From: Thermus brockianus
Lineage (GTDB): Bacteria > Deinococcota > Deinococci > Deinococcales > Thermaceae
NCBI RefSeq assembly: GCF_021462505.1
Contig: NZ_JAKEDV010000005.1
Coordinates: 1-64,000 of the forward strand
Direction: 5' to 3'
DNA length: 64,000 nt
Shown here: piece after piece, positions 1 to 64,000 of the stretch
Layout of the letters: every line of letters begins with the position of its first letter
How positions within the stretch are numbered: the stretch's first letter is position 1
Notes under the pieces: generated by a model
What the model was told of the DNA's origin: nothing
The model's input: the letters and a program-made list of their open reading frames with translations, nothing else
Databases searched by the model: none
Position numbers and translations under genes: made by a program

Positions 1-146
1 CCCACAACCTCATCCGGAGTCGGGTTCTCCTGAAGATGGCGGGGGTGGAGCTTTGAGGTAGCAAACGAAGGAATATGCAAACCCAGATCCGGAAGCCAAA
101 CGCCCAGGGGTATACTCCCAGGAGGGAGGCTTAGAGGAGAAGCCGG
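1..146 (+). other. left edge: possible tail of an upstream CDS
   Basis: A reading frame open from base 3 to a TGA at 54-56 could be the last 17 codons of a gene lying mostly outside the window; it is too short to identify. After it I see no gene, only a TATACT at 111-116 followed by AG-rich sequence. Nothing in this stretch is firmly assignable. Confidence 0.3.
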
Positions 147-159
147 TTACGAATGGTCT

Positions 160-212
160 TGCGCTACTGGCCCCCTGGTAGGGTATAATCCCCCCGGACC
201 GCGAAGGAGGTC
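160..212 (+). promoter_or_regulatory. dctP promoter and Shine-Dalgarno
   Basis: A TTGCGC at 160-165 and a perfect TATAAT at 185-190 are separated by 19 bases, slightly long. They are followed by AAGGAGGT about 5 bases before the ATG at 216. Unlike many genes in this window, dctP therefore has a conventional leader with a strong ribosome binding site. Confidence 0.65.
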
Positions 213-215
213 AAA

Positions 216-1295
216 ATGAAACGGCGTGATTTCTTGAAGAAGGCGGGTATCGGCGTAGCGGCCAGCGCAGCGTTCGGTACGGTCTATGCCCAGGCGCAGC
301 CCCAGGTGCGCTGGCGCCTGGCCTCCAGCTTCCCCAAGAGCCTGGACACCATCTACGGGGCGGCGGAGGTCTTGGCGGAAAGGGTTTCCGCCCTCACGGG
401 AGGCCGCTTCCAGATCCGGGCCTACCAGGCGGGGGAGATCGTACCCGGGCTTCAGGTGATGGACGCCGTGCAGCAGGGCACGGTGGAGGTGGGGCACACC
501 GCCAGCTACTACTTCGTGGGGAAGGCTTCGGTCCTGGCCTTTGACACCTCGGTGCCCTTCGGCCTCACCGCCAGGCAGCAGAACGCCTGGATGTACCACG
601 GGGGTGGCATTGAGCTCTTCCGCCCCATCTTCGCTGACTTCGGCATCATCCAGTTCCCGGGCGGCAACACCGGGGTGCAGATGGGGGGCTGGTTCCGCAA
701 AGAGATTAGGGGCCTGGCGGACCTCAAGGGCCTCAAGATGCGCATCCCCGGGCCTGGGGGCCAGGTGATGAGCCGCTTGGGCGTGGTACCCCAGGTCCTG
801 GCGGGCGGGGACATCTACCCAGCCCTGGAGCGGGGCGTGGTGGACGCCGCCGAGTGGGTGGGCCCCTACGATGACGAGAAGCTCGGCTTCTACAAAGTAG
901 CCCGCTACTACTACTACCCCGGATGGCACGAGCCCGGGCCCATGCTCTCCTTCTACGTGAACCTCCGGGAATGGCAACGCTTGCCCAAGGAGTACCAGCA
1001 GGCCTTTGAGGTGGCGGCAGCGGAGGCCAACCAGTGGATGATGGCCAAGTACGACCGGGTGAACGCCCCCGCCCTGCAACGCCTCATCAAGGCCGGGGTG
1101 CGCCTCAGGAAGTGGCCCGCCGAGGTCATGCGGGCAGCGCAGAAAGCGGCCTTTGACTGGTACGAGGAGGAGGCGGCCAAGGACGCCACCTACCGCAAGG
1201 TCTACACCGCCTGGAAGGCCTTCCGGGAGGAGCAGTACCGCTGGTTCGGGGTGGCGGAGCTCGGCTACGAGCAGTTCGCCTTCCCCGCTTCCTAA
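216..1295 (+). CDS. dctP: TRAP transporter substrate-binding protein (DctP family)
   Basis: A 359-residue periplasmic solute receptor for a tripartite ATP-independent transporter. The N-terminus is a twin-arginine signal (MKRRDFLKKAG, then a hydrophobic stretch and an AQA cleavage site near residue 27), so it is probably exported folded by Tat. The core has family features including QMGGWFRKEI, which carries the arginine that usually binds a carboxylate, and AAEWVGPYDDEK. It resembles Thermus TRAP receptors for lactate or 2-oxo acids; the actual ligand is inference. Its membrane partners dctQ and dctM lie convergently across a terminator, so the receptor is transcribed separately from its permease. 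Confidence 0.93.
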   Translation: MKRRDFLKKAGIGVAASAAFGTVYAQAQPQVRWRLASSFPKSLDTIYGAAEVLAERVSALTGGRFQIRAYQAGEIVPGLQVMDAVQQGTVEVGHTASYYFVGKASVLAFDTSVPFGLTARQQNAWMYHGGGIELFRPIFADFGIIQFPGGNTGVQMGGWFRKEIRGLADLKGLKMRIPGPGGQVMSRLGVVPQVLAGGDIYPALERGVVDAAEWVGPYDDEKLGFYKVARYYYYPGWHEPGPMLSFYVNLREWQRLPKEYQQAFEVAAAEANQWMMAKYDRVNAPALQRLIKAGVRLRKWPAEVMRAAQKAAFDWYEEEAAKDATYRKVYTAWKAFREEQYRWFGVAELGYEQFAFPAS

Positions 1296-1310
1296 GGGGG
1301 AAAACCTATA

Positions 1311-1341
1311 CCCCCCCGGGCTTTCCCGGGGGGGGTTTCTT
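1311..1341. terminator. bidirectional terminator between dctP and dctM
   Basis: A 10-bp stem CCCCCCCGGG/CCCGGGGGGG with a 4-base loop is followed by GTTTCTTTT on the plus strand, directly after dctP and abutting the dctM stop. It can serve both convergent units. Confidence 0.85.
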
Positions 1342-2835
1342 TTAGTAGCCCCGGACGAAAGCGAGGATGGGCTCCCGCAGGAGATAGGTGAGGAGGAGGA
1401 CCAGAAGCTGGAGCCCAATGAAGGGGATGCCCCCCAGGTAGATGTCCGCCGTCTTCACCTCCTTGGGGGCCACGTTCCTGAGGTAGAAGAGGGCGAAGCC
1501 GAAAGGGGGAGTGAGGAAGGAGGTCTGGAGGTTCACCCCCACCAGTAGACCAAACCAGAGCTTGTCAATCCCCAAGGCGTCGGCCCCGATGGCGAGGAGG
1601 GGCAGGGCGATGAAGGCGATCTCAAAGAAGTCAATGAAGAAGCCCAGGAGGAAGACGAGGACCATGACGAAGAGGATGAAGCCCACCTCGCCCCCCGGAA
1701 GCCCCGTGAGGAAGCCTTCCACCCAGAGGTCCCCGTCCACGCCCCGGAAGACCAGGCTGAAGAGGGTGGAGCCGATCAGGATGAAGATGACGAAGGCGGT
1801 GAGGCGGGCCGTACCCTCCATGGCCCCGTAGAGCACGGGGAAGGAAAGCCGGCGGTTTAGGGCGGCGAGGAGCAAGGCCCCCACCACGCCCATGGCCCCG
1901 GCCTCCGTGGGGGTGGCGAGGCCGATGAGCACCGTGCCCAGGACCAGGAAGATGAGGACCAAGGGGGGCACCATGGAGAGGAGGGCCCTCCGGAGGAGGG
2001 GGTTTTTCCGGATCCAGGGGAGGAGGAAAAGGGTCCAAAGGCCCAGGCCCAGTAGGACCTCCAGGCCCTCGAGCCAGCCGGGAAGGTGCAGAAACTCCCC
2101 CACCCGCCAGGCCCCCACCCCCACCAGGAGGTAGGAGAGGAGGGCGAAGGCCGCCTGCCCCTCCTTGCCGGCGTCGGGACGGGCTTCGGGCGGGAGGGCA
2201 GGAGCCCACTGGGGCCGGAAGAGGGCCACGTAGATGACGTAGAGGAAGTAAAGGGCCACGGTGAGCCCCGCCGGGATCAGGGCCGCCCGGTACATGTCCC
2301 CCACGCTCACCCCCAGTTGGTCCGCCAGGACGATGAGGACCACGCTTGGGGGGATGATCTGGGCCAAGGTGGCGGAGCCCAGGATGACCCCGCTGGCCAG
2401 GCGGGGGTTGTAGCCGTACTTGAGCATCACGGGCAAGGAGATGAGGCCCATGGCCATGACGCTCGCCGCCACCACCCCCGTGGTGGCGGCGAGGATGGCC
2501 CCCACGAAGACCACGCTCAGGGCGAGGCCTCCCCTTAGGGGCCCAAAGAGCTTGCCCATGGTGTCCAGGAGGTCCTCCGCCAGCCCGCTTCTTTCCAGGA
2601 TGATGCCCATGAAGGTGAAGAAGGGGATGGCTAGGAGGAGCTGGTTGGACATGATGCCGAAGATGCGGTCGGGCATGGCCCGAAGCAGGGGCGCCGGGAA
2701 GAGGTCCAGGGCGATGCCCAAAAAGCCGAAGACGATGCCCACCGCCCCCAAGGAGAAGGCCACGGGATAGCCAGAAAGCAGGAAGACTACGAGGGCGAGG
2801 AACATCAGGGGGGGCATGAGGGTTTCTAGGCTCAT
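1342..2835 (-). CDS. dctM: TRAP transporter large permease subunit (DctM)
   Basis: A 497-residue integral membrane protein of about twelve hydrophobic segments, the ion-coupled translocating subunit of the TRAP system. It contains the glycine-rich and proline-rich loops typical of DctM (for example GVVAASVMAMG, IPPSVVLIV and ATPTEAGAMG). The ATG at 2835 is preferred over an upstream in-frame start because it follows GGAGG spacing and overlaps the dctQ stop as ATGA. It forms a two-gene unit dctQ-dctM and should act with the DctP receptor encoded convergently at 216-1295. Function is confident from family; substrate is not known. Confidence 0.93.
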   Translation of the reverse strand: MSLETLMPPLMFLALVVFLLSGYPVAFSLGAVGIVFGFLGIALDLFPAPLLRAMPDRIFGIMSNQLLLAIPFFTFMGIILERSGLAEDLLDTMGKLFGPLRGGLALSVVFVGAILAATTGVVAASVMAMGLISLPVMLKYGYNPRLASGVILGSATLAQIIPPSVVLIVLADQLGVSVGDMYRAALIPAGLTVALYFLYVIYVALFRPQWAPALPPEARPDAGKEGQAAFALLSYLLVGVGAWRVGEFLHLPGWLEGLEVLLGLGLWTLFLLPWIRKNPLLRRALLSMVPPLVLIFLVLGTVLIGLATPTEAGAMGVVGALLLAALNRRLSFPVLYGAMEGTARLTAFVIFILIGSTLFSLVFRGVDGDLWVEGFLTGLPGGEVGFILFVMVLVFLLGFFIDFFEIAFIALPLLAIGADALGIDKLWFGLLVGVNLQTSFLTPPFGFALFYLRNVAPKEVKTADIYLGGIPFIGLQLLVLLLTYLLREPILAFVRGY

Positions 2836-3377
2836 TCCTGTACCTCCTTCTCCTCCTCGTCCCAAGGGGTGGCGCGGTACCCGGTGAGGAAGGCGATGCG
2901 TTTGATGAGTTCCGAGATGCCCTGGAGGAGCAAAAGGGCGAAGCCGAGGAGGACGGCCAGCTTGATGGGCCAGCGGGGCAAGCCCCCCACGTCCGGGGAC
3001 ACCTCCCGGATGGCCAGGGAGCTCATGGCCCAGGGCCAGGCCAGGTAGAGCACCCCAAGGGCCATGGGGAGGAGGAAAAGCACCGTGCCCACCACGTCAA
3101 TCCAGGCTTGGGTGCGGCGGCTAAGGCGGCCAAAGAGGAGGTCTATCCGCACGTGGGCGTTGTGCTTAAGGGCATAGGCTCCCCCCAGGAGGAAGATGAG
3201 GCTGAACATATACCACTGGGCCTCGAGGTAGGCGTTGGAGCTGTAGTTGAAGCCGTAGCGCAGGATGGCGTTGCCGGCGGAGAGGAGGGCCACCAGGAGG
3301 ACGAGCCAGACCACAAGCCGTCCCACCCCTTCCGTAAGGGCGTCTATGGTGCGGGATAAACCCAAGAAAAAGCGCAT
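2832..3377 (-). CDS. dctQ: TRAP transporter small permease subunit (DctQ)
   Basis: A 181-residue protein with four predicted transmembrane segments, matching the small DctQ subunit that joins the receptor to DctM. I chose the ATG at 3377 (MRFFLGLSRTIDALTEG): it is preceded by a G-rich stretch, and the extra residues of the longer frame look non-native. A conserved tryptophan-rich motif (EAQWYMFSLIFLLGGAYALKH, broken here only for description) sits in the second half of the membrane region. It overlaps dctM by 4 bases, implying translational coupling. Confidence 0.9.
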   Translation of the reverse strand: MRFFLGLSRTIDALTEGVGRLVVWLVLLVALLSAGNAILRYGFNYSSNAYLEAQWYMFSLIFLLGGAYALKHNAHVRIDLLFGRLSRRTQAWIDVVGTVLFLLPMALGVLYLAWPWAMSSLAIREVSPDVGGLPRWPIKLAVLLGFALLLLQGISELIKRIAFLTGYRATPWDEEEKEVQE

Positions 3378-3467
3378 ATTCTTACCCCCCAAGAAAACCG
3401 GCCCCATCCTACCGGGGAGGGAAGTGGGTGTCAATGCGTCCTGAAGGCAACTTTTCCAAACTTTTCC

Positions 3468-4676
3468 CTACCGGGCCCGGCGGATGGGGGCCACCAGGAA
3501 GGCTCCCATAAGGAAGAACCCCCCGGCCAGGAGGAAAAGGACCAGGTAGCCGAGGCCCTCTTCCCGGGCGTTCAGGAGGTCTATGGGCCGGCCGAAAGCG
3601 CCGGCCAACACCTGGGGCACCACGATGGAGGTCTGCCAGAGGCCCATGTCCGTGGCGTGGGCCTTGGGGTCTTGGAGTACATCCGCCACCAAGGCCCAGT
3701 CCACCGCCAGGTAGATCCCGTAGAAGAGCCCGAAGAGGAGGGAAAGGGCGAGGAGGAGGTCGTAACGGGGAAAGAGGAGGATAAAGGGCATCATGGCCCC
3801 AAGCCCCGCCCCCGAGAGGTAGATGAGCCGCTTGCGCCCAAGCCGGTCCGAGGCCCGGCCGGCGGGGACGCTGGCAAGCCCGGCTCCCAAGGAGATGAGG
3901 AGGCCTAGCAGGGCTACTGCCTGGAAGGGTTCTTCCGTGAGGGTGCGGCCCAGGGCCTGGAAGGTCCGCACCACGTCGGCCAGGTAGTACTGGAGGTAGG
4001 TCTGGGCCAGGTAGAAGCCCAGCATCACCAAAAAGCGGGTGAGGTAGACGAGGAGGAAGTCCCTATCCCGCCAGGGGGCGGCCATGGCCTCGAGGAAGGG
4101 GCGCCGGGAGCGGTGGGGCAGGGCCTCGGGGACCAGGGGAAGGCTAAGCCCCGCCCCCAAGAGGTTGAGGAGGGCGGCTACATAGGCCTGGGGCGCAAGG
4201 GGAAGGAGGAAGCCCATAGCGCCCCCCAGGACCTGGCCCAATACCTGGAGCGCCCCCATGTAGCCCGAGGCCTGGCCCCGCTCCCCTTTGGCCACCAGGT
4301 CGGGGATGAGGGCGCTATAGGGCCCCGTGGCCAGGTCGTCCGCCACCTGGAGGAGGAGGTAGGAAAGAAGGAGCACCCCGTAGCTAGGGGCGTGGACGAG
4401 GAGCACCAGGGCCAAGGCGGTGAGGAGGCTACCCCAAAGGAGAAAGGGCCGCCTTTTCCCCAGGCGGTCCGAGAGGTAGCCCATGAGGGGCGGGCCCAGG
4501 ATGGCCATCACCGCCCCTAAGGCGAAGAGGAAGCCCAGGCGGCTCGCCTTCTCCTCGGGAGGGGAGAGCTCCGCCACCTTGGCGGGAAGGAGGACCAAGA
4601 GGACCAGGAACCACTTGAAGCTGGTGGCGAACCAGTAAGCGGAGAGGCGGAGGAACCACCCAGGCCCGTGGCGCAT
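3468..4676 (-). CDS. major facilitator superfamily transporter
   Basis: A 402-residue secondary transporter with about twelve hydrophobic segments. The conserved MFS loop motif after helix 2 is visible (GYLSDRLGKRRPF) and repeats in the second half (GRASDRLGRKRLIY), so both six-helix halves are present. DDLATGPYSALIPDLV and HATDMGLWQ resemble sugar/cation-symporter-like and maltose-type MFS proteins, but I cannot assign a substrate. The start ATG at 4676 lacks a Shine-Dalgarno and lies 7 bases after a TAAGGT hexamer whose first three bases are the stop codon of the upstream usp gene, suggesting its own leaderless message. Confidence 0.88.
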   Translation of the reverse strand: MRHGPGWFLRLSAYWFATSFKWFLVLLVLLPAKVAELSPPEEKASRLGFLFALGAVMAILGPPLMGYLSDRLGKRRPFLLWGSLLTALALVLLVHAPSYGVLLLSYLLLQVADDLATGPYSALIPDLVAKGERGQASGYMGALQVLGQVLGGAMGFLLPLAPQAYVAALLNLLGAGLSLPLVPEALPHRSRRPFLEAMAAPWRDRDFLLVYLTRFLVMLGFYLAQTYLQYYLADVVRTFQALGRTLTEEPFQAVALLGLLISLGAGLASVPAGRASDRLGRKRLIYLSGAGLGAMMPFILLFPRYDLLLALSLLFGLFYGIYLAVDWALVADVLQDPKAHATDMGLWQTSIVVPQVLAGAFGRPIDLLNAREEGLGYLVLFLLAGGFFLMGAFLVAPIRRAR

Positions 4677-4683
4677 GGGCTTT

Positions 4684-4689
4684 ACCTTA
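4684..4689 (-). promoter_or_regulatory. putative -10 of the MFS gene, overlapping usp stop
   Basis: Read on the minus strand, TAAGGT lies 7 bases upstream of the ATG at 4676. The TAA is also the usp termination codon. No clear -35 is seen. Confidence 0.45.
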
Positions 4690-5520
4690 CCAGACCGTGG
4701 CCTCGGGCACCACCAAAAGGGGCAGGGGGCTTTGGGTGGAAAGCGCCTCTACCATGCGCCCAAGGCGGTGGCGCCAGGTGCTTTTGGCCTTGGAGCCCAG
4801 GACCAAGAGGTCGGCTTGCCGGGCCTGGGCCAGGCGCACCAGGTCCAGCTCGTCCTCTCCCGGGGAAACCTCCACCACCCCCGTGGCCTTGAGGAGGCCT
4901 CCCAGGAAGGCTTTGGCCCGCTCCAACACCTCCGCCAGGGAAAGCCTTTCCGGGTCCAGGTAGGTGGGGAAGCAACACCCCCCCTTGCCGCTCACCAGGT
5001 GGAGGGCGAAGACCTCGGCCCCCAAGGCCTTGCCCCAGGCCTCCGCCACCCGGAAGGCGGCGAGGGCCGCTGGGCTTTCGTCCAGGCCCACGGCGATGCG
5101 CCGGATATGGGTCAGGGCCTTGGGCAGGAGGAGGACGGGCACCTCCCCCCGGTGGAGGAGGTAGCGGGCCAGGCCGCCCCGGGCCAGGGCCTCGAGGGTC
5201 CCCGTAGCCCGTTGCCCCAGGAGGACCAGGCGGCTTTTTTGCGCCTCCCCCGCCACCACCTGGGCGGGAAAGCCCCGGAGGACCGTGGCCCTTATCCCCG
5301 TGGCCGAAAGGGCCTCCCGCACCTTGGCCTCCGCCTGCTCCAGGGCGGCCGCCAAGGCCTCCTTTAGCTCGGGGAAGCGTTGGGCCAGGGCGTCAAAGTA
5401 AGGGGTGGGCACCACGTGCAAAAGCTCGGCCTCCACCCCAAGCCCCCTTTCCAGGTGGCGGGCCGTGGCCACCAGGGCCTCGAGGGCCTCTCCCAGGTCC
5501 ACCGCCGCCAGGAGCCGCAT
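4687..5520 (-). CDS. tandem universal stress protein (UspA family)
   Basis: A 277-residue cytoplasmic protein with two UspA-like domains, residues about 1-140 and 141-277. Each has the nucleotide-fold pattern of a hydrophobic strand followed by DxG/DES and, near the end, a Gly-rich segment (LVLLGQRATG in the first; LLVLGSKAKSTWRH in the second) like the ATP-binding G-2x-G-9x-G motif. I use the ATG at 5520 (MRLLAAVDLG) because it is exactly 6 bases after a -10-like TATAGT; a longer frame exists upstream. Probable role: stress-related ATP-binding or signalling; partners unknown. It diverges from folP. Confidence 0.85.
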   Translation of the reverse strand: MRLLAAVDLGEALEALVATARHLERGLGVEAELLHVVPTPYFDALAQRFPELKEALAAALEQAEAKVREALSATGIRATVLRGFPAQVVAGEAQKSRLVLLGQRATGTLEALARGGLARYLLHRGEVPVLLLPKALTHIRRIAVGLDESPAALAAFRVAEAWGKALGAEVFALHLVSGKGGCCFPTYLDPERLSLAEVLERAKAFLGGLLKATGVVEVSPGEDELDLVRLAQARQADLLVLGSKAKSTWRHRLGRMVEALSTQSPLPLLVVPEATVW

Positions 5521-5540
5521 GCGTTCACTATAATCCAAAC
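5521..5540. promoter_or_regulatory. bidirectional leaderless promoter usp/folP with overlapping -10 boxes
   Basis: The whole spacer is 20 bases. On the plus strand TATAAT (5529-5534) is followed by 6 bases and the folP GTG at 5541. On the minus strand TATAGT (5532-5527) is followed by 6 bases and the usp ATG at 5520. The two hexamers share 4 bases and neither gene has room for a Shine-Dalgarno. Transcripts would start at or next to the start codons. Confidence 0.75.
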
Positions 5541-6359
5541 GTGCTTAGGCTTCGGGACCGCGCCCTTCCCTTGGACCGCCCCCTCCTCATGGGCATCCTC
5601 AACCTGACCCCCGACTCCTTCTCCGATGGGGGGCGCTACCTGGACCCGGAAAAGGCCTTGGCGCGGGCCAAGGCCATGGTGGCGGAGGGGGCGGACATCC
5701 TGGACCTGGGGGCCGAGTCCACCCGGCCCGGGGCGGACCCCGTGCCCGTGGAGGAGGAGAAAAGGAGGCTTCTCCCGGTGCTGGAGGCGGTCTTGACCTT
5801 GGGGGTGCCGGTGAGCGTGGACACCCGCAAGCCCGAGGTGGCGGAGGAGGCCCTAAAGCTTGGCGCCCACCTCCTGAACGACGTGACGGGCCTTCGGGAC
5901 GAGCGCATGGTGGCCCTGGCTGCCCGGTTCGGGGTGCCCGCCGTCATCATGCACATGCCCATGCCCGACCCCAAGACCATGATGGCCCACGCCCGCTACG
6001 GGGACGTGGTGCGGGAGGTGCGGGACTTCCTCAAGGCCCAGGCGGAAAGGGCCCTACGCGCTGGGGTGCCCCAGGTGGTCCTGGACCCAGGGTTTGGCTT
6101 CGGGAAACTTTTGGAGCACAACCTCGCCCTCCTAAAGCGCCTGGAGGAGATCGTGGCCCTGGGGCACCCGGTGCTGGTGGGGCTATCCCGCAAGCGCACC
6201 ATCGGGGAACTCACGGGGGTGGAGGTGCCCGATAGGCGCCTAGTGGGCTCTGTGGCTGCCCACCTCTTCGCCGTCCTGAAGGGGGCGAGGATCCTCCGGG
6301 TGCACGATGTGGCCGCCCACCGGGAGGCCCTTGCCGTGTGGCATGCCCTTTTGGGGTGA
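5541..6359 (+). CDS. folP: dihydropteroate synthase
   Basis: A 272-residue TIM-barrel enzyme that condenses p-aminobenzoate with 6-hydroxymethyl-dihydropterin diphosphate in folate synthesis. Both signature motifs are visible: MGILNLTPDSFSDGG near residue 17 and the loop LGAESTRPGADPV near residue 56; DPGFGFGK and GLSRK further on complete the substrate pocket. The start is a GTG placed 6 bases after TATAAT, so the message is probably leaderless. folB follows after 3 bases and makes a pterin precursor of the same pathway. Confidence 0.96.
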   Translation: MLRLRDRALPLDRPLLMGILNLTPDSFSDGGRYLDPEKALARAKAMVAEGADILDLGAESTRPGADPVPVEEEKRRLLPVLEAVLTLGVPVSVDTRKPEVAEEALKLGAHLLNDVTGLRDERMVALAARFGVPAVIMHMPMPDPKTMMAHARYGDVVREVRDFLKAQAERALRAGVPQVVLDPGFGFGKLLEHNLALLKRLEEIVALGHPVLVGLSRKRTIGELTGVEVPDRRLVGSVAAHLFAVLKGARILRVHDVAAHREALAVWHALLG

Positions 6360-6362
6360 GGC

Positions 6363-6749
6363 GTGGGGACCATTGCGCTTTTGGGGTTGGAGTTTTATGG
6401 CCGCCACGGGGTTATGCCCGAGGAGGGGCGGCTTGGGGCCCGGTTTGTGGTGGACCTCTGGCTTACCGTGGCCTTTGAGGGCAAGGGGGACCGGCTGGAG
6501 GAGACGGTGGACTACGCCGCCGTCTACGCCTTGGTGGAGGAGGCGGTGCGCCACCGCCGCTTCTACCTCATTGAGGCCCTGGCGGACCACCTGGCGGAGG
6601 CCCTTCTGGCGGCCTTTCCCCGCCTTCAGGGAGTGCGGGTGCGGGTGCACAAGCCCCACGCCCCCATCCCGGGCGTTTTCCGTGACGTGTACGCTGAGGT
6701 GACCAAAAGCCGGGGGATGATGCCGATAGGCGAAACCTCGGAACCGTAG
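6363..6749 (+). CDS. folB: dihydroneopterin aldolase
   Basis: A 128-residue protein of the tunnelling fold, normal length for FolB. It converts 7,8-dihydroneopterin to 6-hydroxymethyl-dihydropterin, two steps before the FolP reaction. The family start GLEFYGRHGVMPEE is present, with the conserved glutamate in the EERxLGxxF-like region, DYAAVY, and a C-terminal lysine in VHKPHAPI. It starts with GTG 3 bases after the folP stop, behind a GAGG, so the pair is an operon. Confidence 0.94.
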   Translation: MGTIALLGLEFYGRHGVMPEEGRLGARFVVDLWLTVAFEGKGDRLEETVDYAAVYALVEEAVRHRRFYLIEALADHLAEALLAAFPRLQGVRVRVHKPHAPIPGVFRDVYAEVTKSRGMMPIGETSEP

Positions 6750-6853
6750 ACCTTCTGGTGCTTTTGCAAGCTTCCGCCCTTCCCCTTTAGACCCGCCCCT
6801 TCGTGGGTCCAGCCATCCCGGGCTAGCCGGGCTTTGCCCCCAAGCCACACCGG
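6750..6853 (+). terminator. folB-sppA spacer with a weak terminator hairpin
   Basis: No gene is visible. CCCGG-GCTAG-CCGGG around 6818-6833 is followed by CTTTG, a hairpin with a short T-run that may end the folPB transcript before the sppA promoter. Confidence 0.4.
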
Positions 6854-6882
6854 TTGTCTTCTGGAACACCGGGTGTTTTACT
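6854..6882 (+). promoter_or_regulatory. sppA promoter (-35/-10), leaderless geometry
   Basis: TTGTCT at 6854-6859, a 17-base spacer, then TTTACT at 6877-6882. The ATG of sppA is 6 bases later, so transcription would begin essentially at the start codon. It is one of the few leaderless candidates here with a recognisable -35. Confidence 0.7.
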
Positions 6883-6888
6883 GGGGAC

Positions 6889-7818
6889 ATGAACCGAAAA
6901 CGTTGGCTAGCCCTTTTTCTCTTTCTTTTGGTCCTAGCCCTCGTGGCGGTAGGCCTAGGACGCCTTACCGCCTCCCGGGAAAACCGGGCCTGGCGGGAAG
7001 CCCCCCTTTACGGCGCAGGGGAAAAGGTCCTCCTCCTGGAGCTAAAGGGGAGCATCCCCACAGGCAAAGCCTTGGAGGACTTTCTCTCCCAAGCGCGCCA
7101 AGCCCGGGAGGACGAAACCGTCCGGGCCGTGGTCCTCCGGGTGGACAGCCCTGGGGGCGGGGTCACGGAAACCGAAGCCATCCACCGAGCCCTGAAGGCC
7201 GTGGCAGAGGCCAAGCCCCTCGTGGCTGCTTTCGGCAGCGTGGCAGCAAGCGGCGGCTACTACGCCGCCACCGCCGCCCAGGAAATCTTCACCCCACCGA
7301 CGGCCCTCACGGGTTCCATCGGGGTCATCTCCGTCATTCCCGAGGTGAGCGGCCTTCTGGAAAAGCTGGGCCTCAGGGTGGAAGTCCTGAAGGAGGGCGC
7401 CCTCAAGGACATGGCCTCCGGACTCAAGCCCCTGACCCCGGAGGAGAAAGCGGTGCTAAAGGCCTACATGCGGGAAGCCTACGAGCTCTTCCTCAAGCGG
7501 GTGGCCGAGGGAAGAAACCTTCCCCTGGAAAGGGTGCGGGCACTGGCGGATGGCCGCATCTACTCGGGCAAGCAAGCGGTGGCCCTGGGCCTTGCAGACC
7601 GGGAAGGCTACCTGGAGGACGCCGCCAAAAGGGCGGCGGAGCTCGCTGGCCTCAGCGCCTTCCAGCTCGTGCGGTATGAGAAGCCCAAGGGCCTCCTCCA
7701 GGAGCTCGTTGGCGAGGATAACCCCCTTGGCCTGAGCGAGGCGGAAGCGCTCCTTGGCCTCCTCTCGCAGAGCCGCTTCCGCCTGGAATACCGTTATCTG
7801 GGAGGTGGGCTATGGTAG
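6889..7818 (+). CDS. sppA: signal peptide peptidase SppA (short form)
   Basis: A 309-residue membrane-anchored serine protease that degrades signal peptides left in the membrane. One N-terminal hydrophobic segment (residues 6-24) anchors it. The ClpP-like core carries RVDSPGGGV, the nucleophile Ser121 in AASGGYY, and the general base Lys173 in EGALKDMAS, so the Ser/Lys dyad is intact. The length matches the single-domain bacterial form (octamer-forming) rather than the double-length E. coli type. It overlaps the following RDD gene by 7 bases. Confidence 0.95.
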   Translation: MNRKRWLALFLFLLVLALVAVGLGRLTASRENRAWREAPLYGAGEKVLLLELKGSIPTGKALEDFLSQARQAREDETVRAVVLRVDSPGGGVTETEAIHRALKAVAEAKPLVAAFGSVAASGGYYAATAAQEIFTPPTALTGSIGVISVIPEVSGLLEKLGLRVEVLKEGALKDMASGLKPLTPEEKAVLKAYMREAYELFLKRVAEGRNLPLERVRALADGRIYSGKQAVALGLADREGYLEDAAKRAAELAGLSAFQLVRYEKPKGLLQELVGEDNPLGLSEAEALLGLLSQSRFRLEYRYLGGGLW

Positions 7819-8219
7819 TGGCAAGCCCCTGGCGGCGGCTCGTGGCTTCTTTGCTGGACAGCCTGATCCTCGTGCCCCTCTCCCTCCTCCTCATGGCCCT
7901 AGCAGGGGTAAACCCCTTGGGCCCCACCACCTTAGCCCAGGACCTCCTCTTTCAGTGGCTTCCCGGCTGGGCCTACTACGTGGCCTTCACCGCCCTTTAT
8001 GGGGCCACCCCCGGAAAAATGCTCCTGGGGATAAAGGTGGTGCGGCTGGACGGCAAACCGGTGGACTGGCTCACAGCCTTCATGCGGGAGGTGGTGGGCA
8101 AGACCCTTTCCACCCTGCCCCTTCTACTCGGCTACTTCTGGGCCTTCTTCCATCCCAAACGCCAAGCGTGGCACGACCTCATCGCCGATACCTTGGTGGT
8201 ATATGGGAAAAACCCATAG
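7812..8219 (+). CDS. RDD family membrane protein
   Basis: A 135-residue protein with three hydrophobic segments. It shows the RDD pattern: Arg in RRLVASLLDS with the first Asp in helix 1, the GATPGKMLLGIKVVRLDGKPV loop typical of the family (split by a membrane turn), and WHDLIADTLVV with the last Asp near the C-terminus. RDD proteins are poorly characterised; some act as sodium or proton antiporters. It is translationally coupled to sppA, so a role in envelope maintenance is a guess. A short GCCCT/AGGGC hairpin at 8222-8234 follows. Confidence 0.88.
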   Translation: MVVASPWRRLVASLLDSLILVPLSLLLMALAGVNPLGPTTLAQDLLFQWLPGWAYYVAFTALYGATPGKMLLGIKVVRLDGKPVDWLTAFMREVVGKTLSTLPLLLGYFWAFFHPKRQAWHDLIADTLVVYGKNP

Positions 8220-8316
8220 GCGCCCTTTCAGGGCCTACCCGAGGGATGCCTGCCTTCCAACTCCCCTATCCCGGAAAGCGGGCTCGGGCAGGAAGGACCT
8301 AGAGAAACCGCACCAA

Positions 8317-8346
8317 TTGACAGCAAGAACCCCTTCGTGCTACCTT
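8317..8346 (+). promoter_or_regulatory. tRNA-Arg promoter
   Basis: A consensus TTGACA at 8317-8322, an 18-base spacer and TACCTT at 8341-8346, placing the transcript start about 6 bases before the mature tRNA 5' end. Confidence 0.75.
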
Positions 8347-8358
8347 TAGGTTCGGCTT

Positions 8359-8435
8359 GGGCCCGTAGCTCAGTTGGATAGAGCGGCTGACTACGGATCA
8401 GCAGGTCAGGGGTTCGAATCCTCTCGGGCCCGCCA
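8359..8435 (+). tRNA. tRNA-Arg (anticodon ACG)
   Basis: A full 77-base cloverleaf: 7-bp acceptor stem GGGCCCG/CGGGCCC, D-arm GCTC...GAGC, anticodon stem GCTGA/TCAGC around loop CTACGGA (anticodon ACG, likely edited to ICG to read CGN), and T-loop GTTCGAATC. The 3' CCA is encoded. Confidence 0.97.
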
Positions 8436-8440
8436 AGAAA

Positions 8441-8466
8441 CCCCCGGGTGCTCCCCGGGGGTTTTC
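8441..8466. terminator. terminator between the convergent tRNAs
   Basis: CCCCCGGG (8441-8448) and CCCGGGGG (8454-8461) form an 8-bp stem followed by TTTTCTTT on plus; on minus it is followed by TTTCTT. It separates tRNA-Arg from tRNA-Lys. Confidence 0.88.
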
Positions 8467-8472
8467 TTTGGG

Positions 8473-8548
8473 TGGTGGGCCGTGCAGGATTCGAACCTGC
8501 GACCTACCGATTAAAAGTCGGTTGCTCTGCCAGCTGAGCTAACGGCCC
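8473..8548 (-). tRNA. tRNA-Lys (anticodon TTT)
   Basis: A 76-base cloverleaf on the minus strand: acceptor GGGCCGT/ACGGCCC, anticodon stem ACCGA/TCGGT around CTTTTAA (anticodon TTT), T-loop GTTCGAATC and an encoded CCA at 8475-8473. Its promoter lies inside the 3' end of the upstream protein gene. Confidence 0.97.
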
Positions 8549-8561
8549 CCAAGCCCTAGCG

Positions 8562-8590
8562 ATTATAGCCCTCTAGCGAGGCTTGCGCAA
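8562..8590 (-). promoter_or_regulatory. tRNA-Lys promoter inside the UPF0489 gene
   Basis: On the minus strand TTGCGC (8590-8585), a 17-base spacer and a perfect TATAAT (8567-8562), 13 bases before the tRNA. The -35 lies within the last codons of the gene at 8573-9274. Confidence 0.78.
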
Positions 8591-9274
8591 GGCGTCCATG
8601 ATCCAAAGGCCAAGCCCCTCCTCCCGCACCCTGGCCTTTAGGGCTTCCACCCGTAACTCCCTGGGCTTCACGGGTTCTAGCGCCTCCTTGGGCAAGGGGG
8701 CCGCCTCCAAAAAGGCGAAAAAGGCGGGGTCCACCCACGGGGGCACCCAGGCCCCGCTGCGGCAGAGGAAGGCGCGGTGGAAAACCCCCTCCACCTTTCC
8801 CCCCGGGTCCAGAAGCCGCACCACGGGCACCTGGGGCTCGGGCTCCAAGGAGGGGTCCCGCCAGGGGGGGTAGTAAAGGGTAAGCCTCGCCCCTTGGCGG
8901 GCATAGAAAACCATCCAGTCGTCGCAGGCGGGCTCTTCCCCCAAAGGGCGGTATCCGGCATCGTGGTGGGCGTCAAAGAGCACCACCTCCTCCACCCCCT
9001 CCCGCACCCTAGGGTGGAAAGCCAGGGCGTTGGAGTCAGCGTAGAAAAGCCGGGCCCCCGGGGCAAAGCAAAAGCGCTCCCAAAACCCCTCCCATCCCTG
9101 GGCCTCGGGCAAGGGTAGGCCCCGGAGCAAGAAGGCTAAAGCCCGGGCCTCCCAAGCCTCCTGAAGGTAGTAAGGGGTTTCAAAATGGGCCCAGGCGTAG
9201 AGGTGAGCCTCGGGCTGGCGGGAGTCCTGGGGCACGGGGAAAAAGTAGTCAAAGTCCACCACCAAAAGCCGCAT
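8573..9274 (-). CDS. UPF0489 family protein (arginase-like fold, putative metal-dependent hydrolase)
   Basis: A 233-residue protein. Two acidic clusters stand out: LLVVDFDYFF (Asp7, Asp9) and LFDAHHDAGY (Asp101, His103, His104, Asp105), then CDDWMVFY. These fit the UPF0489 family, related to ureohydrolases; some members are peptide arginases turning arginine into ornithine in modified peptides. No precursor peptide gene is visible nearby, so the substrate is unknown. The ATG at 9274 follows GGGAG and a TATTTA hexamer; the extension of the frame upstream would run through the oxidase terminator and is rejected. It sits alone between the oxidase operon terminator and tRNA-Lys. Confidence 0.7.
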   Translation of the reverse strand: MRLLVVDFDYFFPVPQDSRQPEAHLYAWAHFETPYYLQEAWEARALAFLLRGLPLPEAQGWEGFWERFCFAPGARLFYADSNALAFHPRVREGVEEVVLFDAHHDAGYRPLGEEPACDDWMVFYARQGARLTLYYPPWRDPSLEPEPQVPVVRLLDPGGKVEGVFHRAFLCRSGAWVPPWVDPAFFAFLEAAPLPKEALEPVKPRELRVEALKARVREEGLGLWIMDALRKPR

Positions 9275-9284
9275 CTCTCCCTTA

Positions 9285-9314
9285 AATAGCAAAATCCCCC
9301 GCCAAGGGCGGGGG
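9285..9314 (-). terminator. terminator of the cytochrome oxidase operon
   Basis: On the minus strand CCCCCGCC-CTT-GGCGGGGG (8-bp stem, positions 9314-9296) is followed by ATTTTGCTATTT, shortly after the ctaDE stop at 9333. Confidence 0.85.
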
Positions 9315-9332
9315 AAAAGGGGGTTGGTGGCC

Positions 9333-11720
<2,388 letters not shown>

Positions 11721-12734
11721 CTAGAACTTGGGCAGGGCCTTGAAGTCAAAGCCCTCCACCTTAAGCCCCTCCAGGTAGCGCACCAAGGCGTCCAAGTCCT
11801 CCTCGGAAAGCTGGGGGAAGCCCGGCATCTTGACCCCAGGCTTCATGGCGGCGGGGTCCTTGATCCATGCCTTGAGGTGCTCAGGGGTATTGTCCACGAT
11901 ACCCGCCCCCAGGCTCACCCGGTTCCCCACGAAAGCGAGTTCGGGACCGATGACCGCCGGGGGCATCTTCCCCTGCACCCCATGGCAGGCCATGCAGTTT
12001 TGCTGGAACACCTCCTGCCCACGGGCGTCGGCCACGGGGGGGGTGTAGTTCTTGGCCGCCTCCACGAAGCGCTCAAACTCCTCCTTGGGCACCACCAAGA
12101 CCCGGAAGAGCATGCGGGCGTGGCTTGGCCCACAGAGCTCGGCGCAGAAGCCGTAATAGTTGCCCGGCTTCTCCGCTACAAAACGTATCCGAGTCTTTTG
12201 TCCCGGAATGGCGTCTTGCTTGCCCACAAGGCCCGGCACCCAGAAGGAGTGGATCACGTCCTTGGAGGTCACCTCCAGCTCCACCGGCACCCCCACGGGC
12301 AGGATGAGCTCGTTGGAGTTGCGGAAGCCAAGCTCCGCATAGTTAAAGTCCCACCAGAACTGGTACCCCGTGACCTCCACCTTCATGGCCCCCGGGATGG
12401 GTTGGTTCACCTGGATGAGGGCCCGGGCCGTGAGGCCAAAGAGGACCAGGATGATGGCCAGGGGGATCAGGGTCCAGATGACCTCGAGGCGGTCGTTCCC
12501 GTGGATCTGGGGCGGCTCGCCCTGCTGGCCCGGGTGGGCGCGGAACTTCCAGGTGATGTAGGCCAAGGCGCCCGCCACCACGCCGAAGATGAGCACGGAG
12601 AAGACCAGGACCCAGACCAGGAGGTGGTTGGTTTCCCGGTTCACCGGGGAAAAGGGGTGGGTGATGGCCACCCGGTGGGCCTCCTGGGCTAGGACTAAAC
12701 CGAAAAGACTTAGGGCCGCAAACGCTCGCTTCAT
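11721..12734 (-). CDS. ctaC: caa3 oxidase subunit II with fused cytochrome c domain
   Basis: A 337-residue subunit. Order: signal peptide ending ALAQ (residue about 17), two transmembrane helices, a cupredoxin domain with the CuA ligand set CAELCGPSHARM, then a C-terminal cytochrome c domain with NCMACHG and a distal Met in GVKMPGF. Electrons pass from a cytochrome c donor through heme c and CuA to the I/III fusion. The fused heme domain defines the caa3 class. It is the middle gene of ctaAB-ctaC-ctaDE. Confidence 0.97.
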   Translation of the reverse strand: MKRAFAALSLFGLVLAQEAHRVAITHPFSPVNRETNHLLVWVLVFSVLIFGVVAGALAYITWKFRAHPGQQGEPPQIHGNDRLEVIWTLIPLAIILVLFGLTARALIQVNQPIPGAMKVEVTGYQFWWDFNYAELGFRNSNELILPVGVPVELEVTSKDVIHSFWVPGLVGKQDAIPGQKTRIRFVAEKPGNYYGFCAELCGPSHARMLFRVLVVPKEEFERFVEAAKNYTPPVADARGQEVFQQNCMACHGVQGKMPPAVIGPELAFVGNRVSLGAGIVDNTPEHLKAWIKDPAAMKPGVKMPGFPQLSEEDLDALVRYLEGLKVEGFDFKALPKF

Positions 12735-12745
12735 CCACTCCCTCC

Positions 12746-14566
12746 CTAAAGCACCCGGTCCACCGCCATGGCCACGAACAAGAGGGCCAGGTAGAGCATG
12801 GAGTATTTATACAGCGAAACCGCCGTCCTCCGCTCGGGCTGGCGGTAGAGGGCAAGGGCCTTGAGCAACAAGAGGGCGTTCAGGGCCAGGCTGAGGAGGA
12901 GGTAGACCAGGCCCAACTCGCCCAAAAGAAGGGGCATGAGGGAGATCAAGGCGGTGAGGAGGGCGTAAAGGGCGATCTGCATCACCGTGACCCGCTCCCC
13001 CAGGACCACGGGCAGCATGGGCACCCCCACCGCCCGGTAGTCGTCCTGGATCATGAGGGCCAAGGCCCAGAAGTGCACGGGGGTCCAGAAGAAGATGAGG
13101 GCGAAGAGGTACCAGGCGAAGAGGTTCAGCTCCCCCGTCACCGCCGCCCAGCCCACCAAGGGCGGGAAGGCCCCCGCCGCCCCGCCGATGACGATGTTCT
13201 GCCAGGTGCGCCGCTTGAGGTAAAGGGTGTAGACCAGAACGTACCAGATGAGGCCCATAAGGGCCAGGGTGGCGGTGAGGAGGTTGGCGGACCACCAAAG
13301 GAGGCCAAAGCCCAAGAGGGCGAGGGCGAAGGCGAAAAGGAGGGCATCACGGCTGGAGATTTTCTGGGTCACCGTGGGCCTTTTGGCGGTACGCTTCATG
13401 CGGGCGTCAATGTCCCGGTCCACCACCATGTTGATGGCGTTGGCCGCTCCCGCCATTAGGTAGCCGCCCAGGGCCACCGCCAGGAAAAGCCCGGTCCCCG
13501 GCCACCCCTTGGCGGCGATGAGCATGGCGAGGAGGGTGGTGAGGAGGAGAAGGCTGATGACCCTGGGCTTGGTGAGGGCCAAGTAGTCCTTCCAGGTGGC
13601 CCCCCCGGTGCCCCGGTGGACCTGGGCCCCCTGGCCCTCCCCTAGCTCCACCCGCCTCGTCCCTTGGGCCAGGCTCGAGGCCATGAGGAGGACAAAGAGA
13701 AGCCACACGGCGTAGGCCAGGAAGAGGTGGAGGATCTGCATCCACACGGGGGCCTTGAGCCAGACGTTCACCAAGCCCGCCAAAAGCTGGACCCCGTAGA
13801 GGTAGGCCAGGCCCTGGGCCAGGCGCCTCGTGGCCTCCGAGGGGCGGAGGTGGGCCACGAGGAAGCCGGCGAAGACCACGTAAAGCCCCACGCTCACGGC
13901 GATGAGGGGGTGGAGCACCCTAAGGCGCACCAGGAAGTGCTCCCCCGGGGTTAAGGAGCGTTCCAGGGCCTCCAGGGTGTTCCGCACGGGGAAAAGGAGG
14001 TCCCCCAGGGCGGTGACCGCCCCGCTCATGCCCAGGAAAAGGAGGGCGAGTAGCCCAAGAAGGAGGGCCCACCCCACCGCCCCTTGGCCCCTCAGGCGCA
14101 AAGGGGCACCTCCCGAGGCCCACCAGGCGGTGAGGGCCAGGGCGGCCAGGAGGAAGTAGGTGTTGGCCAGGTGGACCATCTGCACCACGGCCCGCTCGGC
14201 GCTCACGTTGTGGGCGGTCCAGCCGAAGAGGACCAGGGAGGCCCCCACGAGGCTTTCCGTGACCATGAAGAGGAAGGAAAGCCCAGCGCCAAACCGGGCG
14301 GGATGCCCCTTGGGCAAGGCGCGCAGGGCCAGGACGAGGAGGAAGAGGACAGATAGGAAGGCCAAGCCCGAGGTGGCCCGGTGGGTGAACTCAATGAGGG
14401 TTTCCACCTGGGGGCTTCGGGGGATGATCTCCCCGTTGCAGGTGGGCCAGTGGGCCCCACACCCCGCCCCCGAGCCCGTGGCCCGCACGTAGGCCCCCCA
14501 AAGGGCCACCAGGACGTTCCAAAGGAGTATTCCCCAGGCGTAGCGGCTAAACCAGGTCTGGCTCAT
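12746..14566 (-). CDS. heme A synthase / heme O synthase fusion (CtaA-CtaB)
   Basis: A 606-residue membrane protein combining two enzymes. Residues about 1-300 are CtaA (heme O to heme A), with conserved histidines in [22 protein letters not shown] and RVLHPLIAV. Residues about 310-606 are CtaB, protoheme IX farnesyltransferase, with [18 protein letters not shown] and [13 protein letters not shown] carrying the Asp-rich prenyl-diphosphate motifs. Fusion of consecutive pathway steps is known from Thermus. It is the first gene of the oxidase operon, supplying heme A to the adjacent oxidase. An imperfect GGTAG-CTACC inverted repeat lies upstream at 14587-14599. Confidence 0.95.
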
Positions 14567-14673
14567 AGGAAACCCGTCCCCCAGACGGTAGCGCCTACCA
14601 TTCTGCCAAAAGGTTTCCGCCGGGGGTGAAGTACATTTGTCCCTACCATTTCCGCCACCTAGGAGCCTAATAC

Positions 14674-14703
14674 CCCCAGGCCCTATTTGGCAAGGGCCTG
14701 GGG
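14674..14703 (-). terminator. pckA terminator hairpin in the ctaAB-pckA spacer
   Basis: CCCCAGGCCCT (14674-14684) and AGGGCCTGGGG (14693-14703) form an 11-bp stem downstream of pckA. The T-run after it is poor (GGTATTAGG), so efficiency is uncertain. The remaining 100 bases up to ctaAB contain no gene. Confidence 0.7.
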
Positions 14704-14717
14704 AATAGGCCTAACCC

Positions 14718-16307
14718 TTAACCCACCCGGGGACCGGCCCGGCGCACGGCCTCGTCCACCCCATCCGCATACTTTAGGAAGTTCTCCTGGAAGAGGGCGG
14801 CGAGCTTATGGGCCTGCCGGTCGTAGGCCTCCTTGTCCTCCCAGGTCCCCCGGGGGTCCAGAAGCTCCTTGGGCACCCCGGGCACCTCCAGGGGCACCTC
14901 AAAGCCAAAGATGGGGTCCTGGCGGTAGGGGACGCCCTCGAGGACCCCGTTAAGCGCCGCCCGCAAGAGGGCCCGGGTCACGGGCAAGGGGAAGCGCCGC
15001 CCCACCCCGTAAGGCCCCCCGGTCCAGCCCGTGTTCACCAGGTAGACCCGAGGCCCGTGGCGGGCGATCTTCTCCCCCAGCATGCGGGCGTAGACCCCGG
15101 GGTGCAGGGGAAGGAAGGGCGCCCCGAAGCAGGCGGAAAAGGTGGCCCTGGGCTCGGTGATGCCTCGCTCCGTGCCCGCCACCCGGGCGGTGTAGCCGGA
15201 GAGGAAGTAGTACATGGCCTGCTCCGGGGTGAGGCGGGCGATGGGGGGAAGGACGCCGTAGGCGTCGGCGGAAAGGAAGAAGATGGCCTTGGGGTGGCCC
15301 GCCACCCCGGACTCCACCACGTTCTCCAGGTGGGCGATGGGGTAGGAGGAGCGGGTGTTTTCCGTCTTGGAGTCGTCGTCCCACTCCACCCGGCGGGTTT
15401 CCGGGTTCACCACCACGTTTTCCAGGATGGCCTCAAACTGATTGGAGGCCTTATAGATGAGGGGCTCGTGCTCCGGGGAAAGGCGGATGACCTTGGCGTA
15501 GCACCCCCCCTCAAAGTTGAAGACCCCCTCCTCGCTCCAGCCGTGCTCGTCGTCCCCGATGAGGGGCCTTTCGGGGTCGGTGGAAAGGGTGGTCTTGCCC
15601 GTGCCGGAGAGCCCGAAGAAGACCGCCACGTCCCCCTCCCGCCCCACGTTGGCCGAGGCGTGCATGGGGAAGACCCCTTGCTTGGGCATCAGGTAGTTCA
15701 TCACCGTGAAAATGCTCTTTTTAATCTCCCCGGCGTACTTGGTGCCCACGATGAGGACGAGGCGCCGCCCAAAACTGATGCCCACGAAGACCTCGCTCCG
15801 GGTGCCGTCCCGCTCGGGGTCGGCCAGGAAGTGGGGGGCGTGGACCACGGTGAAGCCAGGCTGGAAGCGTTCCGCCTCGTCGTCCTCGGGGAAGTGCCGG
15901 GGGGAGAGGAACATGTTGCGGGCGAAAAGGGCGTGCCAGGGGCTTTCCGTCACCACCCGGACCCCCAGGCGGTAGCGCTTGTCCGCCCCGGCGTAAAGGT
16001 CCTGGACATAGAGGTCCCTTTCGGAAAGGTACTGGGCCACCCGCTCCAAAAGGGCCTGGAAGGCCTCCGGGGCAAAGGGTTGGTTCACCTCCCCCCACCA
16101 GACCTCCCCCTCCACCTCCGGCTCCCGCACCACGAACTTGTCCTTGGGGCTTCTCCCCGTGTAAGGAGTGGTGTCCACCACCAAGGGGCCCTTATGGGCC
16201 AAAAACCCCTCGCCTCGGCGCAGGGTGTGCTCCACCAGCACCGGGGAAACGGTGTTCCAAAAGACCTGTTTCTTGGGTTGGATGCCGATATAGCTCAGGC
16301 GGTCCAT
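14718..16307 (-). CDS. pckA: phosphoenolpyruvate carboxykinase (ATP)
   Basis: A 529-residue cytoplasmic enzyme making PEP from oxaloacetate for gluconeogenesis. The kinase-1a P-loop [12 protein letters not shown], the metal-binding LIGDDEHGW and the family-specific [10 protein letters not shown] are all present, as is [11 protein letters not shown] near the N-terminus. Length is typical of the ATP-dependent class. The ATG at 16307 follows GGAGGAGG by 6 bases. pgi lies upstream in the same direction, 52 bases away, so the two sugar-phosphate genes may share transcripts. Confidence 0.97.
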
Positions 16308-16359
16308 ACGGGCCTCCTCCAGGCCAGGGTATCACAAGGCACATTTCCACGCTTCCACC

Positions 16360-17613
16360 CTAACCCTCCCCCTCCAAAAAGGCCCGGGTGAGGCGCTTGC
16401 CGAGCTCCACCCCGGGCTGGTCAAAGGCGTTCACCCCCCAAAGCTCCCCCAGGAAGGCGGTCTGCCACATGAGGTGCTGCAGGAGCCAGCCCACGGCGAA
16501 AGGGGACACCTGGGAAAGGTAAAGGGCGTAGACCCGTTGCCCCGCCTCCGCCAGGGCCTGGTAGGTGGCCTCCGCCTCGGCCTTGAGGAGGCGGAAAAGG
16601 GTCTTGCCGAAGAGGTACCCTGCCTCCGGAAGCTCCGCCGCCGGGGGCAAGGGGAGGTCCTCCACGGGGTTTTCCGGGATGACCAGGGTGAGGAGCTTGT
16701 CCAAGGGGCCTTCCCGGAAAAGCTGCACCTGGGCGTGCTGGTCCTGGGGGCCCAGGGCGGGGAGGGCGGTGGTGCCCACGCGCCTTCCTTCCCGGTCCAG
16801 TTTGCCCAAGGACTCGTCGTGGAGCTGGACGAACCAGGCGGGGAGGTACTTAAGCCGCTCGGAGTACACCATGAAGACGGCGATGGGGAGGTGGCGGTGC
16901 AGGTGGTGGAGGAGGGCCGTCTTCAGGGGGAGGCTTTCTTCTAAGGGAGCCAAAGCCTGCTCGTTGGCCTTGCGGGCTCCCATGAGGAGGGCGTCCAGGT
17001 CAGTCCCGGCAAAGGCCAGGGGGAGAAGGCCCACGGGGGAGAGCACGGAAAACCGGCCCCCCACCTCCTCGGGGATGGCAAAGGCCCTCAAGCCCTCCCG
17101 CCCCGCCAGGGCCCTTAGGGCGCCTCCCTTAGGGTCCGTGGTCACCACCAGGTGCCGCCGCCACGCCTCCCCCAGGTGGGCCTTCAGCCAGTCCAAAAAG
17201 AGCAAAAGCCCCGCCAGGGTTTCCGCCGTGGCCCCGGACTTGGAGACGGCGTTGACCAGGGTTTTGTGGGGGTCAAGGCTTTGGAGAAGCTTCCGGATGA
17301 GCTCGGGCTCCACGTGGTCCACGTAGTGGAAGCGGACGCCGCTTTCACGGAAGGCGGCCTCGAGGGCCTTGGGCCCCAGGGCACTCCCCCCAATCCCCAA
17401 AAGGACGAAGTCCTCCACCCACGGGTTCGCCTCGCGGAAGCGGCGGATCTCCCTTAGGGTTTCCGTGTCCTCGGGGAGGTCTATCCAGCCCAGCATGGCC
17501 CCCTTCTGGCCCCGCTTGGCCAAAAGGCGCTCCCGCGCCTCCAGGAGAAGGGGGGCGTGGGCCTTGAGCTCCTCGGCAAACCCGGGGAGGAAGCGGGTGT
17601 CCAGGCGCAGCAT
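16360..17613 (-). CDS. pgi: glucose-6-phosphate isomerase
   Basis: A 417-residue enzyme interconverting glucose-6-phosphate and fructose-6-phosphate; this is the short bacterial form, versus about 550 residues in E. coli. Visible motifs: LLGIGGSALGPKAL (phosphate binding), NAVSKSGATAET, and near the C-terminus the catalytic Lys/His regions around NAFDQPGVELGK. The ATG at 17613 has no Shine-Dalgarno and lies 6 bases after TAGCAT, so the message is probably leaderless. It diverges from the GNAT/acyl-CoA synthetase gene. Confidence 0.96.
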   Translation of the reverse strand: MLRLDTRFLPGFAEELKAHAPLLLEARERLLAKRGQKGAMLGWIDLPEDTETLREIRRFREANPWVEDFVLLGIGGSALGPKALEAAFRESGVRFHYVDHVEPELIRKLLQSLDPHKTLVNAVSKSGATAETLAGLLLFLDWLKAHLGEAWRRHLVVTTDPKGGALRALAGREGLRAFAIPEEVGGRFSVLSPVGLLPLAFAGTDLDALLMGARKANEQALAPLEESLPLKTALLHHLHRHLPIAVFMVYSERLKYLPAWFVQLHDESLGKLDREGRRVGTTALPALGPQDQHAQVQLFREGPLDKLLTLVIPENPVEDLPLPPAAELPEAGYLFGKTLFRLLKAEAEATYQALAEAGQRVYALYLSQVSPFAVGWLLQHLMWQTAFLGELWGVNAFDQPGVELGKRLTRAFLEGEG

Positions 17614-17655
17614 GGCCCTATGCTACCCCCAGTCCGGCTGGGGTAGGCTAAGGGC
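17614..17655. promoter_or_regulatory. divergent leaderless promoters with central palindrome (pgi / GNAT gene)
   Basis: Minus strand: TAGCAT (17625-17620) 6 bases before the pgi ATG. Plus strand: TAGGCT (17644-17649) 6 bases before the ATG at 17656. Between them lies an inverted repeat, CTACCCC...GGGGTAG (17623-17629 / 17640-17646), that reaches into both -10 boxes, so a regulator bound there could control both genes. Confidence 0.65.
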
Positions 17656-19899
17656 ATGGGGTACGTGCCCCCGCCCACGCCCCAGTACGGCCTCGAGGAG
17701 GGCCCCGTCCTCCTCAAGGACGGGCGCACCGCCCTCCTGCGCCGGGCCACCCCCAAGGACCTCCCCCTCTTCGTGGCGTTCCTCAGGCGGCTTTCCCCGG
17801 AATCCCTGCGCATGCGCTTCTTCTCCCCCATCTCCCCGGAGAAGGCGGCGGAACTCCTCCTTTCCGCCAAGCCCGAGGAGGAGAAGGTGACCCTCATCGT
17901 CCTGGCCGGGGAGCCCCCGAGGATCGTGGCCACCGGGGAGTACGTGCGGGCCAAGGGGGAGGACACCGCCGAGGTAGCCTTCCTGGTGGACGACGCCTAT
18001 CAGGGCAAGGGCCTCGGCACCCTCCTTTTGGAGCGCTTAGCCCTCCTCGCCGCCAAGCGGGGGGTGCGGCGCTTCCAGGCCTTCACCCTGGCGGAAAACC
18101 GGCAGATGCTAAGCGTCTTCATGGAAAGCGGCTTCCAGGTGCGGGCCCACCGGGAGGGGGGGGAGGTGGAGGTGGAGTTTGACATCCTCTTGGAGGAACG
18201 GGCGGCGGAGCGGTTTGAGTGGCGGGAAAAGGTTTCCACCATCGCCAGCCTCCACCCCTTCTTCTTTCCCCGGGGGGTGGCGGTGGTGGGGGCGAGCCGG
18301 GACCCGGACAGCATCGGCTACCGGGTTCTGGAAAACCTCATCTTTGGCCGCTTCCAGGGGCCCGTCTACCCCGTGAACGAGGCCATAGGCAAGGAGGGGG
18401 GCACCGTGGGCCCCCTCCTCGCCTACCCCAGCGTGGAGAGCATCCCCGGCCCCGTGGACCTGGCGGTGATCGCCGTGCCCAAGGAACGCGTCCCAGGCGC
18501 CCTGGAGGCCTGCGGCCGCCGGGGGGTTAGGGGGGCCATCGTCCTCACCACGGGCTTCGCCCCGGAAGAGGCCAAGGCCCTGGCGGACAAGGCCCGCCGC
18601 TACGGCATGCGCCTTTTGGGGCCTGGGTCCTTGGGCCTCGTGCACACCCACCCCGAGGTGCGCCTGGCCGCAGGCCTAGCCCCTTTGCCCAAGGCGGGGC
18701 CTTTGGCCCTCTCCAGCCAGTCGGGCACCCTGGGGCGGGCGGTGATGGCCTACGCCGAGGGGATGGGCCTCGGCATCGCCTCCTTTGCCTCCTTGGGGGC
18801 CAAGGCGGATATCTCCTCCAACGACCTCCTGCAGTTCTGGGAGGAGGACGAGCGCACCCGGGTCATCCTCCTTTACCTGGAAAGCTTCGGCAACCCCCGG
18901 CGCTTCTCCCGCCTGGCCCGCAGGATCGGCAAGAAGAAGCCCATCCTGGCCGTCCACCCCTCCCGGGATCCCCTGGTGCGGGCCCTTTTCGCCCAGGCGG
19001 GGGTGGTGCGGGCCAACGACCTGGAGGAGGCCTTTGACGTGGCCGCCCTCCTCTCCTTGGGGCGCCTACCGGAAAACGGCCGGGTACGCCTCATCTCCAA
19101 CGCCTCCGGCCCCTCCAACCTGGCCCTGGAGGCCCTGCGGGAAGGGGGCCTCGAGGTGGAGCACGTGGACCTGGGCTCCACCGCCAAGGCGGAGGACTAC
19201 GCCCGGGCGCTCAAGGAGGCCCTAGAAAGCGATGCGGGAAGCGTCTTTCTCCTCTTCGTGCCCATGGGGTACGCCTCCGAGGAGGAGTTCCTAAACCTCC
19301 TAGGGGAGGCGGAAGGGGAGAAGCTCCTCCTAGCCTGTGCCATGGGCTCCGCGGGGGTGCGGGCCCGGGTGTTGGGACGGGTAGCCCTCTACCGCTTCCC
19401 CGAGTCGGCGGCCATCGCCCTGGCCCGGGCCTGGGCCTACAAGCGCTTCCGGGAAGAGCCCCTCCTCTTCCCCGACTTCCCGGACCTGCGTCTCGAGGAG
19501 GCGAGGCGGCTTCTGGAGGGGAAGAAGCGCCTAAGCCGGGAGGAGGCGGAAGCGCTTCTTAGGGCCTTCGGCCTCCCCTTGGGCAAGGAAAATGGGCTTA
19601 CCCTCCGCCTCAAGGCCGAGCCCCACCCCCTCTTCGGCCCCGTGCTCACCCTCCTCCTCCCCACCCCCTTGGGGGAGCAGGCCTTGGGCCAGCGCCTTTC
19701 CCCCCTCACCGCCAAGGACGCCCAGGAGCTCCTAAAGCCCCTCGAGGGCCGGGAAGACCCCAGGCCCTACCAGGAGATCCTCCTCCGCCTCTCCCGGCTC
19801 CTCGAGGAGTTCCCGGAGGTGGAGGAGGTGGTCCTGGAACTCCAAGGGCCCAAGGTGGCCCGCTTTGAGGTGCGCCTTGCGGATCCAAAGCCCCGCTAA
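17656..19899 (+). CDS. GNAT acetyltransferase fused to an NDP-forming acyl-CoA synthetase-like domain
   Basis: A 747-residue two-part protein. Residues about 12-180 are a GNAT domain with the acetyl-CoA loop QGKGLGTLLLERL near 116. Residues about 205-330 are a CoA-binding Rossmann domain (VAVVGASRDPDSIG), then succinyl-CoA-ligase-like domains with SSQSGTLGRAV and LISNASGPSNLA. This is the N-terminal-GNAT (type II) arrangement of protein acetyltransferases related to Pat, which regulate acyl-CoA synthetases. The C-terminal ATP-grasp region is short and lacks the usual lysine-containing first half, so synthetase activity is doubtful. Probably a lysine acetyltransferase sensing acyl-CoA or nucleotide. 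Confidence 0.82.
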   Translation: MGYVPPPTPQYGLEEGPVLLKDGRTALLRRATPKDLPLFVAFLRRLSPESLRMRFFSPISPEKAAELLLSAKPEEEKVTLIVLAGEPPRIVATGEYVRAKGEDTAEVAFLVDDAYQGKGLGTLLLERLALLAAKRGVRRFQAFTLAENRQMLSVFMESGFQVRAHREGGEVEVEFDILLEERAAERFEWREKVSTIASLHPFFFPRGVAVVGASRDPDSIGYRVLENLIFGRFQGPVYPVNEAIGKEGGTVGPLLAYPSVESIPGPVDLAVIAVPKERVPGALEACGRRGVRGAIVLTTGFAPEEAKALADKARRYGMRLLGPGSLGLVHTHPEVRLAAGLAPLPKAGPLALSSQSGTLGRAVMAYAEGMGLGIASFASLGAKADISSNDLLQFWEEDERTRVILLYLESFGNPRRFSRLARRIGKKKPILAVHPSRDPLVRALFAQAGVVRANDLEEAFDVAALLSLGRLPENGRVRLISNASGPSNLALEALREGGLEVEHVDLGSTAKAEDYARALKEALESDAGSVFLLFVPMGYASEEEFLNLLGEAEGEKLLLACAMGSAGVRARVLGRVALYRFPESAAIALARAWAYKRFREEPLLFPDFPDLRLEEARRLLEGKKRLSREEAEALLRAFGLPLGKENGLTLRLKAEPHPLFGPVLTLLLPTPLGEQALGQRLSPLTAKDAQELLKPLEGREDPRPYQEILLRLSRLLEEFPEVEEVVLELQGPKVARFEVRLADPKPR

Positions 19900-20650
19900 C
19901 CCCAAGGTGAAGGCCCTTTCCGCCCTCAAGGAACGGAAGGAGCGGGAAAGGACCGGGCTTTTCCTGGTGGAGGGAAGGCGGGAGGTGGAAAGAGCCCTAA
20001 AAGCGGGCCTCACCCTGGAAACCCTCGTCCTCGGCCCCAGGGCGACGGCCGAAGACCGCCTCCTGGCGGGAAGCGCCACGGTTTTGGAGCTTTCCCAAGA
20101 GGCCCTGGAACGGGTTTCCACCCGGGAAAACCCCGCCCAGGTCCTGGGGGTCTTCCGCATCCCCCAAAGGCGCCTGGAGGCGGTGCGCCTCCCCCCAAAC
20201 CCTTTGGTCCTGGCGGTGGTGGGCCTGGAAAAGCCGGGCAACCTGGGGGCCATCCTGCGGGCGGCGGACGGGGCGGGGGCGGACCTGGTCCTGGTGGCGG
20301 AGGGGGTGGACCTCTATAGCCCCCAGGTGATCCGGAACTCCACGGGAACGGTCTTCGCCTTGCCCGTCTTCCCCGTGGGAGAGGAGGAGGCCCTTCGCTA
20401 CCTAAAGGCCCAGGGCCTCCGCCTGGTGGCCGCCACCCCGGAAGGGGAGCGGCTTTACTGGGAGGAGGACTACCGCCCGGGGGTGGCCTTCCTCCTGGGG
20501 GCGGAGGATACGGGCCTGCCCGAGCCTTGGAAGGAAGCGGCCCACGCCCGGGTAAAAATCCCCATGCGGGGGGTGGCGGATAGCCTCAACGTCTCGGTGA
20601 GCGCCGCCTTGCTCCTCTACGAGGCCCTGCGGCAGAGGCGCTTTTCTTGA
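19877..20650 (+). CDS. SpoU/TrmH-family RNA 2'-O-methyltransferase
   Basis: A 257-residue SPOUT-class methyltransferase. N-terminal substrate-binding domain (NPKVKALSALKERKERERTG...FLVEGRREV) followed by the knotted catalytic domain with LEKPGNLGAILRAADGAG, LLGAEDTGLP and the C-terminal MRGVADSLNVSVSAALLLYE, which covers the three SpoU motifs. I choose the TTG at 19877 (MRIQSPANPKVK) because family members begin this way and GAGG lies 6 bases before it. It overlaps the GNAT gene by 23 bases. RNA target is unknown; 23S rRNA is most likely. Confidence 0.9.
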   Translation: MRIQSPANPKVKALSALKERKERERTGLFLVEGRREVERALKAGLTLETLVLGPRATAEDRLLAGSATVLELSQEALERVSTRENPAQVLGVFRIPQRRLEAVRLPPNPLVLAVVGLEKPGNLGAILRAADGAGADLVLVAEGVDLYSPQVIRNSTGTVFALPVFPVGEEEALRYLKAQGLRLVAATPEGERLYWEEDYRPGVAFLLGAEDTGLPEPWKEAAHARVKIPMRGVADSLNVSVSAALLLYEALRQRRFS

Positions 20651-20651
20651 A

Positions 20652-20706
20652 GCCACCCCAGAGGTGGCAAGGGCAAACCAACGCCACGAAGGGACGCTCC
20701 CTTTTT
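20652..20706 (+). terminator. terminators after the SpoU gene
   Basis: Two hairpins: GCCACC-CCAGA-GGTGGC (20652-20668), without a T-run, and AAGGGA-CGC-TCCCTT (20689-20703) followed by TTT, a standard intrinsic terminator shape. Confidence 0.7.
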
Positions 20707-20882
20707 GGCCTTTCCACCGGGGAAGGCCCCCCTTGTGGCGGCAAGGCGGGCCAGGGAAGGGGTCCTCCTTGTGCCCGAGGGCTACCTCCCCTTTCCCGGG
20801 GAGAAGGGCCCCCCGGCACGGGGCCGCACCCCGGGGTGCGGGGGAAGGAGCCCCTCCGTTTATAAGCCCCCCCTCAACCCCC
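20707..20882 (+). other. GC-rich spacer upstream of groES, no gene
   Basis: About 176 bases with no convincing coding pattern. It holds a perfect 14-base palindrome GCACCCCGGGGTGC (20826-20839), other GC-rich hairpins, and TTTATAAG near 20860 that could be a second -10. Function is not apparent. Confidence 0.4.
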
Positions 20883-20911
20883 TTGACAAAAGGGCCTGGG
20901 GGCAAAATAAT
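20883..20911 (+). promoter_or_regulatory. groESL promoter
   Basis: A consensus TTGACA at 20883-20888, a 17-base spacer, and AATAAT at 20906-20911. Transcription would start about 20918, immediately before the CIRCE-like repeat, so a bound repressor would block initiation. Confidence 0.8.
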
Positions 20912-20920
20912 GACCCTTGG

Positions 20921-20949
20921 TTTGACACTCTCGGCCTTTGAGCGTCAAA
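20921..20949 (+). promoter_or_regulatory. CIRCE-like heat-shock operator
   Basis: TTTGACACTC, 9 bases, GAGCGTCAAA: an inverted repeat with 9 of 10 matching pairs and exactly the 9-base spacer of the HrcA operator CIRCE (TTAGCACTC-N9-GAGTGCTAA). The arms differ from consensus at two paired positions near the outer end. Its place just before groES supports HrcA control. Confidence 0.75.
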
Positions 20950-20962
20950 GGGGGGAGTGAAG

Positions 20963-21268
20963 ATGGCTGCGGAGGTGAAGACCGTGATCAAACCCCTAGG
21001 CGACCGGGTTGTGGTGAAGCGGATTGAGGAAGAGCCCAAGACCAAGGGCGGCATCGTGCTTCCCGATACCGCTAAGGAGAAGCCCCAAAAGGGCAAGGTG
21101 ATCGCCGTGGGCTCGGGCCGCATCTTGGACAACGGCCAGAAGGTGCCCCTCGAGGTCAAGGAGGGGGACATCGTGGTCTTTGCCAAGTACGGCGGCACCG
21201 AGGTTGAGATTGACGGCGAGGAGTACGTGATCCTCTCCGAGCGCGACCTTTTGGCGGTCCTGCAGTAA
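20963..21268 (+). CDS. groES: co-chaperonin GroES
   Basis: A 101-residue heptameric lid of the chaperonin. Starts [20 protein letters not shown]; the mobile loop ([13 protein letters not shown]) that contacts GroEL and the [15 protein letters not shown]-terminus are intact. The ATG at 20963 follows GGGGGAG by 5 bases; a GTG two codons earlier is less likely. It is the first gene of the groESL operon, 11 bases before groEL, and lies behind a CIRCE-like operator. Confidence 0.97.
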
Positions 21269-21276
21269 GGAGGTGA

Positions 21277-22911
<1,635 letters not shown>

Positions 22912-22926
22912 CGCCCTCTAAAGGGA

Positions 22927-22955
22927 AGGGCCGGGATTTTTCCCGGCCCTTTTTC
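22927..22955. terminator. bidirectional terminator groEL/dnaE
   Basis: A 10-bp stem AGGGCCGGGA/TCCCGGCCCT (22927-22936, 22941-22950) with a TTTT loop and TTTTC tail; it serves both convergent genes. Confidence 0.92.
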
Positions 22956-22957
22956 GT

Positions 22958-25900
22958 TTAGAAGGGCACCGCCTCCTCCTTGGCCCCGTTCCCCCCGTTC
23001 CCCTGGAGGAAGACCTCCCGGTCGGGCACCAAATAGGCGCGGAAGCCCTCGGCCTCGAGGGCCCTAAGGGCCTCCTCCGCCACCCGGGCCTCCCGGAGGG
23101 CGAAAAGGGCCTCGCCAAAGGGCCCCTGGACCTTCACGTAGAGGGGAAGGGTCCCCGGGTGCTCGTCCAAAAGGCTCTTGAGGTGGGTAATCCCCTTCTC
23201 GTCCAGAAGGGCGTGGTCCACCTCCACCTCCAAGGCCTTGGGGGCCTCCGCCACCTCCTCGTGGGTCCAGACCGCCTGGGCGATGACCCTAAGCCCCCCC
23301 TCCTCCCGCTCCACCTCCGCCAGGACCAAGAGGGGCATATCCTCTTTGAGCTTGGGGGAAACCCCCTCGTAGGCCCGGCCGAAGGCCACCACCTCCAAGG
23401 CCCCGGTCTCGTCGGAAAGGGTGAAGCGGGCCATCATCCCCCCGCTTTTGGTGGGCTTGCGCACCACCTCCTCCACCATGCCCGCAAGGAGCACCTTGGA
23501 CCTCGGGGGAAGCCCCCGGGTGAAGGGCTCTAGCTCCTCCAAGGCGCAGCTTGCCGCCTCCCTAAGCCCCGGGTAGCGGAGCACGGGGTGGCCGGACACG
23601 TAGATGCCCAAGGCCTCCTTCTCGTAACGGAGCCTGGTGATCTCGTCCAAGGGCTCGGCCTCCGCCAAGGGGGGCTCTTCCACCTCGGCGAAGAGGCCCA
23701 GCATCCCCGAGCGGGCCCGCTCCCGGCTTTCCGCCGCCCAGCGCAGGAGGGGCTCCAGGGAGGCGAGGAGGCGCGCCCGGTCCCCAAAGGCGTCAAAGGC
23801 CCCCGCCTTGATGAGGGACTCGAGGGTGCGCTTGTTCACCACCTTTTCGTCCAGGCGCTTCAGGAAGTCCCCCAGGCTCTTAAAGGGCCCTCCCCGCTCC
23901 CTTTCCTTCAGGATGGCTTCCGCCGCAGCGTCCCCCACGTTCTTCACCGCCGAGAGGCCGAAGAGGATCTCCTCCCCCACCACCTTGAAGTCAAAGCCCG
24001 AGCGGTTGATGTCCGGGGGCAGGACGGGGATGCCCATGGCCCGGGCATCCCGGATGTACTCCGCCACCTTGTCCGAGTCACCCCGTTCCACGCTGAGGAG
24101 GGCGGCCATGAACTCCACGGGGTAGTGGGCCTTCACGTAGGCGGTCTGGTAGGAGAGGAGGCTATAGGCGGCGGCGTGGGAGTTGTGGACGATGACGTCC
24201 TGGGCCACGAAGGTGTGGGTGCCCTCCACCGTGAGGTCAAACACCTCCTCCTCGCCCAAAGCCTCCAAGGCCTCCACCCGGTCCCAGTAGATCTCGGCCG
24301 CAGCCAGGCGCCAAAGGGCAAGGCTTTCCGTGAGGGTGGCCAGGCGCTTGAGCGTGGCCTGGGATAGGCCCCTCCGCCCCTTACCCGGGCGCAGGAGTCC
24401 TTGGGCCAAGCCCCCTTTCGCCAGAAAGGCCCCCACACCCTGTGGGGAAGCCTGCGCCACCGCCTCCCGCACCAGGGGCAAGAAGGCGAGGGGAAGGACG
24501 TCCTTCGTGCTCCGCCCGCCCTCCTCCCAAGCGGAGAGGAGTTCCTCCAGGTCCCGGGCCCGCTTGCCCACCAGGTAGGGCCCCACCCAAAGGGCGAAGC
24601 GGCGGGCGGCCTCGAGGCCCCCCAGCAGGTAGACCACCCACCCCTTGCGCCCCTCCCGGTAAGGAAACTCCTTGGCCACCAACCGGCTCTGCAAACCCAG
24701 GCGCAAGAGAAGGTGCTGCACCCCACGGGCCAAAGCCTCCGAGGCGGTGGCGTAGTGGATGAGCCGCCCTTTCTTGTCTATCCCCCCATCCCCGACCCAA
24801 AGCCGGCCCAGGAAGCGGGCCACCTCCCCTGGGGGAAGCCCATAGACCTCCTCGGGAAGGCGCTTTTCCCGAGCGGAAAGGCCGAGAAGGCCCAGCCTCG
24901 CCAAAAACTCCACGGCCTCCGCCGGGCGCCTCCGGTCCTCCCGCCCCACGTAAACGTGGGCCACCCCCCGCCGCCAGGCCACCTTGGCCCGGGTGTTGGC
25001 GAAGGCCTCTAGGGCCGTCAGCATAGCGCAGAGCTCCTCCTCCGAGGAGGTATAGAGGTAAAACCCCGAAGGGTGGCGCAGGTTACCCTCGGCGAGGGCG
25101 AACCCCAGGAGGTCTAGCTCGTGGGGCTTGAGGCTCGTGGAAGGGAGGTAGGGCAGGTGGCGGGGCAGGGCCACGAAGTCCCCGGGCTTGAGCGCTCCCA
25201 AGGGACGCCAGCCCTCGGGGGTGTAAAGGGGGTGGTTGGCGGTGGCCTCGAGAACCCGCCCCGTGGCGGTGCGCAGGCGGAAGACCTGGGCCCGGCCGCT
25301 AGAAAAGGCCGCCACCACGGGCCGGGGCACCAAGCGGAGGGTCTCCTCGTCCAGGGAGGCCACCCACACCCCCCTTGCCTCGCCCCGAACGATGGCCCCC
25401 ACGGAAACCAGCTTTCCCGTGCGGTAGTCCACCACCTGCGCCCGCGCGGGGAGGCACTTATTAAAGCCATAGTTGGCGAAGGCCTCCAGCATGTCAAAAA
25501 GCCGGTTGGCCTCCTCCTCCGGCACCCCCCGCTCCTTGGCCCCCCGGACGAAGCGCTCCCGGTGTTTTTGCATTTCCTCCAGCTTCTTTTTGCCCATGGC
25601 CCTCCTCAGAAGGTCCGCCTCCCCCAAGGAGTACCCGGCCACCGCGGAGGCGATCTGCATGATCTGCTCCTGGTAGACGGGGATGCCGTAGGTCTCGTCC
25701 AGGATGGGCCTTAGGTACTTCTCCGCATGGGGAAACTCGGCGTAGCGCACGGGTTCTTGGCCGTGGTGGCGCCGGATGTAGGTGGGGATGTGCTCCATGG
25801 GGCCGGGGCGGTAGAGGGACACCAGGGCGATGATGTCCTCAATCCGCCTGGGCTTAAGCCCCCGCACCGTGTTGGTCATGCCCCCAGACTCCAACTGGAA

Positions 25901-27901
25901 AACCCCCTTGGTCTCCCCCCGGGCAAGGAGCTCAAAGGTCTTGGGGTCGTCCAGGGGAAGCGCATCGTAGTCCAGCTCCACCCCCTTGGACTCCCGGACG
26001 ATCCGCTTGGCCTCCTCCAAGAAGGTGAGGGTGCGGAGGCCCAGGAAGTCCATTTTCAAAAGGCCCAAGGCCTCCACCGCCCCCATGTCGTACTGGGTCA
26101 CGGGGCGGCCCTCCTGGTCTCGCATGAGGGGCACCAGGTCGGTGAGGGGCTCGGCGGCGATCACCACCCCGGCGGCGTGCACGGAGGCGTGGCGGTTGAG
26201 GCCCTCGAGGCGCATGGCCACCTCTATCACCTCCCGTATCTTGGGGTCCTTTTCCATCTCCGCCTTGAGCTCCGGCACCACCTGGACAGCCTCGGCCAAG
26301 GGCTTGGGCTTGCCGAACTGCACGGGGATGAGCTTGGCCAGCTCCTCCGCCTTCTTGTGGGGGATGCCGTAGACCCGGGCCACGTCCTTCAGGGCCGCCT
26401 TGGAGGCCAGGCTCCCGAAGGTGCCGATCTGGGCTACCCTATCCGCTCCGTAGCGCTCCCGCACGTGCTGGATGACCATGTCCCGCTTGCGGTCGGAAAA
26501 GTCCGTGTCTATGTCCGGCATGGACACCCGCTCGGGGTTTAGGAAGCGCTCAAAGAGAAGGCCAAAGCGCAAGGGGTCAATGTTGGTGATGCCGACGGCG
26601 TAGGCCACGAGGCTCCCCGCCGCCGAACCCCGCCCGGGGCCCACGGAAATGCCATGCTTCTTGGCCCAGTTGATGTACTCCTGGACGATGAGGAAGTACC
26701 CGGGGAAGCCCATGCGCTCAATGACGCCGAGCTCATAGAGGGCCCGGTGGAGGATGGCCTCCGCCGTCCACTCCCGCACGCCCTCCAGAGGGGGAAACCC
26801 GGCCAGGAGCTTTTCCCAAGCCTCCTTCTCCACCTGGGCCAAGGCCTCGGCCAGGGCCTGCCCGTCCCCGTGGGGGGGGATCTTCCCCAGGCGGCGGAAG
26901 ACCTCCCGGTAAAACTCCGGGGTGATGCGGTCGGGGTAGCGGTCCAGGAGGCCCTTTAGGGTGAGCTCCATGAGGTACTGGGCCTCCGTGCGGCCCTCGG
27001 GGAGGGGGAAGCGGGGGATGCGGTAGACCATCTTGTCCCCGATGGGGAGGTCCACGTTGCACATGCGGGCGATCTCCACCGTGTTATCAAAGGGCTCGTC
27101 CCCCCACTCCGCCTCGGGGAGCATGGCCCGCATCTCCTCGGGGGTCTTCACGTAAAACTCGTCGCAGGGGAAGCGCCAGCGTTCGGGGTCGTCCAGGGTG
27201 CTCTTGGACTGGATGGCCAGGAGCACCTCGTGGGCCCGGGCATCCTCCTTCCGCACGTAGTGGCCGTCGTTGGTGGCCACCAGGCCCAGGCCGTACTTGC
27301 GGGCGAACTCCTTGAGGACCTCGTTGACCTTCTTCTGCTCGGGAAGGCCGTGGTTTTGAATCTCAATGAAGAAGCGGTCGCCGAAGATGGAAAGGTACTC
27401 GTTGAGCCGGGCCTCCGCCAGGTCCAGGCGGTCCTGGAGGATGAACTGGGGGATCTCCGCCCCCAGGCACCCGGAAAGGGCGATGAGGCCTTCGGCGTGC
27501 TCCCTAAGGATCTCCCGGTCAATGCGGGGTTTCTCGTAAAAGCCCTCCAGGTAGGCCCGGCTCGCCAGGCGCACCAGGTTCTGGTAGCCCTTGAAGTCCT
27601 TGGCGAGGAGGGTGAGGTGGAAGTACCCCCCGTCCAGGCCCTTGCCCCGCTTGCGGTCGTGGCGGCTTTCCGCCGCCACGTAGGCCTCGTACCCGATGAT
27701 GGGCTTCACGCCCATTTCCGTGGCCTTCTTGTAGAACTCCACCGCGCCGAAGAGGTTCCCGTGGTCGGTGATGGCCAAAGCGGGGTCCTCGGGGGAGACC
27801 TCCTTGACCCACTTAAGGAGGTCGGAAAGCTTGGCCGCCCCGTCCAGGAGGGAATACTGGGTGTGCTGGTGTAGGTGGGCGAACCGGAGTCTGCGGCCCA
27901 T
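22958..27901 (-). CDS. dnaE: DNA polymerase III alpha subunit, intein-containing precursor
   Basis: A 1647-residue precursor; removing the intein leaves about 1222 residues, the normal Thermus length. Order: PHP domain with HLHQHTQYS and intact metal ligands (Thermus PHP domains have proofreading nuclease activity), polymerase core with GRGSAAGS and catalytic PDIDTDF near residues 463-465, the thumb/fingers, a helix-hairpin-helix and OB-fold near 1400, and an acidic C-terminus. The intein interrupts the conserved fingers-region block YGFNK/SHAAAYS. Start: ATG at 27901 (MGRRLRFAHLHQHT). It is convergent with groEL. Confidence 0.97.
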   Translation of the reverse strand: MGRRLRFAHLHQHTQYSLLDGAAKLSDLLKWVKEVSPEDPALAITDHGNLFGAVEFYKKATEMGVKPIIGYEAYVAAESRHDRKRGKGLDGGYFHLTLLAKDFKGYQNLVRLASRAYLEGFYEKPRIDREILREHAEGLIALSGCLGAEIPQFILQDRLDLAEARLNEYLSIFGDRFFIEIQNHGLPEQKKVNEVLKEFARKYGLGLVATNDGHYVRKEDARAHEVLLAIQSKSTLDDPERWRFPCDEFYVKTPEEMRAMLPEAEWGDEPFDNTVEIARMCNVDLPIGDKMVYRIPRFPLPEGRTEAQYLMELTLKGLLDRYPDRITPEFYREVFRRLGKIPPHGDGQALAEALAQVEKEAWEKLLAGFPPLEGVREWTAEAILHRALYELGVIERMGFPGYFLIVQEYINWAKKHGISVGPGRGSAAGSLVAYAVGITNIDPLRFGLLFERFLNPERVSMPDIDTDFSDRKRDMVIQHVRERYGADRVAQIGTFGSLASKAALKDVARVYGIPHKKAEELAKLIPVQFGKPKPLAEAVQVVPELKAEMEKDPKIREVIEVAMRLEGLNRHASVHAAGVVIAAEPLTDLVPLMRDQEGRPVTQYDMGAVEALGLLKMDFLGLRTLTFLEEAKRIVRESKGVELDYDALPLDDPKTFELLARGETKGVFQLESGGMTNTVRGLKPRRIEDIIALVSLYRPGPMEHIPTYIRRHHGQEPVRYAEFPHAEKYLRPILDETYGIPVYQEQIMQIASAVAGYSLGEADLLRRAMGKKKLEEMQKHRERFVRGAKERGVPEEEANRLFDMLEAFANYGFNKCLPARAQVVDYRTGKLVSVGAIVRGEARGVWVASLDEETLRLVPRPVVAAFSSGRAQVFRLRTATGRVLEATANHPLYTPEGWRPLGALKPGDFVALPRHLPYLPSTSLKPHELDLLGFALAEGNLRHPSGFYLYTSSEEELCAMLTALEAFANTRAKVAWRRGVAHVYVGREDRRRPAEAVEFLARLGLLGLSAREKRLPEEVYGLPPGEVARFLGRLWVGDGGIDKKGRLIHYATASEALARGVQHLLLRLGLQSRLVAKEFPYREGRKGWVVYLLGGLEAARRFALWVGPYLVGKRARDLEELLSAWEEGGRSTKDVLPLAFLPLVREAVAQASPQGVGAFLAKGGLAQGLLRPGKGRRGLSQATLKRLATLTESLALWRLAAAEIYWDRVEALEALGEEEVFDLTVEGTHTFVAQDVIVHNSHAAAYSLLSYQTAYVKAHYPVEFMAALLSVERGDSDKVAEYIRDARAMGIPVLPPDINRSGFDFKVVGEEILFGLSAVKNVGDAAAEAILKERERGGPFKSLGDFLKRLDEKVVNKRTLESLIKAGAFDAFGDRARLLASLEPLLRWAAESRERARSGMLGLFAEVEEPPLAEAEPLDEITRLRYEKEALGIYVSGHPVLRYPGLREAASCALEELEPFTRGLPPRSKVLLAGMVEEVVRKPTKSGGMMARFTLSDETGALEVVAFGRAYEGVSPKLKEDMPLLVLAEVEREEGGLRVIAQAVWTHEEVAEAPKALEVEVDHALLDEKGITHLKSLLDEHPGTLPLYVKVQGPFGEALFALREARVAEEALRALEAEGFRAYLVPDREVFLQGNGGNGAKEEAVPF
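24182..25456 (-). mobile_element. DnaE intein with LAGLIDADG homing endonuclease
   Basis: 425 in-frame residues, precursor residues 816-1240. Block A begins with Cys1 (CLPARAQVVDYRTGK); block B contains TANHPLYT, the usual TxxH; blocks F/G read EEEVFDLTVEGTHTFVAQD then VIVHN, followed by Ser+1 of the C-extein. Between the splicing blocks are two LAGLIDADG-like motifs, LDLLGFALAEG and FLGRLWVGDGG, so homing activity is possible. All residues needed for splicing are present. Insertion lies between FNK and SHAAAYS, 4 residues from the site used by cyanobacterial split DnaE inteins. Confidence 0.95.
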
Positions 27902-27909
27902 ATCCTCCC

Positions 27910-27946
27910 ATCCTAGCTTGACGCCCCCCTGCCCAGGGGGCAAAGT
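27910..27946. promoter_or_regulatory. divergent promoter region dnaE / cyclo-ligase gene
   Basis: Plus strand: TTGACG (27918-27923), 17 bases, CAAAGT (27941-27946), 7 bases before the ATG at 27954. The spacer contains the inverted repeat CCCCCT-GCCC-AGGGGG (27925-27940). Minus strand: TAGGAT (27915-27910), 8 bases before the dnaE ATG. The boxes are weak matches. Confidence 0.45.
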
Positions 27947-27953
27947 GGGGGAG

Positions 27954-28514
27954 ATGACCTTGGGGGAGCTGCGGGAAGAAGTCTGGAACGCCCTCGCCCG
28001 CTACGGGCTTGCCCTCCACCCCACCCCGCCCCACGGCCACCACCCCAACTTCCTGGGGGCCAAAAAGGCAGCGGAGCGCCTCCTAAGGACCCCGGAGTTC
28101 CTGGGAGCGCGGCGGATCCTCGCGGGCATGGACGCCGTGCTCAAACCCTTGAGGGAGGAGGCCTTGCGCCAAGGGAAAGACCTCCTCCTCCCTCATCCGG
28201 ACCGGCCGGGGAAGTTTTTGCTCCTGAAGGACCTGGACCCCAGGCGGCTCAAGCGGGTGCGGGAGGCCTACCGCTACGGGGTGCCCGTGGCCCTCGAGGC
28301 CCAGGCCATAGACCTCGTCCTCATCGGGGCGGTGGCGGTGGACGAAGAGGGGGGTTGGGTGGGGAAGGGCTACGGCTTTCCCCAAGCCTGGCTCAAGCTG
28401 GAGGCCCCCTTCGCCACCCTGGCCCACCCGGTGATGGTCTACCCCAAGCTCCCCGTTCCCCCCGAGCGCCGGGTGGACCTCATCGCCACGCCCCAGCGGC
28501 TCATCCGGCCCTAA
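27954..28514 (+). CDS. 5-formyltetrahydrofolate cyclo-ligase family protein (MTHFSD-like)
   Basis: A 186-residue protein. The family region is clear: FLGAKKAAERL, HPDRPGKFLLLKDL, and the C-terminal IGAVAVDEEGGWVGKGYGFPQ block, which matches the GKGxGY motif of the cyclo-ligase superfamily, closest to the archaeal/MTHFSD branch in my judgement. True cyclo-ligases convert 5-formyl-THF to methenyl-THF; this branch is less well characterised, so activity is inferred. It ends with a 14-base convergent overlap with the FUN14 gene. Confidence 0.7.
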   Translation: MTLGELREEVWNALARYGLALHPTPPHGHHPNFLGAKKAAERLLRTPEFLGARRILAGMDAVLKPLREEALRQGKDLLLPHPDRPGKFLLLKDLDPRRLKRVREAYRYGVPVALEAQAIDLVLIGAVAVDEEGGWVGKGYGFPQAWLKLEAPFATLAHPVMVYPKLPVPPERRVDLIATPQRLIRP

Positions 28515-28821
28515 GGCCCAGGATAAGCCCGCCCACGAAGCTCGCCCCGAAGGGCAGGTTATAGGTGAGGGTGGAAACAAGCCTCTCCCAAAGGCTCTTC
28601 AAGCCAGGCTGCTGGAGCAAAGGCTCCACGTCCCGCTGGATGCGGGTCCAGTCCACCTCCACGTAGCCCGCCTGGGCGAGGAGCTGTAGGCCCACGAAGA
28701 GAAGCCCCAAAGCGAGGGCGAGAAGGCGGCCCACCTTCTTCAAGGCATAGCCCACGGCATACCCCGCTAGGCCGCCAAAGGTCATCTGCCCGAGGTAAGG
28801 GGTGAGGTCGGGAAGCTCCAC
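28501..28821 (-). CDS. FUN14 domain-containing small membrane protein
   Basis: A 106-residue protein with three hydrophobic stretches. The opening MTFGGLAGYAVGYALKKVGR matches the start of FUN14 family proteins, and the C-terminal LPFGASFVGGLILGLRAG is a glycine-rich transmembrane helix typical of the family. I use the GTG at 28821, with GGGAGG directly upstream and a TAGGGT hexamer 7 bases before it; a longer frame begins at 28857. Function in bacteria is unknown. Same strand as the HD gene upstream. Confidence 0.75.
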   Translation of the reverse strand: MELPDLTPYLGQMTFGGLAGYAVGYALKKVGRLLALALGLLFVGLQLLAQAGYVEVDWTRIQRDVEPLLQQPGLKSLWERLVSTLTYNLPFGASFVGGLILGLRAG

Positions 28822-28857
28822 GCCTCCCACCCTAGCGGGGATGGCGCAAAAGGGCAA

Positions 28858-29409
28858 CTATGCGAGGCCCAGGAGGTGGGCCTCCCGCTTCATGGCCTCC
28901 AACACGAAGGCCAGGTGCTCGTCCAAGGACACCCCCAGTTCCTCCGCCCCCATGCGGATCTCCTCCCGGTTTACCCCCTTGGCGAAGGCCTTGTCCTTGA
29001 ACTTCTTTTTCAGGCTAGGGAGCTCCAGGCCCAGGATGGAACGGTCCGGGCGCACGTAGACCGCAGCGGCGATGAGGCCCGTGAGCTCGTCCACGGCGAA
29101 CAGGGCCTTGGCCATAAGGCTTTCCCGGGGCACCCCGGTGTAGCTGGCATGGCCCAGGATGGCCTTTAGGACCTCCTCGGGGTAGCCGAGGCGCCTGAGC
29201 TCCTCCACCCCCCGGTAGGGGTGTTCCTCCGGGTACTTCTCGTAGTCCATATCGTGGAGCACCCCGGCCATGGCCCAAAGCTCCTCGTCCTCCCCGAAGC
29301 GGCGGGCGTAGGCCCGCATGGCCACCTCCACCGCCCGCATGTGCCGGCGCAAGGACGGACTCTCCGTCCAGGCCTCCATGAGGGCCAGGGCTTCCTCAAA
29401 GCGCGGCAT
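28858..29409 (-). CDS. HD-domain hydrolase
   Basis: A 183-residue protein of the HD metal-dependent phosphohydrolase superfamily. The N-terminal His in RRHMRAVEVAM, the HD pair in AGVLHDMDYEKYPEEHP, and the later Asp in FAVDELTGLIAA make an H...HD...D ligand set. It resembles small conserved bacterial HD proteins of unknown substrate (nucleotide or phosphorylated metabolite). Its ATG at 29409 lies 7 bases after TATACT with no Shine-Dalgarno. It diverges from ispF across a 16-base spacer. Confidence 0.85.
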   Translation of the reverse strand: MPRFEEALALMEAWTESPSLRRHMRAVEVAMRAYARRFGEDEELWAMAGVLHDMDYEKYPEEHPYRGVEELRRLGYPEEVLKAILGHASYTGVPRESLMAKALFAVDELTGLIAAAVYVRPDRSILGLELPSLKKKFKDKAFAKGVNREEIRMGAEELGVSLDEHLAFVLEAMKREAHLLGLA

Positions 29410-29425
29410 GCCCTAAAGTATAGCC
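29410..29425. promoter_or_regulatory. 16-bp bidirectional leaderless promoter (HD gene / ispF)
   Basis: Plus: TAAAGT (29414-29419), 6 bases, ispF ATG at 29426. Minus: TATACT (29422-29417), 7 bases, HD gene ATG at 29409. The hexamers share 3 bases, and the spacer leaves no room for a leader on either side. Confidence 0.72.
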
Positions 29426-29884
29426 ATGCGCATCGGCTACGGGGAGGATAGCCACCTTCTCGCCGAGGGCAAGCCCCTCTACCTCTGCGGCCTAGAGATC
29501 CCAAGCCCCGTGGGGGCCGTGGCCCACTCCGACGGGGATGCCGCCCTCCACGCCCTCACCGATGCCCTCCTCGCCGCCTATGGCCTCGGGGATATCGGCC
29601 TCCTCTTCCCCGACACCGACCCCCGCTGGCAAGGGGTGCGGAGCGAGGTGTTCCTGAAGGAAGCCCTGGCCCGGGTGGCGGGCCTAGGGGGGAGGCTCCT
29701 CCAGGTGAGCCTGGTCCTCACCCTGGACCGGCCCAAGCTAAACCCCCACCGGGAGGCCTTGGTGGAAAACCTTTCCCGCCTCTTGGGGCTTCCCAAGGAC
29801 CGCATCGGCCTGGCCTTCAAAACCTCGGAGGGCCTCTTCCCTTCCCACGTCCAGGCCCGGGCCCTGGCGCTTTTGGATGGTTGA
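29426..29884 (+). CDS. ispF: 2-C-methyl-D-erythritol 2,4-cyclodiphosphate synthase
   Basis: A 152-residue trimeric enzyme of the MEP isoprenoid pathway, making the cyclic diphosphate and releasing CMP. Zinc ligands D8 and H10 (YGEDSHLL) and the downstream AHSDGDAALHALTDALL are present, as is LFPDTDPRW. Dxs of the same pathway is encoded at 41480-43327. It overlaps the following UPF0126 gene by 8 bases. Confidence 0.96.
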   Translation: MRIGYGEDSHLLAEGKPLYLCGLEIPSPVGAVAHSDGDAALHALTDALLAAYGLGDIGLLFPDTDPRWQGVRSEVFLKEALARVAGLGGRLLQVSLVLTLDRPKLNPHREALVENLSRLLGLPKDRIGLAFKTSEGLFPSHVQARALALLDG

Positions 29885-30478
29885 GGTCCTGGTCTGGCTC
29901 GGCACCCTGGTCTTCGCCGCCACCGGGGCTCTGAAGGGGGTGGAAAAGGGGTTTGACCTCCTTGGGGTCTTGGTCCTGGCCACGGTGACGGCGGTGGGGG
30001 GCGGCTCCATCCGGGATGTCCTGGTGGGCACCCTCCCCCCCACGGCCCTCACCAACGAGCCCCTCCTTTGGAGCGTGGTGGGGGTGGGGGTTCTGGTCTT
30101 CCGCTTCCACCCCCGGGTCGGGTGCAGGCCCTGGAGAAGCCCATCTACTACCTGGACACCCTGGGCCTAGGCCTCTTCGCCGCCTTGGGGGCGGAAAGGG
30201 GGCTGGGGGCGGGCTTAGGGCCTTTTGGCGTGGCCTTGGCGGGGACCCTTTCCGGGGTGGGGGGCGGGGTCTTGCGGGATGTGCTCGCCGGCGAGGTGCC
30301 GGGCATCCTCTACCGGGCGGGGGACCTCTACGCCTCCGCCGCCCTGGTGGGGGCTTTGGTGGTCTATGCCCTTCACGGAAGCCACCCCGGGTTCTCCCTC
30401 TTCGCCGGGGCCTTGGCCACCGTGCTCCTCCGGGTCTTCGGCAGGCGGCTTGGCCTCAGGCTCCCCACCCCGCGCTAG
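29877..30478 (+). pseudogene. TRIC/UPF0126 membrane protein gene broken by a frameshift
   Basis: The first frame (from ATG 29877) encodes one UPF0126 repeat with GGGSIRDVLVG and then runs into out-of-frame sequence ending at 30170. A second frame continues with EKPIYYLDTLGLGLFAALG and the second repeat motif GGGVLRDVLAG to the stop at 30478. Together they make a complete seven-helix TRIC-type cation channel of about 200 residues. A single missing base at about 30111-30124, in CCCCGGGTCGGGTG, explains it. It may be a true recent lesion, a sequencing error in a G/C run, or a slippery site; both halves otherwise look intact. Confidence 0.82.
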
Positions 30479-30481
30479 GGC

Positions 30482-31192
30482 CTACTTGAGCTTGGCCAGC
30501 TCCTGGCGAGCCCTTTCCTGGTCGTAGCGGTCGGCGGCGGTCCGGGCGGGGAGGGAAAGGGCAATCTCCAGCTGTTTTCGCGCCTCCTCCTTCTTGCCCC
30601 AGGCGGCGAGCACCTTGGCGTACTCCACCCGGTGGATGATCCCATCGGGCTCCAGCTCAATGGCCTTCCGCATCAAGGGCTCCACCTTGCCCCCGTCCGC
30701 CCCCTGGGTGGCGGCCACCAGCCAGCCCTTCTGCACCAGCTCAAAGTGCCAAAGGGCCAGGGCCACCATGGCCCCGGCGTGGTCGGGTTTGAGCTTCAGG
30801 GTCCGTTCCAGGTCGTTGCGGATGCGGGGGGCAAGCCCCTCGGAGAGGGCCTCGAGGATCCCCTTGTACTGGGAAAGCCGCCCCAGGGCCCTTGCCCGCT
30901 CAAAGTAGCCCTCCGGGTAACCCGGGTCCTTGGCGATGGCCTGGGAGGCGGCCTTCTCCGCCTTCTCAAACCAAGCCCGCTTCTCCTCCGGCTTGGCCTC
31001 GTAAAGGGCGTAGAAGCTCGCCCCCTTGGCCGCCAGGGCCAGGGCCTCGGGGGTGCCGAGCTTGAGGCCCATCTCGTAGGCCTCCTGGAAGCGCCCCGCA
31101 TCCACCAAGGCCGCCACCTGGGAGGCCTGGGCCATGGCCAGGGTCAAGAGGGCCGAGGTTAGGATTGCCGTCCATCGCTTCATGGGTTTCAC
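30482..31192 (-). CDS. exported TPR-type repeat protein
   Basis: A 236-residue protein with a signal peptide (KRWTAILTSALLTLAMAQA) and an all-helical mature part made of degenerate tetratricopeptide repeats (for example DAGRFQEAYEMGLKLG, KDPGYPEGYFERARALG, LKLKPDHAGAMVALALWHFE, ELEPDGIIHRVEYAKVLAAWG). Likely a periplasmic scaffold; partner unknown. A GTG at 31192 lies 8 bases after TATAAT and is used here; the ATG three codons later is the alternative. It diverges from another TPR protein at 31241. Confidence 0.78.
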   Translation of the reverse strand: MKPMKRWTAILTSALLTLAMAQASQVAALVDAGRFQEAYEMGLKLGTPEALALAAKGASFYALYEAKPEEKRAWFEKAEKAASQAIAKDPGYPEGYFERARALGRLSQYKGILEALSEGLAPRIRNDLERTLKLKPDHAGAMVALALWHFELVQKGWLVAATQGADGGKVEPLMRKAIELEPDGIIHRVEYAKVLAAWGKKEEARKQLEIALSLPARTAADRYDQERARQELAKLK

Positions 31193-31200
31193 CCGGGGCG

Positions 31201-31233
31201 ATTATACCGGGTATAAGACGGAGGGCGTAAACT
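31201..31233. promoter_or_regulatory. divergent promoters of the two TPR genes
   Basis: Minus: TATAAT (31206-31201), 8 bases before the GTG at 31192. Plus: TAAACT (31228-31233), 7 bases before the ATG at 31241. Neither gene has a clear Shine-Dalgarno. Confidence 0.6.
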
Positions 31234-31240
31234 GGAAGCC

Positions 31241-32701
31241 ATGAGGCTTATTTGGGGACTTTTGGTCTTTATGGGCCTGGTTATTCCTCCCCAGGCCTTG
31301 GCCCAAGGGGCCGAGGAGTATTTCGCCCGCTGCCAGAGGCTCTACGACCAAGGAGCCTTGGAGAGCGCCCAGATGACCTGCGAGCTCGCCCTGGTGAGCG
31401 ACCCCAACCACGCCCCAAGCCTCCGCCTCCTCGCCCGCATCGCCTTGGAAAGGGGGGAGCTGGCCCAAGCGGCCACCTACCTGGAGCGCCTAGGGGACGA
31501 CCCCGAGGGCCTGGTCCTCAAGGCACGGCTCCTTTTGGCCCAGGGGAAGCCGGCGGAGGTCCTGCGCCTCCCCTTGGGGCGGGATCCGGAGGCGAGGCTG
31601 GCGAGGGCCTTGGCCCTCGAGGCCCTAAAGCGCCCAGAGGCCGCCCTGGCCGAGGCCCAAACCCTCCCCCCCACCCCGGAGGTGCGCCTCCTCCTGGCCC
31701 GGCTCCACCTGGAGCTCGGCAATCCCGAAGCGGGCCTCCTGGCCCTGGGCTCCACCCGGGAGGAACGGCTAGCGCGGGGACGCCTCCTTTTCCTGGTGGG
31801 GCGGCCCGGGGAGGCCATCCCCCTTTTGGAAAGCCTCCTCCCGGAGCTTGCGGAAAGGCCGGACCTCAAGGCCCAGGCCCTCTCCACCCTGACCCTGGCC
31901 TACCTGGGCCAAGGGGACTTCGAGCGGGGCCTGGCGGCCCTGGGGCAACTTTCCCAGGTGGAAAACCTCCCCGGGCGCTTCCTCGCCAAGGCCTGGCCCT
32001 GGCTTCTCGCCCTCCTCGCCTTCTTGGTCCTGGTCCTCCTGGGGGAAAGCCGCATAGAGCCCTTGCGCACCGTGGAGGTGGTGGAAAACCCCTTGCCAGG
32101 GCCGGGAAGCCTCTACCTCTTGGCCCTCCTGGCCCTCCTCTTGGCCCTGGGCTTCGCCGCCCTGATGGGCAAGCTCCTCTTCGCCAACCTCCTCGCCTTC
32201 CTCACCCCCTACCAAGGGGAAAAGGTGCTCCCAAGCCTCTACCTGGCCTACGGGGCCTTCCTCCTCTTGGGCCTCCTCTTCTGGCAAAGGAAGCGGCTAC
32301 CCGCCCTCCTGGGCCCCTGGGGAAGCTGGGTGGAGGGGTTTTGGGTGGGGCCGGCCTTGGTCCTCCTCCTCTTCGCCTACGGCCTCCTGCGCCCCTTCCT
32401 CGGCCTATCCACCCTTCCCCTAAACCTCCTCACCTTCCTGGGCCTGGCCCTGATGGAGCCCTTCTTCCGCGGCTTGGTTCCCTGGGTCTTTAAGGAGCGC
32501 TACAAGGACCTCTCCCCCGCCCTTTCCGCCCTCTTCTTCGCCCTGGTGGTGCCGGGGCCCACCCTCCTCCTCCTCCTCGTGGGCGCCGGGCTTTTGTGGG
32601 CCAAGGAGCGGGCGGGGAGCGTCTTGGGCCTTGGCCTGGGCTGGGTGGTGGCGGGGGTGGTCCTCGCCCTCTTCCCCCCCGCTTGGCTGCGGCGCTTCTA
32701 G
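31241..32701 (+). CDS. TPR-repeat protein with a C-terminal degenerate CPBP-like membrane domain
   Basis: A 486-residue protein. After a signal peptide (to about residue 21) come helical repeats (about 22-250), then 7-8 transmembrane helices. Helix motif MEPFFRGLVPWVFKERY (Glu406, Arg410) resembles motif 1 of CPBP/Abi intramembrane proteases, EExxxR, but the first Glu is Met, and the following FFALVVPG lacks the motif 2 histidine. It may be a non-catalytic CPBP relative. The preceding divergent gene is also an exported TPR protein. The SAM hydrolase gene starts 1 base after its stop. Confidence 0.7.
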   Translation: MRLIWGLLVFMGLVIPPQALAQGAEEYFARCQRLYDQGALESAQMTCELALVSDPNHAPSLRLLARIALERGELAQAATYLERLGDDPEGLVLKARLLLAQGKPAEVLRLPLGRDPEARLARALALEALKRPEAALAEAQTLPPTPEVRLLLARLHLELGNPEAGLLALGSTREERLARGRLLFLVGRPGEAIPLLESLLPELAERPDLKAQALSTLTLAYLGQGDFERGLAALGQLSQVENLPGRFLAKAWPWLLALLAFLVLVLLGESRIEPLRTVEVVENPLPGPGSLYLLALLALLLALGFAALMGKLLFANLLAFLTPYQGEKVLPSLYLAYGAFLLLGLLFWQRKRLPALLGPWGSWVEGFWVGPALVLLLFAYGLLRPFLGLSTLPLNLLTFLGLALMEPFFRGLVPWVFKERYKDLSPALSALFFALVVPGPTLLLLLVGAGLLWAKERAGSVLGLGLGWVVAGVVLALFPPAWLRRF

Positions 32702-32702
32702 G

Positions 32703-33485
32703 ATGCGCCCCGTCTTCTTCCTCTCCGACTTCGGCCTCGAGGACCCCTACGTGGGGGTGGTGAAGGCGGTCTTGGCCCAAAAGGCCCCCGGAATAGGGGT
32801 GGTGGACCTGGCCCACGACCTCCCGCCCCAGGACCTGCGCCGGGCGGCCTACGCCCTCTTTGAGGCGGTGCCCTACCTGCCCGAGGGGAGCGTGGTCCTA
32901 GGGGTAGTGGACCCCGGGGTGGGGACAAGGAGGCGGGCCATCGCCGCCTTGGGCCGGCGGGTTTACGTGGGCCCGGACAACGGCCTCTTCACCCTGGCCT
33001 GGCTCCTGGACCCGCCCCGGCGGGCCTACGCCCTGGAAGGGGTGGCGCCTCCCAGGCCCCAGGGCCTGGACCCCTTACCCGGGTGGCGCCCCGGGGCGTT
33101 CACCTTCCACGGCCGCGACCGCTTCGCCCCCGCCGCCGCCCACCTGGCCCTGGGGCTTCCCCCGGAGGCCCTGGGGGAGGAGGTGCCGGTGGAAAGCCTC
33201 CAAAGGCTTCCCCTGGCCCTCACCCCGGGGCCGGAAGGGGAGATCCTCACCTTTGACCGCTTCGGCAACGCCATCACCACCCTCCTCCAGGCCCCTTTGG
33301 GGGGATGGGTGGAGGTGGCGGGGCGAAGGGTACCCATCCGCCGCACCTTCGGCGAGGTGGAAGTAGGGGAAGGGGTGGCCTACTTGGGAAGCGCAGGGCT
33401 TTTGGAAATCTCCCTCAACCGGGGAAACGCCCGGGAGGCCTGGGGCCTAAAGGAGGGCCTGCCCGTGCGCCTCACAGGTCCTTGA
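32703..33485 (+). CDS. S-adenosyl-L-methionine hydrolase (adenosine-forming), DUF62 family
   Basis: A 260-residue protein of the SAM hydroxide adenosyltransferase / fluorinase-like family. It shows the family opening FFLSDFGLEDPYVGVVKAVL (the Asp that binds ribose), VVDPGVGT, YVGPDNGLF and the C-terminal FDRFGNAITTL (Asn/Asp in the adenine/ribose pocket). Known members split SAM into adenosine and methionine. It is tightly joined to the TPR-membrane gene and overlaps surE convergently by 14 bases; surE is a nucleotidase, an interesting but possibly accidental pairing. Confidence 0.9.
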   Translation: MRPVFFLSDFGLEDPYVGVVKAVLAQKAPGIGVVDLAHDLPPQDLRRAAYALFEAVPYLPEGSVVLGVVDPGVGTRRRAIAALGRRVYVGPDNGLFTLAWLLDPPRRAYALEGVAPPRPQGLDPLPGWRPGAFTFHGRDRFAPAAAHLALGLPPEALGEEVPVESLQRLPLALTPGPEGEILTFDRFGNAITTLLQAPLGGWVEVAGRRVPIRRTFGEVEVGEGVAYLGSAGLLEISLNRGNAREAWGLKEGLPVRLTGP

Positions 33486-34221
33486 ACCAGGCCTCCACCT
33501 CGGCCAGGTACTCCCGGGCGGTGAAGTCCAGGCTCACGGGGGTGACGGAGATGTACCCCTGGCGCACCGCCCAAAGGTCCGTCCCCTCCTCCTCCTCCCC
33601 CACGGGGGTGCCGGCGATCCAGTAGTAGGGCTTCCCCTCGGGGTCAAGCCGTTCCACCACGGTGTCCTCAAAGTGGTGGGTGGAAAGCCGGGTGACCTTG
33701 ACCCCCTTGGGCGGGCGGGCGGGGAAGTTCACGTTGAGGAGGACCCCTTTGGGCAGGCCCTTCTCCGCCACCCGGCGGGCGATCCTTACCGCATGGCGGG
33801 CGGCCTCGGCGAAGTCCAACTCCTCCCCGGAGGTGTCCAGGCTGAAGGCGATGGCGGGGATGCCTAAGGAGGTGGCCTCGAGGGCCGCCGCCACCGTACC
33901 CGAGTGGGTGAGGTCTAGCCCCAGGTTCACCCCGATGTTGATGCCGGAGACCACCAGGTCCGGCCGGCCCAGAAGGTGCACCCCCAGGACCACGCAGTCC
34001 GCCGGGGTGCCGTCCACCCGGTAGGCGGGGATCTCCCCGAAACCGGCGCTCGCCGTGTGCTTGAAGCGCAAGGGGCGGCGCACGGTGATGCCGTGGCCCA
34101 CCGCCGACTGCTCCACATCGGGGGCCACCACGTACACCTCGCCCAAAGCCCGCATGGCCAGGCCCAAGGCCTTGATGCCCGGGGAGAAGATGCCGTCGTC
34201 GTTGGAAACCAGGATGCGCAT
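33472..34221 (-). CDS. surE: 5'/3'-nucleotidase SurE
   Basis: A 249-residue metal-dependent phosphatase acting on nucleoside monophosphates, important in stationary phase. Active-site metal ligands are visible: Asp8-Asp9 in LVSNDDGI, Ser39-type loop in VEQSAVGHGIT, and Asn in SGINIGVNLG. Length matches Thermus SurE. The ATG at 34221 is 6 bases after TAGGCT and has no Shine-Dalgarno, so it probably has its own leaderless promoter even though csp lies upstream on the same strand. Confidence 0.96.
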   Translation of the reverse strand: MRILVSNDDGIFSPGIKALGLAMRALGEVYVVAPDVEQSAVGHGITVRRPLRFKHTASAGFGEIPAYRVDGTPADCVVLGVHLLGRPDLVVSGINIGVNLGLDLTHSGTVAAALEATSLGIPAIAFSLDTSGEELDFAEAARHAVRIARRVAEKGLPKGVLLNVNFPARPPKGVKVTRLSTHHFEDTVVERLDPEGKPYYWIAGTPVGEEEEGTDLWAVRQGYISVTPVSLDFTAREYLAEVEAWFKDL

Positions 34222-34227
34222 GCCCTA

Positions 34228-34233
34228 AGCCTA
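34228..34233 (-). promoter_or_regulatory. putative surE -10 (leaderless)
   Basis: TAGGCT on the minus strand, then TAGGGC, then ATG. This is nearly the same 15-base start module seen before the genes at 17656 and 44952. Confidence 0.55.
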
Positions 34234-34237
34234 AAGC

Positions 34238-34265
34238 AAAGGAAGCCCCCTTGGGGGCTTCCTTT
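34238..34265 (-). terminator. csp terminator
   Basis: A 13-bp stem, AAAGGAAGCCCCC/GGGGGCTTCCTTT, with a 2-base loop, followed on the minus strand by GCTTTAGG. It separates csp from surE. Confidence 0.85.
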
Positions 34266-34279
34266 GGCCTTCCCGTCCT

Positions 34280-34486
34280 TTAGATGCGGCGGACCTTCTT
34301 GGCCTGGGGGCCCTTGCCGCCCCGGCCCGGCTCCACCTCAAACTCCACCCGCTCCCCCTCGTTCAGGGTGCGAAACCCTTCGGCCTCAATGGCCGAGAAG
34401 TGCACGAACACGTCCGGACCCTCTTCCTGCTGGATGAACCCGTAGCCTTTTTCCGCGTTGAACCACTTAACGGTACCCTTCTTCAT
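34280..34486 (-). CDS. cold-shock protein, CspA family
   Basis: A 68-residue OB-fold nucleic acid chaperone. RNP1 (KGYGFIQ) and RNP2 (DVFVHFSAI) are present after the start [14 protein letters not shown]. The C-terminus is rich in Arg/Lys/Gly ([15 protein letters not shown]). It has a real leader of about 40 bases, with GGAG before the ATG, in contrast to its leaderless neighbours. A hairpin lies within the leader. Confidence 0.96.
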
Positions 34487-34562
34487 GCTTCTCCTTCATC
34501 CCGAAAACCCACCTGGCTTTCCAGGGGCTCCCCACTATCCCACGGGGGGAGGAAAAAGTCAA
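34487..34562 (-). promoter_or_regulatory. csp promoter and structured leader
   Basis: On the minus strand TTGACT (34562-34557), a 17-base spacer, GATAGT (34539-34534). The predicted leader of about 40 bases contains CCTGG-AAAG-CCAGG (about 34525-34512) and a GGAG before the ATG. A structured leader suits temperature-dependent translation, which is inference. Confidence 0.65.
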
Positions 34563-34599
34563 GCCCCCCAGGGGACCCCCGGGGAGGCCTGGCCCACGC

Positions 34600-35067
34600 C
34601 TAGTGGGAATGCCCGCCCTCGTGCACGTGGCCGTGCAGGAGCTCCTCGGGGGTGGCCTCCCGCACCTTCACCACCTCCACGTCAAAGTCCAGGTCCTTGC
34701 CCGCCAGGGGGTGGTTGAAGTCAATGGTGACCTCCTCCCCCTGGACCTCCACCACGGTGAGGGGCATGGGGTTCCCCTCCATGTCCTGGGCGTAAAACTG
34801 GGCCCCCGGGACCACCTCGGCGTCCTCGGGGAAGGCGGAGAGGGGCACCACCTGCACCCCTTCCGGGTCGTGGGGGCCGTAGGCCTTCTCCGCCGGCACG
34901 TGGGCCTGGAAGGCCTCGCCCTCCTCGCGGCCCTCCAGGGCCTCCTCGAGGCCCCGGATGAGGTTGCCGTGCCCGTGCAGGTAGGAAAGCTCCCCCTGGT
35001 CCAAAACCTCCCCCTCCACCTGGAGGGTGTAGCGAATGGTGACCACCTTGTCCTGTCCTACTTTCAT
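34600..35067 (-). CDS. slyD: FKBP-type peptidyl-prolyl isomerase SlyD
   Basis: A 155-residue folding catalyst: an FKBP domain (residues about 1-65 and 120-150) with an IF chaperone domain inserted between (about 66-120), as in Thermus SlyD. DFNHPLAGKDLDF is the FKBP signature, and the His-rich tail HGHVHEGGHSH can bind nickel or other metals. The ATG at 35067 (MKVGQDKVVT) has GGAAGG upstream. It is divergent from the cysteine synthase gene. Confidence 0.95.
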   Translation of the reverse strand: MKVGQDKVVTIRYTLQVEGEVLDQGELSYLHGHGNLIRGLEEALEGREEGEAFQAHVPAEKAYGPHDPEGVQVVPLSAFPEDAEVVPGAQFYAQDMEGNPMPLTVVEVQGEEVTIDFNHPLAGKDLDFDVEVVKVREATPEELLHGHVHEGGHSH

Positions 35068-35136
35068 GTTCACCCTTCCGCAAGCTTAGGGCTTGCTCCA
35101 TCTAGGTTAGCAGATGCCCCCCGCCAAGGAAACCCC

Positions 35137-35142
35137 TATAGT
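35137..35142 (+). promoter_or_regulatory. cysteine synthase -10 (leaderless)
   Basis: TATAGT followed by GGGGGT (6 bases) and the ATG at 35149. No good -35 is seen. Confidence 0.6.
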
Positions 35143-35148
35143 GGGGGT

Positions 35149-36063
35149 ATGCGGGTGGAACGGGTCATCGGCAAAACCCCCGTGGTGCGCCTCACCAAGG
35201 TGGTGGAGCCGGACATGGCCGAGGTCTTCGTGAAGCTGGAGGGGCAAAACCCAGGGGGCTCCATCAAGGACCGCCCCGCCTGGTACATGATCAAGGACGC
35301 CGAGGAGAAGGGGATCCTGAGGCCGGGCTCGGGCCAGGTGATCGTGGAGCCCACGAGCGGCAACACGGGCATCGGCCTCGCCATGATCGCCGCAAGCCGG
35401 GGCTACCGCCTCATCCTCACCATGCCCGCCCAGATGTCCGAGGAGAGGAAGCGGGTCTTGAGGGCTTTCGGGGCGGAGCTCGTCCTCACGGACCCGGAGA
35501 GGCGGATGCTGGCGGCCCGGGAGGAGGCCCTCCGGCTCAAGGAGGAGCTCGGCGCCTTCATGCCCGACCAGTTCAAAAACCCTGCCAACGTGCGGGCCCA
35601 CTACGAGACCACGGGGCCCGAGCTCTACGAGGCCCTGGAGGGACGCATAGACGCCTTCGTCTACGGCTCGGGCACGGGGGGGACCATCACCGGGGTGGGG
35701 CGCTACCTCAAGGAGCGAAACCCCAAGGTGAAGGTCATCGCCGTGGAGCCCGCCCGCTCCAACGTCCTCTCCGGGGGGAAGATGGGGCAACACCAGTTCC
35801 AGGGCATGGGCCCGGGCTTCATCCCCGAGAACCTGGACCTAAGCCTCCTGGACGGGGTCATCCAGGTGTGGGAGGAGGACGCCTTCCCCCTGGCCCGCAG
35901 GCTCGCCCGGGAAGAGGGGCTTTTCCTGGGGATGAGCTCGGGGGGCATCATCTGGGCCGCCCTTCAGGTGGCGCGGGAGCTCGGCCCCGGCAAGCGGGTG
36001 GCCTGCATCAGCCCCGATGGGGGGTGGAAGTACCTCTCCACCCCCCTCTATGCCGAAACCTAG
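35149..36063 (+). CDS. cysM: cysteine synthase (O-acetylserine sulfhydrylase)
   Basis: A 304-residue PLP enzyme making cysteine from O-acetylserine and sulfide. PLP lysine K40 lies in NPGGSIKDR; the substrate loop EPTSGNTGIGLA and the phosphate-binding GSGTGGTITG are intact. Length and the C-terminal PDGGWKYLSTPLY fit the CysM-like branch, but specificity (sulfide or thiosulfate) cannot be read from sequence. The start ATG at 35149 is 6 bases after TATAGT. It overlaps the LolA-like gene by 4 bases, convergently. Confidence 0.93.
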   Translation: MRVERVIGKTPVVRLTKVVEPDMAEVFVKLEGQNPGGSIKDRPAWYMIKDAEEKGILRPGSGQVIVEPTSGNTGIGLAMIAASRGYRLILTMPAQMSEERKRVLRAFGAELVLTDPERRMLAAREEALRLKEELGAFMPDQFKNPANVRAHYETTGPELYEALEGRIDAFVYGSGTGGTITGVGRYLKERNPKVKVIAVEPARSNVLSGGKMGQHQFQGMGPGFIPENLDLSLLDGVIQVWEEDAFPLARRLAREEGLFLGMSSGGIIWAALQVARELGPGKRVACISPDGGWKYLSTPLYAET

Positions 36064-36707
36064 CGGCGCACCACCTGGGCGTCCTTGGGATAGCGCTTGA
36101 GCTGGGCGGGGGTGAGGCTTGCCCGCTTGAACTCCACCACCTTGAGGTCCGCCAAAACCTTCCCCCCCTCGTCCAGGAAGAGGAAGCGCAAAGGCCTTGG
36201 GTCCGCCTTCAGGACATAGAGCTCCAAGCGGGCGAAGCCCTGGCCCTCCTTGGCCTCGCCCACGAGCTTCCAGGCCACCCCTTCCGGCAGGCGCTCCTCC
36301 CCCGCCAGGCGGAGGTTTACCCGCTCGCTCAGGGCCTTCAGGTCGCCCAGGCCCTGGGGGCTAAAGCCCAGGCCCTGCACCTGGGCCTTCTCCTTGGGGC
36401 TGATGACGAGCTGGTTGGTGAGGTAGAGGTAGTTCCAGACCTCCTTCTCGGTGACCACGGTAAAGTTCCCCTCCAAGGAGCCCGGCTTGAGGAACTCTAT
36501 GCGGTAGAGCTTCTCCTTGGGCAGGGCGTAGACCCGGGCCTGGAGGGTTTCCCGACCCCCTGGGCCCTGGATCTCCCCCTGCACCAGGGCCTGCCAGGGT
36601 TCGGCCAGGTTTTTCTCAACCAGGTCCAGGATCTGCGGGACCGACTGGGCCCAAGCCAGGGCCAAAAGGGCGAAAAATCCGAGGATCGTCAGGGCTCTTT
36701 CCTTCAC
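36060..36707 (-). CDS. LolA-like outer-membrane lipoprotein-sorting family protein
   Basis: A 215-residue exported protein. Signal peptide (ALTILGFFALLALAWAQ) then a beta-rich half-barrel pattern with the LolA/LolB-type region YRIEFLKPGSLEGN, EVWNYLYLTNQLV and the C-terminal LRFLFLDEGGKVLADLKVVEFKRA. I use the GTG at 36707, which has GGAGG spaced 6 and overlaps the upstream gene by 4 bases. It is the last gene of the TetR/ABC operon; a periplasmic carrier role is inferred. Confidence 0.75.
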   Translation of the reverse strand: MKERALTILGFFALLALAWAQSVPQILDLVEKNLAEPWQALVQGEIQGPGGRETLQARVYALPKEKLYRIEFLKPGSLEGNFTVVTEKEVWNYLYLTNQLVISPKEKAQVQGLGFSPQGLGDLKALSERVNLRLAGEERLPEGVAWKLVGEAKEGQGFARLELYVLKADPRPLRFLFLDEGGKVLADLKVVEFKRASLTPAQLKRYPKDAQVVRR

Positions 36708-37495
36708 GGCCACCTCCAAGCGTAGCGGACCCAGGCGTAGGGGGCCTTCCCGTAACCCGCCTCGAGGCCCAAGTCCCCAAGCCACACCACGAAGCTACCC
36801 GCCCACGGGTAGGAAAGGGTGAGATGGAGGCTAGCCTCCCCTAAGTAAAGCCCCGCCTCCAACCGGTTCACCCCGCCCAGGCGGAGGAGGAGGTCCAAAA
36901 CCTCCCCTCCCTCCCCCACCTCCCCCTTCAGGCCCAAAAGGGCGTAGGGCCCGGGGGAAACCCCTAGCCCCAGGGTGTAGGCGGCCTCCTGCCGGAAGGC
37001 GTAGCTCCCTTCCAGGCGAAAGCCCCCTTCCCAACCCGGTTGCAGGCCGAAGGAGGGGGGGCGGGGAGGGGTGTTCTTTGCCACCTCCAAACCCCAGACC
37101 TCCCTAGGGGTGGCCCGGTAGCGCAGGGAAAGCCGCCCGAAAAACCCCGCCTCGGGGAAAAGGGGAAAAGCCCCTTGGGGCCTGTACCCAAGCCGCCCCT
37201 CCGCCGCCAAGGGTCCCGCCCCTCCCTCCAGGAAAAGGGCACCCCCCAGGCCCCCCTCCCCCACCTCCCCTTGGGCCCCATAGGCCAGAAAGCCCAGAGG
37301 CCCCAAGGAAAGGTTCCCCAGGTAGCCCAAGGCCCCCCGCCCGGGTTGCCCCCTCAGGTAAGCCTCCCCTTCCCCAAGGGCGAAGGCGGCCTCCAGGGCC
37401 GGGGTTACCCCGCCGGGGGCCCCGTAAAGGCCCGCCTCGAGGCGCCCCTGGGCCAAGGCCAGGGAAACGAGGAGAAGAAGCACCACCCCCCTCAT
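36704..37495 (-). CDS. predicted outer-membrane beta-structured protein
   Basis: A 263-residue exported protein of unknown family. A short signal peptide (MRGVVLLLLVSLALAQG) is followed by alternating polar/hydrophobic stretches with many Gly, Leu, Tyr and aromatic residues (for example AFALGEGEAYLRGQ, FGRLSLRYRATP, FRLEGSYAFRQEAAYTLGLGV, YAWVRYAWRWP), ending in an aromatic-rich strand, as expected for a beta-barrel. It overlaps the permease by 4 bases (ATGA) and the LolA-like gene by 4. I do not recognise a specific homolog. Confidence 0.6.
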   Translation of the reverse strand: MRGVVLLLLVSLALAQGRLEAGLYGAPGGVTPALEAAFALGEGEAYLRGQPGRGALGYLGNLSLGPLGFLAYGAQGEVGEGGLGGALFLEGGAGPLAAEGRLGYRPQGAFPLFPEAGFFGRLSLRYRATPREVWGLEVAKNTPPRPPSFGLQPGWEGGFRLEGSYAFRQEAAYTLGLGVSPGPYALLGLKGEVGEGGEVLDLLLRLGGVNRLEAGLYLGEASLHLTLSYPWAGSFVVWLGDLGLEAGYGKAPYAWVRYAWRWP

Positions 37496-38613
37496 ACCGC
37501 CACCTGCCTCTGGAAGCGGGCCGAGGCCAAGAAGAGGACCAAAGCGGAGAAGAGGGCCAAGGCCAAGAGGTGGGGCCAAAGCACCCCAAGGCCCACCCCT
37601 TTGAGCATCACCCCCCGCAGGACCTCAATGAGGTAGCGGGCGGGCACCAGGTAGGAAAGCATCTGGAAAAGGCGGGGCATGCCGTCTATGGGGAAGACGA
37701 AGCCCGAAAGGAAGATGGTGGGAAAGGCATAGGCGTAGGTGCCGAAGACCGCCTGCACCTGGGTGCGGGCCAAGGTGGAGATCAAAACCCCCGCCGCCAA
37801 GGAGCCCAACACGAAGAGGAACATGGCGAAGAGCAGAAGGAGGAGGCTTCCCCGCACCGGCACCCCAAAAACCCAGTGCCCCAGGGCCAAAACCAAGATG
37901 GCCACGGCAAAGGCGATGACCAGATAGGGCAGGACCTTGCCCAGGACCATCTCGTGGGGGCGCAAGGGGGAGGCCAAAAGGCTTTCCATCATGCGGCTTT
38001 CCGCCTCCCGGACGATGGAGAGGGCGGTAAGGAGCACGGTGAACATGGTGAGGACCAGGCCGATGATGCCGGGGATCATGAACCAGGCGGTCTTGTTGTC
38101 CGGGTTGTAGAGGGTGTGGAGGGTGGGGCTCAAGGGGGGCAAGACCGCCTCCCCGGAAAGGGCCCGGCCCACCAGGATGCGGGCGTTCACCTCCTGGATG
38201 GCCTTGCGCAAGGCGGCCTGGGCCTGGAAGGCGAAGTTGGGGTCGGTGCCGTCCACGTAGACCTCCAGGTTCACGCTCTCCCCCCGGCGCACCCTTTCCA
38301 AGGCCCCTGGGGGCACCACCAGGCCCACCCGGGCCTGGCCCCGGTCCACCGCCCTCACCACCCCCTCGGGGCTTTCCGCCCTCACCGCCAAATGGAAGCG
38401 GTTTTCCCGGGTGAGCTCCGCCAAAAGGGTCTGGCTGATGCGGTCCTGGGAGGCGTCGTACACCGCCAGGGGGATGTTATCCAGGGTGAAGTTGATGGCG
38501 TAGCCGAAGAGGAGGAGCATCAGGGTGGGCAAAAGGACGATGAGCCGCGGGAGGACGTGGTCCCGCCGGATCTGCAAAAACTCCTTTTCCGCTAGGGCGA
38601 GGATGCGGCTCAT
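37492..38613 (-). CDS. ABC-2 type transporter permease
   Basis: A 373-residue permease of the ABC-2 exporter class. One N-terminal helix, a periplasmic domain of about 150 residues (DASQDRISQTLLAELTRENRF...), then five C-terminal helices. The motifs REAESRMMESLLASPLRPHEMVLGK and FPTIFLSGFVFPIDGMP are typical of YhhJ/YbhR-type permeases. ATG at 38613 overlaps the ATPase stop as ATGA; upstream residues of the longer frame are not native. Only one permease gene is present, so it probably homodimerises. Confidence 0.9.
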   Translation of the reverse strand: MSRILALAEKEFLQIRRDHVLPRLIVLLPTLMLLLFGYAINFTLDNIPLAVYDASQDRISQTLLAELTRENRFHLAVRAESPEGVVRAVDRGQARVGLVVPPGALERVRRGESVNLEVYVDGTDPNFAFQAQAALRKAIQEVNARILVGRALSGEAVLPPLSPTLHTLYNPDNKTAWFMIPGIIGLVLTMFTVLLTALSIVREAESRMMESLLASPLRPHEMVLGKVLPYLVIAFAVAILVLALGHWVFGVPVRGSLLLLLFAMFLFVLGSLAAGVLISTLARTQVQAVFGTYAYAFPTIFLSGFVFPIDGMPRLFQMLSYLVPARYLIEVLRGVMLKGVGLGVLWPHLLALALFSALVLFLASARFQRQVAV

Positions 38614-39467
38614 GCTTCCCCCTTGGTGTAGACCAGGAAGACGTCCTCGAGGGTGGGCTCGGTGGGCGTGGCGGGAAAGGGCGGGGCCACGCCCTTCCGC
38701 AGGATGAGGCGCACCCCGTGGCCGCTGGGCCAGGCGTCCCAAACCCCTTCCACCCGCCTCGCCTCGGCCAAGGTCACGGGGGCGAAGTAGAAATCCGCCC
38801 GCCCCCGGGCCTCGGCCTTGAGCTCCTGCGGCGTGCCCAGGGCCAGGACCCGCCCGGCGAAGAGGAGGGCCAGGCGGTGGCAACGCTCCGCCTCGTCCAT
38901 ATAGTGGGTGGTGACCAAGACCGCCGCCCCCCGTTCCGCCTCCTGGTGGATGAGGTCCCAGATGGCCCGGCGGGACACGGGGTCAAGCCCCGTGGTGGGC
39001 TCGTCCAAGAAGAGGACCTCCGGGCGGTGGACCACCGCCTGGGCCAAGGCCAGCCGTTGCCGCCAGCCCCCGGAGAGGTGGCCCGCCAGGGCCTTGGCGT
39101 AGGGGAGAAGGCCAAAGCGCAAAAGGGCCTCTTCCGCCAGGGCCTTCGCCTCCCTTGGCCGGTAAAGGCGGGCGCGGAAGCGGAGGTTTTCCTCCACGGT
39201 GAGGTCGCGGTAGACGCTTTGCTCCTGGGTGGCGTAGCCGATCCGGGCCTTGACCGCCCAAGGCTCCCGCAACACATCTAGCCCCGCCACCACCGCCCGC
39301 CCCCCATCGGGGCGGAGAACCCCGGTGAGGACCCGCACCAAGGTGGTCTTCCCCGCCCCGTTGGGGCCCAAAAGGCCGAACACCTCCCCTGGGCGCACGG
39401 AAAGGCTCACCCGGTCCAGGGCCTTGAGGCTGCCGAAATGCCGCGTCACCTCCTCAGCGTGCACCAT
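38610..39467 (-). CDS. ABC transporter ATP-binding protein (exporter type)
   Basis: A 285-residue ATPase. Walker A GPNGAGKTT, Q-loop ATQEQSVYRDLTV, signature LSGGWRQRLALA, Walker B VLFLDEPTTGLD and the switch His in VTTHYMDEAERC are all intact. It resembles drug or lipid-linked exporters pairing with ABC-2 permeases. ATG at 39467 overlaps the TetR gene by 14 bases. It lies in one run TetR-ATPase-permease-barrel-LolA. Confidence 0.94.
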   Translation of the reverse strand: MVHAEEVTRHFGSLKALDRVSLSVRPGEVFGLLGPNGAGKTTLVRVLTGVLRPDGGRAVVAGLDVLREPWAVKARIGYATQEQSVYRDLTVEENLRFRARLYRPREAKALAEEALLRFGLLPYAKALAGHLSGGWRQRLALAQAVVHRPEVLFLDEPTTGLDPVSRRAIWDLIHQEAERGAAVLVTTHYMDEAERCHRLALLFAGRVLALGTPQELKAEARGRADFYFAPVTLAEARRVEGVWDAWPSGHGVRLILRKGVAPPFPATPTEPTLEDVFLVYTKGEA

Positions 39468-40038
39468 AGCGTCCCTCCAGATACCCCCGCACGTAGGCCT
39501 CCCGGTCCAAGGGCAGGCGCACCCCCAAAACCTCCCCCAGGAGGAAGCGGGCGAAAAGGGGACCCACGAAGGCCAGGGCCAGCTCCTCGGGGGGCTCGTC
39601 CGGCCGCAAAAGGCCCGCCTCCTGTTTGGCCCGGAAAAAGCCCACAATCCTTCCCAAAGCCAGCCCGAGCCCCCTCGGGGGGCCTTCCGAAAGGAGCTCG
39701 GGGTGGCGCAACAACTCTGCCAAGAGCTTGGGCAAAAGAACCTGATGGGCCTTGAGAAGCTCCAGATAGGCCTCCAAGAGGGCGGAAAGCCCCTCTGCCA
39801 AAGGGGCCCCTTCCTCGGGAAGCCGCTCCAGGAAGCCCTGAGGGAAGAAGGCGACCACGGCCTTCCGGAACAAAGCCTCCTTGCTCCCATAGCGGCGGAA
39901 AAGGGTCACCTCGCTCACCCCCGCCCGCCGGGCCACCTCCTTGGTAGTGGCCCCGCGGTAGCCCCGCTCCGCCAAAAGCTCCAAAGCGGCCTGGAAGAGG
40001 CGGGCCTCGAGGGGGTCGGCTTCCGTAAGTAAGCGCAT
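39454..40038 (-). CDS. TetR-family transcriptional regulator
   Basis: A 194-residue regulator. N-terminal helix-turn-helix: LFQAALELLAERGYRGATTKEVARRAGVSEVTLFRRYGSKEALF (described in part). The C-terminal ligand domain is Leu-rich and individual. First gene of the exporter operon, so it probably represses its own operon and senses an exported compound. Its own promoter is TTGACG-N17-TAGCCT at 40079-40051. Confidence 0.92.
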   Translation of the reverse strand: MRLLTEADPLEARLFQAALELLAERGYRGATTKEVARRAGVSEVTLFRRYGSKEALFRKAVVAFFPQGFLERLPEEGAPLAEGLSALLEAYLELLKAHQVLLPKLLAELLRHPELLSEGPPRGLGLALGRIVGFFRAKQEAGLLRPDEPPEELALAFVGPLFARFLLGEVLGVRLPLDREAYVRGYLEGRYGAR

Positions 40039-40050
40039 ACTTGCAGGGCA

Positions 40051-40087
40051 AGGCTACCCCAGGCCCAAGGCGCCGTCAAGGTATACT
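40051..40087. promoter_or_regulatory. divergent promoters tetR operon / pspA
   Basis: Minus: TTGACG (40079-40074), 17 bases, TAGCCT (40056-40051), 12 bases before the tetR ATG, i.e. a leader of about 5 bases. Plus: TATACT (40082-40087), 15 bases before the pspA ATG, with GGAGG in between. Confidence 0.65.
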
Positions 40088-40102
40088 GGACCCGGAGGCA
40101 GC

Positions 40103-40765
40103 ATGAACCTACTAGACCGCCTGGGGCGTCTCATCCGCGCCAACCTGAACGAGCTCTTGCGCCGGGCCGAGGACCCGGAGAAGATCCTGGAGCAGGCCCT
40201 CTTGGACATGAAGGAAGCCCTCAAGGAGGCCCGGGAACAGGTGGCAGCGGCCATGGCCGAGGCCAAGCGCCTGGAGCGGGAGGTGGAAAGCCACGAGAAG
40301 GAGGCCGCCCTCTGGGAGGAAAAGGCCAAGGAAGCCCTTAGGGCCTCCCGGGAGGACCTGGCCAAGGAGGCCCTGCGGCGTAGGAAACGGGCTTTGGACC
40401 TGGCGGAGGGCTTCAAAGCGCAACTCGCGGAGCACCGGGCCCTCACCGAGCGGCTCATGACCCAGCTCAAGGCCCTGGAGGCCAAGATTGACGAGGCCGA
40501 GGCCAGGAAGAAGCTCCTTTTGGCCCGGAAGAAGGGGGTGGAGGCGGCGGAGGCGGTGCGCCGGATGGAGTCCCGCTTGGACAGTCACCCCGCCCTCGAG
40601 GCCTTTGAGGAGATGGAGGCCCGCATCCTGGCCCTGGAGGACCGGCACGAGGCCCTAAAGGCCCTGGACGGCCAGGACCTGGAGAAGGAGCTCGCCGCCT
40701 TGTCCGGGGAAAAAGAGCTGGAGGAGGAACTCCTTCGGCTCAAGCGGGAGTTGGGCCAAGGCTAG
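40103..40765 (+). CDS. pspA: PspA/IM30 (Vipp1) family membrane-stress protein
   Basis: A 220-residue, almost entirely alpha-helical coiled-coil protein starting MNLLDRLGRLIRANLNELL, the amphipathic membrane-binding helix of this family, with RAEDPEKILEQALLDM after it. Long heptad-like Glu/Lys/Ala/Leu repeats fill residues 30-215. PspA proteins assemble on damaged membranes. It is divergent from the exporter operon, which may be induced by membrane-active compounds. GGAGG precedes the ATG. Confidence 0.93.
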   Translation: MNLLDRLGRLIRANLNELLRRAEDPEKILEQALLDMKEALKEAREQVAAAMAEAKRLEREVESHEKEAALWEEKAKEALRASREDLAKEALRRRKRALDLAEGFKAQLAEHRALTERLMTQLKALEAKIDEAEARKKLLLARKKGVEAAEAVRRMESRLDSHPALEAFEEMEARILALEDRHEALKALDGQDLEKELAALSGEKELEEELLRLKRELGQG

Positions 40766-40814
40766 CCGGGCCCCAGAACCTAAAGTGTTGGCCAGCCCAC
40801 GGCGGGAAGCGGGG

Positions 40815-40820
40815 TAAACT
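40815..40820 (+). promoter_or_regulatory. lipoprotein gene -10 (leaderless)
   Basis: TAAACT followed by 7 bases and the ATG at 40828. Confidence 0.5.
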
Positions 40821-40827
40821 CCCTAAC

Positions 40828-41472
40828 ATGAGGCGGTCCCTTATGGCCCTCTCCCTCCTCCTCGCCGCCTGCGCCCCCCAGGTGACCCAGGCCCCCGAGG
40901 CCCGGCCTTTCCTCCGAAGCGAGGCCTTCTACCCCACCGCCACGGGGCTGGAGTGGGTCTACGTGCCCGAGGGGGAGCCCCTCTCCTCCCCGCCCTACCG
41001 GGTACGGGTGGAGGGCCCCGCCCTCTACGAGGGCCAGGAAGCCCTCCGCTTCCGCGCCTATGGCCGGGGGGAGGACCGGGTCTACTACCGCCAGGTGGGG
41101 GCCTTCGGCGTGCGGCTTCTCGGCTTCCAGGACCCCTCGGCCCGGGTGGTCTTCACCCCGCCCGTCCTGGAGTACCCCCCGGAGGGCCTCCTCGCCCCGG
41201 GCTACCGCTGGGGGGGAAGGGTGGAGGTGAAGGTGGAGCTCCTCTCCCCCACAGGCCGGGAGCCTTTGGCCCAAGGCCGTCTGGACTACAGCATGGAGGT
41301 CTTAGAGGAACGGGAAGTGCGCCTTCCTGCGGGGAGTTTCCGCATCCTGCGCATCCGCCAGGTCTACCAGGACCAGGCGGGCCAGACCGCCTACGAGGTC
41401 TGGTTCGCCCCCCGGGTGGGGGAGGTGCGCACCCGGGAGGGGCGCATCCTGGTGGAGCGCAACTTCCAGTGA
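40828..41472 (+). CDS. predicted lipoprotein of unknown function
   Basis: A 214-residue protein with a lipobox (LLLAACAP; cysteine about residue 15) after a short hydrophobic signal, so it should be lipid-anchored. The rest is beta-rich with many Tyr, Val and Pro, including [16 protein letters not shown] and [24 protein letters not shown], reminiscent of repeated beta-strand domains in Thermus surface lipoproteins. No named family recognised. dxs follows 7 bases later, so it is co-transcribed with dxs. Confidence 0.72.
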
Positions 41473-41479
41473 GGTGGGT

Positions 41480-43327
41480 ATGGTCCTGGATAGGGTAAAC
41501 GACCCCGAAGACCTGAAGCGGCTTAGCCTGGAGGAACTCCAGGAACTAGCCGAGGAGATCCGGAGCGAGATCATCCGGGTCACGGCGCAAAACGGCGGGC
41601 ACCTGGCAAGCTCCCTGGGGGCGGTGGAGCTGATCCTGGCCCTACACCGCGTCTTCCACTCCCCCAAAGACCGCATCCTCTTTGACGTGGGCCACCAGGC
41701 CTACGCCCACAAGTTGGTCACGGGGCGGAAGGACCGCTTCCACACCCTGAGGCAGGAAGGGGGCATCTCCGGCTTCACCAAGGTTTCCGAGTCCGAACAC
41801 GACGCCATCACCGCTGGCCACGCCTCCACCTCCTTGGCCCACGCCCTGGGCATGGCCATCGCCCGGGACCTCCAGGGGGAGGACTACCACGTGGTGGCGG
41901 TGATCGGGGACGGGGCCCTCACCGGGGGCATGGCCCTTGCCGCGCTGAACAAGATCGGGGAGCTGCAAAAGCGGATGCTCATCATCCTGAACGACAACGA
42001 GATGAGCATCTCCGAGAACGTGGGGGCCCTCAACAAGTACTTCAAAGAGCTCCAAATTAGGAAGTGGGTCCACGACATGGAAAAGCTGGGGAGAAACGTC
42101 CTAGAGCGCATCTCTCCCCAGCTTTTTGGCCTGGTGGACCGGGCGAAGGAAGCGGCCAAGCTCATCCTCCACCAGGAAAACCCCTTCTACGCCTGGGGCC
42201 TGCGCTACATCGGCCCCGTGGACGGCCACGACCTGAAGGGCCTCGTGCACATCCTGGAGCACCTCAAGGCCCTGGAGGGCCCCACCCTTCTCCACGTGGT
42301 CACCAAGAAGGGCAAGGGGTACAAGGTGGCGGAGGCCGACCCCATCTACTGGCACGGCCCCCCAGGGTTTGACCCCAAGAAGCCGGAGAAGGTTTCCAAG
42401 GGCTACTCCTGGAGCCAGGCTTTCGGGGACGCCGTCACCGAGCTCGCCCACCTGGAGCCCAGGCTCTTCGTCATCACCCCGGCCATGCGGGAGGGGTCGG
42501 GGCTCGTGCGCTACTCCCTGGAGCACCCCGAGCGCTACCTGGACGTGGGCATCTGCGAGGACGTGGCGGTGACCACGGCAGCGGGCCTGGCCCTAAGGGG
42601 CATGAAGCCTGTGGTGGCCATCTACTCCACCTTCCTGCAACGGGCCTACGACCAGGTGATCCACGACGTGGCCATAGAAGCCCTCCCCGTGGTCTTCGCC
42701 ATAGACCGGGCGGGCATCGTGGGGGCGGACGGGGCCACCCACCACGGGGTCTTTGACATCGCCTACCTGCGCACCATCCCCAACCTGCAGATCGCCGCCC
42801 CCAAGGACGCCCTGGAGCTTCGGGCCATGCTGAAGAAAGCCCTGGAGGTGGGAGGCCCCGTGGCCATCCGCTACCCCCGGGACAACGTGGAAAGGGCCCC
42901 GGAAGGGGTGTGGCCGGACATCCCTTGGGGGAAGTGGGAGGTGGTGAAGGAGGGAAAGGAAGCCTACATCCTCGCCTTCGGCAAGACCCTGCGGTACGCC
43001 CTCGAGGCCGCAGGGGACGACCCCCGGGTGGGCGTGGTCAACGCCCGCTTCCTCAAGCCCCTGGATCGGGAGATGCTGCGGCGGCTCGCCCGCTACAAGC
43101 TCCTCACCGTGGAGGACCACCAGAGGATGGGTGGCTTTGGGAGCGCCGTTCTGGAGGCCCTTAACGAGATGGGCCTAAAGCCCGAGGTCAAGGTCTTGGG
43201 GCTTCCCGACCGCTTCTTTGAGCACGGGACCATCCCGAGCCTGCACCGCCAGGCGGGCATTGACCCCGAAGGGATCCGCCGGGCCCTGGCGGAGATGGGC
43301 CTCGCCCCCGTCCATGAACGGGCCTGA
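41480..43327 (+). CDS. dxs: 1-deoxy-D-xylulose-5-phosphate synthase
   Basis: A 615-residue TPP enzyme joining pyruvate and glyceraldehyde-3-phosphate, first step of the MEP isoprenoid pathway (ispF lies at 29426). TPP motif [30 protein letters not shown], the catalytic region [13 protein letters not shown], and [11 protein letters not shown] are visible. The ATG at 41480 has GAGGTG just upstream. It overlaps the MBL gene by 14 bases. Confidence 0.97.
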
Positions 43328-43928
43328 GCGCCTGGCCTTCGCCGCCAACCTTTACCGCGTGGAGGCGGAGGGGGGCTACTTCCTGGTGGACGCCGGGCTC
43401 CCTTGGGAGGCGGGGAAACTCCTCTCCCTCTTAGGTTCCCCGCCCCTTTTCCTCTTCCTCACCCACCACCACCTGGACCACGCCGGGGGGGCGAGGGCCC
43501 TTTGGGAGCAGTATGGGGTGCCCGTGTTCGCCCACCCCCTGGAGTGGCCCTACCTCACGGGAGAAAAGCCCCGCCCGCCCCTTCCCATCCCCCTCCTGGG
43601 CCGCCGGCTCGCCAACCTGGCCCCCCCTCTCCCCAAGGAGGCCCTCCGCCCCGCAGAGGAAGGGACGGCCCTTGCGGGCTGGCGGGTGGTCCACCTCCCC
43701 GGCCACACCCTGGGGCAGGTGGGGCTCTTCCGGGAAGGGGTGCTTTTGGCGGGGGACGCCTTAAGGGGCAAGGGCCTCCCGCCCCGCTTCATCAACGAGG
43801 ACCACGCCCTGGCGAAGAGAACGGTGCGCAAGATCCTGGACCTGGGGGCCCAGCGGGTCTACCCCGGCCACGGGGAGCCGCTTCCCAGGGAGCGGGTGGA
43901 GGCCTTGGCCCGTAAACTGGGGGTATGA
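43314..43928 (+). CDS. metallo-beta-lactamase fold hydrolase
   Basis: A 204-residue protein with the MBL metal motif [10 protein letters not shown], downstream HLPGHTLGQ and AGDAL, and YPGHGEPL near the end. This is the glyoxalase II-like branch with unassigned substrate. Translation is coupled to dxs by a 14-base overlap, and the next gene overlaps it by 4 bases. Confidence 0.9.
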
Positions 43929-44914
43929 GAAAGCTCGCCGCTTTAGGGCTCTTCCTCCTTGGAGCCTTGGCCCAGGAGGTGGTGGTCTACCCCGGTTTTG
44001 CCGAGGTGAAGGAGCCCGTGCTCCTTCCCCCTTCCGCCTGGGTGTACCTGGCGGGGGAAAAGCTTGGCCGCATGGTGCCGGGCTCGTTGCGCCTCCTCGG
44101 GGTGGAGGAGGAGGAAAGGCTTTTCCAGGGTACGGCGGTGCTTTTCCGCTACCGGGGGGAGGGGAGGGCCTGGCTCCGCTATCTCTACACCGGGCTTTCC
44201 GGGGAGGTCTTCTACACCCTCGAGGAGGGCAGGCTCACCGCCTGGGCCAGGCTTCGGCTGGAAGGGGAAGCCCTGCCGGCGGAACGCCTCGTCCTTCTGG
44301 CGGGGGAGGTGAACCTCCTTCCGGCCAAAGCCCTCCCCGAAGCCGCCTTCCGCACCTTCGGGGAAGCCCAGGAAAGCCCCTTCGGCCTCTTCCGCTACGA
44401 GCTTATGCCGAGAAAGCTTCTTCCCGGCACCACGGAAATCCCCTTCCGAAGGGCCGAGGTGGCCCCCACCCGGCTCCTCCGCTACCAGGGCCCCTTCCGC
44501 ACCGAGGCCTCCATCCCCCTGGAACGGGGCTACCGCTTCAAAGCCCCCTTTCCCTTGGCCCCTGGGGCCTTGGAGGTGGTGGAGGAGGGCCTTTTCCTGG
44601 GCCAGGGCCGCCTTCCTGCCACCCTCGAGGGCAACCAGGCCGAGATCTGGCTTGGGCAGGACCTGAGGGCGCGCCTTGGGCGCGCCGTCCGCCTCCTCGC
44701 CCAGTCGGAGAAGGAGGCCACCTACCTGGTGGAAACCCGCCTGGAAAACCCCTATCCCTACCCCCTCACCCTATTCCTTGCGGAAACCTTTCCCAAACCC
44801 TTCCGCCTGGACTTCCCCGGGGCCACCCTCCTGCCCGAGGGCTACCGCCTGGAGCTTCCCCTAAACCCTCACGAAGCCAAGACCCTCACCTACCGCCTCA
44901 CCCTTCCCCGCTAG
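43925..44914 (+). CDS. exported protein with a DUF4139-like C-terminus
   Basis: A 329-residue protein with a signal peptide ([17 protein letters not shown]) and a beta-rich body. The C-terminal stretch ETRLENPYPYPLTLFLAETFP...LELPLNPHEAKTLTYRL looks like the DUF4139 mucoidy-inhibitor-type domain: polar exposed strands ending in a tension-like LPPxExKTxxY pattern. Function unknown; probably surface or periplasmic. It is the last gene of the lipoprotein-dxs-MBL run. Confidence 0.62.
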   Translation: MRKLAALGLFLLGALAQEVVVYPGFAEVKEPVLLPPSAWVYLAGEKLGRMVPGSLRLLGVEEEERLFQGTAVLFRYRGEGRAWLRYLYTGLSGEVFYTLEEGRLTAWARLRLEGEALPAERLVLLAGEVNLLPAKALPEAAFRTFGEAQESPFGLFRYELMPRKLLPGTTEIPFRRAEVAPTRLLRYQGPFRTEASIPLERGYRFKAPFPLAPGALEVVEEGLFLGQGRLPATLEGNQAEIWLGQDLRARLGRAVRLLAQSEKEATYLVETRLENPYPYPLTLFLAETFPKPFRLDFPGATLLPEGYRLELPLNPHEAKTLTYRLTLPR

Positions 44915-44939
44915 GGACACCTGCCCTTCTCCCCTGTCC

Positions 44940-44945
44940 TAGGCT
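44940..44945 (+). promoter_or_regulatory. radical SAM gene -10 (leaderless)
   Basis: TAGGCT, AAGGGC, ATG. The same 15 bases occur before the GNAT gene at 17656. Confidence 0.6.
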
Positions 44946-44951
44946 AAGGGC

Positions 44952-46022
44952 ATGAAGCCCGACCTCCACCGCTTCCCCCTCTTGGTGGCCTGGGAGATGA
45001 CCCGGGCCTGCCTCCTCGCCTGCCAGCACTGCCGGGCCTCCGCCGTGCCCGAACCCCTCCCCGACGAGCTCTCCACCGAGGAGGGCCTTAAGCTCCTCCG
45101 GGAACTCGCCACCTACACCCCCAAGCCCATCCTCCTCCCCACCGGGGGCGACCCCCTGGCCCGCCCCGACCTCTTCCTCCTCCTGGAGGAAGCCCAGCGC
45201 CTAGGCCTCAAGGTGGGCATCACCCCCGCCGTCACCCCGAGGCTCACCCGGGAGGTGGTGGCCCGCTTCCGGGAGCTCGGCGTCCACCAGATGGCCATTT
45301 CCCTGGACGGGGCAAGCCCCGAGGCCCACGACGGCTTCCGCGGGGTGCCGGGCACCTTCGCCCTGGCCCTAAAGGCCCTGTCCTGGGCCCAAGAGGTGGG
45401 CCTCATGACCCAGGTGAACACCACCGTGACCCGGCGCACCGCAAGGGAGCTTCCCGGGATCGCCGAGATCCTGGCGGAAAAGGGCGTGGCCACGTGGGAG
45501 GTCTTCTTCCTGGTGCCCGTGGGCCGGGGAGCCTTGCTGGAGCAACTCTCCCCCGAGGAGTACGAGGAGGTGATGCACCTCCTCTACGACCTCTCCCGCC
45601 TTTACCCCTTCAAGGTGCGCACCACGGAAGGCCCCATGTTCCGCCGCCTCGTTCTAGAGCGCCGAAGGAGGGAGGGGGGAGAGGACGGGGCCTTGGTGGG
45701 GGAAGGGCGGGGCGTCCACCTTTCCGATGGCTTCGGCTTCGTCTTCGTGGCCGCCAACGGGGAGGTCTACCCCTCGGGCTTCCTCCCCATTCCCGCCGGA
45801 AACGTGCGGGAAAAGCCCCTTTTGGCCATCTACCGCGAAAGCCCCCTCTTCCAGGCGCTACGCAACAAAGCCCTGCTCAAGGGCAAGTGCGGGGTTTGCG
45901 AGTACCGGGAGATTTGCGGGGGTAGCCGGGCCCGGGCCTATGCGGAAACCGGGGACTACCTGGCCTCGGACCCCCGTTGCGCCCACATCCCCAAAACCTG
46001 GGGACAAATGCCCCTGGCGTAG
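44952..46022 (+). CDS. radical SAM / SPASM protein
   Basis: A 356-residue enzyme. The first cluster motif is CLLACQHCR (Cx3Cx2C, the canonical spacing; near residue 20), in the context LLVAWEMTRAC, typical of the heme-maturation/peptide-modification branch (AhbD, NirJ-like). TGGDPLARPDL is the SAM-binding GGE-like motif. The C-terminal KCGVCEYREICGGSRARAYAETGDYLASDPRC is a SPASM-type region with more Cys for auxiliary clusters. Substrate unknown; the adjacent cytochrome c gene suggests a link to heme or respiration, which is inference. Confidence 0.85.
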   Translation: MKPDLHRFPLLVAWEMTRACLLACQHCRASAVPEPLPDELSTEEGLKLLRELATYTPKPILLPTGGDPLARPDLFLLLEEAQRLGLKVGITPAVTPRLTREVVARFRELGVHQMAISLDGASPEAHDGFRGVPGTFALALKALSWAQEVGLMTQVNTTVTRRTARELPGIAEILAEKGVATWEVFFLVPVGRGALLEQLSPEEYEEVMHLLYDLSRLYPFKVRTTEGPMFRRLVLERRRREGGEDGALVGEGRGVHLSDGFGFVFVAANGEVYPSGFLPIPAGNVREKPLLAIYRESPLFQALRNKALLKGKCGVCEYREICGGSRARAYAETGDYLASDPRCAHIPKTWGQMPLA

Positions 46023-46038
46023 GCCGGCGCAGTCCTCC

Positions 46039-46044
46039 TATCCT
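46039..46044 (+). promoter_or_regulatory. cytochrome c gene -10 (leaderless)
   Basis: TATCCT followed by 6 bases and the ATG at 46051. Confidence 0.55.
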
Positions 46045-46050
46045 GGAGCC

Positions 46051-46479
46051 ATGCGGCGCCTTTTGCCTCTTATTTTCCTCGCCGGCCTATTCGCGCTCGG
46101 GCAAAGCCCGGGGGCCAAGCTCTACTCCGCCAACTGCCAAAGCTGCCACCAGGCCACGGGCCAGGGCATCCCCGGGGCCTTCCCGCCCCTCACCCACCTG
46201 GACAAGGTGGTCCAGGCCAAGGGGGGCCGAGAGTACCTCATCCGGGTGGTCCTCTACGGCCTCCAGGGCCCCCTCGCCGTGGAAGGCAAGGCCTACAACG
46301 GGGTCATGCCCCCCTTCCGGCAGCTGAAGGACGAGGAGGTGGCGAACCTCTTGAACCACGTCCTCACCACCTTCGCCAAGTCCAAGGCCAAACCCATCAC
46401 CGCCCAGGAGGTGAAGGCCCAAAGGGCCAAACCCCTCTCCCCGCAGGAGGTGCTCAAGTCCCGTCCCCCGGTCAAATAG
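46051..46479 (+). CDS. small periplasmic c-type cytochrome
   Basis: A 142-residue protein with a signal peptide (RRLLPLIFLAGLFALG) and one heme-binding motif NCQSCHQ. A downstream Met in NGVMPPFRQL is the likely sixth ligand. The C-terminal 25 residues are Lys/Pro-rich. It could carry electrons to the caa3 oxidase, but the window has no direct evidence. I start at 46051, the ATG 6 bases after TATCCT; a longer reading frame runs back through the radical SAM gene and is rejected. Confidence 0.87.
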   Translation: MRRLLPLIFLAGLFALGQSPGAKLYSANCQSCHQATGQGIPGAFPPLTHLDKVVQAKGGREYLIRVVLYGLQGPLAVEGKAYNGVMPPFRQLKDEEVANLLNHVLTTFAKSKAKPITAQEVKAQRAKPLSPQEVLKSRPPVK

Positions 46480-46498
46480 ACCGGTGTAACTCCCTCCC

Positions 46499-46525
46499 CC
46501 CGGGGCCCCTTGGCCCCGGGCCCTT
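46499..46525. terminator. bidirectional terminator cytochrome c / pyk
   Basis: A 9-bp stem CCCGGGGCC/GGCCCCGGG (46499-46507, 46512-46520), then CCCTTTT on plus; abuts the pyk stop at 46526. Confidence 0.82.
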
Positions 46526-49250
<2,725 letters not shown>

Positions 49251-49255
49251 TTAGC

Positions 49256-50371
49256 TTACACCCTCAAGGGAACCACCACCGCCTGGTACCCTCCTTCCTC
49301 CGCCGGGCGCACCAAGCTCGGGCTCGTGGCCCCGGAAAGCCAGAGGGCGGCCTGGCCCGAGATGGGCCCTAGGGCCTCGAGGAGATACCGGGCGTTGTAG
49401 GCCACGGCGAGGGGCGTTCCCTCCAAGGCCACGGGAAGCTCCTCCTGGCCCTTGCCGTAGTCCCCTTCAGCGGACAGGAGGACCCGCCCTTCCTGGAAGA
49501 AGAGGTCCACCCGGTGGTTCTGCCTGTCCGCCAGAACGCTCACCCGCCGCAAGGCCTCGCGGAAGGCCTCGGCCTCGAGGGTGGCCTTTAGGGGAAACTC
49601 CTTGGGGATGACCCGCTCGTAATCGGGGAACTCCCCCTCCATGAGCCTCACCGCCAGGCGCACCCACCCCTCCCCTTCCCGCACCGCCAAGCCCAGGGTG
49701 CCTGGGCCCAGGGCCAAGACCACCTCCCCATCCCCCACCCCTTTGAGAACCCGCGCCACCTCGTCCACGCTGCGGGCGGGGACCACCGCCTTCTTCTGGA
49801 AGGGCTGGGGCCTTTCCAGCTGGTAAAGGGCCAGGCGGTAGCCGTCCGAGGCCACGCTCCGCACCCCCCTTTCCGAGAACTCCAGCTGGACCCCGCGGAA
49901 GATGGCCCGGTACTCCTCGTGGCTTGCGGCGTAGCGCACGTGGGTAAGGGCACGGAGGAGGTCTTCCACCGGCAAGGCGGTCTGCCAAGGGTACGCCTCG
50001 GAAGGGCTAGGCTCGGGGAAGGAAAGCTCGGGGTAGCCCTCGGTGGGGGCCAGGGCGAGCCGGGTACGGAAGGTGCCGGACACCAGTTCCAGATCACCCC
50101 CCAAGACCAGCTCCACCTGCTCCCCGGGGAGGCTTCGGACCAGTTGGAAAAAGGGCTGGGCGGGCACCAGGTAGCGCCCCTCCCCCTGGACCTCGGCCGG
50201 GAGGCCGGCCTCGAGGTCCACCTCCCCGTTGCTCCCGAAAAGCACCAAGGCGTCTTGGCCCAAAGCAAGGCCCAGGTAGGTGAAAAGGGGGTTGGAGCTA
50301 CGCGAAGGGATGACCCTCTCTAGGAAAGAGAGGCGTTCAGCCAGCAGGTTTTTGGGAAGGACTACACGCAT
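49256..50371 (-). CDS. dnaN: DNA polymerase III beta sliding clamp
   Basis: A 371-residue ring subunit with the three-fold repeated clamp fold. MRVVLPKNLLAERLSFLERVIPSRSSNP matches clamp N-termini, and the C-terminal LWLSGATSPSLVRPAEEGGYQAVVVPLRV is the last strand pair that closes the ring. GGAGG lies 9 bases before the ATG. It tethers the DnaE polymerase to DNA. It lies across the origin from dnaA on the same strand. Confidence 0.97.
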   Translation of the reverse strand: MRVVLPKNLLAERLSFLERVIPSRSSNPLFTYLGLALGQDALVLFGSNGEVDLEAGLPAEVQGEGRYLVPAQPFFQLVRSLPGEQVELVLGGDLELVSGTFRTRLALAPTEGYPELSFPEPSPSEAYPWQTALPVEDLLRALTHVRYAASHEEYRAIFRGVQLEFSERGVRSVASDGYRLALYQLERPQPFQKKAVVPARSVDEVARVLKGVGDGEVVLALGPGTLGLAVREGEGWVRLAVRLMEGEFPDYERVIPKEFPLKATLEAEAFREALRRVSVLADRQNHRVDLFFQEGRVLLSAEGDYGKGQEELPVALEGTPLAVAYNARYLLEALGPISGQAALWLSGATSPSLVRPAEEGGYQAVVVPLRV

Positions 50372-50392
50372 TACCCGTTCCTCCTTTTTCTG

Positions 50393-50446
50393 CTACTACG
50401 ACTTTCTTTTTTTAAAGACTTAAAAGGATCGTAGTCGTAGTAGTAG
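50393..50446. promoter_or_regulatory. AT-rich unwinding tract flanked by TAG-trio repeats
   Basis: A core with TTTTTTTAAA and TTAAAAGG (about 50403-50428) lies between an inverted repeat: CTACTACGAC (50393-50402) and GTCGTAGTAG (50434-50443). The right arm continues as repeats of TAG, then GGGCC, then the first DnaA box at 50451. This order (AT-rich, TAG trios, GC cluster, DnaA box) is that of the DnaA-trio unwinding element. Confidence 0.7.
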
Positions 50447-50450
50447 GGCC

Positions 50451-50668
50451 TGTGGATATGTGGATAAGAGGGTAAAAACCGCGTCCTGTACGGAAAAGGG
50501 CTTGTGGATAACTCCTGTGGATAAATGGCCCTGGCCTGTGGATAAGGTGTGGATAACTGGCCAGTTATCCACAGGCCCCAGGAGGGCCCCAGTTTTCCAC
50601 AAGTTGTCCACAGTGTTATCCACAGGAAAAGCCCGGTTATCCACAGGGTTATCCACAGGTTATCCACA
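50451..50668. repeat. array of 13 DnaA boxes
   Basis: Plus-orientation boxes TGTGGATAA at 50459, 50503, 50516, 50537 and 50548, plus TGTGGATAT at 50451. Inverse boxes TTATCCACA at 50565, 50616, 50637, 50649 and 50660, with variants TTTTCCACA (50593) and TTGTCCACA (50604). Ten match the 9-mer perfectly. Confidence 0.95.
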
Positions 50669-50672
50669 GGGG

Positions 50673-51986
50673 TCATACCAAGGCCTCCTTAAGCCGGCGG
50701 AGGAGGCTTTGCACCTCCCGGTCGCTCTCCGAGAGTTCCTGGATTTTCTGGATGGCGTAGAGGACCGTGGTGTGGTCCCGTCCGCCGAAGAGCTGGCCGA
50801 TTTCCGGCAGGGAGGAGCGGGTGAGCTCCCGCACCAGGTACATGGCGATCTGCCGCGGGAGGACCACCTCCTTCCGCCTGCCGCCCCCCAGGAGGTCTTC
50901 GGGGCGGAGGGCGAAGTGCTCCGCCACCTTGCGCACGATCTCCTCTGGGGCCACCGCCACCTCCCGGGGGGCGAAGATCTCGGAAAGGGCCTTGGCGGCC
51001 ACGGCCCGGGTGAGCTCCACCCCGTTTAGGGAGGCGTAGGCGATGGCCCGCATGAGGGCCCCTTCCAGTTCCCGGATGTTGGAGGTCACCTGGCGGGCGA
51101 TGTACTCCAAGACCTCCTCGCTCACCCGTAGGCCCCGTTGCTCGGCGTTCATCTTCAGGATGGCGATACGGGTTTCCAGGTCGGGGGGTTGGATGTCCGT
51201 GATGAGGCCCCACTCAAACCGGCTCCGCAGGCGGGCCTCGAGGGTGAGGATGTCCTTGGGGGGGCGGTCGGAGGACAGGATGATCTGCTTGTGGGCCTCG
51301 TAAAGGGCGTTGAAGGTGTGGAAGAACTCCTCCTGCGTGCGCTCCTTGCCGGCGATGAACTGGATGTCGTCCACCAAAAGGAGGTCCACGGAGCGGTAGC
51401 GCTCCCGGAACTCCGTCATCCGGTCCTCGCGGATGGCGTTGATGAGCTCGTTGGTGAAGGTTTCCGTGGAAACGTATTCAATCTTCAGGTGGGGGAAGCG
51501 CTTGGCCACGGAGTGGCCCACGGCGTGCATCAGGTGGGTCTTCCCCAGGCCCACGCCCCCGTAGATGAAAAGGGGGTTGTAGGCCCGCCCGGGGGACTCG
51601 GCCACCGCCACCGCCGCCGCATGGGCCATGGAGTTGTTGGGCCCCACCACGAAGTTCTCAAAGGTGTACTTGGGGTTTAGCTTGGGTTGGACGGGTTCGG
51701 GAGAGGGGGCGGCCTGGAAGATGTCCTCTTGCACCGGGGTTCCCGGTACCACCTTGAGCTCAAACCGGGGGGCCTGGGCCCCCAGGAGGCTTAGGCCCTC
51801 CTGGATGAGCTCGGCGTAGTGCCGCCGGATCCAGTCCATGGCGAAGGAGGTGGGCACCGCCAATTCCAAGACCCCGTCCCGGATGCCCAGGGGGCGGATC
51901 CGCTCAAACCAGGTGTGGTACTCCACCTCGGTGATGTTGCGGCGGATGTGCTCCAGGACGTGTTGCCAAACGGCCTCGTGGGTCAA
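50673..51986 (-). CDS. dnaA: chromosomal replication initiator DnaA
   Basis: A 437-residue AAA+ protein that melts oriC. Domain I residues 1-80, a short linker, AAA+ domain with Walker [16 protein letters not shown] and Walker B LLVDDIQF, and domain IV with [21 protein letters not shown]...[15 protein letters not shown] for DnaA-box binding. Start codon TTG at 51986 ([16 protein letters not shown]) with GGGGGGT about 5 bases upstream and a TAGAAT 27 bases upstream. The stop is 4 bases from the nearest DnaA box. Confidence 0.97.
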
Positions 51987-52050
51987 GGCTACCCCCCAGC
52001 GTTCCGAGGGTACATTCTACGCCAGGGCCTGGGCTAAAGTGGAGGGCAGG
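51987..52050. promoter_or_regulatory. divergent promoter region dnaA / mnmG
   Basis: Minus: TAGAAT (52019-52014), leader of about 20 bases, G-rich ribosome site, dnaA TTG. Plus: TAAAGT (52035-52040), then GGAGGGCAGG and the mnmG ATG at 52051. I see no full DnaA box in this spacer. Confidence 0.55.
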
Positions 52051-55321
<3,271 letters not shown>

Positions 55322-55338
<17 letters not shown>

Positions 55339-56128
55339 CGGCTTAGGGAAGGGCCTCGAGGCCCTCCTGCCCAAGTCCTCAGGAAGCGCCGTGCGCCTTC
55401 CTTTAACCGCCATCCGCCCCAACCCCCAACAGCCAAGGCGCCGCTTTTCCGAGGAAAGCCTAGCGGAGCTCGCCGCCTCCATCCGGGAAAAAGGCCTCCT
55501 CCAGCCCCTCCTGGTGCGGCCCAAGGGGGACGGGTACGAGCTCGTGGCCGGGGAAAGGCGGTACCGGGCGGCCCTCTTGGCGGGGCTCACCGAGGTGCCC
55601 GCCCTGGTGCGGGACCTCACGGACCAAGAGGCCCTGGAGCTCGCCCTGGTGGAAAACCTGCAACGGGAGGACCTCACCCCCTTGGAGGAGGCCCGGGGCT
55701 ACCAGGCCCTTTTGGGCATGGGCCTCACCCAGGAGGAGGTGGCCAAGCGGGTGGGGAAGGCCCGCTCCACCGTGGCCAACGCCCTTAGGCTCCTCCAGCT
55801 CCCCGAGGAGGTCCTGGCGGCCTTGGAGGAGGGGCGGATCACCGCAGGCCACGCCCGGGCCCTCCTGATGCTGGAGCCCGAGGACCGGCTTTGGGGGCTT
55901 AGGGAGATTTTGGAGAAGGGGCTTTCCGTGCGCCAGGCGGAGGCCCTGCGGGAGCGGCTTGCCCGGGAGCGGAAAACCCCCGAGCCTTCCCCCTTGGCCT
56001 TGGAGCTTTCCCGGCACCTGGGCCTGCCCGTGCGGGTGGTGGGGGGGAAGCGGGGCAAGGTGGTGATCCACTACCGCTCCCCGGAAGAGCTCGCCGCCCT
56101 TTTGGAGCGGCTCGGCTACCAGGCGTAG
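55322..56128 (+). CDS. parB: chromosome partitioning protein ParB (Spo0J)
   Basis: A 268-residue CTPase/DNA clamp. [11 protein letters not shown] is the typical N-terminus, [16 protein letters not shown] holds the arginine-rich CTP-binding patch, [13 protein letters not shown] the second box, and [23 protein letters not shown] the helix-turn-helix for parS. Start GTG at 55322, 17 bases inside parA. It ends with a 13-base convergent overlap with comEC. Confidence 0.97.
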
Positions 56129-58149
56129 CCGAAAAGGACCCGCACGGCCCCATCCCGGTCGGTGCGGAAGACCTGGACCCCGTGCGCCCGAAGCCGCTTT
56201 AGGACCTCGAGGTGGGGGTGGCCAAAGGGGTTTTGGCCCACGCCGACCAGGGCCACCTTGGGCTTGGCCCGGGAAAGCAGGGTTTCGGAGGTGCCCGTGC
56301 GGGAGCCGTGGTGGCTCACCTTGAGGACGTCCACCGGGTCCACCCCCAGTTCCCGTTCCACCTCCGCCGGAAGGTCGGCGAGGAGGAGGGCCCGGCCCAG
56401 GCCGAAGTCCAGGAGGAGGGCGAGGCCGTCCTGGTTGTCCTCCCCGCTCAGGCGGGCGGGCCAGAGGACCCGGACCTCCCCCTTTCCCACCCGGAAACGG
56501 CTACCCGCTCCCGGGTAGAGGGTGGGCACGCCCCGCGCCTTCAGGGCCTGGACCAGGGGGTGGTCCTGGGGGAAGGCGGGGGAGAGGAGGGCGAGGCCTA
56601 CGGGGAGCTCGTCCACCACCTGGGGAAGGCTTCCCACGTGGTCGGCGTCGGGATGGGTGGCCACGAGGAGCTCCAAGGCCTCCACCCCCAGGGCGCGGAG
56701 GGCCCTGAGAAGCTTTTCCGCCTGCTCGGCCCGCCCGCCGTCCACCAGGACCTCCGCCCCGCCCATGCGGGCGAGGAGGGCGTCCCCCTGGCCCACGTCC
56801 AGGAGGTGGAGGTCTAAGGGCTTGGGCCAGGCGGCGAGGAGGCTTGCCAGGACGGGGAAGGAGGCGAGGAGGAGCGCCTTGCGCCCCGGCATCCGGCCGT
56901 GGAGGGCGAGGAGGAGGGGCGAAAGCCCCAGGTAGTAGAGGGCGAAGCCCAAGGGGGAAACCTCCCCCCAGCGCAAGAGGGGGCCCTTGGCCCCTATCTG
57001 GGCGAGGTAGAGAAGGGCCTGCCCTAAGGGCTCCATCAAGGGAGCGAGGAGCCCCCCTAGGAAGAGCTTGAGGAAGCCCAAGGGGACCAGGAGGGCCACC
57101 AGGGGAAGGGCAAGGAGGTTGGTGAGGGGGGAGAGGAGGGGCAGGAAGCCGAAGCGGTGGAGGAGGAGGGGGACGAGGAAGGCTTGGGCGGCCAGGGAGG
57201 CTGCCAGGGCCAAGGCCACATAGCCTCGAGGCCCCGAAGGCCGCCCCAGGGCGGGGAGGACCAGGGCCAGGCCCAGGACCGCCAGGTAGGAGAGTTGCAG
57301 GCCTAGGCTTAGGAGGGCGTGGGGGGCGAGGAGGAGCTGGAGGAAGAGGGCCAGGCCCAGGGCCTGGAGCACCCCGGCCCTCCCTAGGCCGAGGAAAAGC
57401 CCCAGGAGGGAGAGGCCCGCCATGAGGCTAGCCCGCACCAGGGAGGGGCTTGGCCCGGCGAGCCAGAGGTAAAAGGGCAGGAGGAGAAGGGCCAGGAGGT
57501 ACCGCCACCGCCCCAAGGGGAGGAGGAGGACCGTTCCCAAGAGAAAACCCACGTGGAGGCCCGAAAGGGCGAGGAGGTGGGCGAGGCCCGCCTTCTGAAA
57601 CCCTTCGTAGGCCGCCTCGAGGCCCCGCTTGTCCCCCAGGACGAGGCCCTCGGCGAGCTCCGCCACGGGCGGGGAGAGCCCCTGGACGAGCCGCCTTCGC
57701 CAGGCCTCCCGGGGGTCGGGCAGGGGGCTTAGCGCCTCTTGCCGTTCCACGTGAAACACCCCCCGCACGCCCAAGCCATGGAGCCAGCCCCTTTGGTCAA
57801 ACCCTCCGGGGTTGCGCTTGTCCTCCGGCGGGGCGATGTACCCAACGAGGCGGTAAACCCCGTCGGCGAGGGGCGGGTAGTGGCGCACGTAGAGGCGGTA
57901 CCCCTCGGCGGAGGCGAAGCCGCCCCGCACGGCAAAGGTCCCCTCTAGCCTCGTCCCGTAGGGGGGCTCGGGGAGGGGGAAGAGGAGCCCCCGGAGGAGC
58001 ACCAGGGCGAGCCCCGCTGCCAGGGGCAGGCGGAAGAGGGGGAGGAGGGGAAGGGCGAGGAGGAGGGTCCAAGGATGAAGAAGCCCTAAGGCGCCCAAGA
58101 CCCCGCCTAGGCCAAGCCCCAGGCCCAAGCCTCCCCTAGGGGCGGACAT
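56116..58149 (-). CDS. comEC: DNA uptake channel ComEC/Rec2
   Basis: A 677-residue membrane protein that passes single-stranded DNA through the inner membrane in natural transformation. N-terminal membrane and OB-like part, central helices with [18 protein letters not shown], and a C-terminal metallo-beta-lactamase domain with [20 protein letters not shown] and KVSHHGS. Start ATG at 58149 overlaps comEA by 14 bases. A parS-like site lies within it at 57743. Confidence 0.97.
57743..57758. promoter_or_regulatory. parS-like site 2, inside comEC
   Basis: CGTTCCACGTGAAACA: 15 of 16 match TGTTCCACGTGAAACA. It encodes part of GVFHVERQ in ComEC on the opposite strand. It lies 3.9 kb from parS-like site 1, on the other side of parAB. 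Confidence 0.8.
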
Positions 58150-58444
58150 AGGGCCTCAAGCGTTCCAGGGTGGCGGGGCCGATGCCCTTCACCTTGAGGA
58201 GATCCTCCACCCGCTCGTAGGGCCTGCCTGCCGCGATGCGGCGGGCCAGGACCGGGCCCACGCCGGGGAGGGACTCCAGCTCCTCGAGGCTCGCCCGGTT
58301 GAGGCTAATGGGTTCGGGCGGTGGTGGGGTGAAGGCGGCCTGAACGTAGGTTTCCACCCGCACCGCCTTGGGGCTTGGGACCACCTTGGGCCAGAGGCTG
58401 AGGAGGGCCAAGAGGGCTACCGCGAGGAGGTAGCCAAGGACCAC
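58136..58444 (-). CDS. comEA: competence protein ComEA (helix-hairpin-helix DNA-binding)
   Basis: A 102-residue protein: N-terminal membrane anchor (GYLLAVALLALLSLWP), a Pro-rich linker, and two helix-hairpin-helix motifs (SLEELESLPGVGPVLARRIAAG and VEDLLKVKGIGPATLERLRP) that bind DNA during uptake. The GTG at 58444 is chosen because upstream residues do not match the family; a longer frame exists. It overlaps the PH-like gene by 28 bases and comEC by 14, so all three are co-translated. Confidence 0.9.
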   Translation of the reverse strand: MVLGYLLAVALLALLSLWPKVVPSPKAVRVETYVQAAFTPPPPEPISLNRASLEELESLPGVGPVLARRIAAGRPYERVEDLLKVKGIGPATLERLRPYVRP

Positions 58445-59055
58445 TCCGTCAAGGCGAGACCGAGCCCTCCGAGCACCACCCCGGCCAAGGCCCAAGGGTC
58501 GGCCCCGGGGTTTAGCGCCACGAAGGCCACGGTATAGCCCAGGGTGAGGAGGGCGAGGACCCGCAGGGGCAGGGCCAAAGGGGTGGCCCGCCTCCTCGGC
58601 GCCGCTAGGGAAGGGGTTTCCTTGGGCTCTTCGGGTTCTGGGGCGAGCTCCACGGAGGCCCGTTTGGGGGGTGCCTCCTCTTCCCAAAGGGCGGGTTTTG
58701 GGGGTTCAGGAGGGGGGCTGGGCTCGGGGGGTTTGGGCGGCGTAGGGGGTGGGGCGCTCGTGGCCTTGCGGGCCCGGGCCACGTGGGGCTTTAGCCCCTC
58801 CAAAAAGGCCTTAAGGTCTTCCAAGGGGAAGGCCTTCAAGGGAATGGGCAGGGAAGCTTCCTCCCCCTGGACCAAGAGGGTGCCCTCCTCCCCCCGGCCC
58901 ACCCGGCGGATGCGGGCGAGTTCCAAGCGCTTCACGCCCCCTTCGTCCACGAAAACCAGGTGCGTTTCGGTGACCGCCAGGAAACCTCCCGGCCCCTCGA
59001 GGCGGGCCAGGGCCTTTTCGCCCAGGCGGGAAAAGGCTTCTTCATACTTGCCCAT
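58417..59055 (-). CDS. PH-like domain membrane protein, unknown function
   Basis: A 212-residue protein. Residues 1-85 look like a small PH-type domain (AVTETHLVFVDEGGVKRLELARIRRVGRGEEGTLLV). Residues about 100-150 are a Pro/Glu-rich linker, and two transmembrane helices end the protein. I recognise no named family. Being directly upstream of comEA and comEC, sharing their transcript, it may aid DNA uptake or envelope organisation; that is inference. Start: ATG at 59055, 6 bases after TACAAT. Confidence 0.65.
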   Translation of the reverse strand: MGKYEEAFSRLGEKALARLEGPGGFLAVTETHLVFVDEGGVKRLELARIRRVGRGEEGTLLVQGEEASLPIPLKAFPLEDLKAFLEGLKPHVARARKATSAPPPTPPKPPEPSPPPEPPKPALWEEEAPPKRASVELAPEPEEPKETPSLAAPRRRATPLALPLRVLALLTLGYTVAFVALNPGADPWALAGVVLGGLGLALTEWSLATSSR

Positions 59056-59077
59056 GGCCCCATTGTATACTCCCCCC
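59056..59077. promoter_or_regulatory. bidirectional leaderless promoter (PH-like gene / glpQ)
   Basis: Minus: TACAAT (59067-59062), 6 bases, ATG at 59055. Plus: TATACT (59066-59071), 6 bases, GTG at 59078. The hexamers share 2 bases and the whole spacer is 22 bases. Confidence 0.75.
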
Positions 59078-59707
59078 GTGCCCTTGCGTTTAGGCCACCG
59101 CGGCGCCCCCCACCTTGCCCGGGAGAACACGCTAGAGGCCTTTCGGAAAGCCTTGGAGGCGGGGCTGGATGGGTTTGAGCTGGACGTCCAGTTCACCCGG
59201 GACGGGGTCTTGGTGGTCCACCACGACTTCTCCTTGGACGGGGTCCCCTTGGCCCAGCTTAGCCGGCGGGAGCTGCCCGCCTATGTGCCCACCCTGGAAG
59301 AGGTCCTGCGGGCCTTTCCCGGGGCCTGGATCAACGTGGAGCTAAAAAGCCTTCCCCCTGAAACCGATGGCCGGGAGGAGGCCCTGGCCAGGCTCCTCGC
59401 CCGCTATCCCTCGGGGAGGCTTTGGGTGAGTTCCTTTGACCCCTTGGCCCTGGTGCGCCTAAGGCGTCTTGGGGTGGGCCCCTTGGGCCTCCTCTATGAG
59501 CGGGAGGAGGCGGAGGCCCTGGCCCCTTGCCTGGGGGTGGAATGGCTCCACCCCGAGGCCTCCCTCCTCACCGAGGAGAGGGTGCGGGCGCTCAAGGGCC
59601 GTTACCGCCTCCTCGCGTGGACGGTGAACGAACGCTCCCGGGCCCAGGCCCTGGCCCGCTGGGGGGTGGACGCCCTGGTGGGGGACTTCCCCGAGGCCCT
59701 CGTATAA
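59078..59707 (+). CDS. glycerophosphodiester phosphodiesterase
   Basis: A 209-residue TIM-barrel enzyme of the GDPD family. The catalytic pair lies in LGHRGAPHLARENTLEAF, with metal ligands in ELDVQFTRDGVLVVHHD and the later NVELKS; the C-terminus ends with AWTVNERSRAQALARWGVDALVGDFP, typical of GDPD. It cleaves glycerophosphodiesters or lysophospholipid headgroups; cytoplasmic, no signal peptide. The start GTG at 59078 is 6 bases after TATACT. The TAA stop lies within the -10 of ppa. Confidence 0.92.
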   Translation: MPLRLGHRGAPHLARENTLEAFRKALEAGLDGFELDVQFTRDGVLVVHHDFSLDGVPLAQLSRRELPAYVPTLEEVLRAFPGAWINVELKSLPPETDGREEALARLLARYPSGRLWVSSFDPLALVRLRRLGVGPLGLLYEREEAEALAPCLGVEWLHPEASLLTEERVRALKGRYRLLAWTVNERSRAQALARWGVDALVGDFPEALV

Positions 59708-59717
59708 TGGGGGGGCT
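59703..59717 (+). promoter_or_regulatory. ppa promoter -10 overlapping the glpQ stop
   Basis: TATAAT (59703-59708) contains the TAA terminator of the upstream gene. A G-run GGGGGGG separates it from the ATG at 59718, 9 bases later. Confidence 0.6.
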
Positions 59718-60245
59718 ATGGCGAACCTGAAGACCCTCCCCGTGGGCGAGAAGGCGCCGGAAGTGGTGAACATGGTCATTGAGGTTCCCCGCGGCTCCGG
59801 GAACAAGTACGAGTACGACCCCGAACTTGGGGTCATCAAGCTGGACCGGGTCCTACCGGGCGCCCAGTTCTACCCCGGGGACTACGGCTTCATCCCCTCC
59901 ACCCTGGCCGAGGACGGGGACCCCTTGGACGGCCTCGTCCTCTCCACCTACCCCCTCTTGCCCGGGGTGGTGGTGGAGGTGCGGGTGGTGGGCCTCCTCC
60001 TCATGGAGGACGAGAAGGGGGGAGACGCCAAGGTTATCGGGGTGGTGGCGGAGGACCAGCGGCTAGACCATATCCAGGACATCGCCGACGTTCCCGAGGG
60101 GGTAAAGCAGGAGATCCAGCACTTCTTTGAAACCTACAAGGCCCTCGAGGCCAAGAAGGGCAAGTGGGTCAAGGTCACGGGCTGGCGCGACCGGGCCGCC
60201 GCCCTGGAGGAGGTTAAGGCCTGCATCGCCCGCTACGGGAAGTAA
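59718..60245 (+). CDS. ppa: inorganic pyrophosphatase
   Basis: A 175-residue family I enzyme that hydrolyses pyrophosphate. Metal-binding EVPRGSGNKYEYDPE, FYPGDYGFIPSTLAEDGDPLDGLVL and the catalytic Asp clusters are intact, and length matches Thermus PPase. It sits between glpQ and the LysW-like gene, with a strong terminator after it. Confidence 0.98.
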   Translation: MANLKTLPVGEKAPEVVNMVIEVPRGSGNKYEYDPELGVIKLDRVLPGAQFYPGDYGFIPSTLAEDGDPLDGLVLSTYPLLPGVVVEVRVVGLLLMEDEKGGDAKVIGVVAEDQRLDHIQDIADVPEGVKQEIQHFFETYKALEAKKGKWVKVTGWRDRAAALEEVKACIARYGK

Positions 60246-60263
60246 GCCTCCCACGCCCTTTCC

Positions 60264-60289
60264 GCCCGGCCCCCGGGGCCGGGCCTTTT
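60264..60289 (+). terminator. ppa terminator
   Basis: A GC-rich stem GCCCGGCCCC/GGGGCCGGGC followed by CTTTT. Confidence 0.85.
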
Positions 60290-60295
60290 GCGGCA

Positions 60296-60318
60296 TAGAA
60301 TGGCCCTAGGAGGGGTTT
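60296..60318 (+). promoter_or_regulatory. promoter/ribosome site of the zinc-ribbon gene
   Basis: TAGAAT (60296-60301), then CCCTAGGAGGGG and the ATG at 60319: a real Shine-Dalgarno (AGGAGGGG) and a leader of about 10 bases. Confidence 0.55.
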
Positions 60319-60813
60319 ATGGTCTGCCCGGTGTGCGGGGAAACCCTGGACCTAGAGGGGTACGAGGCGGGGGATCTTTTGGACTGCGAGGCCTGCGGGG
60401 CCGTTTTGCGCCTCCTTTCCGACGGCACCCTGGAGGTGGTGGAGCTTCCAGAGGAGGAGAAGGAGCCCCTTTGGGGTCTTTCCGCCTACGGCGAGGGGGA
60501 GGAGGCGGTCTTGGTCTTTTCCGATGGCACCTTGGAGGAAGAGGTGCGGGTGCCCAAGGCGGCGCTTGGGGATGCCCTCCGCCGCCTGGAGGAAGGGGTG
60601 GGGGAAGAGCCCCCGAAGGAGGCGGAGGACGAGCCCAACCTGGAGCCCGATTACCTCACGGTCCACCTGGAGAGCGACCAGGGCGTCTTGGCCCTAAGAA
60701 GGGTGGTCTTCCCCGGAGCCCAGGACCTCCTGGAGTTCACCCTTCCCTCGGGCTCGGTCTACGAGCTCCCCTTCCGCCAGGTCCTGGCCCTTCTGAGGCC
60801 CATCCTCCTCTAG
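60319..60813 (+). CDS. LysW-like zinc-ribbon protein with a C-terminal domain
   Basis: A 164-residue protein. Residues 1-45 form a zinc ribbon with two CPxC-type pairs, Cys3/Cys6 and Cys23/Cys26, with acid-rich flanks that closely resemble LysW, the lysine-biosynthesis amino-group carrier. But it lacks the C-terminal EDWGE of LysW and has an extra 115 residues of acidic/hydrophobic beta-like sequence. It is therefore not the carrier itself, but a relative. Function unknown. The rsmI start is 2 bases after its stop. Confidence 0.7.
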   Translation: MVCPVCGETLDLEGYEAGDLLDCEACGAVLRLLSDGTLEVVELPEEEKEPLWGLSAYGEGEEAVLVFSDGTLEEEVRVPKAALGDALRRLEEGVGEEPPKEAEDEPNLEPDYLTVHLESDQGVLALRRVVFPGAQDLLEFTLPSGSVYELPFRQVLALLRPILL

Positions 60814-60814
60814 C

Positions 60815-61612
60815 GTGCGCCTCGTCCTCGTTCCCACCCCCATCGGCAACCTGGAGGACATCACCCTCCGGGCCCTAAGGGTGCTGAAGGAAGCGGAGGT
60901 GGTGGCCTGCGAGGACACGCGGCGCACGGGGCTCCTCCTCCGCCACTACGGCATCCCCACCCCCACCCTGAGGCTAGACCAGCACACCCTGGGCCGGGCC
61001 AAGGACCTCCTAGCCCCTTATACCTACGTGGCCTACGCCACGGACGCCGGCACCCCGGGCATCTCCGACCCCGGGGCGGAGCTGGTGCGCCTGGCCTTAG
61101 AATGGGGCTGGCGGGTGGAAGCGCTTCCGGGCCCCACCGCCCTCATCCCCGCCTTGGTGGCCTCGGGCCTGCCCACCCACCGCTTCACCTTTGAGGGCTT
61201 CCTGCCCAAGGCGGGGAAGGAGCGCAAGGAGAGGCTTTTAGCCCTAGCCCGGGAAGGGAGGACGGCGGTGCTTTACGAAAGCCCCCATCGCCTGGCCAAG
61301 ACCCTCCAGGACCTCGTGGAGGTCTATGGCCCCGGGCACCCCGTGGCCGTGGCCCGGGAGCTTTCCAAGGTGCACGAGGAGATCTTCCGGGGAACCTTGA
61401 GGGAGGCCCTGGAGCGCTTCCGGGAGCCTAGGGGGGAGTTCGTCCTGGTCCTCGGGCCCAAGGCGGGCCCGCCGCCCATGGGGGAGGCCTTGGCGCGGGA
61501 GCTCCGGGCGGAGGGGCTTAAGGGGAAGGCCCTGTTCCAGGCCCTTCGGGAGCGGGGGGTTCCCCGGAACGAGGCCTACCGGCTTTCCATGGAGGAGGTG
61601 GAGGAGGGATGA
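60815..61612 (+). CDS. rsmI: 16S rRNA (cytidine-1402-2'-O) methyltransferase RsmI
   Basis: A 265-residue SAM-dependent methyltransferase that modifies C1402 of 16S rRNA. VPTPIGNLEDITLRALRVL, CEDTRRTGLLLRHYGI, TDAGTPGISDPG and ALPGPTALIPAL are all present, in the family order. Start GTG at 60815, immediately after the LysW-like gene. It overlaps pfkA by 4 bases. Confidence 0.96.
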   Translation: MRLVLVPTPIGNLEDITLRALRVLKEAEVVACEDTRRTGLLLRHYGIPTPTLRLDQHTLGRAKDLLAPYTYVAYATDAGTPGISDPGAELVRLALEWGWRVEALPGPTALIPALVASGLPTHRFTFEGFLPKAGKERKERLLALAREGRTAVLYESPHRLAKTLQDLVEVYGPGHPVAVARELSKVHEEIFRGTLREALERFREPRGEFVLVLGPKAGPPPMGEALARELRAEGLKGKALFQALRERGVPRNEAYRLSMEEVEEG

Positions 61613-62577
61613 GGCGCATCGGGGTTTTCACCAGCGGGGGGGACGCCCCCGGCATGAACGCCGCCATCCGGGCGGTGGTGCGGCAGGCCTACGCCTTGGG
61701 GATTGAGGTCATCGGCATCCGGCGGGGCTACGCCGGGATGATCCTAGGGGAGATGGTGCCCTTGGGGGTGCGGGACGTGGCCAACATCCTGCAACGGGGG
61801 GGGACCATCCTCCTCACGGCCAGGAGCCAGGAGTTCCTCGCCCCTGAGGGCCGGGCCAAGGCGGCGAGGAAGCTTCTGGAGGCGGGGATTGAGGGCCTGG
61901 TGGCCATTGGGGGGGATGGCACCTTCCGCGGGGCCATGCGGCTCATGGAGGAGCACCGCATCCCCGTGGTGGGGGTGCCCGGCACCATTGACAACGACCT
62001 CTACGGCACGGACTACACCATCGGCTTTGACACCGCCGTGAACACCGCCCTCGAGGCCATTGACCGCATCCGCGACACGGCGGCGAGCCACGAGCGGGTC
62101 TTCTTCATAGAGGTCATGGGGCGGAACGCCGGCTTCATCGCCTTGGACGTGGGCCTGGCGGGGGGTGCGGAGGTCATCGCCGTGCCCGAGGAGCCCGTGG
62201 ACCCGAGGGCCATCGCCGAGGGGCTTCTGGAGTCCCAGCGGCGGGGCAAGTCCAGTTCCATCGTGGTGGTGGCCGAGGGGGCTTACCCTGGAGGGGCGGC
62301 GGGGCTTCTTGCCGCCATCCGGGAGCACGTGGCCGTGGAGGCCCGGGTCACGGTCCTCGGCCACATCCAGCGGGGCGGGAGCCCCACGGCCAAGGACCGG
62401 ATCCTGGCAAGCCGCCTGGGGGCGGCGGCGGTGGAGGCCCTGGCCGCCGGGACGAGCGGGGTCATGGTGGGGGAGGTGGAGGGGGAGGTGGAGCTCACCC
62501 CCCTCAAGGAGGCGGTGGAAAGGCGCAAGGACATCAACCGCTCGCTACTTTCCCTTTCCCGGGTGCTGGCCCTCTAG
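61609..62577 (+). CDS. pfkA: 6-phosphofructokinase
   Basis: A 322-residue ATP-dependent enzyme making fructose-1,6-bisphosphate. TSGGDAPGMNAAIRAVVRQA, GGDGTFRGA, PGTIDNDLYGTDYTIGFDTA and EVMGRNAGFIALDVGLA give the complete active site. It overlaps rsmI as ATGA. The 3' end overlaps cvpA convergently by 33 bases. Confidence 0.98.
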   Translation: MRRIGVFTSGGDAPGMNAAIRAVVRQAYALGIEVIGIRRGYAGMILGEMVPLGVRDVANILQRGGTILLTARSQEFLAPEGRAKAARKLLEAGIEGLVAIGGDGTFRGAMRLMEEHRIPVVGVPGTIDNDLYGTDYTIGFDTAVNTALEAIDRIRDTAASHERVFFIEVMGRNAGFIALDVGLAGGAEVIAVPEEPVDPRAIAEGLLESQRRGKSSSIVVVAEGAYPGGAAGLLAAIREHVAVEARVTVLGHIQRGGSPTAKDRILASRLGAAAVEALAAGTSGVMVGEVEGEVELTPLKEAVERRKDINRSLLSLSRVLAL

Positions 62578-63018
62578 GGCCAGGGCCTTGCGGAGCCAGG
62601 GGGTGCTCCAGGCCAGGCGGAAGGCCTCCCGGGCGAAGGGGCTTTGCGCCACCCCTTGGTAGATGGGGGTGGGGAGGGTGGCGGCGGGGTAGCGGAGGGT
62701 TCCCGCCCCTGTCCTTTCCCAGGGGTAGCCCGTCCAGAGGCTTAGGGCGAGGAAGAGGCCCAAAAGAAACCCCCCGAGCGTGCCCAAAAGGGCCTCGAGG
62801 CCCCGGGAGAGGCGGGGCAGGGGTAGGCTCTTGCCCAATAGCCCCGCCCCCAGGCCCAGGGCCAAGGCCACCCCCCACCCCGAAAGCCCCAGTTGGGCGA
62901 GGAGGACGTAAAGCGCCAGGCCCGCCCCCATGAAGCCCATCACCACCCCACCCCGGAAGCCCAAGGCCAGGCCCAAGGCCAGGCTGAAAAGGGCCAGGAG
63001 GTCCACCCAGGTGAGCAT
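62545..63018 (-). CDS. CvpA family membrane protein
   Basis: A 157-residue protein with four hydrophobic segments, matching CvpA (colicin V production) family: LTWVDLLALFSLALGLALGFRGGVV start and the GLLGKSLPLP turn. Function unclear even in other bacteria; linked with envelope stress. Its ATG at 63018 is 6 bases after TAGACT, which begins with the pheT stop codon. 33-base convergent overlap with pfkA. Confidence 0.85.
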   Translation of the reverse strand: MLTWVDLLALFSLALGLALGFRGGVVMGFMGAGLALYVLLAQLGLSGWGVALALGLGAGLLGKSLPLPRLSRGLEALLGTLGGFLLGLFLALSLWTGYPWERTGAGTLRYPAATLPTPIYQGVAQSPFAREAFRLAWSTPWLRKALALEGQHPGKGK

Positions 63019-63024
63019 GGATAG

Positions 63025-63030
63025 AGTCTA
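63025..63030 (-). promoter_or_regulatory. cvpA -10 beginning with the pheT stop codon
   Basis: On the minus strand TAGACT, then CTATCC and the cvpA ATG at 63018. The TAG is the stop codon of pheT. Confidence 0.55.
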
Positions 63031-64000
63031 CCCCCTTATCTCCCAGCCCCGCTCCCGCACCGCCTGGAAGACCTGGGCCATGGCCTGGTCCACTTCCTCG
63101 TCGGTGAGGGTGCGTTCGGGGTGGCGGAAGCGCAGGTGGAAGGCCAGGCTCTTGGTGCCGGGCTTGAGGGGCGGCCCCTGGTAGAGGTCAAAGAGGGCGA
63201 GGCTTTCCAAATAGGGCCCCGCCGCTTCTAAAAGGGCCCGCTCCACCTCTAGGTAAGGGGTGGCCTCGGGCACCACCACCGCCAGGTCCCGCAGGGCCAA
63301 GGGGTAGCGGGAAGGGTCTTGGAAGCGGAAGGCCTTCTCGGGAAGGGGCAGGCGGAGCTCAAAGACCCAGGCCCGGGGAAGCTCCAGCTCCTTTAGCACC
63401 TCAGGGTGGACCTCTCCCAGAAAGCCCCGCTCCTCCCCCTGCAAAAGGAGGCGGCCCGAGACCCCAGGATGGAGGAAGGGGTAGGGGTGGGCCTCCACCT
63501 CCGCCCTTAGACCCAGCCGGGCGAAAAAGGCTTCCAAAAGCCCCTTGAGGAGGGGGTAGCCGGAAAGCCTTTCCCCAAAAGGAAGCCCCACCCCGTCGCC
63601 AAAGAGGAGGCCCGCCAGGTGGGTTTCCTCCCGCACCAAAGCCCCTTCCACCCCGTAGACCCGGCCCACCTCAAAGAGGAGGGCCCTTTCCGGCTTGTCC
63701 AGGGCCAGGTTCTCCTTCAGGACCTTGAGAAGGCCGGGGAAGAGGTGGGTGCGCAGGGCGGCCTTCTCCGGGCTCAGGGGGTTTAGGAGCCGCAAAGGGG
63801 GTGGGGGAAGGCGGAAGCGGGGGGCCTCCTCGGGGTCAAAAAAGCTATAGGTGTAGACCTCCTGGAAGCCGAGCCCCGCCAAAAGCTCCCGCAGGCGGCG
63901 TTCCCTTTGGTAGGGCCTGCCCACCCCCCGGTTGTCGGGGGCGGGGAAGAAGGCGGGGAGGGAAAGGGGGATGGTCTCGTACCCCTGGATCCGGGCTACC
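63028..64000 (-). CDS. pheT: phenylalanyl-tRNA synthetase beta subunit, 3' part
   Basis: 323 codons of the C-terminal part; the gene runs off the right edge. VARIQGYETIPLSLPAFFPAPDNRGVG, then RLRELLAGLGFQEVYTYSF, LNPLSPEKAALRTHLFPGLLKVL, and a C-terminal ferredoxin-like anticodon-binding region (FRFQDPSRYPLALRDLAVVV...ALFDLYQGPPLKPG...LRFRHPERTLTDEEV, shown in part) identify PheT. It charges tRNA-Phe with PheS, which should lie beyond the window. Confidence 0.97.
   Translation of the reverse strand, partial: VARIQGYETIPLSLPAFFPAPDNRGVGRPYQRERRLRELLAGLGFQEVYTYSFFDPEEAPRFRLPPPPLRLLNPLSPEKAALRTHLFPGLLKVLKENLALDKPERALLFEVGRVYGVEGALVREETHLAGLLFGDGVGLPFGERLSGYPLLKGLLEAFFARLGLRAEVEAHPYPFLHPGVSGRLLLQGEERGFLGEVHPEVLKELELPRAWVFELRLPLPEKAFRFQDPSRYPLALRDLAVVVPEATPYLEVERALLEAAGPYLESLALFDLYQGPPLKPGTKSLAFHLRFRHPERTLTDEEVDQAMAQVFQAVRERGWEIRG

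Follow-up and report, generated by a model that had tools for sequence, protein, structure and literature searches.

The oriC of this Thermus brockianus is the dnaN-dnaA intergenic region, and an inverted TAG repeat lies inside it. We propose that the left arm of this repeat is a second DnaA-trio array, which is placed on the opposite strand and faces the first array over an AT-rich core. We consider it, with a probability of roughly 0.6, as a docking site that probably serves a second helicase. The mirrored repeat may help explain the bidirectional start of bacterial replication. All the positions given below refer to the window, that is the whole 64,000-nt stretch of DNA analysed.

Organization of the oriC region

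The region is delimited by the start of dnaN (50371) and by the end of the initiator gene dnaA (50673-51986), both on the minus strand. The dnaN start codon (50371-50369) and its Shine-Dalgarno sequence GGAGG (50384-50380), which together occupy 50369-50384 on the minus strand, adjoin the left, mirrored DnaA-trio array 5'-TCG TAG TAG CAG AAA-3' (50387-50401, minus strand), assigned from sequence conservation, A-C changes of the middle bases and a shuffle test. The first four of these trios (50390-50401) best match the grammar N[A/C][G/A]. The AT-rich core, recognised from sequence and given no strand, lies between both arrays at 50402-50428, and the gap between the left and the right array is 24-35 nt across Thermus (24-29 nt in all the genomes except one). 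The right array (50429-50446, plus strand) was defined from sequence and from comparison across genomes; a GC-rich spacer (50447-50450, plus strand) separates its trios from two DnaA boxes, TGTGGATAT and TGTGGATAA, that overlap by one base (50451-50467, plus strand; sequence and box scan).

As the original prediction stated, the right side has the order of a DnaA-trio element; in our reading it comprises TCG TAG TCG TAG TAG TAG, GGCC and DnaA boxes from 50451. Trios, a short GC-rich spacer and a correctly directed DnaA box, the criteria for a BUS, are all found between 50429 and 50467; the right array is a standard DnaA-trio element. The prediction also placed DnaA boxes on the right side only, in agreement with our scan of 50000-50430, where nothing matched a DnaA box when up to one mismatch was allowed. 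Left of the left array no DnaA box with up to two mismatches was found in any of 27 Thermus genomes, and on this side, in Thermus, no box lies within about 16 bp of the 3' end of the trios, the distance considered for a BUS.

The box scan returned four more boxes in the same direction (starting at 50503, 50516, 50537 and 50548; 50503-50556, plus strand) and seven in the opposite direction (50565, 50593, 50604, 50616, 50637, 50649 and 50660; 50565-50668, minus strand). Hence 13 DnaA boxes lie to the right of the core, a run of six with one orientation being succeeded by seven with the reverse one, a layout that was identical in 26 Thermus genomes out of the 26 tested. This layout is nearly invariant also in other Thermaceae and in order-level relatives. 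A specific tie between the two-direction layout and the left array was considered and rejected, because order-level relatives have the layout without a clear array. A 13-bp perfect palindrome (50548-50573) is located at the point in which the box direction switches.

Both descriptions of the inverted repeat that had been given for this locus hold at the level of single bases. The 10-bp repeat CTACTACGAC (50393-50402) perfectly complements GTCGTAGTAG (50434-50443), and 13 of 14 positions pair between 50390-50403 and 50433-50446, the only mismatch being G50392 with T50444. Dinucleotide shuffling of the 70-nt region gave a 14-nt arm with at most one mismatch 4 times in 3000, and such an arm is present in 5 of the 1827 70-nt tiles of the window; chance alone would therefore seldom produce it.

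Conservation and base rules of the left array

We compared 27 Thermus genomes, represented by that of the window, one of the same species and 25 others. The left array is at the same position in all 27, as well as in a genome of the sister genus (G049). Its letters vary between species around the minus-strand consensus TAG TAR NAG CAG TAR. On the dnaA tree, the middle columns of the left trios 2 and 3 underwent 0 changes and most flanking columns 4 to 12, while in the left trio 3 the first base changed 7 times and the third base 6 times.

The letters vary mostly in ways that the nucleobase pocket of DnaA would permit. Any middle-base change involving A was an A-C change, both in the left array (6/6, with one further change, C-T) and in the right array (8/8), whereas in the flank and core columns A-C accounted for only 19 of the 167 changes involving A (P = 3e-12 for the arrays pooled; the genomes are related, so that changes and counts are not fully independent). 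Third-base changes, in both arrays together, were 17 G-A and 3 G-T. In the left trios, the third position is occupied almost without exception by G or A, whereas the first is unconstrained; all the genomes compared have, in the right array, A or C as middle base and G or A as third base. The left TCG TAG TAG CAG agrees with our definition of a trio array, namely at least three consecutive triplets with A or C in the middle and preferably G in third position, and a constraint of the trio type was found in the left array of all 27 Thermus genomes. Concerning the conservation of the arms, what the Thermus species keep is the trio grammar, the exact 14-bp match being confined to the present one.

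We also scored mirrored arrays against dinucleotide shuffles. The result was below 0.05 in 27/27 Thermus-type genomes, in 10/20 other Thermaceae (with a weak signal in Meiothermus and others) and in 1/30 Bacillota BUS loci, which corresponds to background; the same test on the opposite strand of the Thermus region gave 0/27. These counts should be read considering that the trio weights were chosen after the data had been seen and that the Thermus Shine-Dalgarno sequence adds a little to the score. Some order-level relatives give no signal of a left array.

These rules can be compared with those known for DnaA. In the structure of the B. subtilis BUS, two bases are captured per trio and the remaining one faces away; the middle base is read by Asn187 via its amino group, so that A or C is better than G or T, and at the base neighbouring the middle one G is preferred and A tolerated (PMC10721633). 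Both Thermus arrays obey these base rules. Moreover, Glu183, Asn187, Ile190, Ile193, Arg202 and Glu228 of the B. subtilis DnaA pocket are identical, by alignment, in the DnaA of this genome. The limitation of the middle changes to A and C in nature looks as if evolution confirmed the recognition of the amino group established in vitro for B. subtilis DnaA. The series TAG-TAA-CAG-TAG, present in several Thermus left arrays, is also part of the trio array of H. pylori as given in PMC10316083. Natural middle-C trios (TCG/CCG, 50429-50437) are found in the right array, the third trio from the left having C in 26/27 genomes, and these fit the in vitro replacement of A by C in B. subtilis trios.

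From this comparison, it is well supported that the constraint on the left array represents a DnaA docking grammar, the array being a putative site of recognition of single-stranded DNA by DnaA. That trios point inward from both sides, with the left arm as a possible second strand-loading point, as had been suggested, is backed at sequence level by a genus-wide left array with the substitution pattern of DnaA-trios, and further by mirrored arrays in other phyla, some of which have mirrored boxes.

Alternative explanations

The original prediction had offered, as another possibility, a hairpin extruded from the repeat that keeps the AT tract open; we considered it together with a cruciform. In this species the 14-bp stem has a folding energy of -12.3 kcal/mol (z = -4.45), and some pairing between the left and the right array is possible in 25/27 genomes; this last figure follows from the partial complementarity of any pair of mirrored trio arrays. 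A hairpin with co-varying arms was rejected by permutation, given that the arms of a genome pair no better with each other than with those of other genomes (P = 0.32). In addition, the fourth trio on the left is almost always CAG, a mismatch to the right TAG; positions one and three of the left trios vary while the right array is near-invariant, and the folds predicted at 70 C are weak (-1.0 to -6.3 kcal/mol). The sequence data hence lend no support to the holding open of the AT tract as a selected function; a selected hairpin is unlikely, and we give the hairpin reading as a whole very little credit. An equally small chance is left to a function in dnaN expression, as leader RNA or translation start region, instead of replication. 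The left motif does abut the dnaN Shine-Dalgarno sequence in Thermus, but middle changes limited to A-C at every third base are not leader-like, no Rfam family exceeded its cut-off at the motif (sub-threshold chance matches only) and no sigma-70 promoter match was found there. In other Thermaceae the array stays by the AT core while the dnaN start can be as far as some 200 nt away from the first box, and mirrored arrays are found also at origins without a nearby dnaN. As candidate identities of the left motif we had considered a sigma-70 promoter or a terminator, and neither was found.

Two further explanations keep the left array within replication initiation. The complement of the array, CTACTGCTACTA on the plus strand, has T at every third base, and TnnT pairs define the DnaD recognition element (DRE) of B. 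subtilis (PMC10201434), so that it could be a helicase-loader site of this type. Such an element presupposes DnaD in the organism, which is not the case here, and both the A-C rule of the middle base and the G/A rule of the third base read the trio strand; we thus regard a loader site of this type as extremely improbable. A different loader with a DnaD-like taste for the TnnT strand is conceivable. Alternatively, the left trios could merely aid melting or stabilise the open bubble: the ssDUE would be recruited to the DnaA oligomer on the boxes, and the loading of a second helicase would not involve them. This explanation shares the sequence evidence of the reading that we prefer, and in T. maritima box-bound DnaA captures a TAG repeat away from the box (PMC10316083), from which it appears that a box-less array can work. 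The T. maritima repeat is, however, in the usual direction, and the mirrored direction in Thermus, together with mirrored boxes elsewhere, suggests a role specific for the second strand. We therefore judge a role in melting only as rather unlikely, and continue to favour a second docking array that probably serves a second helicase.

Proposed mechanism

Under this preferred reading, DnaA would bind the boxes at 50451-50467 and form a filament on the plus-strand right trios, opening the duplex leftward; this step is established for the BUS of other bacteria and is transferred here on the basis of the anatomy of the region. Melting of the AT core would then expose the minus-strand trios at the far end, which could be captured by DnaA protomers. 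Since no DnaA box is present on the left, the protomers of the left array must be supplied either by the right-hand complex, for example if the seven boxes of opposite direction loop back, or by free DnaA. How DnaA would reach the left array when no box stands beside it is the weakest step of the mechanism. Finally, DnaA would hold each strand of the bubble close to the 3' side of that strand, keep the bubble open and offer on each strand a platform for one helicase.

DciA is present in this genome, and a DnaD-type protein (PF07261) was absent from it in a search in which the B. subtilis and L. lactis controls were positive. Without DnaD, the helicase is probably loaded with DciA and the route through a DnaD element used by B. 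subtilis is unavailable here. We put forward the helicase role of the left array as a hypothesis. In bacteria lacking DnaD, the mirrored trio array would represent a concrete and mutable DNA element for the second strand.

Comparison with known systems

The right half of the Thermus origin, with two boxes, a GC-rich spacer and trios, is the same as in the BUS of B. subtilis, H. pylori, D. radiodurans and other bacteria (PMC6669920, PMC8287927, PMC10721633). The known BUS share the letter rules of the Thermus left array and the same DnaA pocket, but have trios on one strand and on one side of the core, to which Thermus adds a facing array on the other strand. Published trios work from an adjacent box, whereas the Thermus left array is box-less; left arrays of Ktedonobacteria and of an Atribacteria MAG (L143) are provided with boxes. 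In the eTrio/ssDUE recruitment of T. maritima, as in Thermus, TAG repeats are not directly beside a box, and there they are bound by box-bound DnaA; the eTrio is on the same DUE strand as the DnaA-trio of that origin, and no mirrored array is described (PMC10316083). The DnaD recognition element of B. subtilis has likewise been proposed to place the second helicase opposite the trios (PMC10201434), but its sequence is complementary to those very trios, and it depends on DnaD, which this genome does not have.

The oriC of Thermus thermophilus, as far as it is summarised from Schaper et al. 2000 in PMC6727663, is a locus of the same kind with closely clustered DnaA boxes; the T. thermophilus oriC literature searched, which did not include the original 2000 paper, contains no mention of two-sided trio arrays. 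The published trio survey required trios beside a box and screened the candidates to one per origin (PMC8287927). The literature searched, with preprints and most subscription papers outside it, contains no earlier report of mirrored trios. The BUS itself is known; the mirrored second array appears new within this literature, and an earlier mention may exist.

Mirrored arrays in other bacteria

We scanned a genome collection with a pattern made of a box, trios, a gap and a mirrored TAGTAG, so that the matches are by construction selected for the mirrored word. The pattern was found on 70 contigs from many phyla, in most of which an AT-rich core lies between the arrays; 50 of the 70 loci had a dnaA or dnaN match. 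Beyond the bases required by the pattern, T continues to recur in the matches with a period of three in the direction of the core (P = 6e-8). Among 54 non-redundant matches, 14 have a DnaA box in mirrored orientation (at most one mismatch, at most 30 nt left of the array), seven of them exact, against 0 for a box in the same direction and 0 for the reversed word used as controls (Fisher 5e-5). Complete mirrored BUS, i.e. with mirrored boxes adjoining the left array, were hence found in other phyla and not in Thermus, and complete face-to-face pairs are seen most clearly at the Atribacteria locus L143 and in Ktedonobacteria, e.g. at L104, L130 and L132. In each of 13 genomes tested the box-trio pattern is present at a single place, and in the Atribacteria and Dependentiae genomes that place carries it on both strands.

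On this basis we tentatively suggest, at somewhat less than even odds, that origins with DnaA-trio arrays placed face to face represent a recurrent design that evolved several times, in which DnaA would hold both strands for one helicase each. Thermus would represent the form with boxes on one side, and Ktedonobacteria, the Atribacteria MAG and a Dependentiae MAG the complete double form.

Two broader generalizations were rejected: a mirrored array universal at bacterial origins, in view of the Bacillota BUS loci at background, and the complete mirrored BUS as a trait of the phylum Atribacteria, exact matches on both strands being present in 1/50 genomes. BUS loci with exact TAG triplets are rare (22/400 in Chloroflexota, 2/149 in the phylum of a Treponema match).

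Single loci differ in arrangement and genomic context. In the Atribacteria MAG, the region L143:1184-1264 between dnaA and dnaN is fully symmetric, with box, trios, AT core, mirrored trios and mirrored box. At the loci of Ktedonobacteria type (L104, L130, L132, L154, L161, L177 and L179-L184) the boxes and trios on either side of a single AT-rich core are turned toward each other; L104 adjoins an ORF that by eye resembles the DnaG primase, and not dnaA or dnaN. Seven loci of Binatia type (L126, L127, L133, L135, L146, L147 and L163) have mirrored CTACTACTT/TAGTAGTAG around the same AT-rich core and, similarly to Thermus, are directly upstream of dnaN and devoid of left boxes. In the Dependentiae MAG, box-trio elements are present on both strands around one AT core (L107:4318-4399), and the neighbouring ORF looks by eye like nusA and not like dnaA or dnaN.
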